In this document: one piece after another, positions 1 through 64,000 of the stretch | Numbering within the stretch: the first letter of the stretch is position 1 | How the letters are laid out: each line of letters begins with the position of its first letter | Position numbers and translations under genes: made by a program | Assembly: GCA_937967505.1 (NCBI GenBank) | Contig: CALCJM010000127.1 | Location: forward strand, 1-64,000 | Direction: 5' to 3' | Source of the DNA: an uncultured Pirellulaceae bacterium | Lineage (GTDB): Bacteria > Planctomycetota > Planctomycetia > Pirellulales > Pirellulaceae | Length of the DNA stretch: 64,000 bases | Notes under the pieces: generated by a model | What the model was told of the DNA's origin: nothing | The model's database searches: none | What the model saw: only the letters and a program-made list of their open reading frames with translations

Positions 1-3000
1 GGATTACTGTCAGGCCCCAAACCCAAGGGATCCTCACTGAGAAAACGCCCCAATTCTGCCGAATAACGACGCGCACGGTAGTCATAGGTCCCTGAAGCTT
101 CATCCCACATCCGACCTGCGTAATAATGAGTCTGCTCAACTACCCCCGCAGATACTGACAGGTCAACCGGAGAAATCAGCGCGCCCGAGTCATCGAAGAA
201 TTGCTGCTGTCTGATATTCCCAAACGCATCGTAGTCGATCGTTTTTCTGATCCTGCCGGTGGAGTCGCCGATCTGACGAACAGAGTTTTGATGATCGCCG
301 AACAGGTAAAGGATTGCATCGGCTTCATTAACCCCGGCAGCATCGCTAAACACGGTGTCAATCAGTGGCTGATCGGTGATTGGACCGTAAGTGTAAAGGT
401 GCTCACGGGCAACCGCATTGCCCTCTATTTTCAGTTCTTCCCGCAGCACTCCATTTTCATAAGAGAAGTGTTCAACCGATTCGCCATCGGGATCTCCCTG
501 TGTGATACGGACGACCTCGCCAGACGGATTGTACGTGTATTCTGTCCACTGGGTTGCAGGGGCAGTGTCGTCGGCGTGTGCGCTAACCCGGGTCAATCGG
601 TTGAGATGGTCCCATTCAAATCGGCGGACCGAGCCATCTGCCAATGAGGTGCGCTGCGTCAGGTTGCCTTCGGCATCATAGGCGTACCGGTACGTCCCAT
701 CATTGATGATCCGGTTGGCGGGGCCGACTTCGACCGTTTGGCCGGCAACTTCAACGCGGTTACCGTTATCATCGTAGGTCAACCCTTTGCCGTCGTCGTC
801 AGTCAACTGACCGTTGTCATCGTAACCGTAGTTTTTCCCGTCTGCGGCAACGCCGCCATCGTAAATATCAAAGCCACTGATTCGATTGGCCAGATCGTAT
901 TGGAAATCGTAGGTGCGCACCGTTGGTAAATGGTGGATGATTTGATCAATGCGTCCGACAGCATCGAACGAATAATCCGTTATCGTCGGATTAACCCACT
1001 GACCATCGGAATCACGGGTGCTACGGGAAACCGTGGCGACGGTATCATCGCCGTTGTAGGTGAATTGGAGCAAGGTGTCATTGCCGACATCATCGCCAAC
1101 GGAGGTGTGTCGCTCTATCAGTCTGCCAAGGCTGTCATAGCTGTCGCGCGTGGCAACCTGGGCGAGCCCCGAGGGGGCACCATCCAGCAGCACACCGGAT
1201 GTGGTAAAGATGGCGTCCTCCCATTGGACTTCGCCACCGGGAAGTAGCGATGGGACAAACCGGTAGTCATATTCCCGCACGACGGTCGGACGTTGTAATT
1301 CAGAGCCGACACTGGAATTGGTTTGTGACACCAACCGGCTCAAATCATCGTATTCAAACGACTGTGTTTCATTATTGGCGGTTTGCCGGATCAAGCGGCC
1401 TCCATCGTCGTAGACCCAAGTGCGCAGACCCGTTTCGGCTTGCGTTTCCGGGTCAAGCCACGTCTCGGATATCGCGCGATCGAGCGAGTCGTATTGGTAA
1501 ACCATTCGACGGCCGTTGCGGTCGATGGTCTGCACATTATTACCGTTGCTGTCGAACAGCCATTGGCGCGTTTGGTTTTCGGCGTTGGTTTCTAGGATCT
1601 GGCGATTTAAATTGTCGTATTCGAATCGGGTGGTGTTCCCTTCGGCATCGGTGAAAGCCAGTGCATTGCCGACACTGTCCCAAGCGGATCGGGATACGGC
1701 CCCGTTGCCGTCCCAAGATGCGATCAGGTTGCCGTTTAAGTCGTAAGCAGATCGGGTGCGCTCTCCGAGCGTGTTAACGATTTCTACCGTATTACCGGCC
1801 GAGTCGTAGTGGTAACGGGTGGCAGAGCGGTCAGTTGGGCCGATATCAGGATCTGAACCAAATTCATAGCCTTCACCGGTCACGCTGTGTGGATCGACGG
1901 TCCAGATCTGACGATAGAGGTTGTCATAGCGGTAGGAAGTCACCCTTGCAGGGTTGGACGAAAGGTCAGTGGAGGTGAGCAGGTTACCGACAATGTCATA
2001 GGTGTAGGCGACTTCCGATTCGGCTGTACCGGTCTGTTTGTTGTAACCCGTTTGGACGTTGGTGATTCGCCCAAGCGCATCAAACGTCTGACGGGTGACT
2101 GTTGCTCGTGGATCGGAGAGGAATTGTGTTTCTACCTGGTTGCCACGCGCGTCGTACGTGAATCCGGTGCGTACCTCGTCGGTGTCGTAGATGCGAAAGT
2201 TGGAGAACGTTGCTTGAGGAATGGCTCCACCCCCCAGCAAGTTATAAAACACCAGGTAGTTCGCATTGGCCACCAGAGGCTGGGTGCTCCCGAGCAATTC
2301 ACCGAGGCGAATCCTGATTTGGCTGGTTCCATCATCAAGCTCACCAACGAGGTGCTCGGGATTGACGCCTCGATAAGTTGAAACATCCACGCGACTCTGG
2401 ACATCCTGTGAGCCTACATGAGTGTTGGTGTCAAATCCAACCCGTAGAAAAGGAGGGAGTCCACCGGAATCCAGGTCAAATTCTAGGACCGTATTAAAGT
2501 TGATAGTTTGGGGCTGAATTTCCAGATAGTAGACCCCGTCGCCCACGAGAGTGAAAGCTGAATTGTCATTTGACAGAGTGCTGTCTGGTGAGCCGACCAG
2601 CCCTGCGGGAGTGAAAATGGAATTGAATTCCAGGGTATCTGCCGGACGCCCCTCTCCAAAAGCCGTTGTGCTCTCAATCACCCGATTGAGGTTGTCATAT
2701 TGACTTGTATTGACGATCCCAAGCGTATCAACAGACTCTAGGACATTTCCTGCCGCGTCGTACTGCCATGTCGCGATCAGATCAGAACCATCGATTGCAG
2801 CACCAATGGTCGATTCCGAGACCGGGCGATTGCGTTTGTCAAAAGTTGTACGGGTGGTTCGGGTGTCGTCTCCACCCCCACGAATCTCCCGAACTTCCAC
2901 TACATTACCGAACCCGTCGTACTTCGTTTCTGTCCTAGGGCGTGGCAGGTTGGGCGCGCCGTCAACTCCTCCGGGAACTGGAAGGTTCACAGCGGTCGAT

Positions 3001-6000
3001 CGGCCCAGTGCATCAAATTCGTAGTTGGTACTACGGCCCAGCCCGTCAGTCGATTCAATCAGGTTGCCACCCAAATCATATTCGAAGTGACTGGTGACCC
3101 ACTGGTCCATTCGCACCGCATCGGCCGACAAAGCACCAGCAGCCTCACCGGCAAGGCGTACCGCCACGGTTTGTCCTGGTTGAAGATCAATCAACCCACT
3201 TTCTTTATTTTGCCAGAGTTGAAGCGCTACGAGTGACGTGGTTGCGAATTGCTGATCCACTACCACCCACGAAATATTATTTTGCGCATGCTCTTCCGTG
3301 AAAGTCGGTGCGTTATGATGCTGGCCACGTTCCATACGTGCTACTGGTACGCCATCGACCAAAACGATCAATTTTGCATTCTCATTCGCCAGCGCATCTG
3401 CGGTGATGCTAACCCGGTAGCTGCCTGCACTGGTGGTTTCGGGAAAGGTCCACGTCGCATAGTTCGCGTTGAAGTTGGTCCATTTCGATGCTTCATTCCC
3501 CCATGCCTGTGCATCGGCGACCCGTTCCGGTGAACCGGTGGCATTGAATCCAATGGCGTCTGCATTATCCACAATTGTGGAATGCCATTGCGACGTTGAC
3601 CGGAGCCTGCCAAGGCTGTCATACTCATTGTAGACCTTGACTCCACGCGCATCGGTTTCCGCAACCACTCTTCCAACTTCATCGAATTCAACAGACGAAG
3701 CGGGAGCCTGCAAAGGTCCATTGCCGTCCGGATCAGATGAATGGGCAGAGATAACCCGGCCAAGTGAATCGTAACGTGAGTAACCGGAATTAAACAATGC
3801 GTCGGTGGAAGAAACAGCGCGACCAACGGCATCATAAAATACCCGGCTGACATTGTCGGGGGTCTGTGAAGTGGTCGCCACCACACGATTCAGACGATCA
3901 TATTTAAACCAGGTGGCGGTTTCATCTGGGCCCGTCGGAGAACCGTTGGTGTACTCCCGAAGGACACGCCCCGCATTGTCCCGCTCCACGCGCTGATAGA
4001 GGCTTTCCAACGGTCCTTCTCCGTCGGCATCCGGGAATATGGTTTTCACCTGACGACCAAACGCATCGTATTCTGTTTTTGTTGACCGGCCCAGCTCATC
4101 TATCGATTCGATCAGCCTACCGGCATTGTCGAAACGCGTTTGCAAGACCGTTCCATCAGCCTGGATAGTCTGAATTCTTCGTCCCTGATTGTCGTAGATA
4201 TAGGTTGCAACCTTGACATGTTCCTGCGTGCGATCAAACAGTCCGTCCGCCATCCGGATGTCGTCAGGATTAACCTGAGTGGCGTCAATGATCGCCGCCT
4301 GCACCATTTGTCCTCTGGCGTTGTAGAGGTTTCGAGTAACCAGCAGAGGTATCGCACCGGCATCAGGGCCGTCAAATTGTGTAGATTTTATGACGCGATT
4401 GAGTCTATCGTATTCGACCTCGGTCAAGTTTCCACGCGCGTCCACCGTTTCAATCAGCCGTCCCAAAGAATCATAGCGGTTTTCGGTTTGAACCGTCGCT
4501 TCAGTGACGCCGTTTGTTATTACGTCGTGGCTGGCTGTGCGTTGGCGTCCTAAAGAATCATAGGTAAAATTGGTCTGCGCTCCTGTCGCATCGATTGTCG
4601 CGACCAAACGCCCGGCACCATCGTAAACGTTGCGAGCTGACGTTCCGTCGGCGGCAAAGGTTTGGACCACGCGGTTCCTACTGTCATAAACATTTTCAGT
4701 TGTGTTACCCTGCGCGTCGGTAGCAGATATTACGTTTCCGACATCGTCATACTGGAATCGGGTGGATGTTCCGTCGTGGGCGATCTGAGCGGCGACTTGT
4801 CCTCGATCGGTGTAAATTGTCCGGCCAGTGGAATTCAGCGCATCCCAAGTCTGGAGCGCTTTCCCGTCGTTGCTGTACCGGTACCGCCGCAGTCCAACAT
4901 CATCGTAATGTTCAGTCTGTTGATAAATTCTGAAGTTGGAAAATGTGGATTTGAAACTTATTCCGGCTTCAGGATAATTGTTGACGTTGTGAATCAAATC
5001 AATGCGCTGATAGTCACCTTCCAGCCCCAGTTCGGTCAGGTTGATGCGGTAGTGTCGCCAACCATCACCACCAACATATTCAAGGTCATGGGTGTTTGCA
5101 CCCGGATTCCATGCACCGGTGACTTTAAACGTCTGGTGAGAGACACCATCACCGATCAGGCGAAATCCATGCAAATGCCCGGCGGTGCCTGTTCCCAAAT
5201 ACTCGAACTCAAGGATTGTCGGGCCGGAATTTGCGGTAGGTCCCGTTTCACCGGAGACATTCAGGCTGCTGCTACTCAAACCGATAGCAAATGTGCTTCC
5301 ATTAAGCTGCAGCGTCCTGCCTTCATCGATCGCACCGACACGTGATTCAAGATGTGCCGGAATGCTTAATTCGTCAAATTGATAGTGGTCATTGTTTGGT
5401 GTCTGCCATGACCGGATGACGCGACCTTGCGAATCACGTTCGAAAACACTTCCCACGCCCGTCACATCAGTTTGAAAGGTAACGTTGCCATGGTGGTCGT
5501 AAAAGGTGCGCGTTGGCGCTTGTCCATCGACCTGGGTAGCCACCCGTTGCCCGGCACGGTTGTACTGATAGGTGACTCCAACGGCAGGTTCTGCGCCGCC
5601 GGAAGTAGTTGGACCATGGGGTTCAACTGTTTTTTTCACCTTCCCACGCTGCCCCGGGTTTTGATCAGCAATATCGTACCTGATATACGTGGTCACATTG
5701 CCTTCAGCGTCGGTGCTGCTTACTATATCGCCTCGGCCATTTCGGGCCAAACTGGATTTGATTTCAACGCCGCCAGGTTCCGGGATCAGTTCTCCATCGG
5801 GATCATCTATGGGGAGAACAAATTTACGCACTGTTGTTTCACTGATCTCGCTAATGTACTGAAGGCTTTTATTCTCCGACACGAAGTAGCTGAATTCTGT
5901 TTTGACATTGTCTGGAGAAAGTGAGCTTTTTAGTTCACCAAATCGTCTCACACCTGGTGCATTGTCTTCCGCACCGTAGTACTCAAGCCGGGTCGTCGCC

Positions 6001-9000
6001 CCCGTTACGTCACTGGATGACAGTAACAGTCCTTCCTGTGGCGAGTCTGCCGCACCCCATTGATATTCCCGGAAAGTGCCATCAGCATGTCTCTGCCGTT
6101 CAAGCAATCCGTCGTTACGATGGTATAGCGTCGTCGTATTGCCGTTTTGATCGGTGAATTCCGTGACGTTCCTGAACAGGTCGTAATTGTACGACCGGGT
6201 TACGGTGTCATGTTGATCGAGAGTACCCTGCTTGCGAATACTGGTCAGAACTTTGAAAGCGCGGCGATTCGAGAAATATTCGTACTGATATGTTTGCCCT
6301 GTCTCTGGCTCAATGACGGCACGCAACATGCCAATTCGGGAATCATCAGGCCCCCCCAAGTCACTCTCGGTGAAATAGACGTATTCATTTTTGGTGCCAT
6401 CGTTATCAGAATCTGCTGAAACCAATCGGCGCTGTGAAACTGCATTGCCTGTGAAACCTGCCGCCAAGACAAATCGTGCCGTATGAAGTTTTTCTCCCCG
6501 GTCAAACTTCGAGACTTCAATCTCGGTGCCGTCGTTGCGGTATGCAAACCTCAACTCTCGCGGTAACGCGGAAGTATCCTTCACGGATTGTAATTGCAAA
6601 TTGCCGGGACCGTCCTGATAGGTCAATTCGACGCTTTGCCCATACTTGCTGGTAATTTGGTGGAGGCGTCCAATAACCACTTCACCGAAATCACCCGAGG
6701 ATTCAGCCACCATCTCAAACGTGTAGGACATCCCGTTGGATTCCTGATATTTGAACGATGCCAGTGTATCGTCAGGACGACGACTGGCGATCAGGTTTCC
6801 CCTGAGGGAATGCGGCAATATATATTCGCCGTCCGTGTCCGACCACTCAATCAGGTGAGTTGATCCATCGCCCTGCAGCCATTTAATAACGTCGTGGGAA
6901 CCACCGCTATCCGCACCTGATTCCAGAGACAGTACGCCGGTGAACGAATGGGTCCAACCAACCCCAAGTCCCACATCGAGGTCGCTTTGCGCGTTGTATG
7001 TCCGAGCAAGATTGAGCGAGATATCATTGTTCGGGAATTGGAAGTCCAGTTCACTGCGTGATAGATTGCCATTAACTGCGTTAACAGGACCCAAATCGAC
7101 TTGCTGACTGTTTGAAGAATCTTCTACAGCAGCCAATGCATTGATGCCACCACTAAATCCGCCATTGGTGACTCGACCCGAGGAATCTGAGATCAAGAAA
7201 GTACCGTTTTCCGAGTCCGTTTCAAACAGCGCCACAGAACCTTCCCAAGAATTGAGCTTGGTCTGATGGAAGGGTATGATTGCTCGACTACTGGTGACAA
7301 TCGCTTCGTTGTTGAGCTTGTCCCAAACAAGATCCGCGAGCGGGTTACTTCCATCTGCTCGCTGATGGGATCGCAATTTGTAGGTTAGCCAGTCTTTGGT
7401 TATGGAGTTGTTGTTCGGACCATATTGTGCTAACGGGCGATAAACGAGATCTGGCACACCTTCTTCAATCGTTCGGCCCGTCCACAAATCTTCTGGAATC
7501 TCATGGCCCTGATCGTCTTCCCTTGAAGTCCTACCAATGTCTTTTCCAAGGTTGCCTCGCCAGTATATGCTAATGCTGTTGTCTGGATTTCTCACACTCT
7601 CGAGCACAATCAGGCCATCGACGAGGTCTTGGACACTCGTATCAACACGATTGTCAAATGCATTCTTGATTCCACGGATTGTGGAAATCGTTTCAGTGCT
7701 GGTAATTTGCTCAATCACGCTATGTTCTAACGCTGATGAATGCCAGCCCGACAATTGAGTGGCTTCGTACTCGTTCAGCCCGGTATCGACCGAGAGGCTT
7801 CTGACGTCGAATACAGGGAGGTCAAACCCGAGGCCAACCGGAACGATTGGGAACTGGAGGTAATCCCGTGCCTCATCGGGAATGGTGTACAGCTGATTAG
7901 TCGAGGTTACCAATCCAGAGGATACCGACTGATCGACTTCGACGGAATGGAAGAGTTCGTTGACCGTTTGATTACTCTCGTTTACACCGAACCAGTAGCG
8001 TGCATTGAGATACGCCTGCAGAGCAGAAATATCCTCCAAGTCATTCCCGTCCTGCAGTGCCGCGTTTAGCTCTTCCTGAAGCTGGACAAGATGCTCTCGC
8101 GAGTATTGTTGAGCGTTGATACCCAGCGTTACAATTTCGTCAGGCCTTCGATTGTACTTCTGAATTCTGGGTGCCGACTGCGAAAGCGCTAGGGGTTGAT
8201 GGTGGGTAGCCGTAAGCTCAATCTCATCGTCATGGTCAAAACGACGACTCGACAGTGACTGCACAGTATTGCCGTCGATCGTAAGTTGCGGAATAAAATC
8301 GCCGTCTGCATTAGGTAAATTTTGATATACAATTTGAGACAGGCTATGCTCGGCAGTTGTGAATTCGTGCTCAAAACTGGAATTAGAAACTTGGGGATAA
8401 TCTGTATAGTAGAAGTGCCCGTAGTACTGATTATCCTCCAAGCCAAATATGCTAGTTCCATTAAGTGGAGCAAACCAAAGGCTTTCGAGTGTTTGTCCCG
8501 CCATACTGCTCAGGTCGAGCTGGTAGGTGCCACGCGTGCTCGTTCTGTAAAATGGTACGTCCACCCCCTGTTCACCATTGATCCGGATCCCATGCTGCTT
8601 GCCAAAAGAGGGGCTTCCTCGGTGGCTTCTAAACTGAAAGTATAAAGAACTGTTACTGCCAATGACTTTGTGCGGCTGAGCAAAATAGACATCCTTAAAG
8701 TCCTTTGAGCCGATGTTCAAAAACCCATTGCTATTTGGCATTGGGGACGAAATGGTCAATGCCTCTTCTTCGATTTCATGGCCACCGCTGTTAACAGAAA
8801 TTGAATTCCAGTGGGTAAACTGATTGCGTAGCGCAGTGTTTCCAGTAATGGCCTGCATGTTGTCAAACAACTGCAACGCACCGGTGACCTTCAACCCGTC
8901 TGCGAGAACAATTTCAGAGGCGTTCGAATTGCTGCTAGGAAGCTGGAAGAATCTCTGTTGAATAATTGCGGAACTCAGACGAGCTTCCGCCAACGATTTG

Positions 9001-12000
9001 CCTTGTGCTGTCAGCGCCTGCTGCACCTGAGTTTCATACCACTCAACAGGCAATTCGTTTCGCCCTGAAGTTGTCAGGTATTCGACTTCATCAAAACTGC
9101 CATTGAGCCCATTGTTGGTGCCGGAAAGCTCAACTCGCGCGGAATCCTGCGACTGCTTGAACTTCCACGATGGGTCAAGGTAGAAATCTGTCAGCCCTTC
9201 GGACGTTGGTGCCTTGACCTGCACCCAGACATGACGAAATTCTACACCCGCATCAGTAGCAACAGCGTCCTTGTCAAATGAAGCCCTCACGACTTCAAGA
9301 GCGGCGACATCCGTTTTCACACCCAACCATGACCGTACCTGTCCAAAATCAGCATTCACTTTCCCGAACACCAGATCCGCTTCAAAGCCGGCCTGCTCCA
9401 GTCGATCCACCAGCAGCGCGGACTGGTCCCACGGATTTCCCGCTTTGGTTTCCGCCGTCGCTTGTGGCCCTTTCAGCAGACCTGCGTAAAACTCAAGTTC
9501 AACATTGTTGTAGACATCGGAAAACAGATCGACAACTTGCTGGTAGGGAGCCTCAACGTCGGCAACCAGATTCGTTCCGGCCACTCGCTGACTTGAAAAC
9601 CACTGGCCCCAGTCTTCAGCGGTTTCGGCAAACCAATTTGCATCCCCGGTTCCCAAAGAAACACGCGCCGTGTCACCGCCGTCTCGCCCAACAAGATCAT
9701 CAATTCCATCGCGATTGACGTCACCAACGGTAATTGTCCAACGCCCTCCATCAGCTGTGAAATTTGAAGGGGTAGTGAGCGACAGGCCTGCATTGATTAT
9801 TGCAAAATCATAACTGATATCGCTGAAGTCAATGATTTTCCATGGAGAGCTGGAATGCGCACGTCCCAACAACTCCTTTGCACCGTCTCCGTCAAAATCT
9901 CCAACCAAAGTTTCGTCAAAGCTGTTGTAAATTCCGGAGGTGTGGATGGAAAACCGGTAACCATCGGAAATTGCGGCGATCCGCTCGGAGGTTGCAGAAT
10001 CCAGCATCCAGAGATCATCACGTCCATCACCATTAAGATCCGCAACCACTGTCTTTCCGGGCGTGGAAAGATTCGACAGCGTCGCGGAAATTACAGGTGC
10101 ATCAAAACGGGCACCTGTTGAATAAGCGATCTCCAAATTGCCCGATTCACGGTTGACGCCGGCAACGTCATATCTGCCATCGCCATTGAAGTCGCCAGTG
10201 GACACATCATCCCATTGCCCCCAAGCTTGATGATCAACTCCCCACCCGGACAGATTGTCAAATGAGACGAACAATCCATTTTGAGCGTTCGCATCATCGG
10301 AAATCTTGCTTTCAACGACCGTCCACCCATCGCCGCCTTCAAACTGTGCTAGGACATCGTCACGTCCGTCTCCGTTGAAGTCACCAACCCGTGAACGCTG
10401 CAATGCCGATCCTGCGTTCCCGGCTGATGAGATGAAACTCCAATTAGCGTTTCCACCGACATTATTCACGACCCAGAATGCGGAGCCGGCACCAATCGAC
10501 GCCCTGTCTATCAGGTCGATGCTGCCATCCGCATTAAAGTCACCGACCAACGGCGAATCAACAACATCAAGCTGATTGGACGCTAACAGCTTGATTACGA
10601 CGGCATCACCACTTGGAGCATCAGCAGCGATCGGCTGGCTCTTTCCACCGACATAAATTTCGCCGTTGGCTCCAACCGTAATCGCATGCGCTTTTCCAAG
10701 CCCACCCCCCACACCAATGGACAATTTACCGTCAGTGCCAAAACTTTTGTCCGGTGAACCGTCCGTATTCAAGCGCGCCACGGCGATCTGCCCAGTTTCA
10801 ATACCGTTAACGGTCGCTGTGGTTCCACCCGCGATGAGAATTTTCCCGTCTTCCTGAAGCACACCTTGCAGTCCACGGTCCTCTCCCATGAAGTGAACTG
10901 TCGCAACCCCATCTGTGCCAAAGCCACTATCAATCAATCCATCTTTGGTGAATTTGATCGCAAGGAAGTCGGATAGCGTGCTGCCTTGCTGGCTCCATCC
11001 CGTAACAATCAGGCTGTCGTCACTGTTGCGCAACAGAGAGTAAGAACCTCCGGCTATTGCCGCGGTTGCGATGCCGTTGCCATCCGGGCCAAATGACGGA
11101 TCCGGCGTTCCTGTCGGGGTCAATCGTACTACTGCAGGCCGCACGCCAACCGATGGCAGCGTGGCGCGTCCGGCAACAACGACAGCGCCATCAGACTGCA
11201 CGACCAATGACCCGGCCTGATCGTCGCCTGCTGCGATATCAATTTTTGCGATTCCATTGGTGCCGTAGGTGTCGTCCAACCTGCCATTGACCGTAGATAG
11301 TTTGGCAACCACCATGTCACCTGCGGTTGTGTCACCGATAAATTTGTCGGCTGACCCAACTACGAAAATCTGGTCACCCACGACCTTGATTGATTGGGCA
11401 AAGTCATCGCTGAATTGCGATTCTCCCCGGGCCGTTGCGACATCGAAAACAACTTGGCCATCTTGACCGAAACTACGGTCAATCGATCCGTCGATATTGT
11501 AACGAACTATCAAGATGTCATCGTCAGTCCGGCTGGTCGATGTTCGTCCCACCTGCAGAATCTTGCCATCATCCTGCAACGCGATCGCACTTGAAGACTC
11601 ATCAGCAAACCCTGATTCCAGACGATTAAAAACGGCCCTTCCACGATGGCCAAAGCTCTGGTCCGGTGATCCATCAGGATTTAAACGCGCGAGTATAAAA
11701 TCGCTTCCCGCTTCTGTAATCTGTTGTATTCGGAAGTTGGCAAGATTTATTTGATTGCTGGCACCGCTGTGATAGTTGACCAATGCCAAGGCTTTAATAT
11801 AGGCGGTACCCGGTCTGAAACCATCAAATGCGAACTCATTTCGTCCACCACCGACTACCACGGTCAAATCCTCCGACTCTTCTCCCAACACGCGGTTGAC
11901 TCCGAGCGCGTAGTTATAGGCAGCTGACCCCTGCGTATTTCTGACAGCGGTTCCCTGCGCGATTGTTGCTCCGGTCCAAGGGGCACTCAGCGTAATTACA

Positions 12001-12629
12001 TTGCCATTGACCCCACCTTCGGCCCAAAGATTGCGGTGATAATTCCGAGTGTATGTGTAGTCGTCATAGACATGCCCAGAACGATCAGCATACCCGTACC
12101 ATGCGAGGGTGCGGGTATGCTCCACTGAACCGTCGTACCAACCGGTCGCGTCATCCAACACGATCTCAGTATCGCCGTATTCAAGCGCTTTCGCCAATCG
12201 AGTGTCAGCAGAGCCCGGGCGCTTGTAGTAGTGGAATGGTTTAATCGAGTTCTTATCGACGTCATAGCCAATAAAACCAAGGTGGTGTTTCGCCAACGGA
12301 CTAATCAATCCGCCCTGACCATCACCAGACGACGCTTCTACAGATATCCGATAAGAAGAATTTTCGTCAACGGGGTAATAATCGGAGCTAACGATAGCCT
12401 CACGACTAACCGTAGACCTAGAATCGCTGCCCCTCAAGTCGAACTGATGTTCCACACCAACCTGTTCTTCAAAATCAACCGATGAGCCCGCGACTAAAAC
12501 TTTTCCGTTGGGTTGAACCAGCAAACTGCTTGCAGTAGCTTCTTGGGCTTTTTCTATGACTCGCTGCACCCGGAAGTTACCAAAGTTGAGCTGATTCCCG
12601 GCAACACGATTCCAGTTGGTTAACACCAC
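1..12629 (-). CDS. Giant RHS/YD-repeat protein, main part (C-terminus beyond the left edge)
   Basis: This is the bulk of a cell-surface RHS protein. The frame (plus-strand codons starting at multiples of 3) stayed open everywhere I translated it and runs off the left edge. Modules in order: second copy of a roughly 240-residue module (about 12.5-11.7 kb); delta-60-type repeats with FG.DG and VAG signatures (11.7-10.6 kb); six FG-GAP/VCBS-like DxNxDGxxD repeats (10.55-9.7 kb); a transglutaminase-like fold (9.45-9.15 kb) keeping the HVW and LDPSW motifs but with no Cys at GNPWDQ; a DUF6531-like entry segment (VNGNLSRSELDF, 7.1-6.9 kb); many YD repeats; beta-sandwich-like inserts near 5.2, 3.4 and 2.4 kb; and the RHS core ending YDYRARRY..GRFLSEDPLGLG at 1-95. 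In RHS proteins the variable tip follows this core, so it lies outside the window. There is no proper start of its own: the 5' part is in the next feature, in another frame. Confidence 0.9.
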   Translation of the reverse strand, partial: MVLTNWNRVAGNQLNFGNFRVQRVIEKAQEATASSLLVQPNGKVLVAGSSVDFEEQVGVEHQFDLRGSDSRSTVSREAIVSSDYYPVDENSSYRISVEASSGDGQGGLISPLAKHHLGFIGYDVDKNSIKPFHYYKRPGSADTRLAKALEYGDTEIVLDDATGWYDGSVEHTRTLAWYGYADRSGHVYDDYTYTRNYHRNLWAEGGVNGNVITLSAPWTGATIAQGTAVRNTQGSAAYNYALGVNRVLGEESEDLTVVVGGGRNEFAFDGFRPGTAYIKALALVNYHSGASNQINLANFRIQQITEAGSDFILARLNPDGSPDQSFGHRGRAVFNRLESGFADESSSAIALQDDGKILQVGRTSTSRTDDDILIVRYNIDGSIDRSFGQDGQVVFDVATARGESQFSDDFAQSIKVVGDQIFVVGSADKFIGDTTAGDMVVAKLSTVNGRLDDTYGTNGIAKIDIAAGDDQAGSLVVQSDGAVVVAGRATLPSVGVRPAVVRLTPTGTPDPSFGPDGNGIATAAIAGGSYSLLRNSDDSLIVTGWSQQGSTLSDFLAIKFTKDGLIDSGFGTDGVATVHFMGEDRGLQGVLQEDGKILIAGGTTATVNGIETGQIAVARLNTDGSPDKSFGTDGKLSIGVGGGLGKAHAITVGANGEIYVGGKSQPIAADAPSGDAVVIKLLASNQLDVVDSPLVGDFNADGSIDLIDRASIGAGSAFWVVNNVGGNANWSFISSAGNAGSALQRSRVGDFNGDGRDDVLAQFEGGDGWTVVESKISDDANAQNGLFVSFDNLSGWGVDHQAWGQWDDVSTGDFNGDGRYDVAGVNRESGNLEIAYSTGARFDAPVISATLSNLSTPGKTVVADLNGDGRDDLWMLDSATSERIAAISDGYRFSIHTSGIYNSFDETLVGDFDGDGAKELLGRAHSSSPWKIIDFSDISYDFAIINAGLSLTTPSNFTADGGRWTITVGDVNRDGIDDLVGRDGGDTARVSLGTGDANWFAETAEDWGQWFSSQRVAGTNLVADVEAPYQQVVDLFSDVYNNVELEFYAGLLKGPQATAETKAGNPWDQSALLVDRLEQAGFEADLVFGKVNADFGQVRSWLGVKTDVAALEVVRASFDKDAVATDAGVEFRHVWVQVKAPTSEGLTDFYLDPSWKFKQSQDSARVELSGTNNGLNGSFDEVEYLTTSGRNELPVEWYETQVQQALTAQGKSLAEARLSSAIIQQRFFQLPSSNSNASEIVLADGLKVTGALQLFDNMQAITGNTALRNQFTHWNSISVNSGGHEIEEEALTISSPMPNSNGFLNIGSKDFKDVYFAQPHKVIGSNSSLYFQFRSHRGSPSFGKQHGIRINGEQGVDVPFYRTSTRGTYQLDLSSMAGQTLESLWFAPLNGTSIFGLEDNQYYGHFYYTDYPQVSNSSFEHEFTTAEHSLSQIVYQNLPNADGDFIPQLTIDGNTVQSLSSRRFDHDDEIELTATHHQPLALSQSAPRIQKYNRRPDEIVTLGINAQQYSREHLVQLQEELNAALQDGNDLEDISALQAYLNARYWFGVNESNQTVNELFHSVEVDQSVSSGLVTSTNQLYTIPDEARDYLQFPIVPVGLGFDLPVFDVRSLSVDTGLNEYEATQLSGWHSSALEHSVIEQITSTETISTIRGIKNAFDNRVDTSVQDLVDGLIVLESVRNPDNSISIYWRGNLGKDIGRTSREDDQGHEIPEDLWTGRTIEEGVPDLVYRPLAQYGPNNNSITKDWLTYKLRSHQRADGSNPLADLVWDKLNNEAIVTSSRAIIPFHQTKLNSWEGSVALFETDSENGTFLISDSSGRVTNGGFSGGINALAAVEDSSNSQQVDLGPVNAVNGNLSRSELDFQFPNNDISLNLARTYNAQSDLDVGLGVGWTHSFTGVLSLESGADSGGSHDVIKWLQGDGSTHLIEWSDTDGEYILPHSLRGNLIASRRPDDTLASFKYQESNGMSYTFEMVAESSGDFGEVVIGRLHQITSKYGQSVELTYQDGPGNLQLQSVKDTSALPRELRFAYRNDGTEIEVSKFDRGEKLHTARFVLAAGFTGNAVSQRRLVSADSDNDGTKNEYVYFTESDLGGPDDSRIGMLRAVIEPETGQTYQYEYFSNRRAFKVLTSIRKQGTLDQHDTVTRSYNYDLFRNVTEFTDQNGNTTTLYHRNDGLLERQRHADGTFREYQWGAADSPQEGLLLSSSDVTGATTRLEYYGAEDNAPGVRRFGELKSSLSPDNVKTEFSYFVSENKSLQYISEISETTVRKFVLPIDDPDGELIPEPGGVEIKSSLARNGRGDIVSSTDAEGNVTTYIRYDIADQNPGQRGKVKKTVEPHGPTTSGGAEPAVGVTYQYNRAGQRVATQVDGQAPTRTFYDHHGNVTFQTDVTGVGSVFERDSQGRVIRSWQTPNNDHYQFDELSIPAHLESRVGAIDEGRTLQLNGSTFAIGLSSSSLNVSGETGPTANSGPTILEFEYLGTGTAGHLHGFRLIGDGVSHQTFKVTGAWNPGANTHDLEYVGGDGWRHYRINLTELGLEGDYQRIDLIHNVNNYPEAGISFKSTFSNFRIYQQTEHYDDVGLRRYRYSNDGKALQTWDALNSTGRTIYTDRGQVAAQIAHDGTSTRFQYDDVGNVISATDAQGNTTENVYDSRNRVVQTFAADGTSARNVYDGAGRLVATIDATGAQTNFTYDSLGRQRTASHDVITNGVTEATVQTENRYDSLGRLIETVDARGNLTEVEYDRLNRVIKSTQFDGPDAGAIPLLVTRNLYNARGQMVQAAIIDATQVNPDDIRMADGLFDRTQEHVKVATYIYDNQGRRIQTIQADGTVLQTRFDNAGRLIESIDELGRSTKTEYDAFGRQVKTIFPDADGEGPLESLYQRVERDNAGRVLREYTNGSPTGPDETATWFKYDRLNRVVATTSQTPDNVSRVFYDAVGRAVSSTDALFNSGYSRYDSLGRVISAHSSDPDGNGPLQAPASSVEFDEVGRVVAETDARGVKVYNEYDSLGRLRSTSQWHSTIVDNADAIGFNATGSPERVADAQAWGNEASKWTNFNANYATWTFPETTSAGSYRVSITADALANENAKLIVLVDGVPVARMERGQHHNAPTFTEEHAQNNISWVVVDQQFATTSLVALQLWQNKESGLIDLQPGQTVAVRLAGEAAGALSADAVRMDQWVTSHFEYDLGGNLIESTDGLGRSTNYEFDALGRSTAVNLPVPGGVDGAPNLPRPRTETKYDGFGNVVEVREIRGGGDDTRTTRTTFDKRNRPVSESTIGAAIDGSDLIATWQYDAAGNVLESVDTLGIVNTSQYDNLNRVIESTTAFGEGRPADTLEFNSIFTPAGLVGSPDSTLSNDNSAFTLVGDGVYYLEIQPQTINFNTVLEFDLDSGGLPPFLRVGFDTNTHVGSQDVQSRVDVSTYRGVNPEHLVGELDDGTSQIRIRLGELLGSTQPLVANANYLVFYNLLGGGAIPQATFSNFRIYDTDEVRTGFTYDARGNQVETQFLSDPRATVTRQTFDALGRITNVQTGYNKQTGTAESEVAYTYDIVGNLLTSTDLSSNPARVTSYRYDNLYRQIWTVDPHSVTGEGYEFGSDPDIGPTDRSATRYHYDSAGNTVEIVNTLGERTRSAYDLNGNLIASWDGNGAVSRSAWDSVGNALAFTDAEGNTTRFEYDNLNRQILETNAENQTRQWLFDSNGNNVQTIDRNGRRMVYQYDSLDRAISETWLDPETQAETGLRTWVYDDGGRLIRQTANNETQSFEYDDLSRLVSQTNSSVGSELQRPTVVREYDYRFVPSLLPGGEVQWEDAIFTTSGVLLDGAPSGLAQVATRDSYDSLGRLIERHTSVGDDVGNDTLLQFTYNGDDTVATVSRSTRDSDGQWVNPTITDYSFDAVGRIDQIIHHLPTVRTYDFQYDLANRISGFDIYDGGVAADGKNYGYDDNGQLTDDDGKGLTYDDNGNRVEVAGQTVEVGPANRIINDGTYRYAYDAEGNLTQRTSLADGSVRRFEWDHLNRLTRVSAHADDTAPATQWTEYTYNPSGEVVRITQGDPDGESVEHFSYENGVLREELKIEGNAVAREHLYTYGPITDQPLIDTVFSDAAGVNEADAILYLFGDHQNSVRQIGDSTGRIRKTIDYDAFGNIRQQQFFDDSGALISPVDLSVSAGVVEQTHYYAGRMWDEASGTYDYRARRYSAELGRFLSEDPLGLGPDSN

Positions 12630-13774
12630 CCCCTGATGTACGCAGTACCAGGGCGGTAAGTTGCATGGACCTGCTGATCGTGAACACCGCCCAGCACCGC
12701 ACTAATTTTTTCGGTGGCTTCTCCTACCTCGCGGTTGGCCCCAAGCAAATAGTTATACGTGTGATGAGATTGCGTGTTTCTGACAGCAGTCCCCTTCGCG
12801 ATCGTTGGCCCATCCCACGGATCTCGCAGGGTAATGATGTTGCCATTGACCGCCCCTGCATCCCAAAGATTGCGACGATAATTTTGGGTATAGGTGTAAT
12901 CTTCGTAAACGTGCCCGGTACTGTCTGCGTATCCATACCAAGCGATCGTGCGCGCGCTCCGTGCCGTGCCATTGTGCCAGCCCGATGCATCATCAAGCCT
13001 TATTTCAGTATCACCGGCCTCGAGCGCTCGTGCGAGACGGGTGTCAGTTGAGCCCGCGTGCTGGTGGTATTGGTATGGAGAGATGTACTTCTTATCGATG
13101 TCATACGCAATGAAGCCGAGATAATGCTTCGCTGCCGAGTTAACCGAACCGCCTTGGCCATCGCCTGAGGAGGCCTCGATTGACAACCGGTAAGCAGAGT
13201 TTTGATCAACGGGGAAATACTCGGCACTCCTCAGGTTCTTTTTTTCTGTCGTAGATTTGAAACTAGCGCCATCAAAAGTAAACTGGTGCTCTTCTCCAAC
13301 TGCTTCTTCAAAGCCGCCAGAGGAACCCGCTACGAGAACCTTGCCGCTATCTCCAAACGAACCATCCACTTCCAACGATGTGGTATCCACGAGGCCATTT
13401 TCAGAAGTCGTTGTCACAGAAATCGAGTAGTTTCCAGGGACTTCGTAGCCATGCGTCACTGAATTTTGCCGGCCATTGCCGGTCGTTACCTGCCCATCTC
13501 CCCATGCGACTTCCCAATTTGCGAGTGCCCCATCGGCTGTCGAGTAAGAAGTCAGGTCGAGCGTGACCGTCTCGCCCAGCGAAAGATAGTTTTGACCGTT
13601 TTGCAAACCAACAGTCAAATCACCGGCTAAAAACCTTCTTGGTTCAAGTGAACCATATTCGATTCCAGCTCTTTTTACCCTCGAGTTTCTTGGGTTAGAC
13701 CGTGTTTTCTTTCGAACTACTTTGTAGCCGAGGTTTCTGATTGTCTTGTTCCAAGAAATGAAAGGCAATTTCAT
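12620..13774 (-). pseudogene. 5' part of the giant RHS gene, ended by a frameshift (384 codons)
   Basis: This holds the true start of the RHS gene: ATG with AAGGA about 10 bases upstream. Residues 43-52 carry LEPRRFLAGD, a planctomycete LEPR-type surface-protein motif. A PKD-like domain follows (about residues 55-135, with WGDGQV), then the first copy of the 240-residue module that is repeated downstream. The frame hits TAA at 12620-12622, right after a run of five C on the plus strand (12629-12633). Past that point the homologous continuation (LTNW..NQLNFGNFRVQRV) is in the -1 frame and matches the end of the second copy (LVNY..NQINLANFRIQQI). One extra C would restore a single frame of at least 4,590 codons. 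This is either a sequencing indel or a real truncating mutation. If truncated, only the PKD domain and one module would be made. Confidence 0.85.
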
Positions 13775-14027
13775 GCGAAGTGTATCCTTACAGAAATGAC
13801 TGGCCAGAGAATTAGGCGAGCGGAATATGATTGAAAGTCAATCGGACAAAGATTTTTGTCGTGCTTCGATTCTATTGGTCCTACCTAGCCGCCTCAAGGA
13901 GGGGCAAGGTTCTCATTCAGAAACATTCACAAAAGAGAAATTCACAGAATAGAACCGCAGTCGGTCCCGGGTTTGCTTGAGAGTATTGTCTTTCAATAGT
14001 GTTGGAGCAGATTGAACTTCATTACAG
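13775..14027. other. Non-coding stretch upstream of the RHS gene
   Basis: This AT-rich gap separates the RHS gene from the divergent ABC transporter and should carry promoters for both. I see no convincing coding frame, terminator or dyad. A copy of the dispersed palindromic element follows at 14028. Confidence 0.5.
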
Positions 14028-14110
14028 TCGATTGGCAGTTGAAAGCTTACCGTTGACGATGCTGGCAGCGTCGCCAACGGATGGTAAATTCCTAACTGCC
14101 ATTCGCCTAA
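14028..14110. repeat. Dispersed palindromic element, copy 1 (short, degenerate)
   Basis: The left end reads CGATTGGCAGTTGAAAGC and the right end reads CCTAACTGCCATTCGCCTAA, an inverted pair around a core GCTGGCAGCGTCGCCAACGG. The same ends and core occur at 20.8, 21.1 and 30.5 kb. This copy is shorter and has diverged in the core. It lies about 250 bp upstream of the ABC ATPase gene. Confidence 0.75.
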
Positions 14111-14363
14111 ACGAAAGTAAAAATGGATTTCATAAAGGTTATCGTGCATCGAGCGCTGCCAAACATTCTGAACTGGCAGACATGAAAAAGACGGGACAGC
14201 GTAAATCAGGAATCGCCCCCAACCTCTTGAAGAGAATCAACAACAGCAGTTGGCTCCTTTCGCTGGGCGGACCATCACGGTTACATTCGACGCCTTTTAG
14301 ACTAAACTGGCCTATCACGTTTTGCTTGTGCACGACTCCTGAACGCCTACCGCCCTCTTGTCA

Positions 14364-15080
14364 ATGATCCACGCCAGCCGCCTGACCAAGATTTATGGTG
14401 ATCCGGAAAACGGACTAAAAGCCATCGACGGGTTGAACTTGAAGATCGAACAAGGGCAACGCGTGGCGCTACTGGGCCGATCAGGGTCGGGGAAATCGAC
14501 GCTGCTGAATATCTTGGCCGGGCTGGACCGTCCCACCAGCGGTGAACTGATTGTGGCCGGTAAATCCCTGTTCGAACTCTCACCGGCGGAAATCGCACAC
14601 TACCGAATGACGTCCGTCGGCGTTGTGTTTCAGTCTTTCCAGCTAATCTCTCACCGGACGGCTGCACAAAACGTAGAACTGCCGCTGATTCTAGCCGGCG
14701 TCCACGCGGCCCAACGCAAATCGCGCGTCGATGAATGCCTGCAACGTGCAGCGATCGACCACCGGCGCGACCACAAACCAACCCAGCTGTCCGGTGGCGA
14801 GCAGCAGCGCGTGGCCATCGCCCGCGCGATCGTGGCCAAACCACCACTGCTGCTGGCGGATGAACCGACCGGCAATCTCGATACCCAAACCGCCGAACAG
14901 GTCACCCGACTGATGCTGGATGTTGTCGCCGAAAACAATGCGACGCTGGTGCTGATTACCCACGACCAAGAATTGGCCAAAACGTGCGCCACGCGTACAC
15001 TGCAAATGCAGGATGGTCAGTTTATCTCCGATACGGCCCTCCCGGAAACAGGCGCACGCTCCGCAGGAGCTACCGTATGA
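14364..15080 (+). CDS. ABC transporter ATP-binding protein, MacB/LolD type
   Basis: This is the cytoplasmic ATPase of a MacB/LolCDE-type transporter, a family that drives lipoprotein release, peptide export or cell-envelope remodelling. Walker [10 protein letters not shown] is near residue 40, the Q-loop is VVFQSF, the ABC signature is LSGGEQQR, Walker B is [12 protein letters not shown] and the switch histidine is in LITHD. The DEPTGNLD form is typical of this subfamily. Its length (about 238 residues) is normal. A TTG at 14358 is a possible earlier start; ATG 14364 is preferred, though neither has a clear ribosome-binding site. Its stop codon overlaps the permease start as ATGA, so the two are translationally coupled. 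The substrate is unknown. Confidence 0.93.
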
Positions 15081-16777
15081 GAAACCGGATGGGCTACTGG
15101 GATACTGTGTTGATGGCGATCCACAATTTGTGCTCGCGCAAAATGCGGACCGCGCTCAATTTATTGGGTGTGGTAATCAGCTCTGTCCTGCTGTTGATGA
15201 CATTTGCCGCCACGCGCGGGGCCAGCGATGGCATCATGAACATCATCGACAGCTCCAATCAGGCCCGGCAGTTTCTGATTCTCGCATCGCCCAATCAAAA
15301 CACCAAAGTCCCGGAATCTGCGGTAAAAATTGAAGGCGATGTCGATCCGTGGCGGCGGAAGCGACTGGAAAAGGCTCTACGAAAAAAATGGATCGCTGCC
15401 AACGCGAAACGGATCTACCTGACCGAGGATATCCTGACCCGGTTGCGGTCCATCGAAGGTGTCGTCTCCATTTCTCCACGATCGCCATTAAATGCCAAAT
15501 TCACCCTCCAAACAGAATCAGATACTCCGCAAACAACCCGAGGGTCATTGATTGGCATCTGGCCTGACGATCCCGCGGTCAAGCAACGTCTGGTCGCCGG
15601 AGCCATTCCCGCAACCAGCGATGCCGATGGAATTCTGTTGGACGAATTCACCGCGTATAAACTTGGCTACCACAGCCAGGAACAACTTGATTCACTGGTC
15701 GATCGTCAGCTGGAGGCGCACATCAACATCGGACAGATCGGTAAAAGCAGGCCCACCGCCAATTTGCTTCGCGCTCTGGGTCCGGCCGCCAGCCAAATCG
15801 ACCTGAATGCACTGGCGGGGTTTTCGCTGGCGGTTAATCAACTGTTCAAAAAGATGGATGACACCGATTTAACCCCGCAAGAAAGATCTGATTTGCAGTT
15901 GGGCATGAAACAATTGGCCGCCGTCACCGCAAATTTACCTGAAAAAACCCGCTCGAAGGCTGCGAACAAAAGTAGTCTGAGCAAAAGCAGCTCGAACAAA
16001 AGTAGTCCCGGGACAGGCACCCCAAAATCAGAATCGGGGTCCAAACCCAACCTCAAACCTGAACCCAATGTGCGCGATCTTGTTATCCGTGGCGTCCTGA
16101 AGCGCCCGTTAGAGGAAGAGGGTTTTGGGTTTCTGCAATTTACCGGTGCGCCGCGTTTGGCCAGCGTGTACATCAATTCCAAACAAAAAGAGCCGCTAAA
16201 TTTCTTGCGGAAAGGGTTTCCCGGATTCTGGAGTGCTGCCGGCGAGGTCGCAACCGCAGACCAGTTGCCTACAGTCGTCCGTACGATCGAAGACATGGGT
16301 CTGTCGGTGCGATCGGCGGTTGCGATTGTGGAAAAACTGGAAAACGAAGTCGGCAAAGCCCGATTGGCAATCGGGGCGGTGGCGTTATTGATCCTGTTGG
16401 TCGCCGCACTTGGCATCTCCAACACCATGATCATCGCCGTCATGGAACGCACCCCTGAATTCGGCATCATGAAATCCCTCGGCGCGACCGATAAACAGGT
16501 GCTGTGGCTGGTGCTGTTGGAGGGCCTGACCACAGGATTATTGGGGGCCGCACTCGCTTTGGTGGTTTCGTTATCTGTGGCCCCTGCCGCTGGCCAGTTG
16601 TGTCGACACTACATTGAAGCGCGTCTCAAGGGCAGCTTTGACCAGTCTATTTTTTCCTTTGCAGCCAGCGAGGTGATGATTGTGTTTGCTCTCGCCGGAG
16701 CCGTCTGCACGTTTGCCAGCCTGCTGCCGGCGTGGCGCGCGGCAAAACTGGATCCGGTCGTGGCCATGAAAAAATAG
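15077..16777 (+). CDS. MacB/FtsX-family ABC permease with a Ser/Lys-rich insert
   Basis: This is the membrane partner of the preceding ATPase. It has one N-terminal transmembrane helix (ALNLLGVVISSVLLLMTFAA), a large extracytoplasmic domain, and three C-terminal helices: LLILLVAALGISNTMIIAVM, a second starting LVLLEGLTTGLLGAALAL, and a last one followed by LPAWRAAKLDPVVAMKK. This is the FtsX/MacB layout, and the ERTPEFGIMKSLGA coupling motif is present. The ATG overlaps the ATPase stop and follows AGGAG at 15065-15069. Between the two membrane blocks the periplasmic domain carries a low-complexity Ser/Lys/Pro insert encoded at about 15.96-16.06 kb, partly from short DNA repeats. The frame is open further upstream (to 14984) but that part overlaps the ATPase gene. 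Confidence 0.92.
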   Translation: MRNRMGYWDTVLMAIHNLCSRKMRTALNLLGVVISSVLLLMTFAATRGASDGIMNIIDSSNQARQFLILASPNQNTKVPESAVKIEGDVDPWRRKRLEKALRKKWIAANAKRIYLTEDILTRLRSIEGVVSISPRSPLNAKFTLQTESDTPQTTRGSLIGIWPDDPAVKQRLVAGAIPATSDADGILLDEFTAYKLGYHSQEQLDSLVDRQLEAHINIGQIGKSRPTANLLRALGPAASQIDLNALAGFSLAVNQLFKKMDDTDLTPQERSDLQLGMKQLAAVTANLPEKTRSKAANKSSLSKSSSNKSSPGTGTPKSESGSKPNLKPEPNVRDLVIRGVLKRPLEEEGFGFLQFTGAPRLASVYINSKQKEPLNFLRKGFPGFWSAAGEVATADQLPTVVRTIEDMGLSVRSAVAIVEKLENEVGKARLAIGAVALLILLVAALGISNTMIIAVMERTPEFGIMKSLGATDKQVLWLVLLEGLTTGLLGAALALVVSLSVAPAAGQLCRHYIEARLKGSFDQSIFSFAASEVMIVFALAGAVCTFASLLPAWRAAKLDPVVAMKK

Positions 16778-16807
16778 CGTGGCCCGCACGGCCTGTGATC
16801 ACCCTGC

Positions 16808-17419
16808 CTAAAATGCATGCGGCGTCGGAATCGCAGCGGTCATCGCGCCCGAATGCGTCATGGGGATCGCCGCCGCAGGATCCGGTGCCGCGCTGCAGGA
16901 TTCGATTCGCAGATGGTGATTCATCGCCATTTCACTGGCCTCAACTCGATCGACACCCTCGGCGGTGATGGCAAATCCGCCGTTCTCTTCACGCTTGATC
17001 CAGCCCTTTTCGCGAAAATACCACAGGTGAAAACTCAACACCTCTGTCGGCAACTTCATCATCTTTTCGATCGTTAACGTACCGATCGCCGGACTGTTTT
17101 CGTTCTGTCGGCGGCGAGCGTAAAAAAGGCACAGCAATTCATGGCGATCGGCGGTATCCGGTCCGGCCTGCCGGGCATGTTCGGCCAGACCGGCGTTGTC
17201 TTTCTGTTCCTGCTGTAGCTTTGCATCGTAGGTCGCACGAGAAACCGGGTCGCGCAGATTCTCAAACGCCTTTACCAGAAAGCTAAATTTTTCCTTGTCT
17301 CCCCCGGCATCCGGATGATGTTTGGTGGCCAAGTAGCGAAACATGCGTTCAATGGTGTCCTGATTGGCACCCGTGCTCAATTCCAGAATTTCGTAGTAAT
17401 TTTGGGCAGTCTTGGACAT
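16808..17419 (-). CDS. J-domain (DnaJ-like) protein with a winged-helix-like C-terminal half
   Basis: An N-terminal J domain (residues 8-67, YYEILELS..., with the HPD motif in KHHPDAGGD) would recruit and stimulate an Hsp70/DnaK. It lacks the Gly/Phe and zinc-finger regions of true DnaJ. Residues about 105-180 (IEKMMKLPTEVLSFHLWYFREKGWIKREENGGFAITAEGVDRVE) look like a winged helix, so this is a lone J protein fused to a possible DNA- or protein-binding domain. It is convergent with the ABC permease, with a gap of only 30 bp. The Hsp70 partner and the role are not shown by the context. Confidence 0.82.
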   Translation of the reverse strand: MSKTAQNYYEILELSTGANQDTIERMFRYLATKHHPDAGGDKEKFSFLVKAFENLRDPVSRATYDAKLQQEQKDNAGLAEHARQAGPDTADRHELLCLFYARRRQNENSPAIGTLTIEKMMKLPTEVLSFHLWYFREKGWIKREENGGFAITAEGVDRVEASEMAMNHHLRIESCSAAPDPAAAIPMTHSGAMTAAIPTPHAF

Positions 17420-17743
17420 CGATGAAAGCTCGCTGGTAAAACATTGAGATGATCTTTTTCTCTTTGTTCATGCAAACCGGATACCAAGTAGATATCCAAG
17501 ACAAAACCACAAAAACCTCGCGATATTGCCAACCACCTCTATCCAATGTCGCTTTTTTGAAACACGCTCCGTTGCCATAGGCAACCATTGCATCAACATT
17601 GACGGGCCGCACGTCTCAAAAGCGTCAGTGAAGGTGAATCAATACTTCGCGGTTAAACGCGTAACAGCGGTACAGTTATCGCTGAACCAACGACCGCTAC
17701 TGCCGGCATGCGCAACAGACTTCAGGAAGAAGGGTAAGTTCCA
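17420..17743. other. Non-coding gap between divergent genes
   Basis: This 324-bp gap separates the J-domain gene (minus) from a membrane protein gene (plus). I found no RNA gene, repeat or coding frame that I can support. The ribosome-binding site of the downstream gene, a purine-rich AGGAAGAAGGGT, lies at its right end. Confidence 0.5.
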
Positions 17744-18667
17744 ATGAAACCTGCCGGTACGTCTCGACCTGAATCACCCACGTGGAAAAAATCCGCGTTG
17801 GCCGTCAGCGGCGTCCTGTTGATCCTATCCGGACTCCTTCATGCCGGGGCGATGCTATTGATGGACACCACGCCGGCCCAGTGGGAGGGACCGCTTTCGA
17901 TCAGGAAACCAATTTTATTCGGTATTTCCACCGGGCTTACTTTGCTTTCGCTGGCGTGGATTCACCAGCACCTGTTCCCGCGCCGTTACGATCGAATCGC
18001 CAATCCTTTGCTGGCCATCGCCTTAGTTGTCGAAGTCGGTTTGATCACGATGCAGTACTGGCGGGGCACAGCATCTCATTTTAATCAGGGCGCTGTCTTC
18101 GACCGATGGATTGACACGTCTATCACGGCGTTAATTATTTTTGCAACGGTTGTCATTTTCGATACAACGCGGCGCTCATTCCAGCCGATGCGGGCCGCGA
18201 ACGACATGCAACTGGCAATACGAAGCGGCCTGATATTTTTGTGTGCGTCCTGTGCAATCGGATTTTTTATGTTGTTCTATGGGAATTACCGAGCCACGGT
18301 AGGACTAGATCCGGGACTGTACGGAGCGGCAGGAGTGATGAAGTTCCCCCATGGGATTACCATTCATGCGATTCAGTACCTGCCCGTTTTTTCTTGGGCG
18401 ATGACATGGATGGCAGTAAACCAACACCAACGAAAAGCGGCAATGAGATACGCGGTCGCGGCGATGACGATGTGCTTGTTTTTCAGTCTGGTTCAAACTT
18501 TCACCGGCCGCGCGCGATTTGATCTGGGCATTCCAGGAACTGTTTTTCTCTTGCTGACTGTCATCATGTTTGTGCGGACTGTTTACGTGTTGGTACGCGC
18601 GTTGGTACTTTCGGAGGTTGGACGGCCTAGCCCTTCTGATTCGGGCAGCGAAAACGCCCAACCTTAA
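17744..18667 (+). CDS. Multi-pass integral membrane protein, function unknown
   Basis: 307 residues with about eight predicted membrane helices (roughly residues 18-38, 53-74, 85-103, 124-142, 163-184, 205-230, 240-258 and 265-290). I do not recognise a family. Polar residues inside or next to helices (LLHAG, SIRKPILFG, MQYWRG, ITIHAIQYLPVF) hint at a cofactor or transport function, but nothing is diagnostic. The start ATG follows a good purine-rich ribosome-binding site. Its 3' end overlaps the convergent DUF2805 gene by 41 bp. Confidence 0.75.
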   Translation: MKPAGTSRPESPTWKKSALAVSGVLLILSGLLHAGAMLLMDTTPAQWEGPLSIRKPILFGISTGLTLLSLAWIHQHLFPRRYDRIANPLLAIALVVEVGLITMQYWRGTASHFNQGAVFDRWIDTSITALIIFATVVIFDTTRRSFQPMRAANDMQLAIRSGLIFLCASCAIGFFMLFYGNYRATVGLDPGLYGAAGVMKFPHGITIHAIQYLPVFSWAMTWMAVNQHQRKAAMRYAVAAMTMCLFFSLVQTFTGRARFDLGIPGTVFLLLTVIMFVRTVYVLVRALVLSEVGRPSPSDSGSENAQP

Positions 18668-18884
18668 AACTCCGTTTGACCAGATGCTTGGTCGTTCGAC
18701 CGTCAGTTCGTTTTCGCCACAACCTGAACGAATTGGGTTTCAGATTGGCACGCATCAGCTTGATCACCTGCCCGGGCTCAAGCCCAAACTGCTGGCGGAT
18801 TGCATCAAACGTCGTGCGGTCTTCCCACGCCATTTGGATTACGCGGTCCGTTTCTGCTTGCGTTAAGCTCTTGCTGATTTTAAT
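18627..18884 (-). CDS. DUF2805 / TIGR03643-family small protein, probable ATT start
   Basis: Small basic protein of about 85 residues with the family hallmark MAWEDRT.FDAI..QFGL....VIKLMR..LK..SFR.WRKR..GR.TKHL. The role is unknown; it is the third gene of a photolyase-DUF2256-DUF2805 operon. The first ATG in frame (18831-18833) would start inside the conserved MAWEDRT block. Upstream the conserved-looking frame (SKSLTQAETDRVIQ) continues to a TAA with no ATG, GTG or TTG. An ATT at 18882-18884 sits 8 bases after GGGAG (plus-strand 18893-18897) and gives MKISKSLTQAETDRVIQ, the expected length, so I take it as the start. The gene overlaps the convergent membrane protein gene by 41 bp. Confidence 0.8.
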   Translation of the reverse strand: MKISKSLTQAETDRVIQMAWEDRTTFDAIRQQFGLEPGQVIKLMRANLKPNSFRLWRKRTDGRTTKHLVKRSFKVGRFRCPNQKG

Positions 18885-18983
18885 CGTCTCAACTCCCGCT
18901 GGCTTTTAATAATATCTTGGTTGCCGCCGCGCGGTGGCCTCCATCCCGTCCGCTCGTTCCCGTCGGTGGCTGGGGCGTAACTG

Positions 18984-19184
18984 TCAGCGTTCGGATTCGT
19001 TAACGATCGAGTTGTCAACGGCGGACTCACCGACCTCGGTTTTTGCCTTCTTTTTCGCTCTTCTGCAGCGGTCGCTACAGTATTTCACCTCATCCCAGAC
19101 ACGCTCCCACTTCTTTCGCCAGACGAACTGGCGGCGACAACTGACACAGATTTTTTCGGGCAGATTCTGTTTCTTGTGTGTCAT
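18984..19184 (-). CDS. DUF2256 zinc-ribbon protein
   Basis: 66-residue basic protein with a CxxC...C...C zinc-ribbon pattern (ICVSCRRQFVWRKKW, then KYCSDRCRR), characteristic of DUF2256 (NLPEKIC..C...F.WRKKW...W..VKYCS..CR). Its ATG begins directly after the TAG of the photolyase gene, so the two are translated together. DUF2256 and DUF2805 genes are repeatedly found beside cryptochrome/photolyase-family genes. That suggests accessory factors for a light-dependent flavoprotein, but no biochemical role can be read from the sequence. Confidence 0.88.
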   Translation of the reverse strand: MTHKKQNLPEKICVSCRRQFVWRKKWERVWDEVKYCSDRCRRAKKKAKTEVGESAVDNSIVNESER

Positions 19185-20720
19185 CTATTTTTCTGTGCCA
19201 TTGGCCCTTTGGCTGACCGGTTTCTTGCGGCTGCCATGCTTTTGGAAAACAAGATTCGACGCCGCCCGAGTGCTCGGCTGCGCCTTGACGGCGTGGATTC
19301 TGTCACGTGCTGCCTTGTAACGTTCGGCGTGATCGACAATGGGAGCAGGATAGTCGACACCAATGCGGCAGTTGTAAAACGTCTGTTCCATGCCCGTCAT
19401 CCTGTGAGGCTGGGGCAAATGCTTGTCGGGAAGGTCCACCAGTTCCGGCACATACTGGCGAATGAAATGGCCCTCGGGATCCTGATCGACTACCTGTTTG
19501 ATGGGCGAGTAAATCCGAACCGTGTTAATCCCCGTCACACCAGACTGCATCTGAAACTGGCTGTAGTGGATGCCTGGTTCATAATCCAAAAACAATCGCG
19601 CCAGATACACCGCCGGTTCACGCCAATGGAGCCACAAGTGGTAGGCGGCGAAAGAACAAAGCATGGCTCGCATTCGGAAGTTAATCCAGCCCGTTTGGTG
19701 TAACGCGCGCATGCAGGCGTCAATCATCGGGTATCCGGTTTGCCCTTGGCACCACGCATCGAAATACTGCGAATTGAATTCGTTTTCCCGCAGTCCATCA
19801 TAAGCTCGGTTGATGTTTTCAAATTCGATGGCTGGTTCGTCTTCCAGTTTCTGCATAAAGTGACAATGCCAACTCAACCGCGATTGATACGAGGACAAAG
19901 ACTTGAGCCACATTTTGCCGATGTCGGTTCCATTTCTGCGTCGTTCTTTTAGCTCATCGATCTTCGCCTGAGTCCTTTGCACCACCGTGCGGATTGAAAT
20001 ATTCCCGTAGGCGAGGAAAGCGCTCATTCGGCTACAGCCCCATTCACCCGTGACGGGGCTGGACATATCCGCGCGATAGTTCTCGCCACGTTCCTTCAAA
20101 AAAGAAGCCAGACATTTCTGCGCCAATGACTCTCCACCAGCTTGCATCTGTCTGCGATCAAAGGATTGGAGACCAAATGATTCCGAGGTGCGTATTGGAC
20201 CGGGCTGGAAAGCTGATAGTTTTGAGATGTCAAAAGCAGCTATCTTCTGCGGTGCGTCAGTCAATGGGCGACTCATCCTGCGCTGCCACTGACGAGCCCA
20301 TCCGTCGCGTGATTTCAGCCTTCTCACAACACCGTACTGCGGAATCTCCTCAAACTCAATTCCCGCTTGGCGCGCCCAAGCCCGCACGCGCCGATCGCGT
20401 TGATAGCTGATATGATTGAAGGTTTCCTCGTGTGCCCAAATTTTGTCGATCCCGACATCCTGATGAAGTGCTGCAAGGATATCCGGCATGGTCCCGGTGG
20501 TGATCACCAATTGTCCGCCGCGACGGCGCAAGTTGTCTCCAAGCTCTTGCAACGATTCGTTGACAAACTGGAGGTGTGCGGCGTCGTGATCTGGAGCGTT
20601 AATCAGTTCGGGTTCGTAAACATACAGACACAGACAATCGCCACGCTCTGCCGCACGTGCCAGCGGAATGTGATCGGCAATTCGCAGATCGCGTTTAAAC
20701 CAAACTAACTGGATGGGCAT
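19185..20720 (-). CDS. Cryptochrome/photolyase-family flavoprotein (deoxyribodipyrimidine photo-lyase-like)
   Basis: 511-residue light-driven DNA-repair or photoreceptor flavoprotein. The N-terminal Rossmann-like antenna domain begins MPIQLVWFKRDLRIADH. The C-terminal FAD-binding helical domain contains GQTGYPMIDACMRALHQTGW followed by NFRMRAMLCSF. In place of the common LLDYDP..NWGNWQW segment it has LFLDYEPGIHYSQFQMQSGV, which marks the branch of the family linked to DUF2256/DUF2805. Residues 1-30 of the longer open frame (from 20810) do not look conserved, so I place the start at ATG 20720. First gene of the operon photolyase-DUF2256-DUF2805. Whether it repairs CPD or 6-4 lesions, or only senses light, is not decidable here. 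Confidence 0.9.
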   Translation of the reverse strand: MPIQLVWFKRDLRIADHIPLARAAERGDCLCLYVYEPELINAPDHDAAHLQFVNESLQELGDNLRRRGGQLVITTGTMPDILAALHQDVGIDKIWAHEETFNHISYQRDRRVRAWARQAGIEFEEIPQYGVVRRLKSRDGWARQWQRRMSRPLTDAPQKIAAFDISKLSAFQPGPIRTSESFGLQSFDRRQMQAGGESLAQKCLASFLKERGENYRADMSSPVTGEWGCSRMSAFLAYGNISIRTVVQRTQAKIDELKERRRNGTDIGKMWLKSLSSYQSRLSWHCHFMQKLEDEPAIEFENINRAYDGLRENEFNSQYFDAWCQGQTGYPMIDACMRALHQTGWINFRMRAMLCSFAAYHLWLHWREPAVYLARLFLDYEPGIHYSQFQMQSGVTGINTVRIYSPIKQVVDQDPEGHFIRQYVPELVDLPDKHLPQPHRMTGMEQTFYNCRIGVDYPAPIVDHAERYKAARDRIHAVKAQPSTRAASNLVFQKHGSRKKPVSQRANGTEK

Positions 20721-20796
20721 GAGTCTGTCGTACGATGGGCATGTAGAACTACTGAAGTTCCACACAGCGCTGCGAAACTTTCCAACGGCTTCCTTT

Positions 20797-20890
20797 AAGG
20801 CGACTGGCAACTGGCAGTTGGGAATTTACTATCCGTTGGCGACGCTGCCAGCGTCGCCAACGGTAAGCTTTCAACTGCCAACCGCTTAAG
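20797..20890. repeat. Dispersed palindromic element, copy 2
   Basis: The ends AAGGCGACTGGCA and CAACTGCCAACCGCTTAAG are an inverted pair. The centre is a perfect 13+1+13 dyad, GTTGGCGACGCTG-c-CAGCGTCGCCAAC. It lies upstream of the photolyase gene, about 180 bp from copy 3. Confidence 0.85.
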
Positions 20891-21069
20891 AACTAAGAAG
20901 ACCGGAATAGTTAGCGCAGATACCGGCAAACACCTCCACTTGTAACCGGACAACTGCCGGGCATCGGCGATCTGGCGGTTTATGGCGATTATCTCGGAAA
21001 TTGCCAACGGCGAATCTCGATTCGGACGAGCCATCCGGTGGTTTGGCAACAGACGGCGGTGTCAGCATC

Positions 21070-21175
21070 AAGGCGACTGGCAGTTAGGAATTTACCACCC
21101 GTTGCCGACGCTGCCAGCGTCGGAGCGCAGCTGGCAGCATCGCCAACGGTAAACGCTCAACTGCCAATCGCCTAA
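21070..21175. repeat. Dispersed palindromic element, copy 3
   Basis: The ends AAGGCGACTGGCAGTTAGG and CAACTGCCAATCGCCTAAA are inverted repeats. The core holds two nested hairpins, GACGCTGCCAGCGTC and an outer ACCGTTGGCGA type pairing. It is nearly identical in layout to copy 4 at 30.5 kb. Its right end forms the TAG stop codon of the DinB-like gene (plus-strand CTA at 21172-21174). The 180 bp between copies 2 and 3 contain no gene I can support. Confidence 0.88.
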
Positions 21176-21708
21176 AACAGCGGATCGTGGCCCGCGGCGC
21201 GACGCCAGACCGAGAGTTGGGCAATATGAAACGCGAAGTGAGTGGTAAGCAAGTGCGAAATCAAATCACCGCAAGTCACCATCGGCGACCCCTTCAACAG
21301 TTCAATTCCGTTAGGTGCTGACAGCACATCGAGGTCCGCTTGTGCTGCGGCCGCTGCCAGTTCCGGATAGCCCTGCTGAATCTTCGCCATCAAATCAGCC
21401 ACGTCGTATTTGTCCGGATTCTCGATCTGATCCGACGACCCCGGTCCAAAAGCGGTCATCCATTCGGTCGTCTTGATTGGCGTACCCAACATCAAATAGC
21501 CCAACTCCACACAAATCGCCAGATGGCCCAGCACCCAAAGAGGGGAATGCCCATTGCCCGCCGCACGATCATTGATACGAGCCACTGGAATATCAGCCAT
21601 GACTTGGTTGAAAGACTGCATCATAAACTGGTTCAACTTCGCTTCTTGTTCGTACACGTTCTTTTCCCAAGAGTGTTTTGGTTGGCGCGACCTATTCGTT
21701 ATCGCCAT
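21172..21708 (-). CDS. DinB-fold protein (DinB_2 / DUF664-like)
   Basis: A four-helix-bundle DinB-superfamily protein; members are metal-dependent thiol transferases or hydrolases of varied substrate. The expected metal-ligand histidines are visible in SPLWVLGHLAIC and, near the C-terminus, LISHLLTTHFAFHIAQLSVWRR. Start choice is uncertain: the frame opens at 21771; ATG 21708 is used here; a GTG at 21657 after a GGGA-type site is also possible, since the conserved part begins near EQEAKLNQFMMQSF. The stop codon lies inside a copy of the dispersed palindromic element, so the original C-terminus may have been altered by its insertion, although residues up to HDPLF look normal for the family. 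Confidence 0.8.
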   Translation of the reverse strand: MAITNRSRQPKHSWEKNVYEQEAKLNQFMMQSFNQVMADIPVARINDRAAGNGHSPLWVLGHLAICVELGYLMLGTPIKTTEWMTAFGPGSSDQIENPDKYDVADLMAKIQQGYPELAAAAAQADLDVLSAPNGIELLKGSPMVTCGDLISHLLTTHFAFHIAQLSVWRRAAGHDPLF

Positions 21709-21912
21709 ATCCGACGATGGACATACCGATGTCTTACCTGAAATCCTTACCGTCGAGCAATACCCATACACTCAAGTTGAGAAAATAAGAAAACAGGAAT
21801 TTTATGGCTCAGAGTTTTTTGGGCGTTCCGCTGGACCGGCAATTGAAGCGCACGGACGTGGACGTCCATTCTACGTTTCGCTCGACACTGCGCTGGATGT
21901 TTCGTTTTGCGT

Positions 21913-23460
21913 TTAACGCTGGCTTTGGATGGCAGTAATTTTGGATTTGACCGTGCGACGATCGATGCCCAGTTGCCTGGCCGTCGCTTCGTAGCTGCCC
22001 GTTTTCCCGTGGACCCAGTGGCAATAATGCTGGACCAATTGATCGGCCGTCAATTCGCCGGCCACCGCCGACCGCACCCACGACGGTTGAACTCCCGGAG
22101 GCCCCACGCTGGTCTCGCTACCGCCGCGATTGCACAATCCCGACGGCAAGTAACACCCTCGAATCATAATGCTGCTGACACAGTGCTCCAGTTCCCGAAT
22201 GTTCCCCCGCCATGCATAGCGATCACCCAAATTCGTCTCGATCCACTCCGTCGCCTGATCAGCCAGGGAATGGGAATCGTCGCCTGCCAGTTTCCGGCTG
22301 ACGTATCGCACCAGTGCCGGCAAATCCCCGGGATTCTGCTGTAGCTGGCTGTAAAGGCTGGGCGTCTCGATGCGATCGGCACACAGGCGATAATAGAGAT
22401 CTTCGCGAAACCGACCTTCCGCCATTTCCAGATCAAGATCCCGATTGGTAGCGCCAATGATCTTTCCTTCGAACTGCTGTTGTCGGTCGTCACCCAGTGC
22501 CGTGTAGGTGCGCTGCTGCACGACGCGCAACAGTTTCACCTGTAGCATCAAATCAAGTTCGCCAATCTCGTCCAAGAACACCGCCCCAAAAGAAGGGCAC
22601 TTCCCCAACCAGCCCTCCCGATCAGTCACCGCACCGGTAAACGCACCCTTGCGATGGCCAAACAGTTCAGACTCAATCAGCGTTGGAGACATCGCCGACA
22701 AATTCAAAGGGATGAAGCAGTTGACGGACTCCTTGGGAAAACAACTGCGATCAACGTCAAAAGGAATATACTGCGACGCACCAATTGCCTGTGCCGCCAG
22801 TTCCTTTCCTGTTCCTGAAGGACCGGTGATCAGAGTCGGCAATGCGCTCATCCGGCCAAACAAGATTCTTCGGTACCGACGAAGGTCGTTGGTAAATACC
22901 GATTGCCAAACCGCCTCCCGCAGTTTCACCGACGGCAGCGAATCACCCAGAATGTAATAGAAAATGTAGCTGAACGCGCGATGCACCTGACACAGAATCG
23001 CAAATAAATGATCTGCCGCCTGCACCTCGATCTGCTGTAGCTGTTCCAGCCCAACAAAATGTGCGTAGTCACGCTGAAACGCGGCCCAAGCCTTTCTGCA
23101 AACGCTCGACTTTAACACCTCGTCCGGGGACAAATCCACCGCGTGACGGTACAGCAATACGTACGTCACTACATCCCAGTACTCGTTCAACTGGACTTCC
23201 GAAAAATTCTGGCCCGCCGTCGCACATCGACAAAATTTCTCGACCAGATCCGATGCTCGAGCAGCGATTCGACGCACGTTGGGTCGGTCGCTACGCTGCT
23301 GTTCGAAACTGTGACTCCAAGCCACGCTGTCGTCCGCAACAAACGCGTCCCCCAACGCCGACTTCTCCAGTTCGATGCGCTCACGCGAAAACGGATTGCT
23401 GTACGCCAAACGGGAAAAAGTTGTAAGTGATTTGAGTTCTGAAGCAGATACCTTATCCAT
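21913..23460 (-). CDS. Sigma-54-dependent activator with an unusual N-terminal domain
   Basis: 515-residue enhancer-binding protein that remodels sigma-54 RNA polymerase with ATP. The central AAA+ domain (about residues 185-415) has Walker A GPSGTGKE, the sigma-54 contact loop GAFTGA in HRKGAFTGAVTDREG, Walker B VFLDEIGEL and the R-finger region FREDLYYRL. The C-terminus carries a Fis-like helix-turn-helix (SYEATARQLGIDRRTVKSKI). Residues 1-180 are helical, with no receiver, GAF or PAS signature that I recognise. It is divergent from a giant membrane-protein gene with a sigma-54-type promoter (23658-23674), the obvious candidate target. Confidence 0.92.
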   Translation of the reverse strand: MDKVSASELKSLTTFSRLAYSNPFSRERIELEKSALGDAFVADDSVAWSHSFEQQRSDRPNVRRIAARASDLVEKFCRCATAGQNFSEVQLNEYWDVVTYVLLYRHAVDLSPDEVLKSSVCRKAWAAFQRDYAHFVGLEQLQQIEVQAADHLFAILCQVHRAFSYIFYYILGDSLPSVKLREAVWQSVFTNDLRRYRRILFGRMSALPTLITGPSGTGKELAAQAIGASQYIPFDVDRSCFPKESVNCFIPLNLSAMSPTLIESELFGHRKGAFTGAVTDREGWLGKCPSFGAVFLDEIGELDLMLQVKLLRVVQQRTYTALGDDRQQQFEGKIIGATNRDLDLEMAEGRFREDLYYRLCADRIETPSLYSQLQQNPGDLPALVRYVSRKLAGDDSHSLADQATEWIETNLGDRYAWRGNIRELEHCVSSIMIRGCYLPSGLCNRGGSETSVGPPGVQPSWVRSAVAGELTADQLVQHYCHWVHGKTGSYEATARQLGIDRRTVKSKITAIQSQR

Positions 23461-23657
23461 CTCGGCGCGACCTCAATTGCGTTCATTAAATGTATTGCTG
23501 TTCATTGAGTGTACTTCCTTATTTTGGCTAGATTGGCTCCAACCCCTGATTTTTAAAGTAATTTCCCAACCGGTGGTCCTGTATTAATACGGTTTCTTAC
23601 GTGTTTAAGCGGTTTTCATCGCAATGCGGGTGCCAATGGAAGCAGGTGGTCGACCGC

Positions 23658-23674
23658 TTGGCACTGTTCGTGCT
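23658..23674 (+). promoter_or_regulatory. Sigma-54-type promoter
   Basis: TTGGCACTGTTCGTGCT matches the -24/-12 consensus YTGGCACGrNNNTTGCW at nearly all fixed positions and has the strict GG-N10-GC spacing (GG 23660-23661, GC 23672-23673). Transcription would start near 23685 and run into the gene at 23746. It lies 200 bp from the start of the divergent sigma-54 activator gene. Confidence 0.7.
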
Positions 23675-23678
23675 AACA

Positions 23679-23713
23679 GAGTCTGTGGAGAGCCGGTGGC
23701 TTTCCACAGACTC
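23679..23713 (+). other. Perfect 11-bp inverted repeat at the predicted transcript start
   Basis: GAGTCTGTGGA and TCCACAGACTC flank a 13-base loop. It spans the expected start site of the sigma-54 promoter and ends 32 bases before the ATG. There is no T-run, so it is not a terminator; it could be an operator or a 5' leader hairpin. Confidence 0.6.
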
Positions 23714-23745
23714 CGTTTCATCATCTCCCATTGCCGAGACCTTTC

Positions 23746-26412
23746 ATGAATAACAACCCCCAAAACGGCGACGAATCCTTTGACCCTCTAACCGCGCCCA
23801 AGCCAACCGGTGCACCCAACGAAGTTAAAAAACCGCCCGTCTACCAAGATGAAAACGGAGAGTTCGTGGTTGACCACACGAGCAAAGATTCGAACAGCGC
23901 GGTCGTTCATGGGGCGCTGATAGAACGGCTGTTAAGTCCCGAATCGATTCAGCGTTTGATGCTGGTTGGTGGCGGGTTGTTGGTTGCCGGTTTTCTGATT
24001 TGGTTGAAAGTCTGGACCGTGTTTAAGGAACCACTGGTGGTTGCGACCGTCATCGCGATGGTGATTACAGCGATTATCGGAACTGGTGTATCGCTGGTTC
24101 GATTCACGCGCTACCGCATGGCGGGAACCGGTTTGGCATTCCTTGGCGCATTGGCGATGCCGTTGCAATTGTGGTTCTACGATGCTCAGGGTTTGATCAC
24201 CCTAGATCAAGGCGGTCATCTATGGATACCGGCCGCACTTTTTTGTGTGGTGTATGCGGGAATCGCCCGGGTGACCCGCAACCCGTTGTTTGTCCATCCA
24301 CTCGTTGGCGGAATCGTGATGACAGGAATGCTGTTCTTGGCCGACCTGTCAATCAATCAATTCTGGAATATCATTCCCCAGGTCACCTTCTTGGCGTCAG
24401 TCGGCTGGATCAGCGTGTTCTCCAGTTACCTGTTTGCCGATGACCAGCGACCCGATAACGACGCGAGTCCTTTCACTCGAAAACGATATGGCAAATCCTT
24501 GATCGCTGCGGGCATGACCACACTGACCACCGGATTGGGTTTGCTGCTGGTTGGACAAATGGGAACATTAACCGGGCTGCTGGACGTTCCGTGGATGCGG
24601 TGGCAGATGGGAACGCCGGACAAACTCTGGACGTTGGGTGTGGTCGCTGCCTCCACCGCCGGCTTTGTGACACAGTATTTTTTTCAGGGGCGGCAACGAC
24701 GTTACCTGGTGGCAGCCGGTTTTATGGCGATCTGGTCGATACTGACACTGATCAATTTGTTAAATATTGTTTTGACCGGTGGGTTGGCTGCGATCGTATT
24801 GAGCGTCGTGATTATCGGGATAAATGTTGCCACGATGCTGGCCATCTTCAGAAAGGACGCGCGCTACGACGGTCAAGCGAGCGGCGCACCTTCCTCATTT
24901 GCGAAGGTAGCAGCAACATCGAATCAGACGACATTGTCTGACCTGACACTGATGGGCAGCCTGATGATTGCCTGTTTCGCCGCGTTTCAGTTCCTTGATG
25001 TGCATTTGATCGAGATTCCTTTTCTGCCAGAGATGTCGGTTCAGTGGATGGCGATCGAGTTCGCTCTGGCAGTCGCCGCGGCGGCCACAACCTGCCTGCT
25101 GAGAATCTCTGTCGAAAAACAATTGACACCTGCCGCCAGTTTTATGGCCGGCATCTCGGGTGCCGTGGGTGCGTTGGCAGTCTGGCAGATTGTCGCCGCC
25201 GCCAGTTTCAACCCGTGGGCGACAGTCCTGACGGGGCTGTTGATTCCGATGGTGATATTGATCGCCAGGGCATTCTCCCGGGTCGCAAGTCTCAAACAGG
25301 TTTTCCAGAACAGCGCGTCGGCAATGACTGGCGTACACCTGTTGTGCGTCGGTGGCGCGTTGCTTCTGGAGTTTTCCGACTTCCGTATCACTATGTTCAG
25401 TGAAGCGTCGCTGTTCTGGATGTTGACGATGGTTGTGGCTGCGGTGAACTTTTTTCTGGCGGGCTACAACCGGTTGGTCACCAGTGACCCACCGGAGATG
25501 TCCTTCAATGGTCTCATGAGTGTCGCCTGTATGTCCGTGGCTACCGGCATGGGGCTGTCGTTGGTCGGTCTATCGACTGGACTGGCAGTGGTGATGGCCC
25601 CTGTTGCTGTCGGAATCGGACTGTTGACGATTCGAGGAGTATTTGGTTTGCCGACCAGCAACCTAGGACGTAGCTTGATCGCGACAGGCAACGTGATGAT
25701 GCTGTTCTACTGTTTGGGACAAACCATCAATGCTTCCAATGACTGGATTCTGGTAAGCGCCACCGTGCTTCAGCTAGCAACCAGTGTATTGTTGACAGCC
25801 AAGTCAAACGGTGGCTGGCAGACCTTGTTCGGGCTAACGGGTGTGCTGTTGTCTTTGGTATCCGTCGCCCTGATCAATGACCTGTTAAGCTTCGATGGAT
25901 ACTTAAAGGCAGAGATACTGGCGGTCGCAGGCGGTGTGGTCTGTCTGGGTCTGGGACTGCGAGGCTGGGCCGTGGAATCAGAAACTGCCGTTGCCCGACG
26001 GACCAACGTCTCGGTCAGCCTGTGGATGGGCAGTCTGCTGGTGATGGTACCCACGATCGTGATGCTGTTTTATTACCGCGGCGCTGCGGATACGCTTGAT
26101 TCACCACTGCTGTATGCCCATGAGATCGCGGTAATCGTTGGCGCGATGCTGCTCAGCGGCATCGGCGTGATGTGCCAGTTGCGATCGGCGACATTGGTTG
26201 GTGTCGCGGGCGTTGGCGTCTATCTGCTTTCGCTGCTGACTATGATCCGGTTCCCGGCGATGCTACAAAATGCGGCGGTGCTGATGATGATTGGCGGCGG
26301 GCTGTTCTTCGGAATCGGATTGTTGTTGAGCATTTACCGGGACTGGGTGATCAGCCTTCCCAATCGCGTCCGGGAGGGCAGGGGATTGTTCCAGATCCTG
26401 AAATGGCGATAG
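23746..26412 (+). CDS. Giant multi-pass membrane protein, function unknown
   Basis: 888 residues: a soluble acidic N-terminal tail of about 60 residues (PKPTGAPNEVKKPPVYQDENG), then some two dozen hydrophobic helices in near-continuous succession to the C-terminus (FQILKWR). Internal helix pairs look related to one another, as in DUF2157/DUF2339-type polytopic proteins, but I cannot assign it to one. There are no catalytic or nucleotide-binding motifs. ATG 23746 is preferred over a TTG at 23731. It is probably transcribed from the sigma-54-type promoter just upstream, under the control of the divergent activator, so it is likely made only under a specific signal. Confidence 0.8.
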   Translation: MNNNPQNGDESFDPLTAPKPTGAPNEVKKPPVYQDENGEFVVDHTSKDSNSAVVHGALIERLLSPESIQRLMLVGGGLLVAGFLIWLKVWTVFKEPLVVATVIAMVITAIIGTGVSLVRFTRYRMAGTGLAFLGALAMPLQLWFYDAQGLITLDQGGHLWIPAALFCVVYAGIARVTRNPLFVHPLVGGIVMTGMLFLADLSINQFWNIIPQVTFLASVGWISVFSSYLFADDQRPDNDASPFTRKRYGKSLIAAGMTTLTTGLGLLLVGQMGTLTGLLDVPWMRWQMGTPDKLWTLGVVAASTAGFVTQYFFQGRQRRYLVAAGFMAIWSILTLINLLNIVLTGGLAAIVLSVVIIGINVATMLAIFRKDARYDGQASGAPSSFAKVAATSNQTTLSDLTLMGSLMIACFAAFQFLDVHLIEIPFLPEMSVQWMAIEFALAVAAAATTCLLRISVEKQLTPAASFMAGISGAVGALAVWQIVAAASFNPWATVLTGLLIPMVILIARAFSRVASLKQVFQNSASAMTGVHLLCVGGALLLEFSDFRITMFSEASLFWMLTMVVAAVNFFLAGYNRLVTSDPPEMSFNGLMSVACMSVATGMGLSLVGLSTGLAVVMAPVAVGIGLLTIRGVFGLPTSNLGRSLIATGNVMMLFYCLGQTINASNDWILVSATVLQLATSVLLTAKSNGGWQTLFGLTGVLLSLVSVALINDLLSFDGYLKAEILAVAGGVVCLGLGLRGWAVESETAVARRTNVSVSLWMGSLLVMVPTIVMLFYYRGAADTLDSPLLYAHEIAVIVGAMLLSGIGVMCQLRSATLVGVAGVGVYLLSLLTMIRFPAMLQNAAVLMMIGGGLFFGIGLLLSIYRDWVISLPNRVREGRGLFQILKWR

Positions 26413-26448
26413 GAGATTTGACCTGACCGTTTCTTTATTCTTTAGTCT

Positions 26449-26477
26449 GTCCGGGGTTGCGTGACGCGACTCCGGAC
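26449..26477 (+). terminator. Possible terminator hairpin after the giant membrane protein gene
   Basis: GTCCGGGGTTGCG and CGCGACTCCGGAC form an imperfect GC-rich stem with a TGA loop, 37 bases past the stop codon. The tail is not a clean T-run, so this is weak as an intrinsic terminator. Confidence 0.35.
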
Positions 26478-26575
26478 TTCGTTGCGCGACCACGCCACGG
26501 TCGCAGTACATCAGTTTCAAATCGAAAGGCGCTGAGGAAATTTTCTCCTCGATGTTCCGACAAAATCACTTAGGA

Positions 26576-27466
26576 TCAGTCACTGATGCCGTAGCGGCCG
26601 ATGCACCAGATCGCATTAAACAGATCCTTGATTCCAATTTTCTTCCCCTCGTCGTAGCCACGGCTCTGATAGCTGATCGGAAGTTCGACAAACGTAAACC
26701 CCTGGCGGGCAAGCTTGGCTGTGATCTCGGGTTCGATGCCAAATCGATCCTGTTCAATTTCAACCGTTTCCATGGCCTCGCGCGTGAACGCCTTATAGCA
26801 GGTCTCCATATCGGTCAGTTTCAGTCCGCTGAACAGGTTGGAAGCCTGAGTCAAAACGGCGTTGCCAAGCCGATGGATCAATGATTTGTCATGTTGCTGT
26901 TCCCCGATGAAACGGGAACCATAAACAATGTCTGCTTCGCCACGCACCAGTGGCCCAATCAATGGCGGGATATCGCGCGGATCGTATTCGAGGTCTGCAT
27001 CCTGCACGATGATGAAATCACCTGTGGTGGCCTTGAATCCCGTCCGCAACGCGGCACCTTTGCCGGCGTTTTCCTCTTGCAGGATGACGTTGACGTTTTT
27101 CAGGCCGGACAAGCGCGACAGAATCTCACGCGTGTTATCGGTGCTACAGTCGTCAACGATGACCAGTTCCGTATTCAATGGCAACGCCGCAACACGACTG
27201 ACCACACGCGCGATGGTCGCCTGTTCGTTGTAGACCGGAATAACGATCGACAGCAAATAGTCCGTCTTCGTTTTCCTGTCAGGGCTCCCGGTGTCGACAA
27301 TGGAAATCTCGTCTGCGTGTGCGGATCGATAAGCATCCAGTTCCCGTTCCACCAGTCCTTCGCAGTCGCGCAGGCGTTGCAGGATTTCCTCAAACCGTTG
27401 ATCCCTTGAAAAACGGGATGGGTCTTGGGAAATAATTTTAACGTTCACGGAAGTTTCGGCGTTCAC
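26576..27466 (-). CDS. Family 2 glycosyltransferase (dolichyl-phosphate-mannose-synthase-like)
   Basis: Cytoplasmic GT-A glycosyltransferase that moves a sugar from a nucleotide donor, probably to a polyprenyl phosphate or other lipid acceptor. After an 80-residue charged N-terminal region the GT2 domain starts at LLSIVIPVYNEQATIARVV. VIVDDCSTDNT and the catalytic-metal motif QDADLEYDP follow, and the late ETCYKAF..EA and GIEPEITAKLA motifs are typical of the DPM1/GtrB group. There are no membrane helices. The open frame begins with TTG at 27481, but a GTG at 27466 sits 7 bases after AGGAG and is the better start. It is monocistronic here. Confidence 0.9.
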   Translation of the reverse strand: MNAETSVNVKIISQDPSRFSRDQRFEEILQRLRDCEGLVERELDAYRSAHADEISIVDTGSPDRKTKTDYLLSIVIPVYNEQATIARVVSRVAALPLNTELVIVDDCSTDNTREILSRLSGLKNVNVILQEENAGKGAALRTGFKATTGDFIIVQDADLEYDPRDIPPLIGPLVRGEADIVYGSRFIGEQQHDKSLIHRLGNAVLTQASNLFSGLKLTDMETCYKAFTREAMETVEIEQDRFGIEPEITAKLARQGFTFVELPISYQSRGYDEGKKIGIKDLFNAIWCIGRYGISD

Positions 27467-27481
27467 AGAAGAGCTCCTCAA

Positions 27482-27937
27482 TAGGACGGGATGCGCTGAA
27501 GATCGGGTTAATGCGGGCTCAGATCCAAGTTTTTACGACGTTTGTAGGGTAATCTACCTTACCAATAAGCCTTGGGAGATTTTTTTGGCCAAAACTTGAC
27601 GGTGGAAAGACGCTTTTCGTTGCGGAAAAATGACAAATTCGCAGAAAAAAAGCAACTGGTTCTGCCTTCAATAGCCAGATACCGCTGGAAGCTGAACAGA
27701 AATTTTATCACCTCGAAACCGCGAAAACACTGTCACAAGATACGTGTCCCTTATCTGCCTCCTTTTATCTGCTGTGTCTCGGAAAACCGGTGAACTCTCC
27801 AGCAAGCGAGTGTACATATCACCACTTTCAACACGAGACCATTTCACTTTACCAAGAAATTTATAGCCCATATTTTTCAAAAACTCAGCTGTTGGCGGAA
27901 AAACCGGTTATGCTGTCACTTCAAGGCAATTTATCGG
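27482..27937. other. Non-coding stretch
   Basis: This AT-rich gap of about 450 bp separates the glycosyltransferase gene from the first of the three bracketed single-gene units. A 68-codon open frame at 27790 has no family signature or ribosome-binding site and I do not accept it. No RNA gene recognised. Confidence 0.5.
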
Positions 27938-27940
27938 GCA

Positions 27941-27975
27941 CGCCGTCGTATATAAACATGTTGCAGGACCTCAGG
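27941..27975 (-). repeat. Inverted arm before the VOC gene (unit 1, left arm)
   Basis: Read outward from the gene, the complement is GAGGTCCTGCAACAT followed by a T/A-rich tail ending ACG. The arm after the same gene reads GAGGTCATGCAACAT, then TATTTTTACG: 14 of the first 15 bases are identical. It ends 13 bases before the start codon. Confidence 0.7.
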
Positions 27976-27988
27976 TCTAACAAAACCC

Positions 27989-28342
27989 ATGACTGACGTT
28001 TCCCTACGGTTGCTCGTCCTTAAGACGCACGACATTTCTGGTATCGTAGCGTTCTACCAATCGCTGGGTTTCACATTCACCGAGGAGCAACATGGCAAGG
28101 GACCGCTACATCATTCCGCACCGCTTGGTGACGGCATTATCGAAATCTATCCGTTGCCTGACGATCAAGCCGTTGATCCCACTACAAGGCTCGGATTCGC
28201 AATCGCCGACCCGGACACAGTCGTAGACGGCGCTGAATCTATCGGTGGCCGCGTCATTAGACCGGGCCGTGAGACGCCTTGGGGCTATATGGCATTGGTT
28301 GCCGATCCCGATGGCCGCACCGTCGAACTGTATCGTGCATGA
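27989..28342 (+). CDS. VOC (glyoxalase/bleomycin-resistance) superfamily protein
   Basis: 117-residue paired beta-alpha-beta-beta-beta fold. Two modules are visible: residues 5-50 (LRLLVLKTHDISGIVAFYQSLGF, HHSAPLGDGIIEIYPL) and 65-117 (LGFAIADPDTVVDGAESIGG, ending ALVADPDGRTVELYRA). Candidate metal ligands are a His in the first module and the terminal Glu of VELY, as usual for the family. The substrate is unknown. It is a single-gene unit bracketed by matching inverted arms, and looks unrelated in function to its neighbours. Confidence 0.9.
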   Translation: MTDVSLRLLVLKTHDISGIVAFYQSLGFTFTEEQHGKGPLHHSAPLGDGIIEIYPLPDDQAVDPTTRLGFAIADPDTVVDGAESIGGRVIRPGRETPWGYMALVADPDGRTVELYRA

Positions 28343-28390
28343 TTGCGCTGTCCTTGCATGTCTTTTGGGATGGATACCTTTCTGGCGCTT

Positions 28391-28418
28391 CAGAGGTCAT
28401 GCAACATTATTTTTACGC
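28391..28418 (+). repeat. Inverted arm after the VOC gene (unit 1, right arm)
   Basis: CAGAGGTCATGCAACATTAT followed by TTTTACGC. It is complementary to the arm at 27941-27975 and starts 49 bases after the stop codon. Confidence 0.7.
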
Positions 28419-28545
28419 AAAGCCACGGCTTCGTCCTTGGAGCATCGTTCGGTTTGCCATGCCGTGGACACCGTCTTTTGGCAACATCGGTTCTTTTTTG
28501 GTAAACTGTTTTGTATTGCGGCGCTTTTTGACTTCGGGGAGAAGC

Positions 28546-28580
28546 GGTGTCGTAAAACTTTTCCTGTGGTGCGCTCCTGA
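28546..28580 (-). repeat. Inverted arm before the 227-aa gene (unit 2, left arm)
   Basis: Read outward, the complement begins AGGAGCGCACCACAGG and continues with an A-rich bulge, then GTTTTACGACACC. It abuts the start codon (2 bases away). It shares the bulge and GACACC end with the left arm of unit 3, and its first part with the right arm of unit 2. In the sense direction TCGTAAAACT could act as a -10 box. Confidence 0.6.
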
Positions 28581-28582
28581 CT

Positions 28583-29266
28583 ATGCCAACTATTGACCGC
28601 AAAGCTCGTGACGTCGTTGCCGCCGAGGTACGACAGTTCCTCAATGGCCGGACAACAGCGTTTGCGTTCGATGCTGCAATCTACAATGTTGAGTCCGACG
28701 ACCCGACAGTTCACGACATCATCTATCGTATGTGGTATCACTACGACGATTGCAAGGACCACACTGTCACACTCTCGAAACCGGAGTGGAACTACTTTCA
28801 GCGGTTGCTGTTAATATTGGATTCTGACCGGCACATTGAATCCAAAACCACCCGCAATTGGTGCTGGTCGCAGCTATGGGCTTTCATTGCGCTGCTCGCC
28901 TTCGCGTGTCTTGCCTATCAACTTGGACTTGGACAGCATTTACTCGCGGCTTCCATTTTGTTTGGCGTTGTGTCTATGTTGATCGCATACTTTCGCCAAC
29001 GCGCACACCAGCCTGACAATTCTTTGGTTGCGTTGACCCCGTTTGCAACTTTCGCCGAACTCCGGGACACGTACCGTCAGGTCGAAGGATTCCGAAAACA
29101 GCGATTTCATCGCGACTTCGTTGCCCCACAAATCCGCTCTCATACCATGAATCAAATGATGATGATCCCTACGTGGATCGCTTGGCTCATGTTGGCCCCA
29201 CTGGTTCTATTTGCCCAATCGCTTCCTGACCGCGACAGCACTACCAGCGTTGTCGCCAATGGCTGA
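28583..29266 (+). CDS. Hypothetical membrane protein of a bracketed single-gene unit
   Basis: 227 residues. A soluble N-terminal part of about 90 residues (one helix-rich segment, HDIIYRMWYHYDDCKDH) is followed by two close membrane helices (about 93-112 and 115-131), a cytoplasmic segment with a LRDTYRQVEGFRKQRFHRDF stretch, and a C-terminal helix (about 196-213). No family recognised. The ATG lies 2 bases after the left arm and the TGA stop is inside the right arm, so the gene almost fills its unit. Confidence 0.7.
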   Translation: MPTIDRKARDVVAAEVRQFLNGRTTAFAFDAAIYNVESDDPTVHDIIYRMWYHYDDCKDHTVTLSKPEWNYFQRLLLILDSDRHIESKTTRNWCWSQLWAFIALLAFACLAYQLGLGQHLLAASILFGVVSMLIAYFRQRAHQPDNSLVALTPFATFAELRDTYRQVEGFRKQRFHRDFVAPQIRSHTMNQMMMIPTWIAWLMLAPLVLFAQSLPDRDSTTSVVANG

Positions 29267-29325
29267 GGGGCGGACAACATAGTTTTTACGCGTCGGCACA
29301 CCTTCGTTTGTTGTTCGAGCCTCGC
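29264..29325 (+). repeat. Inverted arm after the 227-aa gene (unit 2, right arm), attC-like
   Basis: Begins TGAGGGGCGGACAACATAG, then TTTTTACG. The first bases are the gene's stop codon. It can also fold on itself: GGCGGACAACA pairs with TGTTGTTCGAGCC at 29313-29325, giving a roughly 58-base site with AAC and GTT boxes, like a short integron attC. Confidence 0.6.
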
Positions 29326-29611
29326 TGAACAGGTCAACGATCTTCTGTCGCAACTCAAGGCCATTGAGCCACATTTCGCGTCACTCCCTTCGGGGGAGGG
29401 CTCACCCCATGAACAATTCTTCTAGGGTTTATTACCGGCGGTAACTCAGGCCGCAAACAGTGGTCGCGTACTGTGGGTTCAAACCGATACGTAGGCCTAG
29501 TGTTCGCCCACATGCTCTTTACCCAAAAGCCCTCCGGGTACACCCGCGATTTTTACTCAATCCGCGTTCACTTGGTACAATCCTTGTTGATTCGACATCT
29601 TTCGGTTCCGC
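29326..29611. other. Non-coding spacer between units 2 and 3
   Basis: About 290 bp with no acceptable coding frame. It contains a short hairpin, CTCCCTTCGGGGGAG, near 29391-29405, a possible terminator without a T-run. It could be an emptied or decayed unit. Confidence 0.45.
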
Positions 29612-29655
29612 GTAGGACGGGTGTCATAAAAATCTTCCGTTGTTACACGCCCCCT
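29612..29655 (-). repeat. Inverted arm before the NPYESP-type gene (unit 3, left arm)
   Basis: Read outward, the complement is GGGGGCGTGTAACAACGG, a bulge, then TTTTTATGACACC. The arm after the same gene reads GGGGCGTGTAACATGG, then TTTTTAT: GGGGCGTGTAACA is identical over 13 bases. It ends about 5 bases before the ATG. Confidence 0.75.
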
Positions 29656-29660
29656 GGCTG

Positions 29661-30254
29661 ATGCTAAATCCATACGAATCTCCGAGAAAGCCAACCCAAG
29701 CCGCTCAGGCGGTGCCATATTGGTACGTACTGTTCTCCCAACTTTACTGGCCGATGTGGTGGATGGGTACTGCGCTGATCGCCGGTAACTGGTTCAATCT
29801 CGTGTCACCGACGGTTGGCTGGGTGGGCTTCGGTCTCGCTGGTGCTGCTGCTCTCGGTTCATACGTTCTTCCATCGCTAGCCGGCATTCGACCCGAGGAT
29901 TATGTCGTACTGGACTCTCGACTGCTCAACTCCAAAGGTGAGGCGTACTCTGACGCATTGAAGCGTTTTTCCAATGGTGCGACACTCATGTATGACGGTG
30001 TCGCCTTCGGATTTCGCCCCGACAACGAGATTGCTTGCGGCGTCGTTGCCCAATCACCCAGCGTTAACCAATCCGAGGCTCGTGATATCGCCGATCATGC
30101 CCAATCTGTCTTCGATGCGCTAACTGTCTCGTCGCCAGAATTTGCTTCGGCTGTCGCTGGAAAGACTTTTCGCATTTCCATCATGTCCGACATGAACGCC
30201 AATGCCACCGAACTCTACCGTATCGTTGATGGCAACATTGAATCGCGGGGCTGA
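29661..30254 (+). CDS. NPYESP-type small membrane protein of a bracketed single-gene unit
   Basis: 197 residues starting MLNPYESPRKP, an N-terminal motif very common in planctomycete hypothetical proteins. Two membrane helices follow (about residues 22-42 and 49-70), then a soluble C-terminal domain (RPEDYVVLDSRLLNSKGEAY, ending YRIVDGNIESRG). Function unknown. The start is ATG 29661; a TTG at 29640 would lie inside the inverted arm. The stop codon TGA is directly followed by the right arm. Confidence 0.78.
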   Translation: MLNPYESPRKPTQAAQAVPYWYVLFSQLYWPMWWMGTALIAGNWFNLVSPTVGWVGFGLAGAAALGSYVLPSLAGIRPEDYVVLDSRLLNSKGEAYSDALKRFSNGATLMYDGVAFGFRPDNEIACGVVAQSPSVNQSEARDIADHAQSVFDALTVSSPEFASAVAGKTFRISIMSDMNANATELYRIVDGNIESRG

Positions 30255-30308
30255 CGGGGCGTGTAACATGGTTTTTATCGGGTAAATTGTGATCAAGAAG
30301 TTACACGG
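30255..30308 (+). repeat. Inverted arm after the NPYESP-type gene (unit 3, right arm), attC-like
   Basis: CGGGGCGTGTAACATGG starts at the stop codon. Thirty-odd bases on, GTTACACGGCGC is its complement, so this single site folds into a 50-odd-base hairpin with complementary GTGTAAC and GTTACAC boxes. That is the layout of an integron attC R''/R' pair, although the boxes do not fit the RYYYAAC/GTTRRRY consensus exactly. Confidence 0.65.
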
Positions 30309-30462
30309 CGCTGGCAGCTTACTCATCGCGCTTCCTGCTTCGTTCCTTCCTGACGCCAGGCACGCGTCCGCTAGCCGACGATGTAAATTAAAACCAAAAA
30401 TGGTTCGCGCGGGGTTAGATCCCTACGTAAACCATACGTGATTTCGCGGAGCGAAATACGAC
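30309..30462. other. Non-coding stretch with a small hairpin
   Basis: No gene. GATTTCGC-GGA-GCGAAATA near 30441-30459 is a perfect short hairpin. A GTTAGAT box at 30414-30420 matches the attC core consensus but could be chance. Confidence 0.4.
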
Positions 30463-30570
30463 TTAGGCGACTGGCAGTTAGGCGTTTACCACCCGTTGCC
30501 GACGCTGTCAGCGTCGGAGCGAAGCTGGCAGCGTCGCCAACGGTAAATTCACAACTGCCAATCACCTAAA
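30463..30570. repeat. Dispersed palindromic element, copy 4
   Basis: The ends TTAGGCGACTGGCAGTTAGG and ACAACTGCCAATCACCTAAA are inverted repeats. The middle (GTTTACCACCCGTTGCCGAC, then GCTGGCAGCGTCGCCAACGG) is almost the same as copy 3 at 21.1 kb. It lies just downstream of the yihY-type gene's 3' end. Confidence 0.88.
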
Positions 30571-30641
30571 GACAAAATGCGTTACAGGTGAGTAATTTTG
30601 AAACTGAAACGCGGAGTTGTCATTCAAATGTTTCCTGTGTG

Positions 30642-31565
30642 CTATTCGCGCCTCACAACGTTGATGGTCTCACTTTCCAGTGCCAATTCTTTGTGGGATT
30701 CGGTAGCCGCACCGGCAGATTCGCGAAGTGCTTCCTGACGGATGCGGCCCCAGGAATAACAGAATGACGCTCCGAAAAACAGACACAGTCCAATGATGTA
30801 CAACCAGATCAACAGCACCACTAACGATCCCGCCGCACCGTAGACCTCGCTGGTGGATGAAAACCGCAACCAAGATTCCACTAGGTAGCGACTGGCGGCG
30901 ATCAGCACTGCCGTCAGGATCCCCGCCGGCCAGACATCCCTGAATTTCACCTCGGTCGCGGGAAAGAACCAGAAAATGGCCGAAAAAACGATCGGCATCA
31001 GCAAGTACAACAACCCCTGATCCGCGAACTTCAACCACATTTCCAGCTGCGGCATCGAATCGTGGACCAGCGTATGGAGATAGGCGATCGCGGAACTGAG
31101 CACCAGTGTCGCCAACAGTACGATGCCCACCAGTATCACTACACCGATTCCAATCAGGCGTTTCTGCACCATGAACCACCAACCGCGCCGATATTCGTCG
31201 GGTACATCCCAAATATCGTTGAAGGTGTCATACAATTGGGAGAATACGCCCGATGCCGCCAGCAGACTGATCAGCAAACTGACAGTACCGGCGACCAATC
31301 CGGTTTCGGGCTGGGTGGCGTTACGTAGTAAACCAGCAACCGTGGCGACAGTCTGTTCATCGGCGACTTGGGCGAACTGGTCGATGACCTCCTGCTGTAC
31401 CTGTGCGTCTTCGTAGATGTATCCTGCGATCGCGACCGCGATCATCAACACCGGTGCCAGCGACAGCATCATATAGAACGTCATCGCCGCCGACATGCGG
31501 GAAGCATTGGAGCGATTCCACGTTTCAATCGTCAGGCTGACCAAATTCCAGATAGAACGAAACAC
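30642..31565 (-). CDS. YihY/BrkB-family inner membrane protein
   Basis: 307 residues with about six membrane helices and the family features AMTFYMMLSLAPVLMIAVAI near the start, a FNDIWDVP segment between helices, and EVYGAAGSLVVLLIWLYI near the end. It was long mis-annotated as RNase BN; members are inner-membrane proteins of uncertain transport function. The start is GTG at 31563-31565. It is 58 bp downstream of miaB on the same strand and probably co-transcribed with it. The C-terminal tail is charged and cytoplasmic. Confidence 0.9.
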   Translation of the reverse strand: MFRSIWNLVSLTIETWNRSNASRMSAAMTFYMMLSLAPVLMIAVAIAGYIYEDAQVQQEVIDQFAQVADEQTVATVAGLLRNATQPETGLVAGTVSLLISLLAASGVFSQLYDTFNDIWDVPDEYRRGWWFMVQKRLIGIGVVILVGIVLLATLVLSSAIAYLHTLVHDSMPQLEMWLKFADQGLLYLLMPIVFSAIFWFFPATEVKFRDVWPAGILTAVLIAASRYLVESWLRFSSTSEVYGAAGSLVVLLIWLYIIGLCLFFGASFCYSWGRIRQEALRESAGAATESHKELALESETINVVRRE

Positions 31566-31623
31566 TTGTCATCAGGGATGAGAGATGAGTTGATTTGCCG
31601 CCCACGTAAATTGGCCGCTGATT

Positions 31624-33258
31624 TTAATTGGCCGCCGATTGCTGCAAACTGACCAGGCCGACCGCCTGGTCGGTGACGACGGTCCCCATTAGCGTCAGTC
31701 CACACACATCGTAGATTCCGATTGGCTGGGTCTGTCCGATCAGCCGCGCGCTGCCATCGAACACCACGATCCGGTCGCAGTGCGTGCGACCGGTCAGCTG
31801 AACCATGCGGCCTTCCTGTTGGTACTGCTCCAGCACCTGCTGCTGTTTTGCCGCGACGTGGTTTTTCAGTTCGTCCATGGGCTTGCCTGTCGCGGGGCTC
31901 AGCTGCACCAGTGGCGATTCCTGTTTGGCTGATGCTGGATCACCAATGATCACGCGGTCAAGGTCGTCCCGGTCACCCCGGTCGTCCTTGCCGTCCCGGT
32001 TTTTGGTGTCGACCTCATTGATTGCTGCGCCGTGACGTTTGCTGGGGCCCTCAATCAACACATCGACCGTGCGGCCGAGAAATTTCTGGTTGTCTTCCTC
32101 GCTGATCTGGTTCTGCACGGCCAGCAATTCGTTGTTGCGGCGGCGTTTGACATCAAAGGGAACATCGTCGGGCAGGTGTCCGGCCGCTTTGGTTCCCGGA
32201 CGTTCGCTGTATTTGAAAATGAAGCTGTTTTTGAAACGGCATTCCTTGACCAGATCCACCGTCTCTTGGAATTCTGCTTCGGTTTCGCCGGAGAACCCCA
32301 CAATGAAGTCACTGGACACGGCTGCCGCATCGCCGAGGGTTTCATTGATCCGGGCCATCATGTCGCGATAGTCGCCGACGGTGTAGCCGCGTTTCATGCG
32401 CTTCAAGACCGCATCGGAACCGGATTGAAGCGGCACGTGCAGATAGGGCGATACCTTTTTCAGGTCGCGGATCGTTTGCAGCAGATCCAGCGTCATGTCC
32501 TTGGGGTAGCTGGTCACGAATTTGATACGCTCCAGCCCGTTGATATCGTGCAGCCGGGTCAGCAAGTCCGCCAGCCGCGTTTCCTGTTTGTCGGTATCGA
32601 TGTGACGGTAACTGTTAACTGTTTGGCCCAGCAGTGTGATCTCTTTGGCACCCTGATCGGCCAGGATGACGGCTTCGTCGTAGATTTCTTGCGGGTGCCG
32701 TCCCTGTTCCGGGCCGCGCGTCATCGGCACGATACAATATGTGCAAAACTTGTCGCAACCAATTTGGATTCGCAGGAACGCCTGAAACGGTGTAGGGCGC
32801 ATCGTCGGGTCGCGCAGCGGGTCGAAGGTCTCGTGGCTGCGTTTGATGTCGTTCAGTTTTCCGGCGGTCCGGCCAAGACTGACGGCGGTATGCTGACCAC
32901 CTTCGGTGCGTGCTTTTTCGATCAACCCCGGAATCTGTTGTAGTTGGCCCGGTCCAACCACCAGATCAACGTAGGGAGCGCGGCGGAAGATCAGCTGCTG
33001 GTCTTTCTGCGCCATGCATCCCATCACGCCGATAATTTTTTCCGGGTTCTCCTTTTTGACTTTACGCAGTCGCCCCAAGGCGCTGTAGGTTTTGTTTTCG
33101 GCCTGTGCACGTACGCTACAGGTGTTGAACAAAATGGTGTCGGCCGTATCGACATCACCAGCCAGTTCGTACCCCTGACGGCGAAGGTCGGCGACGACCA
33201 TTTCGCTGTCAAGCATATTCATCTGACAGCCGACGGTTTCGATGTACAGTTTGTGCAT
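31624..33258 (-). CDS. miaB: tRNA-2-methylthio-N6-dimethylallyladenosine synthase with a TRAM-domain insertion
   Basis: Radical-SAM methylthiotransferase that adds the 2-methylthio group to i6A37 of tRNAs reading UNN codons. The N-terminal UPF0004 domain has its three cluster cysteines in VGCQMN, NTCSVR and GCMAQ. The radical-SAM motif is CDKFCTYCIVP. The C-terminal TRAM domain begins VDVLIEGPS and resumes at QLTGRTHCDRIVVF. Between these two blocks lies an insertion of about 80 charged residues (roughly 407-486, with a D/R-rich run and a Gln-rich helix), so the protein is 544 residues against about 450-475 usual. It lies upstream of the yihY-type gene. Confidence 0.95.
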   Translation of the reverse strand: MHKLYIETVGCQMNMLDSEMVVADLRRQGYELAGDVDTADTILFNTCSVRAQAENKTYSALGRLRKVKKENPEKIIGVMGCMAQKDQQLIFRRAPYVDLVVGPGQLQQIPGLIEKARTEGGQHTAVSLGRTAGKLNDIKRSHETFDPLRDPTMRPTPFQAFLRIQIGCDKFCTYCIVPMTRGPEQGRHPQEIYDEAVILADQGAKEITLLGQTVNSYRHIDTDKQETRLADLLTRLHDINGLERIKFVTSYPKDMTLDLLQTIRDLKKVSPYLHVPLQSGSDAVLKRMKRGYTVGDYRDMMARINETLGDAAAVSSDFIVGFSGETEAEFQETVDLVKECRFKNSFIFKYSERPGTKAAGHLPDDVPFDVKRRRNNELLAVQNQISEEDNQKFLGRTVDVLIEGPSKRHGAAINEVDTKNRDGKDDRGDRDDLDRVIIGDPASAKQESPLVQLSPATGKPMDELKNHVAAKQQQVLEQYQQEGRMVQLTGRTHCDRIVVFDGSARLIGQTQPIGIYDVCGLTLMGTVVTDQAVGLVSLQQSAAN

Positions 33259-33500
33259 GGTGGAGTGCTAATTTGCTGGATTTGCGTCAAAGTCCGGTAG
33301 TTTAGCATGTTGCGATCAGACTTCAGAGAGGAAAATTGGGGGCGTTTTGCGGCGAATTATCCCGAATCGGCGTAGATCGCCAAAATTCCTTTTTTTGGGT
33401 CGACGTATTAGCCGAGGTTGTCTAAAATTCGCGGCTCGAATCGGCCTGAATGTCAGCCCAAATTCTATCATTTACAGTTTAAAACTTCGGTAAACCAAGC

Positions 33501-33812
33501 ATGTACGCGATTATCTCTGACGGCGGTCACCAATACAAAGTCGAAGAAGGCCAGTTTCTCGAGATTGATTTCCGCACCCTCGAAGCAGGTTCCGAGCTGA
33601 CATTTGACAAAGTTTTGGCTGTCTCCAAAGGCGAAGGTGACTTCAAATTGGGCACGCCAACGGTCGATGGTGCCAAAGTTACTGCCAAAGTCATCGGCGA
33701 GACAAAAGGCGACAAAATCTACGTCCAAAAGTTTCGACGACGGAAAAACAGCAAACGCCGCACCGGCCACCGCCAGAAGTACGTCAAAGTCCAGATCAGC
33801 TCGATCGCATAA
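33501..33812 (+). CDS. rplU: Large ribosomal subunit protein bL21
   Basis: 103-residue ribosomal protein of normal length, starting MYAIISDGGHQYKVEEGQFL and with the basic conserved end KIYVQKFRRRKNSKRRTGHRQ followed by TKVQI-like residues. It binds 23S rRNA. Usually rplU is followed by rpmA (L27) and obg; here it stands alone and is closed by a strong terminator. The 240-bp upstream gap between it and the divergent miaB must hold its promoter. Confidence 0.97.
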   Translation: MYAIISDGGHQYKVEEGQFLEIDFRTLEAGSELTFDKVLAVSKGEGDFKLGTPTVDGAKVTAKVIGETKGDKIYVQKFRRRKNSKRRTGHRQKYVKVQISSIA

Positions 33813-33909
33813 TTGACGACCGATCGCTTCTAACCGCCAACCATACACCAACGGCGGATGATCCGTTCGGCGATCAAAGTGTCCGAATTCAAGCAAAAAT
33901 ATCATAGAG

Positions 33910-33946
33910 ACACCGGCTAAATCAGTTTAGCCGGTGTTTTTTCTTT
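33910..33946 (+). terminator. Intrinsic terminator after rplU
   Basis: ACACCGGCTAAA and TTTAGCCGGTGT form a perfect 12-bp stem with a TCAG loop, followed at once by a T-rich tail (TTTTTCTTT). It is a textbook rho-independent terminator about 100 bp after the stop codon. Confidence 0.92.
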
Positions 33947-34043
33947 AGGGCCCGGGGCTTCTGGCAAACTTGATTGCGTTGGGAAGCAGTTAGGTGGCAG
34001 CTAGGTGGCTTAACTGAGCTTCTGAAAGGATGCTGGAAGATGG

Positions 34044-34069
34044 CGCTCCACGCTCTGGCGAGCGTAGCC
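34044..34069 (-). repeat. REP-like hairpin, single copy
   Basis: The complement reads GGCTACGCTCGCCAGAGCG followed by TGGAGCG: the ACGCTC-GCCA-GAGCGT hairpin of the array at 37.86-38.33 kb, in the opposite orientation. Short CACGTTGGGC-type direct repeats follow at 34070-34105. Confidence 0.75.
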
Positions 34070-34254
34070 ACGTTGGGCACTGTCACGTTGGGCGTGGCCA
34101 CGTTGGGTTCGAACCACCACGTTAGAGGTACTTACGGGTTGAATTAGAAAATACTGTCGGTATCCAACCAATGAATGGTCGGGATTCGGTCAATTTGCGG
34201 TTGAATCAGACTCGCTTGCTAATAAATTATGCATTACCGCGTCATTAAGGAAGG

Positions 34255-34284
34255 ATGTCGCTGTCCGTGACCGGACAGCGACAT
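34255..34284. promoter_or_regulatory. Perfect 13-bp dyad upstream of the second activator gene
   Basis: ATGTCGCTGTCCG and CGGACAGCGACAT flank a TGAC loop, about 70 bp before the ATG. There is no T-run on either side. A second dyad, TTGCCA-N7-TGGCAA, lies at 34311-34329. Both look like repressor or activator operators, or a leader hairpin. Confidence 0.6.
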
Positions 34285-34355
34285 TAGAACAAGCTCTTCC
34301 AGACCACCTATTGCCAGATTTATTGGCAACTCCACCAACCACCCAGTAAATCTGC

Positions 34356-35432
34356 ATGGCTCCCAAATCACCTTTTGAAGCGGTCGATGGATCGCCATTG
34401 CCGGGACTGATCGGTAACTCTACTGCGATGACGGAAGTCTACCGGATGACGCGCATGGCCGCCCGCAGTCACGCTTCGGTGCTCTTATTGGGCGAAACGG
34501 GAACCGGTAAAGAGCTGATCGCCGGGGCACTTCACCAACTAAGCGATCGGGAGAGCGGTCCTTTTGTGCGGGTTAACTGTGGTGCACTGACCGAAAGCTT
34601 GCTGGCCAGCGAATTGTTCGGGCACGTCAAAGGGTCGTTCACCGACGCGGTCAAGGATCGCACGGGACGTTTTGAGGCGGCTCATGGTGGATCGATTTTT
34701 CTGGACGAGATCAATTCCACGTCCTCGACGCTACAGGTGAAATTACTGCGCGTGTTGCAAGAGCGCGAATTCGAAAGGGTAGGGGATACCAAAACGGTTT
34801 CGGTGGATGTGCGGGTGATCGCGGCCAGCAATTGCGACCTAGCAAAAACGGTTGCCGAGGGCGATTTCCGCGAGGATCTATTGTGGCGTTTGAATGTGTT
34901 GCCGATTAACTTGCCACCGCTGCGCAAGCGCACGGGTGACGTGGAGTTACTGGCGCGGCATTTTCTGGAAATTTACAACAGGAAAAACCAGGCCTCAGTC
35001 AAGTCAATCGCGCCCGATGCGATGGCGGCGTTAAACGACTATAACTGGCCGGGTAATGTGCGCGAATTACAGAACTACGTCGAACGCGCTGTTGTGCTGG
35101 CACAGGGTGACGTGTTGGAGTCATACTTGCTACCCAGTGCGGTGACCGGTGATCGGGCGGCGGCGGCCAGTGCGGTGTTCCGGCCCTCGGACGAGGAATC
35201 ACTGGTAAGCGAGTTTGTGTTCAACCGGATCTCCAAAGTCGAAGAAAACACTGACGACCTGTACAAACAGATCGTAGCACCGGTCGAACGCGAGTTACTG
35301 GTCCAGGTGATGGAAAATTGTAACCACACCCAAACCAAAGCCGCACAGCTGTTGGGCATTAACCGAAATACGTTGTATAAAAAGCTACAAGAGTGCGGTT
35401 TGAGCAAATCAAGCAAGGGAGATGACAGCTAA
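34356..35432 (+). CDS. AAA+ Fis-type regulator with a degenerate sigma-54 contact loop
   Basis: 358 residues, with no N-terminal sensor domain. The AAA+ domain starts LPGLIGNSTAMTEVYRM and has Walker A GETGTGKE, Walker B SIFLDEINS and FREDLLWRLNVLPINLPPLR. The loop that touches sigma-54 reads GSFTDA (in GHVKGSFTDAVKDRTGRFE) instead of GAFTGA: Thr is kept, but the following Gly is Asp. The C-terminal Fis-like helix-turn-helix is NHTQTKAAQLLGINRNTLYKKL. It is the first gene of a same-strand block with the HemX-like and HemA genes (18-bp gap). It may regulate without sigma-54, or with weak sigma-54 contact. Confidence 0.9.
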   Translation: MAPKSPFEAVDGSPLPGLIGNSTAMTEVYRMTRMAARSHASVLLLGETGTGKELIAGALHQLSDRESGPFVRVNCGALTESLLASELFGHVKGSFTDAVKDRTGRFEAAHGGSIFLDEINSTSSTLQVKLLRVLQEREFERVGDTKTVSVDVRVIAASNCDLAKTVAEGDFREDLLWRLNVLPINLPPLRKRTGDVELLARHFLEIYNRKNQASVKSIAPDAMAALNDYNWPGNVRELQNYVERAVVLAQGDVLESYLLPSAVTGDRAAAASAVFRPSDEESLVSEFVFNRISKVEENTDDLYKQIVAPVERELLVQVMENCNHTQTKAAQLLGINRNTLYKKLQECGLSKSSKGDDS

Positions 35433-35450
35433 CCTTTTGAAGGAAGCCGT

Positions 35451-36548
35451 TTGTTGTACCGGTTTGTGCCGGGGTGCCTGCCAAACACGCGACTTACTTA
35501 TTATTTGTTTTTTGCGGACTTGTTTTTGCGGGCGCTGCGCTTGCACAACGTAGGGAGACCATCCTTGGATTGGTTACAGAAAATTTCGATTACCTGCTTC
35601 GTCGCCAGCTATCTGGTGGTGTTAGCGCTGGAGGTATCCCGAATGTTCTTCCAGACCAACCTGCGTTCGATATTGCGGTTGGGGTTGATGGCTGCAGGGC
35701 TGTTTGCCCACACGGTGTTCATTGCCTTCCATACCCAATCTTCGGTCGGCAGCGACGGAATATGGCTGGGCAGTTGGTTGGGATGGGGCCTGGCGGTGGC
35801 GTGGATGCTGGCGGCATCCTATCTGTGGCTGACCATCGCGAAACCTAAGTCACTGATTGGACTGTTCTTGCTGCCGGTGACGCTGTTGTTGATTCTGGTC
35901 AGTAACGCTTGGGGCGATTCGCGCCCGTTTACGCCGGGTCGCGCCAAAACTGTCTGGAACCTGATTCACGGCGGTGCGCTGTTGATGGGAACCGTTACCG
36001 TTGCTCTGGGGTTTGTCTTCAGCGTGATGTATCTGGTCAATGCGCGGCGGCTGAAACAAAAACTGACAGGTTGGTTTAAACTGCCATCTCTGGAGTGGCT
36101 ACAAACTTCGGCCGAACGTTCCCTAGCCGTTTCGACGGCTCTATTTGCCTGTGGGCTCGCTTCCGGCATCGCTCTGGTGACGGTCAAGCAGTCCACGCAA
36201 GCAGCACCCGGACCTATTCCATGGGGCGATCCGGTCATCTGGTCTTCGGCGATTCTGTTTTCGTGGCTGTTGCTGGCGACATTGTTCATTGTCTTTTACC
36301 GACCTGCACGACAAGGGAAAAAGATCGCTTGGCTGGTGACGGTCAGTTTTCTGTTCCTGATCGTGGAACTGCTGATTATTTTACAATTTGGACATGCGAC
36401 GCCCGAGTCAAATCGTGCCGGATCGGAATCGGTTAGGTACGGTTGTTACGCTATCCCGATCTGCGACGTGTTCCTCCCTCATCAGAATGCGGTTTCCACC
36501 CCTTCAACGTCCCGTGACGGCAGCTACATTTTTGGAGGCGACGCATGA
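35451..36548 (+). CDS. HemX/CcsA-like cytochrome c assembly family membrane protein
   Basis: Polytopic protein of about 365 residues with eight hydrophobic helices; the family binds or handles heme. A WNLIHGGALLMGTVTVALGF segment resembles the conserved Trp/His region of the cytochrome c assembly family. Gene order with hemA is as in Bacillus hemAX, where HemX controls the level of glutamyl-tRNA reductase. The start TTG at 35451 follows AAGGAAG; no ATG is available before the first helix. Its stop overlaps the hemA start as ATGA. The last 50 residues after the final helix are polar and atypical, and their coding DNA includes the hemA ribosome-binding site. Confidence 0.8.
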   Translation: MLYRFVPGCLPNTRLTYYLFFADLFLRALRLHNVGRPSLDWLQKISITCFVASYLVVLALEVSRMFFQTNLRSILRLGLMAAGLFAHTVFIAFHTQSSVGSDGIWLGSWLGWGLAVAWMLAASYLWLTIAKPKSLIGLFLLPVTLLLILVSNAWGDSRPFTPGRAKTVWNLIHGGALLMGTVTVALGFVFSVMYLVNARRLKQKLTGWFKLPSLEWLQTSAERSLAVSTALFACGLASGIALVTVKQSTQAAPGPIPWGDPVIWSSAILFSWLLLATLFIVFYRPARQGKKIAWLVTVSFLFLIVELLIILQFGHATPESNRAGSESVRYGCYAIPICDVFLPHQNAVSTPSTSRDGSYIFGGDA

Positions 36549-37813
36549 ATCTGCACGTTATTGGTTGCAGCCATCATCGCTCAAGCGTTTCGGTGCGAGA
36601 GAAACTTTCCTTTACGCCTGACCAAGTAAAGACCTTTCTTGATAAATTTCACTCGACGTTTCCCGGATCTGAAGCGGTGTTGATATCAACCTGCAATCGG
36701 ACCGAATTGTACGCGGCCGGTAAATCGACAGAGGGTGTGCCGACTTCCCAGCAGATGATTGATTTTCTGGCGACCGAACGTGGCCTAGAAAGTGGCGATA
36801 TTTCGTCGAACCTGTTTACCCACCAGGACCGCGCGGCGATCGGTCATCTGTTTCGCGTGGCGGCGTCCCTGGACAGCATGGTAATTGGTGAAGCGCAGAT
36901 CCTTTCGCAGGTCAAACAAGCCTATCAATTGGCAGTGGACACGGGTCACAAGATCCCGTTGACGCATCAGGTGTTTCAAACCGCCATGAAGGTGGCCAAA
37001 CGCGTGGCCACCGAGACCGATATTCACTCGACGCGCGTCAGCGTCCCCAGCGTGGCGGTCAACGTGCTGACGGGGGAAATTTTTGAACGCCTGGATAACA
37101 AGCGCATTTTGATTCTGGGCGCCGGCGAAATGGCCGAAGAGACGCTGACCTATCTGGTGGCCAAAGACGGGAAAGACATCGTCGTGATCAATCGCACCCG
37201 CAGCAAAGCCGAATCGTTGGCGGCACAGTTCAACGGACAAGTCGCGGATTGGGAAGAACTTGGGCAACAGGTTGCCGCAGCCGATCTGATTGTCAGCACA
37301 ACCAGTGCCAAGGAACCTGTGGTGACCGACCAGCTGTTCCGGGAATTCTCCGGCAGCAGTCGTCAGCAACCGTTACTGGTACTGGATCTGGCGATTCCAC
37401 GCGATTTCGATTCGAAGATTGGCGACCTGCCAAACATTTTTCTATACACGCTGGACGACTTGCAGAAGCAATGCGAAAAGAATCGCAAATCACGCCAAAG
37501 CCAGTGGCCCAAAGCAGAAAAAATCATTCAGCAAGAAACAGCCAGCTTCTTTCAGGATGTGCACCGCCGCAATAGCGGCCAGACAATCGCTCAATTGAAG
37601 CAACAGGCCAACGGCGTCAAGGATGCCGAACTGGAACGCTTATTGAACCGCCTGAATCTTTCCCCCGAAGAAGAGGCGGAGATCGAGCAGTCGTTTCACC
37701 GGTTGGTGAACAAAATTCTTCATCCGCCACTGAAGTCGATTAACGCCGACAAAAATGATGGTTCTGGTGGTTTGTTGGAGGCGATGAAACGGCTGTTCCA
37801 GTTGGGCGATTGA
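36545..37813 (+). CDS. hemA: Glutamyl-tRNA reductase
   Basis: First enzyme of C5 tetrapyrrole synthesis: reduces glutamyl-tRNA to glutamate-1-semialdehyde with NADPH. 422 residues, normal length. The substrate domain begins MNLHVIGCSHHRSSVSVRE and carries the catalytic Cys in LISTCNRTELYA. The conserved block GHLFRVAASLDSMVIGEAQI follows, then the NADPH-binding GAGEMAEETL and VINRTRSKAE. The C-terminal helical dimerisation domain ends with LLEAMKRLFQLGD. A GGAGG ribosome-binding site precedes the ATG and the gene is coupled to the HemX-like gene by overlap. Confidence 0.97.
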   Translation: MNLHVIGCSHHRSSVSVREKLSFTPDQVKTFLDKFHSTFPGSEAVLISTCNRTELYAAGKSTEGVPTSQQMIDFLATERGLESGDISSNLFTHQDRAAIGHLFRVAASLDSMVIGEAQILSQVKQAYQLAVDTGHKIPLTHQVFQTAMKVAKRVATETDIHSTRVSVPSVAVNVLTGEIFERLDNKRILILGAGEMAEETLTYLVAKDGKDIVVINRTRSKAESLAAQFNGQVADWEELGQQVAAADLIVSTTSAKEPVVTDQLFREFSGSSRQQPLLVLDLAIPRDFDSKIGDLPNIFLYTLDDLQKQCEKNRKSRQSQWPKAEKIIQQETASFFQDVHRRNSGQTIAQLKQQANGVKDAELERLLNRLNLSPEEEAEIEQSFHRLVNKILHPPLKSINADKNDGSGGLLEAMKRLFQLGD

Positions 37814-37854
37814 AGTGTGTGTGGAAGAGAAAGTGAGCCCGGCTTGTAGCCTTC

Positions 37855-38335
37855 AACGTGGCTATGCTCGCCAGAGCGTGGATGACTTACGGTACATCTT
37901 CCTTTAGTGAAGATGCTGAAGCTGTTGATAACACTCCACCGTCTGGCGACGGTAGCTACATTCACAGCTGAAATCAACGTGGCTACGCTCGCCAGAGCGT
38001 GGATGACTTACGGTACATCTTCCTTTAATGAAGATGCTGAAGCTGTTGATAACACTCCACCGTCTGGCGACGGTAGCTACGTTCACAGCTGAAATCAACG
38101 TGGCTACGCTCGCCAGAGCGTGGATGACCCACGGTACATCTTTCCTTTAATGAAGATGCTGAAGCCGTTGATAACGCTCCACCGTCTGGCGACGGTAGCT
38201 ACGTTCATAGCTGAAATCAACGTGGCTACGCCCGCCAGAGCGTGGATGACTCACGGTACATCTTCCTTTAATGAAGATGCTGAAGCTGTTGATAACACTC
38301 CACCGTCTGACGACGGTAGCCACGTTTTCTGCGTG
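37855..38335. repeat. REP/BIME-like tandem array, four copies of about 121 bp
   Basis: Four head-to-tail units start at about 37855, 37976, 38097 and 38219. Each holds a hairpin GCTACGCTC-GCCA-GAGCGTGG, an ATCTTC...GAAGAT hairpin, and a second hairpin in reverse orientation (its complement is GCTACCGTC-GCCA-GACGGTGG). So each unit has two related hairpins facing opposite ways, as in enterobacterial BIMEs. Copies differ by a few bases and one indel. Open frames across it are short, repeated and not credible genes. It fills the gap between hemA and the acidic-protein gene. Confidence 0.9.
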
Positions 38336-38346
38336 GAGGACGTAAC

Positions 38347-38958
38347 TCAATCCCAGTCGTCATCGTCGTCGTCCCAGTCTTCGTCGTCATCCAGAACGTC
38401 GTCATCATCATCGACTTCTTCCCACTCATCGTCCTCGAGATCATCTTCCTCGTCGTCGAGTTCCTCATCTCCTTCGACTTCTTCGCCATCCTCGTCTTCG
38501 TACGTGTACTCGTATTCGTACTCGTCATCCTCGCCGTCGCCGTCCTCGTCGATTTCTACGTACTCGTACTCGTCGTCCTCTTCCTCGCCACCATCGTCGG
38601 CTTCGTCCGCTTCCTCATCATCTTCATATTCTTCACCATCTTCTTCCTCGTATTCGTACTCCTCATCATCGTCATCATCTTCGTCTTCTACTTCGTCGTC
38701 TTCATATTCTTCATCGCTCTCTTCATCATCCTCTTCATCATCCTCGAGCACTTGGTCGTCATCGACTTCTTCATCGACGGTCGCGAAAACGAAACTGTTA
38801 ATAAATTCGACGTTGTCTTCTGGAAGATCGGTGAGCGCTGAGGGCAGTTCCAGCGCCGGTTCCGGAAGCACCAACGCCATGCGCGAGTGCAAATCACGAT
38901 CATCAGCAAGCGTAGCGAACGAAACGTCCCGGGGTGATAATTCTGGTAGCTGATTCAC
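38347..38958 (-). CDS. Extremely acidic low-complexity protein
   Basis: 203 residues from a GTG start that sits 7 bases after AGGAG; an upstream ATG at 39015 lacks a ribosome-binding site. The first 60 residues are ordinary (NQLPELSPRDVSFATLADDR, then LALPSALTDLPEDN-like text). The remaining 140 are almost only Asp and Glu with spaced Tyr and Trp (EYEYEEEDGEEYEDDEE, ending DWDDDDDDWD). There is no signal peptide. Possible roles are a charge-based chaperone, a DNA mimic or cation binding; none is proven. No hydrophobic core is expected in the tail. The coding DNA is correspondingly repetitive (TCGTCATC-type runs on the plus strand). Confidence 0.75.
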   Translation of the reverse strand: MNQLPELSPRDVSFATLADDRDLHSRMALVLPEPALELPSALTDLPEDNVEFINSFVFATVDEEVDDDQVLEDDEEDDEESDEEYEDDEVEDEDDDDDEEYEYEEEDGEEYEDDEEADEADDGGEEEDDEYEYVEIDEDGDGEDDEYEYEYTYEDEDGEEVEGDEELDDEEDDLEDDEWEEVDDDDDVLDDDEDWDDDDDDWD

Positions 38959-39291
38959 TGATGTACTCCTTGAGATCGCAATATATCCGTGGTGTTTGTT
39001 GAAGATGTTTTGCACACTGGTTTTCGTCAGGTTCTACCCCTGGAAATCAGATGCCGCAATAGTTCTGGGTAGTTCTACAGACAATGGCGAAAGATTTCCG
39101 GGAGCCACTGGATGCCGGTTGCACATGAGAACACGACCAGCGGTAGAACAGGAAAATATTTTCTAAACGTCTCTCTGTCAAACAGTTTGTTCAAATATCT
39201 TTGAAGCCCGGTTCCGCCACGGGCAGCCAACCGGTTCCAAACCGGCTTTGAGCCCTGATTTGCGGGTTGTCGTCTCCCAAATCGCCGCTTC

Positions 39292-40005
39292 CTAATCACC
39301 CCGGTCCTCATCCGGATCGTTCTCGAAATCCTCGTCGGCCTGTTCCTCTGGTTCGGCATTCCAGTCGGGCAGCCCCTGTCCCCCAAGTTGCTCGAACTGG
39401 GGCAATTGTTCAATATTGTTGAACCCAAATTCAGTGAGAAACTGCCGAGTGGTGGCGTATAAAAACGGCCGCCCTAGGTCCTCGCTACGCCCCGCAATTT
39501 TGACCAGTCCCTTCTCCAAGAGTTGCCTGAGCATCTCGCCACAGCTCACCCCCCGGACCGTTTCAATATCGGCCTTGATAACCGGCTGGCGGTAGGCGAT
39601 TACGGTTAACGTTTCCTGTGCCGACCGGGAAAGGCGGATCATGGGTGGGGCTTTTTTGATCCGGTTGATCCAGTCAAAAAACTGAGGACGCGTCAGCAGC
39701 TGGAACCCACCGGCAACCCGTTTGATGTGAAAAGAACGTCCAACTTGGTCATAATGCTCATTGAGCGACTTGATCATCACCCGCGCTTCGGTGCCGTCTT
39801 CCAACACCGCCAGCTGGCTGATGCGACGAGTCGTTAGAGGCTTTCGGGCCAAAAACAGCACCGCCTCCAACCGCTGCCTTTTGGCTTGAGGGCTGGGGTC
39901 AAAACTGGTTTCTGGTGGGCTGATAGATTGCGACAAAACAGGTTCCGTGGGGAAGAACAGTGCCGGGAAACAATCGTGACGTGGGGCAACAATTGCGTTG
40001 TTCAT
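39292..40005 (-). CDS. scpB: Segregation and condensation protein B
   Basis: 237-residue ScpB, the winged-helix kleisin-associated subunit of the SMC-ScpA-ScpB condensin that helps organise and separate newly copied origins. The first winged helix begins RLEAVLFLARKPLTTRRISQLA; the second contains RLSRSAQETLTVIAYRQPVIKADIE, then RGVSC and GRPFLYATT, all family signatures. A 35-residue N-terminal extension and an acidic C-terminal tail (EEQADEDFENDPDEDRGD) are added. No scpA is adjacent. Its place about 2.3 kb from dnaA, near the origin, fits its role. Confidence 0.93.
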   Translation of the reverse strand: MNNAIVAPRHDCFPALFFPTEPVLSQSISPPETSFDPSPQAKRQRLEAVLFLARKPLTTRRISQLAVLEDGTEARVMIKSLNEHYDQVGRSFHIKRVAGGFQLLTRPQFFDWINRIKKAPPMIRLSRSAQETLTVIAYRQPVIKADIETVRGVSCGEMLRQLLEKGLVKIAGRSEDLGRPFLYATTRQFLTEFGFNNIEQLPQFEQLGGQGLPDWNAEPEEQADEDFENDPDEDRGD

Positions 40006-40252
40006 CGGCGCGGGAGCATCTTTTATTTAACGTGGAAAAAAATTGGGACCAAATATGAGCAGATATGCCCGGATCCCCCTTGAACAAGACCTGCCACGCT
40101 ACGCCGAGTAATGCCAAAATAATTTCCTGACTGACAGCAGGTTCTTCGTGTTTAACTCGTTCGCCTCGTCTATCCCGACCGATTGCATTAAAATAAACCA
40201 ATCCGCCGCTGTGCCCAACCCTGATCCCCTTGTTCTGTTTCCGGCTCGCGCC

Positions 40253-40987
40253 ATGAAAAAACGCTATTTCATTGTACCGATGCTGGCATTACTGTGCTTC
40301 GTTCCCGGCTGCCTCGAATTTTATGGTTATCCTGTCACTGGCGTAGAATTTTCGCCCGACTCGTTCACGCTACGTGAATTTTCTTATTGGCGTAGCCCGT
40401 TTACCGGTTCCGTTCGCAGCAAGCGGTTCTTGACGCCCGTTGACCCAAAATGCGATTCGCTGATCACCCTGAATCTGATCCCCGCATCCGGGACAACCAA
40501 CCCGCGTTGGGATCTGGTCTCGGAATCGTTGCAAACCAGCAAGATTTTGTCTGGCGATTTTGACGCCCGGTTCCTGACCATTTTCCTCAACCATACGACT
40601 GACCAGTGGAACCGCAACAACGTCGAAAAAGCCGAAATCCTGTGGCCAGAGGTCGCCACCTTGGCACGGGAGCGGCTGTACCTCCAGTTGCCAACACTAT
40701 TTCATTTTGCCATCGACAGCCCCGAGGAATGGTCCAACGAGGAATTCGAGGAACAGCTAAAACGCGAACTGGCCAAAGCATGGTTTTCCGGGGCGCAGAT
40801 CACTGCCGACCGGGTGAAGACCCATACCCAATCGATCCACAATGACACAGACAACGGCGATCGGTTGGACGGTACACTTGGCGAGGCTTCGGTTGCCGAC
40901 GCCACTCGATTTCTTGATAAAGCAATCGAATTGGACCCGCAATACCGCAACAGGGATGTATTACTGCTGGAAGTGCCGATCAATTAA
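40253..40987 (+). CDS. Predicted lipoprotein, function unknown
   Basis: 244 residues. MKKRYFIVPMLALLCFVPGC is a clear lipoprotein signal with the lipobox VPGC, so Cys20 would be lipidated. The mature part (FYGYPVTGVEFSPDSFTLRE onward) includes a helical C-terminal region (DATRFLDKAIELDPQYRNRD) reminiscent of a TPR-like helix pair, but I assign no family. An upstream ATG at 40148 gives a non-conserved extension that would spoil the signal. It is followed 35 bp later by the cysteine desulfurase gene on the same strand. Confidence 0.8.
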   Translation: MKKRYFIVPMLALLCFVPGCLEFYGYPVTGVEFSPDSFTLREFSYWRSPFTGSVRSKRFLTPVDPKCDSLITLNLIPASGTTNPRWDLVSESLQTSKILSGDFDARFLTIFLNHTTDQWNRNNVEKAEILWPEVATLARERLYLQLPTLFHFAIDSPEEWSNEEFEEQLKRELAKAWFSGAQITADRVKTHTQSIHNDTDNGDRLDGTLGEASVADATRFLDKAIELDPQYRNRDVLLLEVPIN

Positions 40988-41022
40988 CTGCCGCTGTCAA
41001 TTCAACGGCCAGCATCCGACCC

Positions 41023-42222
41023 ATGAAACCAATCTACCTAGACTACAATTCGACAACTCCAATCAGCCCCGGCGTGGCGCGGGTGATGGCCCAGTGTCGC
41101 CAGCAGCAGTACCTGAATCCTGCCAGCCAGCATCGCCCGGGGCAGGAAGCACGGTTGGTTCTCGAACGGCACCGGTCTGAAATGATCGACATGTTGGGTG
41201 CAGTTTCGAGAGGGATGCACACCGATCGACTGATTTTGACCAGCGGCGGCACCGAAAGCAACAACCTTGCGATCGTCGGGCTGGCAAAATCCGCTCGGGA
41301 TCGAGTCGATGCTGATTCGGCTTCGCCGCTCGCCCACCGGATCATCATCAGCGCTATCGAACACCCCAGTGTGATTGGCGTCGCACACTTTCTGGCGACC
41401 GAGGGATTTCAGGTTGAGACAATTCCGGTCGATTCACGAGGTGTCTGCGATCTGGATGATTTGGCGGCGAAACTGGATACCGCTTCAGACCCGTCAAAGG
41501 GTCCGATTGCGGTCGTTTCCATCATGGCCGCCAACAATGAAACGGGCGTGATTCAGCCCATCAAACAGGCTGCCCGAATGTGTCGTGAAAAACAAATACA
41601 CTTTCACACCGATGCCGTGCAGATGGTCGGCAAAACAGAGGTCAACTTTCAGGAAATTGGCGCAGACTGTTTGAGCTTTACGGCACACAAATTCCATGGG
41701 CCGCGCGGGGTAGGGGGGCTGCTGGTGCGAAACGGGGTCGAACTGACACCATTGATCTACGGGGGGTTTCAACAGATGGGAACGCGCCCCGGTACTGAGG
41801 ATGTGACGCTGACCACCGGAATGCATCAGGCGTTGCTGGAGTACCAACAGTCGCCACATCGTGAATCCGAAACAGGCCGTTTACGCCAACGGTTGGAATC
41901 CGGCCTGCTGAAACGGGTTCCCGACGCGATTATCAATGGTCAAGGAGCCTCCCGGATGTCGCACACCACCAACATCTCCTTTCCCGGGATCAACCGGCAG
42001 GCCTTTCTGATGGCCGCCGATTTTGCCGGTCTGGCAATTTCTACCGGATCTGCGTGTGCCAGTGGATCCAGCGATCCGTCGCACGTGATCATCGCCATGG
42101 GAGCCTCTCAGGACGTGATTGAGGGCTCGATTCGCGTCAGTTTGGGAGCCATGACGACCCAACAGGAAATCGACGATGCACTGACCCGTTTCCAACAAGT
42201 TATTGACAGACTTTCCACTTAA
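41023..42222 (+). CDS. Cysteine desulfurase, NifS/IscS type
   Basis: PLP enzyme that takes sulfur from cysteine for Fe-S clusters and tRNA thiolation. It starts MKPIYLDYNSTTP. The substrate/PLP motif is TSGGTESNNLAI, with AIEHPSV, the helix ANNETGVIQPI and HTDAVQ. The Schiff-base Lys is in SFTAHKFHGPRGVGG and the catalytic Cys is in GSACASGSSDPSHV. 399 residues, normal length. No IscU, IscA or IscR gene is adjacent, so it could serve tRNA modification (such as with MnmA) or a general sulfur supply. Confidence 0.94.
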   Translation: MKPIYLDYNSTTPISPGVARVMAQCRQQQYLNPASQHRPGQEARLVLERHRSEMIDMLGAVSRGMHTDRLILTSGGTESNNLAIVGLAKSARDRVDADSASPLAHRIIISAIEHPSVIGVAHFLATEGFQVETIPVDSRGVCDLDDLAAKLDTASDPSKGPIAVVSIMAANNETGVIQPIKQAARMCREKQIHFHTDAVQMVGKTEVNFQEIGADCLSFTAHKFHGPRGVGGLLVRNGVELTPLIYGGFQQMGTRPGTEDVTLTTGMHQALLEYQQSPHRESETGRLRQRLESGLLKRVPDAIINGQGASRMSHTTNISFPGINRQAFLMAADFAGLAISTGSACASGSSDPSHVIIAMGASQDVIEGSIRVSLGAMTTQQEIDDALTRFQQVIDRLST

Positions 42223-42351
42223 TGACAGTGCGAGTATTTTGCCTGTTTTTCGGCGGCATAGTCACCCCCAAAATATAGTTTTGTTCCCGGTTTTTTATTG
42301 ACCGCTTTTCGGTTCCCGGTGCTACTAAAACGGCCAAAAAATGTTACGATA

Positions 42352-43773
42352 ATGGGCTATTGGTTACATACCCAATCTCCCTGTCCGACCGCCTTGATGT
42401 CATCCGTAACGCCAACTTCAGCTTCGCTATTTTCTGTGCCGCTTGAGCATCAGTGGCGAATTGATTTTTCAGGTGCGCTGGATGTCGTCACCCAACGTGC
42501 TACCGGACTGGATCGATTCATTGGTGACGACGCCAATCAGCTTCTGCGTTATGTGACGACTGACGATTTTATTTCTCAAATGGTCAATCCCGATCGATCG
42601 ACATCGCCGGTGCTGACACCAATCGTCTTTACCGGTCCGGCCGGTACAGGAAAAACATCTTTGGCGATGTCGCTGATTTCACGGCTGATGGTAGAAATTG
42701 AAAACCGTCACGCTGACCATCCGTTGCCGCTCAACGGAACCACTGACAACAGAGGCGGCAATGTTGCGTCACATACAAAACCGGTCTACCTGACTGGGGC
42801 TGAATTTTATCGCCGGTTCTATACCGCGATCGATACTGACAGCGTGGATGAATTTCGACAGTCAATTCTTCAATCACCTGCGTTGCTACTGGACGACCTG
42901 CAACAACTGGCCGCCAAACCGCCGGCTCAACGAGAGCTGGAAAGCCTGCTGGATCTGGCCAGCTATCACCATCTGCCGGTGTTTGTCATATGCAACCGTT
43001 GCCCGGGAACCGTCGATGGTTTTAGTCAGCGTCTGGTATCGCGTCTGGCGTCGGGTCTAACGATTCCGTTTCATCCACCCGGTGCCGAAGCGCGCGGCCG
43101 CATTGCCCGCGACCTGGCTGAAATTCATCAAATTCAATTAACCGAAGACGCTCTCGAACTACTGAACAACCAATTTGAGGTCACCGTGCCTCGCATGGAA
43201 CATCTGTTTTGCCAGATCAAACTTAAACAACGCATTGCTCACGAAGACGGCCCTCCGAACAACGGCCCTTCGGAAAATCACCTTCGGGAAGGGATTATCC
43301 ATTCTTCCGACCCGGCCGAGCGTGACCAGATTGATGCCACGCTGCTGAAACAGATCCTCGCCCCCAGCGACGAAGATCTGTTCCAAATGATCCGGCTGAT
43401 CCAGAAACGGGTTGCAAAGGAGTTCAAACTGAACCTCAGTGATCTAAAAAGCAACTCACGCAAACAAACGGTTGTGCTGGCCCGTGGAGTAGCAATTTAT
43501 TTAACCCGTAGTTTGCTGGGGACCAGTTTTTTGAAGATTGGAAATGCGTTTGGCAATCGCGATCATTCCACTATTTTGCACTCGTTTCGAAAGATCGAAG
43601 CACAGTATCTGCCGCCGGTCAAAGTTGATTGTCCTGCCGAACCAGGATGTTCAACTCCTTCGGCCAAGATTAAGCCCCCACTGACAGTCGAACAAAGAAA
43701 GAACAACAGCATGATTGATCGGCTGAAACAAGAGTTAACGGATCAATTCGCTACCCAAATCAACATCGCCTGA
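42352..43773 (+). CDS. dnaA: Chromosomal replication initiator DnaA, divergent
   Basis: Origin-binding AAA+ initiator. The AAA+ domain has Walker A FTGPAGTGKT (the usual form is GGxGxGKTH), Walker B ALLLDDLQQL, a sensor-1-like VFVICNRCPG and a box VII-like QRLVSRLASGL. The C-terminal DNA-binding domain is clear, with the DnaA signature GNAFGNRDHSTILHSFRKIE. The usual N-terminal domain I that binds DnaB/DiaA is not recognisable; only about 60-95 residues precede the AAA+ core. Possible starts are TTG 42298, ATG 42352 and ATG 42397; none has a good ribosome-binding site. It is followed by the oriC-like gap and dnaN, which supports the call. Confidence 0.9.
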   Translation: MGYWLHTQSPCPTALMSSVTPTSASLFSVPLEHQWRIDFSGALDVVTQRATGLDRFIGDDANQLLRYVTTDDFISQMVNPDRSTSPVLTPIVFTGPAGTGKTSLAMSLISRLMVEIENRHADHPLPLNGTTDNRGGNVASHTKPVYLTGAEFYRRFYTAIDTDSVDEFRQSILQSPALLLDDLQQLAAKPPAQRELESLLDLASYHHLPVFVICNRCPGTVDGFSQRLVSRLASGLTIPFHPPGAEARGRIARDLAEIHQIQLTEDALELLNNQFEVTVPRMEHLFCQIKLKQRIAHEDGPPNNGPSENHLREGIIHSSDPAERDQIDATLLKQILAPSDEDLFQMIRLIQKRVAKEFKLNLSDLKSNSRKQTVVLARGVAIYLTRSLLGTSFLKIGNAFGNRDHSTILHSFRKIEAQYLPPVKVDCPAEPGCSTPSAKIKPPLTVEQRKNNSMIDRLKQELTDQFATQINIA

Positions 43774-44073
43774 GAGTCTGCCCCCTATTTCCAACCGGGG
43801 ATAACCTGTCAGTTGATTGGCGTAAATGTTTGCCGCTACCATCGTTGCTGACATCGACACAGAATTTCATTTTTTACACATAACTTCACACCAATTTCCA
43901 ACACGACAGACAACCTTTGATTGACACTTTTTCCACACCAGAGTGACGCTTGTAAACTCAGTGGAATGGGGGACTTAAGCCACAAACAGGCAAGTTACCA
44001 ACAGAAATTGGCCGCACATAAATACTAATACTAAATAAAAATTTAATATATCAATTAGAGAGTAGACCCGAGC
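43774..44073. other. Probable chromosome origin (oriC) between dnaA and dnaN
   Basis: A 300-bp gene-free gap. Two matches to the DnaA-box consensus TTWTNCACA are on the plus strand: TTTTACACA at 43872-43880 and TTTTCCACA at 43929-43937. An AT-only stretch (44017-44057, with TAATACTAAATAAAAATTTA) is a candidate unwinding element; its complement reads TTTAGTATTAGTATT, TAG/TAT triplets of the DnaA-trio type. TTGACA at 43921 may be part of a dnaN promoter. The dnaA-gap-dnaN order is a common bacterial origin layout. Confidence 0.72.
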
Positions 44074-45192
44074 GTGAAGATATCCATCCAGAGAGAACCC
44101 TTTTTCAAAGCTTTCCAGATTGCAGCAGCCGTTGCACCTGCCCGAAGCCCGAAGACGATTCTACAAAATGTGAAAATCGACGCGGTCGATAGCCAATGTG
44201 TGTTGACCGCTACGGATATGGAAGTCGGCATTCGCGTGTTGGTTAGTGATGTGACCGTGGAATCGTCCGGCAGTGCGGTCATCCCGGTGACGCGGCTGAG
44301 CATGATTCTGCGTGAGTCGCGTGATGACACGATGACGATAGAGGCGACCTCCGAGAAAACGCTGATTAAGGGCAAGGGGAGCAAGTTTGAACTTCAGGCG
44401 CACAATCCGGACGAATTTCCGGAAGTCGCCGAATTCGTGGCCAAAGACTACTACGAGGTCACCGCCGGTACACTCAGAGAACTGACCAAACGCACATTAT
44501 TCGCAACCGACGCGGAAAGCAGCCGGTATGCGTTGGGTGGCGTCAAGCTGGAGTTTGAGGACAAGGTGCTAACCGCGATCGGTACTGATGGTCGTCGGTT
44601 GGCCAAAATGGAAGGGCCGGTAGAAACGGTAGGTACAGTTGCAGATACCGGAAGTTCGACGATCGTGCCATCGCGATCGATGCAATTGATCGATCGTATT
44701 TTGCCCGAAGACTCGGAGAAAATTCAGATCGCAGCACAGGCCAACGAACTGTTGGTGCGTGGTCCCAGCGGGGTTTTTTACACCCGGTTGGTAGAGGGCC
44801 GGTTCCCCAAGTGGCGAGAAGTAATTCCGGTGCGGGACGATTCCAACAAAATTGAATTGACCGTTGGCCCGATGTACCAGGCGTTGCGTCAGGCTGCAAT
44901 CGTAGCCAGCGATGAAAGTCGGGGGATAGATTTCACCTTCAGTGAGGGGTCGCTGGTTTTAAGTAATACGACAGCCGAGGTGGGAGAGTCGCGTATCGAA
45001 ATGCCCGTGGCTTATGACGGGGACGAACTGACCATCACCCTAGACCATCGTTATGTGGCAGACTATTTGAAGGTGCTGTCACCGGAGAAGAGTTTTACCT
45101 TCGACATCAAGGATCAGGAACAGGCGGTCTACTGTTACACAGAAGACAATTACGGGTACGTGATTATGCCGTTGTCAAAGAATCAACGCTAA
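44074..45192 (+). CDS. dnaN: DNA polymerase III sliding clamp (beta subunit)
   Basis: Ring-shaped processivity clamp, 372 residues, normal length. The start is GTG, giving MKISIQREPFFKAFQIAAAV. Conserved features: LQNVKIDA, ATDMEVGIRV, KFELQAHNPDEFPEVAEF, RYALGGVKLEF, ATDGRRLA-type GTDGRRLAKMEG, FYTRLVEGRFPKWREVIP, and the C-terminal YVIMPLSKNQR in place of the common MPMRL. It lies 300 bp after dnaA and 124 bp before the DUF721 gene. Confidence 0.97.
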   Translation: MKISIQREPFFKAFQIAAAVAPARSPKTILQNVKIDAVDSQCVLTATDMEVGIRVLVSDVTVESSGSAVIPVTRLSMILRESRDDTMTIEATSEKTLIKGKGSKFELQAHNPDEFPEVAEFVAKDYYEVTAGTLRELTKRTLFATDAESSRYALGGVKLEFEDKVLTAIGTDGRRLAKMEGPVETVGTVADTGSSTIVPSRSMQLIDRILPEDSEKIQIAAQANELLVRGPSGVFYTRLVEGRFPKWREVIPVRDDSNKIELTVGPMYQALRQAAIVASDESRGIDFTFSEGSLVLSNTTAEVGESRIEMPVAYDGDELTITLDHRYVADYLKVLSPEKSFTFDIKDQEQAVYCYTEDNYGYVIMPLSKNQR

Positions 45193-45315
45193 TTCCTGCG
45201 TGAAGTTCCTACTTGGACTCAAGCAGCTAGGATCACGGGTGCACTCGAATAATCCACCCCGTTGATCAATCAAACGAAGTTCAATCAAGGTCACGGCTTT
45301 CAAAGAAGCGTTCAG

Positions 45316-48167
<2,852 letters not shown>

Positions 48168-48439
48168 TCCCGTAGTGGACGGGGAATTAATTGCAGAGTT
48201 TGGTGTGGGAGATTCGTTCGCAAATTGGTCAAAATTGTGCTGTCGCTGACGGCCAAGCACCAAATGCTCCATTTTACGTGAATTTGACGCTTAAATGGAG
48301 TACTTCGATTCGGGTATTCAGTAATACAAAGTAGGTTTTTTTCAGAGTTTTGCTTGGTTGCTCTGACTATGATGTATCTTTTCTACGCTACTCAACTTGT
48401 TGCACTCACTTTTTAACACATCGATATTGGAGACTCTGA

Positions 48440-49471
48440 ATGTCGAACAACCGGTTTACCAAACTTTTTCTTTTGGCACTGAGCGTAGTTTTTCTATCAG
48501 TAGCATCGCCAACGCGTTCAATTCAAGCAGAAGTGATTGACTTGGATTTAAGTGGGATAATCGTCGATCCGGAGGGAGTGAATGGTCTCACTCCCGCCAA
48601 TGCCGAGCGTTACGTTGCAGCGGTTAGAAGAGGACAGGCGTTTTGGAATGCGCGTGTTTTAGGCTATAGCAACACCCTACCGACAGATGTCCAAGCCCAG
48701 TTACCGGGTAACCTCGTGATCTTGATATCCAACGAGAATATTGGGCAGGGAGTTCTGGGATTTGCCGGGGTGGATGCAACCACCATTATCGACATCGTAC
48801 GGGGAACGGCCTTTGACACCCGACTGGTCGCTGTAGGAACGACTGCTATTTTTACGTTGGACAATAATTTTGTCGCTACCAGCACCGATGACGAGATTAC
48901 CGACGTGGCGATTCATGAATTCGGCCACGCACTTGGAATAGGAACCCTATGGAACGCCAATGGACTGCTGGCGCAAATTGGTAATTCGGGGGTGCTACAG
49001 TATGTAGGAGCTGAAGCTCGCCGTGCTTTCGCAATCGAAGCTGGTGTCTCTGGTCTGGCTCGAACCGGTTTTGTTCCGATTGAACAACAGGGGGGCCCCG
49101 GCACGGCTCTTGCACATTGGGAAGATGACAGCCCAATTTTTAATACTGTTGCCCAGAACAACCGAATCGAATTGATGACGGGTTTCTTTATTCCAAACAC
49201 TGAGCGTTTCATTTCGCGCACGACACTTGCTTCTTTGGTGGATCTTCATTACGTAGTCAGAGGGTTTAATGAAGATGAGCTAATTGAGTTTCCTCGCACA
49301 TTAGCGAGGCGGGCAGGCATCATCCCCGGTGCTTCAGCTCCAGTGAGCCCAGCTTTCAGGCGTGGCGGACAAGGATTCAGTAGCGACCTCTTCGGTGCCA
49401 ACCAAGCAACATCCAGTCCGGCAACACAGCCACGTGGAACAGTAAACGTTTATAAAAAGCGTAGAAAATAA
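48440..49471 (+). CDS. Secreted leishmanolysin-like (M8) zinc metalloprotease
   Basis: 343 residues with a cleavable signal peptide (LFLLALSVVFLSVASPTRSIQA). The zinc site is HEFGHALGIGTLW at residues 159-171; the third ligand is probably the His in TALAHWEDD (about 227), followed by the family block NNRIELMTGFF and ISRTTLASLVDLHYVV. This is the pattern of bacterial leishmanolysin-like peptidases. A basic, disordered tail (GFSSDLFGANQATSS, ending VYKKRRK) follows. TTGGAG precedes the ATG. It probably acts outside the cytoplasmic membrane; the substrate is unknown. Confidence 0.87.
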   Translation: MSNNRFTKLFLLALSVVFLSVASPTRSIQAEVIDLDLSGIIVDPEGVNGLTPANAERYVAAVRRGQAFWNARVLGYSNTLPTDVQAQLPGNLVILISNENIGQGVLGFAGVDATTIIDIVRGTAFDTRLVAVGTTAIFTLDNNFVATSTDDEITDVAIHEFGHALGIGTLWNANGLLAQIGNSGVLQYVGAEARRAFAIEAGVSGLARTGFVPIEQQGGPGTALAHWEDDSPIFNTVAQNNRIELMTGFFIPNTERFISRTTLASLVDLHYVVRGFNEDELIEFPRTLARRAGIIPGASAPVSPAFRRGGQGFSSDLFGANQATSSPATQPRGTVNVYKKRRK

Positions 49472-49523
49472 GATCCAGCAGGCAATAAGTGCAAAGCGTG
49501 GAAAAAATTAGCGAGAATTCAGG

Positions 49524-50972
49524 ATGAATCAGGAAGTTGCCGCTCTTCACCCAACTGAAATCTGGACCTGTTTTGAGGAATTGAACGCAGTGCCGCGTCC
49601 TTCGAAGAAGGAAGAACGTGTCATCGCGTTTATGAAAAAGTTCGGTGAAGATCTTGGTCTGGAAACGATCATTGATCCAGTCGGTAACGTCATCATTCGA
49701 AAACCCGCCACCAGCGGTAAAGAAGACGTGATTCCGGTGGTTCTCCAAGGCCATCTGGATATGGTCCACCAGAAGAATTCAGCGACCGAATTTGATTTCG
49801 AAAACCAGGGAATTGAATCCTGGATTGATGGTGACTGGGTCAAGGCGAAAGGGACAACTCTGGGAGCGGATAACGGTATCGGTTCCGCTTCGATCATGGC
49901 GGTGCTGAAGTCTGATTCCATCGCTCACGGTCCAATCGAAGGCCTGTTTACCATCGATGAAGAAACCGGCATGACTGGTGCGATGCATCTTCAGGATGGT
50001 TTGCTACAGGGTAAGATTCTCCTGAACACCGACACCGAAGATGAAGGAGAGTTGTGCATCGGGTGTGCTGGAGGCGTCGATTCCACTGCTCATTGGAAGT
50101 ACGCTCAAGAAGACAACAACCATCCGGCGTTTCAGTTATCATTGACCGGGCTGCGTGGTGGGCATTCCGGATGCGACATTCATTTGGGGCGTGGAAATGC
50201 CAATAAATTGATGAACCGCTTGCTGTTTCATCTAAACCAATCCGTCCCGATTCGCATCGCATCGATCAATGGGGGGAGCTTGAGAAATGCTATCCCGCGT
50301 GAATCATTTGCCACGATTACCTTTGACGGAGGATCGGAATCTGATGTCCGCGAAGCGTTGACCAAGATCGGTCAGGAAATTCAGACCGAACGTCGAACCA
50401 GCGAGCCCGGGTTAAAGATTCAACTGGAGGCGACGGATCACGTGTCGCAGGTGATGGCCGAAGATGACCAGGTGACGCTGTTGAATCTGGTTTACGCGTC
50501 TCCCAATGGTGTCCATCGAATAAGTGAAGACATCGAAGGACTGGTGGAGACATCGACCAATCTATCCAGAATAGAAATGAGCGAAGGCGATGCATCTTTC
50601 CAGTTTCTCACTCGCTCAAGCCTCGAATCGGCCAGAGAAGAACTGGCATTAACGATCCAGAGTATTTTCGAACTGGCCGGTGCCACGGTGGAACATACGG
50701 GGCGTTACCCGGGCTGGAAGCCGAATGCGGAATCCAAAATTCTGGACAAGATGAAAGCCGTTTATCAGGAACTGTTCGGGAAAACACCGTCCGTCAACGC
50801 GGTTCATGCCGGGCTGGAGTGCGGTATTATCGGCAGTCACTATCCCGGGATGGATATGATTTCATTCGGACCCACCATCAAGAATCCACACTCGCCAGAC
50901 GAACAATGTCACATTGAATCCGTCGGCCTGTATTGGAAATACTTGGTCGCAGCGCTCGAAGCTATCGAGTAG
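49524..50972 (+). CDS. pepD: Aminoacyl-histidine dipeptidase (peptidase D, M20 family)
   Basis: 482-residue cytosolic di-zinc dipeptidase that splits Xaa-His and related dipeptides. Metal and catalytic motifs: VVLQGHLDMVHQK (His), GTTLGADNGIGSA (Asp), FTIDEETGMTGA (catalytic Glu and metal Glu), LNTDTEDEGELCIGCAGG, the lid motif LTGLRGGHSGCDIHLGRGNA, and the C-terminal AVHAGLECGI. The start is ATG 49524. It follows the protease gene by 52 bp and might be co-transcribed with it, linking extracellular proteolysis to dipeptide use, although that is only an inference from position. Confidence 0.95.
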   Translation: MNQEVAALHPTEIWTCFEELNAVPRPSKKEERVIAFMKKFGEDLGLETIIDPVGNVIIRKPATSGKEDVIPVVLQGHLDMVHQKNSATEFDFENQGIESWIDGDWVKAKGTTLGADNGIGSASIMAVLKSDSIAHGPIEGLFTIDEETGMTGAMHLQDGLLQGKILLNTDTEDEGELCIGCAGGVDSTAHWKYAQEDNNHPAFQLSLTGLRGGHSGCDIHLGRGNANKLMNRLLFHLNQSVPIRIASINGGSLRNAIPRESFATITFDGGSESDVREALTKIGQEIQTERRTSEPGLKIQLEATDHVSQVMAEDDQVTLLNLVYASPNGVHRISEDIEGLVETSTNLSRIEMSEGDASFQFLTRSSLESAREELALTIQSIFELAGATVEHTGRYPGWKPNAESKILDKMKAVYQELFGKTPSVNAVHAGLECGIIGSHYPGMDMISFGPTIKNPHSPDEQCHIESVGLYWKYLVAALEAIE

Positions 50973-51019
50973 TTTTGCACAGTAGTCCGGCAGGATTTTG
51001 TTCAGATTCTAACAGTGGG

Positions 51020-51469
51020 CTATGCTGTTTCACGAGCAGGAATCTGATCAGCGATGCGATTGGTGTGAAGCGCCTCTTCAGCGGTTTGGGGACGCTGTTG
51101 TTGAATCTCGGACAGTAGTTTTTGCAGTGTTTCGACTTCGCTACCGCTTAAACGTGCGGACTGCACCATCCATTTCAACATCGGAATCGGTCGTCCTTGA
51201 AACACGGTGTGCAGCAACTGGTCGCTGACGCGATCCATGCACTCTGCTTCGGTGTATTTTGACCGGTAAAGGTAACGGTTTCCCTTGCGTTGGAAGTCCA
51301 GAATACCTTTTTGCACCAATCGGTGCAGCAATGTTTTGATCGTACCAGCGGACCATTGAGTGGATGTCGCCAGCAGAGAAATAATCTCACTGGAAGTTAC
51401 CGGTTCCGATAGCCAAACCTCATGCATAACACGCCATTCAGCGTCCGAAATGGAAGGTGAATCATTCAT
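51020..51469 (-). CDS. BlaI/MecI/CopY-family transcriptional repressor
   Basis: 149 residues. The N-terminal winged helix (SISDAEWRVMHEVWLSEPVT, then STQWSAGTIKTLLHRLVQKG) and the wing LDFQRKGNRYLYRSKYTE are typical BlaI features; the C-terminal helices dimerise. Start ATG 51469; the open frame extends further but without a ribosome-binding site. The usual partner, a BlaR1/MecR1-type M56 membrane protease sensor, is not next to it. It is convergent with pepD (47-bp gap). The target is unknown. Confidence 0.9.
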   Translation of the reverse strand: MNDSPSISDAEWRVMHEVWLSEPVTSSEIISLLATSTQWSAGTIKTLLHRLVQKGILDFQRKGNRYLYRSKYTEAECMDRVSDQLLHTVFQGRPIPMLKWMVQSARLSGSEVETLQKLLSEIQQQRPQTAEEALHTNRIADQIPARETA

Positions 51470-51683
51470 GGCTGTAACGAAAAAGAGATTGAGAAACAAA
51501 TCACAGACAGAACACTTACAGAAAAATAATGCCAATGTCAAAGTCAGTTTCGCTGGAAAGCGATCCGGGCAAGCTTTCCTTTTGATGCCCGAGGCGTAGT
51601 ATTGGTCGGGTTCGGTCGTTTGAGAAATGGGAAAAAAAGCAACCGGTATTCAGCCGTCAAATAAATCTTTTGGGGAGTTAAAC

Positions 51684-52007
51684 ATGAAACCATCAATGCT
51701 ATCAAATTGGAGAAAATTCAGCGTAGCAACCGTCATGCTGTTAGTCGTGGCAGCGTTTGTAACCGTGAATTCTTCGCAATCACACGCAGCGGATTATTTT
51801 TGGCGGTCAAATCCGGGAAGATATTCCTCGTATCACGTGCCGTCATATCGTGTCAATTCAGCCCGGCACGCCAACGCTCGTTCAGTCAGACCCGTGACCG
51901 GCTATGGTTCCAATCTGCATCGTAATTTTACTATTCGACAGCAACAGCAAAGGTCGCGATCCGGTGGTTCATTGATCTATCGCGGCAATGTGCTGTGGCG
52001 TCGATAA
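51684..52007 (+). CDS. Small secreted basic protein, function unknown
   Basis: 107 residues. ATG 51684 follows GGGGAG at about 8 bases. A signal peptide (FSVATVMLLVVAAFVTVNSS) probably ends at SHAA before DYFW. The mature part is rich in Arg, Ser, Tyr, Asn and Gln (RYSSYHVPSYRVNSARHAN, then QQQQRSRSGG) with no Cys, and looks disordered and cationic. Planctomycetes encode many such proteins near cell-wall genes. It is monocistronic, facing the DUF11 gene's terminator. Confidence 0.7.
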   Translation: MKPSMLSNWRKFSVATVMLLVVAAFVTVNSSQSHAADYFWRSNPGRYSSYHVPSYRVNSARHANARSVRPVTGYGSNLHRNFTIRQQQQRSRSGGSLIYRGNVLWRR

Positions 52008-52182
52008 AACGCGAAAGTAGAGCGCGATTTAGTGGCCAGCCTTATCGAATCTAGGAGCGCGCACTCACACAATAAAAATCCGCTTCTATTCGAAAGTGCT
52101 CTTCTTGGTGGGAAGGATCTGCTAATCACCTGGTCACTGACAGCGGCGGAGCGATGGCCTCTGGATCCGCAGAGGCACCACG

Positions 52183-52214
52183 AAAAAAGGCCGCACGAAC
52201 TGTGCGGCCTTTCT
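52183..52214 (-). terminator. Intrinsic terminator of the DUF11-repeat gene
   Basis: AAAGGCCGCAC and GTGCGGCCTTT form a perfect 11-bp stem with a five-base loop. Read on the minus strand it is followed by a run of T (plus-strand A6 at 52183-52188). It lies 28 bases after the stop codon of the gene at 52242. Confidence 0.9.
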
Positions 52215-52241
52215 AAGTCTACAGATGTCTCAAGGGTGCTG

Positions 52242-54083
52242 TTATCTGGGGAAGACAGGTGTCAGGTTTTCGCTGACACGCGACTCGTTGGTTTCGTAAA
52301 CGTAAACGCTTTCTTCCACAATCACCCGGCGAGCGGAACCACCGGCCGTCAACGCACTTCGTACGACGTGCTCGCCTTTGGCAACACCCACCGCATTAAA
52401 GGAGAACGACAGTTTCTTTCCCGGTTTTACCTGGTGGCTGACAAAGGTGATCGAGTTGCTGGCTTCATCGACGACGACTCCGACGTTGTCTTTGGCCACG
52501 GCCATCAATGACGAGGGCAGTTCAACGGTCACTTCAACATCGTCCGCCGACTGGCTTCCCTTGTTGGTGACATGGACATCAAAGGTCGCCTTCGAACCAA
52601 TTTGTACCGGACCGCTATTGTTAGCCATGTCGATACTCAGATCAGCCCGGGCGTTGATCTCCGTTTTTAAAGTAAATTCAGACTGTCGGGTTTCGTTGCT
52701 GCCAACCACAATTCGGCAAACCTGCTCGCCCGGTACACTGGAAACAGCTTTCAATTGGATGGTTTCTTGTGACAGTGCCTGGATGCTGTCGAACTTCCAT
52801 GTCAACGTTTGCGAAACTTCGTCCATTTTTGCTTGGCGATTGATGGTCGTTACTTTCATGCCGCGTGGAATGGCCAGGGAGACAGAAACGCCAGAAACAT
52901 CAACCTCCCCGGAGTTATCGACCTTGATCGAGTAAATACCATCGCGATCAACAAAATTCATGTTGGGACCAACGGCTAAAACTTTGAGTTCAGGTTGAGA
53001 AATCTTCAGCATGCAATCGGCAGTATTGGCAGCGACCCGTTCGCCTTCGGCAGTGAAATCAAGCTTTACCTGTCCGGGTAATTTGGCCAGTGAATCAATG
53101 GTGACAATCAGATTTTCACCGGGCTTGAGATCTTTTGGGGCGCTCATGCCTTGTTGTTTCAGGAAACGCAATTCGTCCGGGAAATTACCCTGAAGACGAA
53201 CTTGGCGGGCCAGACCGTCACCCACATTTTCAATCGAAACCGTATGGGTGGTCTCGTCACCGATGTTTACCTGTTTTGGTCCGTCAACTTTCAGAACCAG
53301 TTTAGGTTGGCGGACGGCAACTACCGTCGAATGAGAGTCGATAATTTCCATGCGTGTGCGAAAATCAAGTGGAAGTTTTTCACCAGGAATGACGCGCACG
53401 GTAATTTCACGTTCCTGATTGGATTCCAGATCAGACAACATGTAGGTCAATCGACCGTTCTCTTCGGACGTAGGGGTTGGTTTGGCCGATACGAATTTGG
53501 CGTGAACAGGTAACTGAATGTCGAATTCGACTTCCTGAACCTGTCGGGAACCGGCGTTTCTCAGGCGGAAGGTAACGTCGGTTTCTTCATCTAGGTTGAC
53601 TTCCCGGGAGGAACTGATTTCGACAGTCATAATGGGTGTCGAGGCCACCCGGTTGCGAGCATTCACGTAGGCATCACTGTTTGAAGTGACATCCTCTTCG
53701 GTATCCACACGTTTGATTGCTGGCGGATTTCCACCAGATGGATTTCTGGCAAATTCACTATCGTCAGCGATCGCTGGTCCCGTTGATTTGTCGTTGGAAG
53801 TCCGTTCACCATCGGCATCGATGATCTCGTAATCGACGTTCGTCGGAGCAACCGTTTCTGTCTGTACCGGAAGCAGAGTATGGGCGGGCGTACCCGTGGG
53901 GACCGGTGGTTGTGAGAGGTCAGCCCCCATCGATGTACTGGCGGACTGTTGAGATTGAATTTCGGGTGAATTTTGTCCCATCGGAACAAATTCACCCTGG
54001 GCAAAAATCGAAGCAGAGGCAAAGCAAGTCACCAGCGCTGTTGCGATGGCGGTTGCATGCGATCGACGGAGGTAGGGGGGCAT
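52242..54083 (-). CDS. Secreted DUF11-repeat protein (CARDB/conserved-repeat type)
   Basis: 613 residues. The N-terminal hydrophobic segment (HATAIATALVTCFASASIFAQ) is a signal peptide. A disordered Pro/Thr/Asn-rich stretch follows to about residue 145. Then come four Ig-like DUF11/conserved-repeat modules, each with LR/VxNxG..xAxxVxxxxxLP features (FRLRNAGSRQVQEVEFDIQL, SIENVGDGLARQVRLQGNFP, KVDNSGEVDVSGVSVSLAIP, HVTNKGSQSADDVEVTVELP). In planctomycetes such proteins are found in or on the proteinaceous cell envelope. GGAG stands 8 bases before ATG 54083, preferred over ATG 54110. Confidence 0.9.
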   Translation of the reverse strand: MPPYLRRSHATAIATALVTCFASASIFAQGEFVPMGQNSPEIQSQQSASTSMGADLSQPPVPTGTPAHTLLPVQTETVAPTNVDYEIIDADGERTSNDKSTGPAIADDSEFARNPSGGNPPAIKRVDTEEDVTSNSDAYVNARNRVASTPIMTVEISSSREVNLDEETDVTFRLRNAGSRQVQEVEFDIQLPVHAKFVSAKPTPTSEENGRLTYMLSDLESNQEREITVRVIPGEKLPLDFRTRMEIIDSHSTVVAVRQPKLVLKVDGPKQVNIGDETTHTVSIENVGDGLARQVRLQGNFPDELRFLKQQGMSAPKDLKPGENLIVTIDSLAKLPGQVKLDFTAEGERVAANTADCMLKISQPELKVLAVGPNMNFVDRDGIYSIKVDNSGEVDVSGVSVSLAIPRGMKVTTINRQAKMDEVSQTLTWKFDSIQALSQETIQLKAVSSVPGEQVCRIVVGSNETRQSEFTLKTEINARADLSIDMANNSGPVQIGSKATFDVHVTNKGSQSADDVEVTVELPSSLMAVAKDNVGVVVDEASNSITFVSHQVKPGKKLSFSFNAVGVAKGEHVVRSALTAGGSARRVIVEESVYVYETNESRVSENLTPVFPR

Positions 54084-54337
54084 CGGAGTTCTCCAACCAA
54101 TGAATGACATATCTTGTAGACATCTCTCTTATCGGCCGGATAATTGGTAAAATCAAAAGACTTTGACATTATTAGTTCAGTTTCACCAGAAAAAACTTCC
54201 CAACGCCGCCATGTTAACAGTCGGTTGCCAAGCCGGGATGCTGCTAGCATGTTTGGTGTTTACTGGTGGCCCATAGTGCGCGAGAAGTTTCAATCGCCGC
54301 AATGGTTTAGTATCCACGATTTTTCAATTAACCCGTG

Positions 54338-56554
54338 ATGGTCATGAACAACAGTTACCAGAACTTAATTCGACGCTTGAATCGGTCAGTCACCGCAGTC
54401 GCCGTTTTGTTGCTTTCCGCCTTATTCACCCCATTGGTTTGTTCCCAAAACATGCTTGAATACCCGACGACAGAAAAACAGGAGCAGAGCGACAATTTTT
54501 TTGGTGTCCAGGTCGCCGATCCCTATCGCTGGTTGGAGAGGGATGTCCGGGAATCGAAGGATGTCGAAAACTGGGTTAAAGCCGAAAACGATGTAACTTT
54601 CGCATATATAAAGGGGATACCGCACCGCGATCAAATCGAGAAACGTTTGACGGCGCTGTGGGATTACGAAAAGTATCGACCACCCTTTAAAGAAGGTGAC
54701 AAATACTACTATTTTAAAAACAACGGTTTGCAAAACCAGAATGTGCTGTATGAATCGCGTACAGCGGATGGCGAAGGGCGAATCCTGATCGACCCCAACA
54801 CCTGGTCCAAGGACGGTACCGTGGCGATGGACAGCGTTAATTTTAGTCACGATGGTAAGTACGTCGCCTACGGGATTCAGGAGTCGGGTTCTGACTGGCG
54901 AACATGGAAAATTATGGAGGTTGCCAGCGGAAAACTACTGGACGAATCTTTGAAGTGGATCAAGTTTGGTGGCATCAGCTGGCGAGAGGACAACGAAAGC
55001 TTTTACTACAGTCACTATGATGCACCGACCAAGGAAGATGAATTTCAGTCGCTGAATCTTGGTCAAAAGGTCTACCTGCATAAACTGGGAACACCTCAGG
55101 CTGAAGACAGACTGGTGTACCGCAACGATGACCAACCGGAGTGGGGATTTATTCCGGAAGTGACTGAAGATGGCAGCTATCTGATTGTGACGGTTTGGAA
55201 AGGCACCGATGACCGGTACAAGATCATGATCAAGCCCCTCAAGGATGCCAACGGCAACGAAGTTGAGGAGGAGTTAACCTTCCTGATTGATAACTTCGAA
55301 AATGAATTTTCTTTCATTGGTAATCAAGGGCAACGGCTGTATTTCAAATCCGATTTCAACGCATCGCGCAAGTGCATTCTGACTATTGATCTGGATAAAC
55401 CGGATCGGGACAGTTGGCAGGTGATTGTCCCGGAGGCTGAACAGGCGATGACCGGCGCAGCTCTGGTGGGCGATTTCATCGTCACCGAGTATCTCAAGGA
55501 TGCAAAAACGCAGGTCAAGTTTTTCGATTTGGAGGGGAATTTTGTGCGCGAGGTTCAGTTCCCGGGCATTGGTTCAGCCACGGGATTTGGCGGAAAACGC
55601 AGTTCAACCGAGACGTTCTACAGCTTCTCCAGTTTCAATCGCCCTCCGTCCATTTTTCACTACGATCTGAATTCAGGAGAAAGCCGCCTGATTCGTCAGG
55701 CGAAAGTCGATTTTGAATCTGACGAATTTGAAGTTAGCCAGATCTTTTATCGTAGCAAGGATGGAACGCAGGTACCCATGTTCCTGGCGCACAAAAAAGG
55801 CCTTGAGCTTAATGGAAAGAACCCCACGCTGTTGTATGCCTATGGCGGGTTCAATATTTCTTTGACCCCGGGATTTTCGGTGACACGTTTGCAGTGGATG
55901 GAAATGGGAGGAGTATTTGCCATGCCCAACCTGCGAGGCGGCGGAGAATATGGCAAGGACTGGCACAAGGCCGGCACCAAAACCAAAAAGCAGAATGTGT
56001 TTGATGATTTTATCGCCGCCGCACAGTGGTTGATCGACAATCAATATACCTCCGCACAACATCTGGGAATTCAGGGTGGCAGCAACGGTGGATTACTGGT
56101 CGGCGCGTGTATGACTCAGCGGCCCAATCTATACGGGGCTTGTTTGCCGGCGGTGGGCGTAATGGACATGTTGCGATTTCACAAATTCACAGCGGGACGT
56201 TTTTGGACTGACGATTATGGCTGTGCTGACAGTAACCGCGAAGAATTCGAAGCCTTGTATGCCTATTCGCCCTATCACAACCTGCGTTCGGGAACGGAGT
56301 ATCCTCCAACCCTGGTCACCACGGCCGATACTGACGACCGTGTTGTTCCAGGGCACAGTTTCAAGTTTGCCGCACGGCTTCAGGAGGTGCAAGTCGGAAC
56401 CAACCCGGTACTGATCCGGATCGAGACCAAGGCCGGTCACGGAGCAGGAAAACCGACTTCCAAAATTATCGAGGAGTACGCTGACATGTGGGCGTTCTTG
56501 GTCGAACACCTGAAACTACAACCATTCTTTCCCGCCGACGTTTCAAAACCTTGA
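54338..56554 (+). CDS. Prolyl oligopeptidase (S9A), exported
   Basis: 738 residues. An N-terminal signal peptide (SVTAVAVLLLSALFTPLVCS) is followed by MLEYPTTEKQEQSDNFFGVQ. The beta-propeller spans about residues 90-450. The alpha/beta-hydrolase domain has the nucleophile Ser in IQGGSNGGLLVGA, the Asp in TADTDDRVVPGHS and the His in KAGHGAGKPTSK. The lead motif DPYRWLERD is classical. It cuts after proline in short peptides and probably acts in the periplasm. Start codons GTG 54335 and ATG 54338 are both possible. Confidence 0.95.
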   Translation: MVMNNSYQNLIRRLNRSVTAVAVLLLSALFTPLVCSQNMLEYPTTEKQEQSDNFFGVQVADPYRWLERDVRESKDVENWVKAENDVTFAYIKGIPHRDQIEKRLTALWDYEKYRPPFKEGDKYYYFKNNGLQNQNVLYESRTADGEGRILIDPNTWSKDGTVAMDSVNFSHDGKYVAYGIQESGSDWRTWKIMEVASGKLLDESLKWIKFGGISWREDNESFYYSHYDAPTKEDEFQSLNLGQKVYLHKLGTPQAEDRLVYRNDDQPEWGFIPEVTEDGSYLIVTVWKGTDDRYKIMIKPLKDANGNEVEEELTFLIDNFENEFSFIGNQGQRLYFKSDFNASRKCILTIDLDKPDRDSWQVIVPEAEQAMTGAALVGDFIVTEYLKDAKTQVKFFDLEGNFVREVQFPGIGSATGFGGKRSSTETFYSFSSFNRPPSIFHYDLNSGESRLIRQAKVDFESDEFEVSQIFYRSKDGTQVPMFLAHKKGLELNGKNPTLLYAYGGFNISLTPGFSVTRLQWMEMGGVFAMPNLRGGGEYGKDWHKAGTKTKKQNVFDDFIAAAQWLIDNQYTSAQHLGIQGGSNGGLLVGACMTQRPNLYGACLPAVGVMDMLRFHKFTAGRFWTDDYGCADSNREEFEALYAYSPYHNLRSGTEYPPTLVTTADTDDRVVPGHSFKFAARLQEVQVGTNPVLIRIETKAGHGAGKPTSKIIEEYADMWAFLVEHLKLQPFFPADVSKP

Positions 56555-56570
56555 CGACCGATCATTTCCA

Positions 56571-56600
56571 ACGTAACCACGCTCGCCAGAGCGTGGATGC
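56571..56600 (+). repeat. REP-like hairpin, single copy
   Basis: AACGTAACCACGCTCGCCAG followed by AGCGTGGATG carries the same CACGCTC-GCCA-GAGCGTG hairpin as the array at 37.86 kb, here alone between the prolyl oligopeptidase and pheA genes. It may also serve as a terminator, but has no T-run. Confidence 0.78.
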
Positions 56601-56807
56601 CCCGGCTTTCAGACCCACCCCGGTTAAAGCCCCGATGCAGGCAAATTAATATCCGCCTGTCAGGGGTTCCGGCGGGTGTGGTCCCTACGAAAATCGACTC
56701 TCATCATCTCCCGACAATCGCCGACTTGCCATGTAGAGTTTTCGAAAATTCCGCGTAAAATAGCCTCTTCTCAACCACCACCAGAAACAAACTGCAAACA
56801 AGATTCT

Positions 56808-57935
56808 ATGAGCCAAGCCGAAGACGAACCCCAAACGAACGAAGCGCTCGAAGGCCTTCGTCAAAAAATCGACGCGGTCGATCGTCAACTGGTTGATCTG
56901 ATCAATCAACGCGCGCGTCATGTCGTCGAAGTCGGGAACCTGAAGCGTGGCAGTGGCGTGCCTATCTACGCCCCTCATCGGGAAGCAGCCGTATTGAAGA
57001 AAATTCAGTCTTTCAATGAGGGACCGATTCACGATCGAACCTTGGAGGCCGTCTATCGGGAACTAATGAGTGGAAGTTTCGCTCTGGAACAGCCTCTACG
57101 AATCGGGTACTTGGGCCCGGTTGGCACATTCAGCCATCTGGCAGCGACCAAACAGTTCGGCTCCAGCGTCGCATTTGAGGACCTGCGCCAAATCGAAGGC
57201 GTGTTCGAAGAAGTCACTCGAGGCCACGTGGACTACGGTTTGGTGCCGATTGAAAACAGCACCGGTGGCGGTATCAACGAAACGCTTGACGCATTCCTGT
57301 CCTACCACGACCAACTGAATATCTACGGAGAAGTGCAGCTGGCGATTCACTTTTCGCTGTTGGCTAACGGCAAACCGGAAAGCATTAAACGCATCTACTC
57401 CAAAGCCGAAGCATTTACCCAATGTCGTAACTGGCTTAATACCCAATACCCCAATGCTCAACGTATTCCGGCTGAAAGCACTGCGGCAGCGGTCAAACAG
57501 GCCAAGGAGGAATTTGACGCCGACCCGGAATCGGGTGCCGCCGCCATCGGTTCGTCGCTGGCGGGAGAAGTCTATGGACTGCACTCTTTGTTTGACGCTA
57601 TTGAAGACCGCCAGAGAAATATCACCCGGTTTCTGATTTTATCCAAAAGCGAGACAGAAATTTCCGGGAATGACAAGACTTCAGTGATGTTTACGACCGA
57701 TCACCGGCCAGGTTCACTGGCCGATGTCCTGTCCGTATTTAAACGCAATTCGATAAATCTGACTCATATTGAAAAGCGGCCCAGCCGCGAAGTTAACTGG
57801 GATTACACTTTCTTTGTAGATATTGAAGGTCATCGCAAAGACCGGCAGATTGCCGAAATCATCGGCGAGGCGCGGGCACACTGCAAAAACTTCCAAGTGC
57901 TTGGCAGCTTTCCGGCTTGTCAGAGCATATTTTAG
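56808..57935 (+). CDS. pheA: Bifunctional chorismate mutase / prephenate dehydratase
   Basis: P-protein making phenylpyruvate from chorismate for phenylalanine. 375 residues: chorismate mutase (about 12-90, LRQKIDAVDRQLVDLINQRA), prephenate dehydratase (about 97-285, RIGYLGPVGTFSHLAA, DYGLVPIENSTGG and the end RNITRFLILS) and a C-terminal ACT domain (KTSVMFTTDHRPGSLADVLS, LTHIEKRPSR). The ACT domain carries the GALV-like and ESRP-like positions (here PGSLA and EKRPS) for phenylalanine feedback. The start is ATG 56808; upstream codons in frame are not conserved. Confidence 0.95.
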   Translation: MSQAEDEPQTNEALEGLRQKIDAVDRQLVDLINQRARHVVEVGNLKRGSGVPIYAPHREAAVLKKIQSFNEGPIHDRTLEAVYRELMSGSFALEQPLRIGYLGPVGTFSHLAATKQFGSSVAFEDLRQIEGVFEEVTRGHVDYGLVPIENSTGGGINETLDAFLSYHDQLNIYGEVQLAIHFSLLANGKPESIKRIYSKAEAFTQCRNWLNTQYPNAQRIPAESTAAAVKQAKEEFDADPESGAAAIGSSLAGEVYGLHSLFDAIEDRQRNITRFLILSKSETEISGNDKTSVMFTTDHRPGSLADVLSVFKRNSINLTHIEKRPSREVNWDYTFFVDIEGHRKDRQIAEIIGEARAHCKNFQVLGSFPACQSIF

Positions 57936-58043
57936 GTACGTGCGACTGATTAAGGTGCGCGTGACTGATGTGTATCGTTCTTGCAATTGCCGGGGATGAA
58001 TTTACCGGGGATGACTGGTTACCCGGAAACCGTTGGAGTATTG

Positions 58044-59228
58044 ATGAATCGCTTTGCACAATCCACATGTTACGCTGTTGTAATTTGCGCGATCGTTTTG
58101 ACGATTGCCACCACTTCTATCGCACAGGAAAAATTGCGAATCGACAACGATACGGTGGTGGTGCTGGAGTCGCCCTGGGAAGAACTGGAAAGCAGGACCA
58201 AGGCTGATTTGCATGGATTGCATGCCGTCAACCATAAAATTATCTGGGCCAGCGGTGGTAACGGTACCGTCATCCGGTCCGTCGATGGCGGCACATCGTG
58301 GAATCAGTTCACTGTTAAAGATGCCGCCTGTCCCGACGGTCCACTGTTGATTGACATTCATGGCGTAGATGAGGCAACGGCGATCGCGATCAGTGCCGCA
58401 ACACCAGCGAAAATTTATCGCACCACCAATGGCGGTTTGCGTTGGAAAGCAATGCTGGAGTATCCTGGCGACAAAGTGTTTTTCAGGTCGCTGTCATTTT
58501 GGGACAGTCAACGCGGCATAGTGATGGGCAATGCCATTGATGGTCGGATGCTGCTGTTGCGGACCTCCGACGGAGGAGTTGTCTGGAAACGACTGAGGGA
58601 AGAGCATCGTCCTGTCATGAACGCCGGTGAAATCGGCATGATGGGTGGTGGCACCCATATGGAAACGCAAGGCGATCAAACTCTGGTGGTGGCGCTTGGT
58701 GGCAGCGATACCGGATCGCGCGAGAACTCACGTGTGCTGATCAGCAAAGACTATTGCCGTTCATGGGTGTCGGGAAGTGTACCCGTTCGCCGGTCGAAAA
58801 TGGGTGGCGTTTTCTCGGTACATTTTTCCACAGAAAAAGATGGCGTCGTGATTGGTGGCGATTCGGAAAATCCGGAATTCAAAGATCGCATCTATGCCGT
58901 CACCTCGGACGGGGGAAAGACATGGGGTGTGCCAACCCCCGCGTACCCACCTTCGGGGTTTCGCAGCAGCGTCGCACGCTTTATTGATGACAAAGAGGTG
59001 AAACTGGTCGCCGTGGGTCCGTCGGGAACGGATCTCTCCACCGATCTTGGTAATAAATGGCGAAAGGTATCGGAGAAAGGGTTCCGGGTCGTTAATTTTA
59101 CGCCCGACGGAAAACAGGGATTTGCTGCGGGCAATAAGGGACAAATCGCGCGGTGGATACCGGAAGCGGTGAAAACGAAAACCCCAGCCACCACGACCGC
59201 TGAGAACAACGGTCGCGTCGCGCAGTAG
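58044..59228 (+). CDS. Ycf48-like secreted beta-propeller protein
   Basis: 394 residues: a signal peptide (CYAVVICAIVLTIATTSIAQ) and then a propeller of BNR/Ycf48-like blades, each with a S.DGG..W motif (RSVDGGTSWNQF, RTTNGGLRWKAM, RTSDGGVVWKRL, VTSDGGKTWGVP). In plants and cyanobacteria Ycf48 helps assemble photosystem II; here a general extracytoplasmic assembly, scaffold or sialidase-like role is more likely, since there are no photosystem genes. GGAG stands 6 bases before ATG 58044. It ends with a Thr-rich tail. Confidence 0.85.
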   Translation: MNRFAQSTCYAVVICAIVLTIATTSIAQEKLRIDNDTVVVLESPWEELESRTKADLHGLHAVNHKIIWASGGNGTVIRSVDGGTSWNQFTVKDAACPDGPLLIDIHGVDEATAIAISAATPAKIYRTTNGGLRWKAMLEYPGDKVFFRSLSFWDSQRGIVMGNAIDGRMLLLRTSDGGVVWKRLREEHRPVMNAGEIGMMGGGTHMETQGDQTLVVALGGSDTGSRENSRVLISKDYCRSWVSGSVPVRRSKMGGVFSVHFSTEKDGVVIGGDSENPEFKDRIYAVTSDGGKTWGVPTPAYPPSGFRSSVARFIDDKEVKLVAVGPSGTDLSTDLGNKWRKVSEKGFRVVNFTPDGKQGFAAGNKGQIARWIPEAVKTKTPATTTAENNGRVAQ

Positions 59229-59413
59229 TCGATTGACAGAAAAAAAGCTGTTTTTTTGAAGAATCGAAAAAAAAATACGGGGATCTGGCGGGGCACCGCG
59301 ACTTTTCTTTTGCAGGCCGACCGGGAAAGTCCGGCACCTGCCGACCAGTGGTGAATCAAGTCTGGTCTCCACCGGTGGCACCGACAAAGTTCCTGATAAA
59401 TACGTTTCCGGAA

Positions 59414-60013
59414 ATGACCCAAAACGCAACGATCGACTGGCGGGCTGCACTACAGCAGCATCAGGGCTGGCTGAAGAGAGTTTTGCGAAACCGGATCGGT
59501 GATCGCCACGCCGTCGAAGATGTCATGCAAGAAGTTGTAGTGGCGGTATTACGACAATTGGATACTGGTAATCCGGACGATCGTCGTAGGGAAGCAGGTC
59601 GAGGAAAAAGCAGGTTGCCAACAGACCCGGACAAGGTCGGCCCGTGGTTGTACCGGGTGGCGATTCGCCACGCGATAAATTTCCACCGTAAACAAAACCG
59701 CCGCAGTCAGGCGAAACCCGTCGCACAGATCGAGGTCGCATCAACTGAGGTCAGTCCGCTGGACTGGATGTTGAATCGTGAATCAAGCGCCCACCTGCAA
59801 CAGGCGCTGGAAGATCTGGGTGACGGACAACGAGAGATATTGATGTTGAAGTTTGGTGAAAACTGGAGTTATCAGCAGTTGGCCGATCGTTTGGGCATCT
59901 CCGTTCGCGCTGTTGAACATCGTTTATTAAAAGCCCGAACACAATTGCGATCCATATTGGTCAACTCCGCTAGAAAGCCGAACAACCCGGGAGCTACCGA
60001 TGTCACACGATAG
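59414..60013 (+). CDS. ECF-type RNA polymerase sigma factor
   Basis: 199 residues. Region 2 (WLKRVLRNRIGDRHAVEDVM, then QEVVVAVLRQL) is split from region 2.4 (VGPWLYRVAIRHAINFHRKQ) by a charged linker of some 18 residues (NPDDRRREAGRGK), a planctomycete habit. Region 4 is DLGDGQREILMLKFGENWSY followed by QLADRLGISVRAVEHRLLKA. The start is ATG 59414. It overlaps the next gene, an anti-sigma-like membrane protein, by 14 bp, so it is probably controlled by it. Confidence 0.9.
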   Translation: MTQNATIDWRAALQQHQGWLKRVLRNRIGDRHAVEDVMQEVVVAVLRQLDTGNPDDRRREAGRGKSRLPTDPDKVGPWLYRVAIRHAINFHRKQNRRSQAKPVAQIEVASTEVSPLDWMLNRESSAHLQQALEDLGDGQREILMLKFGENWSYQQLADRLGISVRAVEHRLLKARTQLRSILVNSARKPNNPGATDVTR

Positions 60014-60851
60014 TGTACGAGAGAAAATTGACGAATTGCTTTTGCAGCGACTGGTGGATAACGAATTGTGTCACGACCAAATTCGCCAGTTGCTGGCGGG
60101 GGCTGAATTTGCCGACGACCAGAGCCAGTGGAAACAAATAGCGCTGGCGTTCGCGGAAAATCAATTGGTCCAACGCTCTTTCTTTAATGCGGATTCGATC
60201 GTATCAACCGCTAAATTGGATCAATCCCGGGAACCGGAGGAGAGTGTTCGGGCAGCACAAGCGATTGAAACTGCGATTGAAACTAGGAAAGGATCATCGA
60301 AGGTATCCAGGCCGTGGTGGTTGGCGGCGTTGGCGGCCAGTTTGCTGCTGACCTTGGGGACCGTGTATCAGGTCGCAAACACCGGATCGAAAGTTGGCGG
60401 TAATGCGCTGGTGCAAAATGGGCCAACGATTGAATCACCGCAAACCCAGGCAGGGGCAGGGGCTGGGGCAGGGGCGGAACCAGCAACGTCAAACAAAACC
60501 ATCGACTCATTTGATCGTACTTCGCTGGCATCCTGCGAACCGGACCATCAACTGAAAACCGAAGACATGAAAACGTGGCCGGTGACAGGTCATAACGGTT
60601 CGATCCCGCTGTATGATGTCCAGCGATTGCATCCCGATCAGTTGGCCAGTTTACAAGGTGATGACGGAGCAGCCCGGGAGGCGATGTTCGCGCGCGTGCT
60701 GCCGCAAACGTTTTCGCCGGAAGTCGTGCGACAACTACAACAGTCGGGGGGAATGGTCGATCAGAATCTCGAATTTATTTCGGGTCGCCTGGATGACGGC
60801 CGATCGTATTTGATCCCTTATCGAACGATTCGTTTTTTGCCCGGGCAATAA
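60000..60851 (+). CDS. Probable anti-sigma factor (single membrane span)
   Basis: 283 residues. The N-terminal cytoplasmic part (residues 1-104) is helical and starts SVREKIDELLLQRLVDNELC, matching the short LVD.EL motif seen at the start of many planctomycete anti-sigma-like proteins. There is one membrane helix (105-123, PWWLAALAASLLLTLGTVY), then an outer domain with a low-complexity AGAGAGAGAE run and a SLASCEPDHQ region. There is no zinc HxxxCxxC motif of the ZAS type. It overlaps the sigma gene, which supports the role. Followed 55 bp later by the PDZ gene. Confidence 0.8.
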   Translation: MSHDSVREKIDELLLQRLVDNELCHDQIRQLLAGAEFADDQSQWKQIALAFAENQLVQRSFFNADSIVSTAKLDQSREPEESVRAAQAIETAIETRKGSSKVSRPWWLAALAASLLLTLGTVYQVANTGSKVGGNALVQNGPTIESPQTQAGAGAGAGAEPATSNKTIDSFDRTSLASCEPDHQLKTEDMKTWPVTGHNGSIPLYDVQRLHPDQLASLQGDDGAAREAMFARVLPQTFSPEVVRQLQQSGGMVDQNLEFISGRLDDGRSYLIPYRTIRFLPGQ

Positions 60852-60906
60852 GTACAACCAGTTTTTAACACAACCTTTAGTGAGCTTTATTCAAGGGAGT
60901 TCAACA

Positions 60907-61902
60907 ATGAATACCATCATTACAAATCGATATTTAACACGGGCATTCCGGGCACTGACCAAAATGATTGCGTTGGGAGTTGTGCTGGTGATCGGGCTCC
61001 CGACGTTTGGCCAAGGCATCGAAATCATTGGCAACGATGGAAAACAGGTGGAGATCAGTCCTGAAGTTGAAGGTGTACCGAACGCTCCTCGTGCGGAAGC
61101 GCATATCGACGACCCGGGTAGAGCCCGTGGCACCGGGCTGACGGTACTGGGGCCAGACGGGCAACCGATGTTTTTGCCGACCGGAGACGCGCGAAGCGTG
61201 CAGATTCAACGCTCTTTCAGTACCAAGATGATCGATGGCCAGCGTCAGGTCGCACAGACGGGAACTGCGATCGTCGTTGATGCCGACGGTCAGCGACGCG
61301 AGTACGAACTGGCAGAAACGGACGATATCGACGGGCTGGCGACGATACAGCCTCACCAGCAGCCCGAAGCGAAGAAAAGTTGGATGATTGGCGTCGTTTG
61401 CCAGCCAGCTCCGGAAATGGTGCGCAGTCATTTGGGTCTGGAGGAAGAAACCGGACTGCTGGTGCAACAGGTTCAGCCCGGCAGCCCGGCAGATATTGCA
61501 GGTTTGAAAAAGTTTGATGTGTTGCTGTACGCCGACGACCAACAATTGACGTCGTTGCAGGATCTGACCACGGTCGTTTCAGAAGTTGGTCAGGAGGAAA
61601 GTGTGATCGGGTTGACTGTAGTCCGTGGTGGCGACGAGATACCCGTCGAGGTAACGCCTGTGGAACGCGACTATGCCGCGATGCCGATGCGGCAGTTGCC
61701 GATGAACATGTTCGAAATGAACGACATGGGGCCGGGTATTATTTTCCGTAACGGGTTGGACGATGGTGCCGGCATGAACCGCATGCGGGAGATGATGCAG
61801 CAGCAGATGAACCAGATGAAGGCCGAGTTCCAGAACCTGGACGCGCTGATTCAGGAGGGATTACCAATGAATATTCCGGCTCCACGTATGGAACCACGTT
61901 AA
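60907..61902 (+). CDS. Exported PDZ-domain protein
   Basis: 331 residues. GGGAG lies 8 bases before ATG 60907. A signal peptide (MIALGVVLVIGLPTFGQ) leads to a beta-rich region (TGLTVLGPDGQPMFLPTGDA), then a PDZ domain (about 160-250: IGVVCQPAPEMVRSHL, GLLVQQVQPGSPADIAGLKK, FDVLLYADDQQL). The C-terminus is rich in Met and Gln (MREMMQQQMNQMKAEFQNLD) and likely helical. No protease domain is present, so it is probably a sensor or adaptor outside the membrane. As third gene after sigma and anti-sigma it could carry the signal to the anti-sigma factor. Confidence 0.87.
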   Translation: MNTIITNRYLTRAFRALTKMIALGVVLVIGLPTFGQGIEIIGNDGKQVEISPEVEGVPNAPRAEAHIDDPGRARGTGLTVLGPDGQPMFLPTGDARSVQIQRSFSTKMIDGQRQVAQTGTAIVVDADGQRREYELAETDDIDGLATIQPHQQPEAKKSWMIGVVCQPAPEMVRSHLGLEEETGLLVQQVQPGSPADIAGLKKFDVLLYADDQQLTSLQDLTTVVSEVGQEESVIGLTVVRGGDEIPVEVTPVERDYAAMPMRQLPMNMFEMNDMGPGIIFRNGLDDGAGMNRMREMMQQQMNQMKAEFQNLDALIQEGLPMNIPAPRMEPR

Positions 61903-62222
61903 TCCGCCGGCAATGTCTTGAACGCGATGACCTGAAGCACAATTTGTAATACCGATGTAATACCGACAACGATGCTTCTGTGTCTGTAGATTTAAAGATA
62001 GCCAATGACCAACCCAAAACAGCTGTTCCCCGGGCCAGAGATAAGGATCTATGTCCTGATTGGTTTGCTGTTCCTAGTTTTAACCAGCGGTGTTTGGTTA
62101 ACATTGGCTATCTCGCGCGGCGTTCGATCTAACCAGTGGTTGTGTTTCTGTGCATCATTTATAACCCCAACGATGACATTGGTTTATTCCTTTAATTCAG
62201 TTAATTCAGTTAGGGAAATCTC
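61903..62222. other. Non-coding gap
   Basis: A 320-bp gap. An open frame from 62005 encodes one hydrophobic stretch (YVLIGLLFLVLTSGVWLTLA) but runs on into the next gene in another frame, so I do not accept it. A TTAATTCAG direct repeat lies just before the next gene. Confidence 0.45.
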
Positions 62223-62900
62223 ATGCGTCTCTTACTTTCACTTGTGTTGGTCGCTTCTTTGTTCGTTCCTACAACAGGTTCAGTTTTCGCTGACGAGAAC
62301 ACTGGTCAGTCGCAAATGCTGGAAGGGGAATTCAGGATTCATCCCAAGTACCTGTACAAGTACTACGTGGCCTTTGGTGATGGCCAGACATGTGCGTTAT
62401 ATAGCGCCTCACATCAACGCGATGACGAGGCACTTGGCGTGTTGCGACCCGGTGCCAAAGTTCGGGTCCGGGGGATACTTGGAACTGAATTTCACCGCAG
62501 CACCGCCACAACAGATAACCCATCACCATTCAATTCGGCTTGGGTGCTGTACATGGACGTTGAGTCTGTCGAGTTATTGCAAAATCTCCAACCAAAGCGT
62601 CCCGAAACGGCAGTGGTCAAAGTCGGCATGACTTTTCAAGAAGTGGTCAATACGAAAGGACAACACTATCGCCCCTATGTGGGCGCCCGTGTTGGCAGTT
62701 TGGTTCTGGTGTATGATGATATTAGCGTGGAAGTCTTCGACTATGTGCCCGGATCGAAAACGATGAGAGGGCGTGTTCAAACTATTCAAAAAACGAATTG
62801 GGAATCGGCGGCTCTGCTGTTAAAAGACACTCCGTACGCTGACGAGAAAGCCACCGGTCAACAGGATATGCCGGAGTTATCGACCGGACAAAATCCGTAA
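62223..62900 (+). CDS. Secreted hypothetical protein
   Basis: 225 residues with a signal peptide (MRLLLSLVLVASLFVPTTGS, cut near VFA-DEN). The mature part begins with an OB-like beta region (EGEFRIHPKYLYKYYVAFGD, LRPGAKVRVRGILGTEF), followed by a second beta unit (VKVGMTFQEVVNTKG, VLVYDDISVEVFDYVPG). The first unit resembles a small OB-fold of the kind seen in other exported proteins, but I do not assign a family. It is flanked by gaps on both sides, so single. Confidence 0.72.
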   Translation: MRLLLSLVLVASLFVPTTGSVFADENTGQSQMLEGEFRIHPKYLYKYYVAFGDGQTCALYSASHQRDDEALGVLRPGAKVRVRGILGTEFHRSTATTDNPSPFNSAWVLYMDVESVELLQNLQPKRPETAVVKVGMTFQEVVNTKGQHYRPYVGARVGSLVLVYDDISVEVFDYVPGSKTMRGRVQTIQKTNWESAALLLKDTPYADEKATGQQDMPELSTGQNP

Positions 62901-63058
62901 ACAGCACCACCAGCAGCAGCCAAAGAAAAACACCTCGAAAGTTTGTTGAGAGCTAAACTTTGTGCTCTCTGAAGGGGTATTGGTCTGGCGAGACGCCGTG
63001 CGTCGTCGATACGAACTGCCGGGACTGAATTTTTTCCCTGATCACACGAACAAGAACC

Positions 63059-64000
63059 ATGTCTGATACAGAAGCCAATGCTGTCGTTGTGGCTGCCGAT
63101 CCTGTACCGATGGACGATTCCATTGTATCCGGCGTCGGTCCTGCGATATCGGCGAACAATCTTTGCAAGACCTATCGTAGCGGGACGGTGTTTCGGAAAG
63201 AGCTTAAAGCACTGGAGAATGTCAGCTTCGAGGTCAAACGCGGCTCGATCTTTGGTTTGCTGGGCCCCAACGGTGCCGGCAAAACGACGTTTGTCAAGAT
63301 TTTATTGGGGATCATCACCAAAACAGCCGGCAGTGCCAGTTTGTTGGGTCACAGGGCAGGGTCGATCAATGCTCGGCGGCAGGTCGGATACCTGCCAGAA
63401 CATTTACGCATCAGTCCTCACCTGACGGCTTGGACTGCGCTGGAGTGTTTCGGTAATCTGAGTAATGTACCCAACAGTGTAATTCGCGACAAACGAGACG
63501 AACTTTTGGAACTGGTGGGACTGACCGGGCGGCATCGAGAACCCGTCAGGAATTTTTCCAAAGGCATGCTCCAGCGATTGGGCTTGGCCCAGGCAATGTT
63601 GCACGAGCCCCAACTGCTGATGTTGGATGAACCGACAGATGGCCTAGACCCGCGCGCCCGTGCCGAAATGCGGCAGATCATTCATCGTCTGCGCGAGTCG
63701 GGCGTGACTATTTTTCTTAACAGTCATTTGCTGCAGGAGGTCGAACTGATTTGTGATTCGGTCGCCATTCTCAATCGGGGGCAGCTGAAGTACTGCGGCC
63801 CGGTGGAGACCATCGGCCAGGAGGTAGCCAATGAGAATCAACAAATCAACGCCGAAATCGATTTGGCTGCGCCGCAGGCGGAGATACAGGCAGCATTGGA
63901 AGGAAAAGCCTACAGGCATCTGAAACCGCCTTCGAAAGCGGGAGCCTCGATCGATGTGACTTTTGCATTTCAGGGAGAAGTTGATGAGTTTATCGATGAG
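63059..64000 (+). CDS. ABC-2-type exporter ATP-binding protein (3' end beyond the window)
   Basis: At least 314 residues, cut by the right edge. After a 30-residue extension the ATPase begins AISANNLCKTYRSGTVFRKE. Walker A is GLLGPNGAGKTTF, the Q-loop region is VGYLPEHLRISPHLTA, the signature is NFSKGMLQRLGLAQAM, Walker B is LLMLDEPTDGLDPRAR and the H-loop is FLNSHLLQEVE. The LGPNGAGKT and DEPTDGLDP forms and the long C-terminal part after SHLL (starting SVAILNRGQLKYCG) are typical of ABC-2/NatA-like exporters. The membrane partner should follow to the right. Confidence 0.93.
   Translation, partial: MSDTEANAVVVAADPVPMDDSIVSGVGPAISANNLCKTYRSGTVFRKELKALENVSFEVKRGSIFGLLGPNGAGKTTFVKILLGIITKTAGSASLLGHRAGSINARRQVGYLPEHLRISPHLTAWTALECFGNLSNVPNSVIRDKRDELLELVGLTGRHREPVRNFSKGMLQRLGLAQAMLHEPQLLMLDEPTDGLDPRARAEMRQIIHRLRESGVTIFLNSHLLQEVELICDSVAILNRGQLKYCGPVETIGQEVANENQQINAEIDLAAPQAEIQAALEGKAYRHLKPPSKAGASIDVTFAFQGEVDEFIDE

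Follow-up and report, generated by a model that had tools for sequence, protein, structure and literature searches.

The integron core site has the consensus GTTRRRY, and the bases beyond the crossover travel with the 5' end of a cassette, which makes both ends of a given cassette match each other. The described systems closest to the locus reported here include: (i) classical integrons, one of which is mentioned in Rhodopirellula baltica (PMC3108266), with an integrase, IntI, that is recognised by an additional domain in the portions of the cited papers that treat it (PMC9668308, PMC2426708, PMC8352920), (ii) CALINs, which are attC clusters with no integrase, as described in part of PMC8618304, and (iii) the tyrosine recombinases XerA, XerC and XerD. 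The relevant portion of a tyrosine recombinase survey gives the insertion as incompletely conserved in an integron-like subgroup, yet essential to integron function; therefore, relatives without the insertion have already been seen, and the same portion of the survey does not mention cassette arrays beside them (PMC8138268). Searches for integrons rely on the IntI domain and, thus, would overlook arrays run by another recombinase or class them as orphan clusters. A full-text search of the literature (preprints absent, few subscription journals) returned no description of such arrays.

A probable small cassette array in the Pirellulaceae window

The window analysed here is a 64,000-nucleotide stretch of an uncultured Pirellulaceae bacterium (assembly GCA_937967505.1, contig CALCJM010000127.1, positions 1 to 64,000). 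It holds a small, partly decayed satellite array that consists of an attI-like site, three intact genes and four sites or site remnants, with no integrase. The features are:

27930..27962, + strand: attI-like site, with the crossover GTT at 27960-27962; matches the conserved integrase-to-first-cassette site of relatives
27960..28565, + strand: cassette 1, from GTT to the next, mutated, GTG; ends match at 13/16
27989..28342, + strand: VOC/glyoxalase-fold protein, 117 aa (PF00903, E 3.7e-8)
28394..28576, + strand: attC-like site 1, of the long (about 200-base) type (blastn E 3e-37, 69 matches)
28566..29323, + strand: cassette 2, to the remnant of its site; ends match at 11/16
28583..29266, + strand: membrane protein, 227 aa, family unassigned (no Pfam family at E 0.1)
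29267..29323, + strand: site 2a, first part of an attC-like site (blastn against array sites)
29324..29499, no strand: stretch without recognisable site or intact gene between two site matches, perhaps a decayed cassette
29500..29652, + strand: site 2b, a degenerate, nearly whole attC-like site, with the left half CATAAAAATCTTCCGTT at 29625-29641
29639..30279, + strand: cassette 3, from GTT to the remnant of its site; ends match at 13/16; second GTT at 29642
29661..30254, + strand: 197-aa protein MLNPYESP..., family unassigned (no Pfam family at E 0.1)
30255..30310, + strand: site 3, first half followed by a short hairpin loop and GTTACACGG (22-base match, E 1e-6; z -4.52)

A sequence-only reading of the window had reported inverted arms around the three genes, and the arms are present where it put them when the letters are re-read. 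Its claim that the arms of the same gene match best, with unit 2 the weakest, also stands: the first 16 bases of the left end, compared by eye to the reverse complement of the right end, agree at 13/16 in unit 1, 11/16 in unit 2 and 13/16 in unit 3 (the first 12 consecutively), and 185 cassettes of related arrays behave alike. The left arm of unit 1, taken in that reading as a half-site of the gene, is instead the attI-like site. The right ends of units 1 to 3 have the R'' half AACATxxTTTTTA (starting at 28403, 29276 and 30265), as in related arrays (array consensus AACATGGTTTTTACG), and the left ends of units 2 and 3 are the partner half (array consensus CGTAAAAACCTTCCGTT). The right R' half of site 1, which precedes unit 2, has GTG where GTT is expected.

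When the whole 64 kb window was compared by blastn to 258 sites taken from related arrays, the merged matches at E 1e-3 were confined to 28394-28576, 29267-29323 and 29500-29652, the first site reaching a best E value of 3e-37 and the second region one of 6e-25. Site 3 has kept its first half and lost its second, and its match when searched alone spans 22 bases only (E 1e-6). As linear DNA, the first and second intergenic regions are no more stable than shuffles (z 0.68 and -0.10), and the third alone folds better (z -4.52); the attI-like site does not fold better than shuffles. Just past the array, at 30463-30569, are nested inverted repeats, in which 24-base arms (88% complementary, 3 bases apart) lie inside 28-base arms. 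At 37720-38098, two overlapping antisense ORFs are identical over their first 20 or more residues; thus, the DNA there is a tandem repeat.

The arms also occur elsewhere in the same genome, as the sequence-only reading had proposed to check: a second cassette place on contig C19 (8263-9066) has an intact site of about 218 bases. An ORF beyond it (L017:1506-2309) is Doc/Fic toxin-like by eye. Relatives of the unit 2 gene are found in 10 other genomes among 149, at 12 loci, all of which are without a paired site within about 1.5 kb of flank. In 20 same-genus stretches with a GT2 homologue (1.4 to 7.8 kb, several short), the three cassette genes are absent (20/20) and neither a BrkB gene nor a paired site lies beside GT2; isolated half-site matches occur in 5/20.

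Arrays and recombinases among relatives

The search for the arms in related genomes finds, in the analyst's reading, high one-sided half-site counts in about 16 of the 149 family genomes (e.g., G261 with 66, G305 with 33, G303 with 29, G205 with 23 and G254 with 21), where a high count means at least five half-site matches on one strand, above a reversed-pattern control, and G215 is excluded as scattered. The related arrays are co-directional with up to 70 sites, as in G261, where 70 paired sites extend over some 54 kb, and the sites share a long sequence (GGTTTTTACG...CGTAAAAACC). Within the genus, 12/28 genomes yield one or more matches when up to one mismatch is allowed, and 40 of the 47 pattern matches of G453 are right halves in a single array. 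The same-genus genomes include a parent form (an integrase with about 40 sites) and satellites like that of the window.

The array heads carry a clade of tyrosine recombinases that retain the catalytic residues and have a C-terminal extension. The tyrosine recombinase that the sequence-only reading had proposed to look for is present at the array heads of relatives; the window contig has no recombinase match. The additional domain of IntI is absent: 11 array recombinases, when aligned with IntI, have a gap at this position, and the spacing from GKG to HxxR is 66-73 residues (one 86) compared to mostly 107 in IntI. In trees, the array recombinases (support 100/99) and IntI (100/100) form separate clades, and the AU p is 0.248 on the question of whether the two are sister groups. 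Of the NCBIfam models, the XerA-like and IntI models are nearest to the four array recombinases scored, which are under every cut-off: NF040815 (XerA-like) is the best model with 187-215 bits (cut-off 220), TIGR02249 gives 178-200 bits (cut-off 265; 383 for an IntI of G261) and the XerC and XerD models give 136-182 bits (cut-offs 335 and 330).

Recombinase matches are found in 17/396 genomes of the order sample and 1/392 of the phylum sample. One of the 17 (G035) was considered as a clade member and rejected, as its tree position is outside the clade, and is not counted. A site adjoins the clade gene in 12 of the 13 family genomes with a clade match, G246 being at a contig edge, and in four further genomes (G254, G453, G464 and G771) outside the order-sample search. 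The recombinase gene is co-oriented with the array at most heads and points away from it in G264, G284, G305 and G464. In three genomes from outside the family that carry the clade (G039, G080 and G433), the short flanks contain no site by pattern. A plasmid search returned two records that are at most 38% identical, and relatives among the matches listed from genome and viral contig collections are mostly 28-38% identical, with one short stretch at 43%. No clade integrase was found in the assembly of the window (88.9% complete). An IntI search of the same genome gave 11 loose matches, with none above the cut-off and none on the window contig; the best match in this genome, located on C104, is a different recombinase that shares 36% identity with the clade across 232 residues.

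attI-like sites and satellite arrays

The heads of relatives have a site with GTCG about 15 bases ahead of GTT (13/13 heads, 12 genomes), located between the recombinase and the first cassette. Searched at up to three mismatches in 148 family genomes, the attI pattern, which was built in part from G308 sequences, occurs at three places: the window and two in G308. The window match is the sole one in the window and in its genome. One of the G308 sites has no visible cassettes, as the contig ends 116 bases later; the satellite attI at L120:600-2099 of G308 directly follows a gene that, by eye, looks like recA. Same-genus attI-like sites without an adjoining recombinase are in G308 (two), G453 (two), G462 and G465, and an attI-like site was not found at 6/12 further array starts.

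The window array is consistent with this satellite form. Satellites may be filled in trans or may have lost their recombinase. Recombinase remnants are present at the arrays of G205, and a tblastn search upstream of the window attI gave no convincing integrase remnant (best E 0.057). A promoter-like TTGCAT-N16-18-TAAAAT pair precedes attI at 10/17 heads, each pair being one that at most 2.5% of shuffles equal, although the motif was first read from these same heads; no such pair is ahead of the window attI.

IntI in the same genomes

The nearest alternative, an improbable one, is that the window is an ordinary CALIN of a classical system with IntI acting in trans. The GTT crossover and cassette layout are identical in this case, and IntI is above the cut-off in 13 of the 22 genomes chosen for arrays or related matches. 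However, IntI is about equally common in the family at large (19/35, one of the 19 below cut-off), and none of these 19 genomes has an array, with at most 4 pattern matches on one strand, which in G176 are scattered over four contigs. Clear arrays are found without IntI above the cut-off in G205 (one contig-edge fragment), G221, G278, G284 and G308, six IntI stretches have zero paired sites (single half matches in some), and the arrays begin at the non-IntI recombinase. In the closed genome G303 (C1), IntI is present in six copies above the cut-off, some with equal scores.

Cassette behaviour in related arrays

The own ends of 185 cassettes in related arrays match at 9/9 bases in 32% and at seven or more in 72%. 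By contrast, the two halves of one site (200 sites) match at 9/9 in 0.5% and at seven or more in 10%, no better than shuffled half pairs (0.4% and 9%). Within a site, L'' and L' covary, with 12 matched variant pairs compared to a mean of 0.66 and a maximum of 4 in 2000 shuffles. Repeated cassettes of G261 are alike on the right only as far as 3-4 bases into GTT; their identity on the left extends 10-23 bases upstream of GTT, all inside the conserved site. Nine within-genome cassette pairs have 100% identical bodies, including one pair from two arrays of G234 that are about 0.5 Mb apart, and 35 pairs are common to different genomes, the best at 93% across genera.

Most cassettes are a single gene. 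In 222 cassettes (6 masked ones excluded), the longest ORF has a median length of 124 aa and a median coverage of 0.87, and is oriented with the array in 177 and opposite in 45; the 177 sense ORFs have a median start 19 bases past GTT and a median stop 14 bases ahead of AAC. A Pfam search of 100 cassette proteins found 26 families, none in more than three proteins, including ParE (2), Unstab_antitox (1) and Imm35 (1), and PADLOC matched 0/100. GTT is found at no fewer than 229 of 233 left ends and the full GTTRRRY at 50 of them. When circularised, 40 sites sampled from 159 have a predicted folding z of about -4 on both strands, and the R-stem positions of the 159 show many compensated types because the two ends of a cassette match.

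Paired mRNA ends, terminators or REP-like repeats flanking single genes, the first of which the sequence-only reading had held in reserve, are very unlikely in view of these results. In their favour are the inverted-repeat form of the arms, their position at gene ends and the GC-rich hairpins of some sites; however, a terminator would neither match the opposite end of its own gene past the half of a neighbour nor travel with the gene as an exact unit, and a search of Rfam gave no family at E 5. Less credible still is a mobile element of another, non-integron kind that is bounded by terminal inverted repeats, for example a small one-gene transposon, which would account for inverted ends and repeated copies but not for strict head-to-tail co-directional arrays with a common GTT junction and attI at the head, and target duplication is not needed.

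Proposed system

With these alternatives weighed, the region is very probably a small satellite array of an integron-like system run by a non-IntI tyrosine recombinase. At the level of sequence, the sites, matching ends, junction, shared and repeated cassettes, attI and recombinase at the heads are established. In the proposed mechanism, a tyrosine recombinase outside the IntI family would join circular single-gene cassettes to attI, with exchange at GTT, and could also shift cassettes between attC-like sites. The clade recombinase is the likely agent of this joining, and its attC substrate is presumably one strand in folded form. After insertion, the 5' end of the cassette would retain the bases after the crossover and the 3' end the remainder of the site, which would account for the matching cassette ends. 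The recombinase gene is found side by side with attI and the array in relatives. The window retains attI and three cassettes, whose sites are partly decayed, and has no integrase; its recombinase would be of the kind encoded elsewhere in relatives and was not found in this assembly. The window array was probably filled in trans or its integrase was lost.

On a broader scale, the arrays probably represent a second integron lineage, in which a recombinase without the IntI additional domain builds and shuffles large arrays through its own attI and attC, in genomes that also have classical IntI, and supplies cassettes to satellite attI sites at other chromosomal positions. In that case, integron function in general would not depend on the additional domain. 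With a cassette platform based on a different recombinase, one could ask directly which parts of IntI are needed for capture, and such arrays would form a large, little-known pool of mobile genes.

Comparison with known systems

Like integrons, the system has a cassette array, attI, a GTT junction, mostly single-gene cassettes that each end in a site, an integrase beside the first cassette, a 3' recombination site with a folded form (here predicted) and 5' bases that travel with the cassette. In relatives, attI is beside the integrase at 13/13 heads; the window has the site without the integrase. Unlike integrons, the sites share long sequence, and the array recombinase lacks the additional domain, is under the TIGR02249 cut-off and forms a clade of its own outside IntI; the core site may also differ, with only 50/233 left ends that fit GTTRRRY. 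A CALIN is defined by two or more attC sites that the published attC model recognises, with no integrase. The window array resembles a CALIN in the absence of an integrase but differs in retaining an attI-like site and in having sites that belong to a non-IntI system. Similarly to XerA, XerC and XerD, the array recombinase has a simple core, and NF040815 is its best NCBIfam model; by contrast, four array proteins are under all three cut-offs, and the enzyme has a long C-terminal extension and is found at cassette arrays. The sequence-only reading had suggested a cassette system, possibly a different one, and the array sites and the non-IntI recombinase support this. Its reason, that half-sites are on both sides of each gene, was mistaken, as integrons normally show this layout too; what sets the system apart from known integrons is the recombinase at the array heads.
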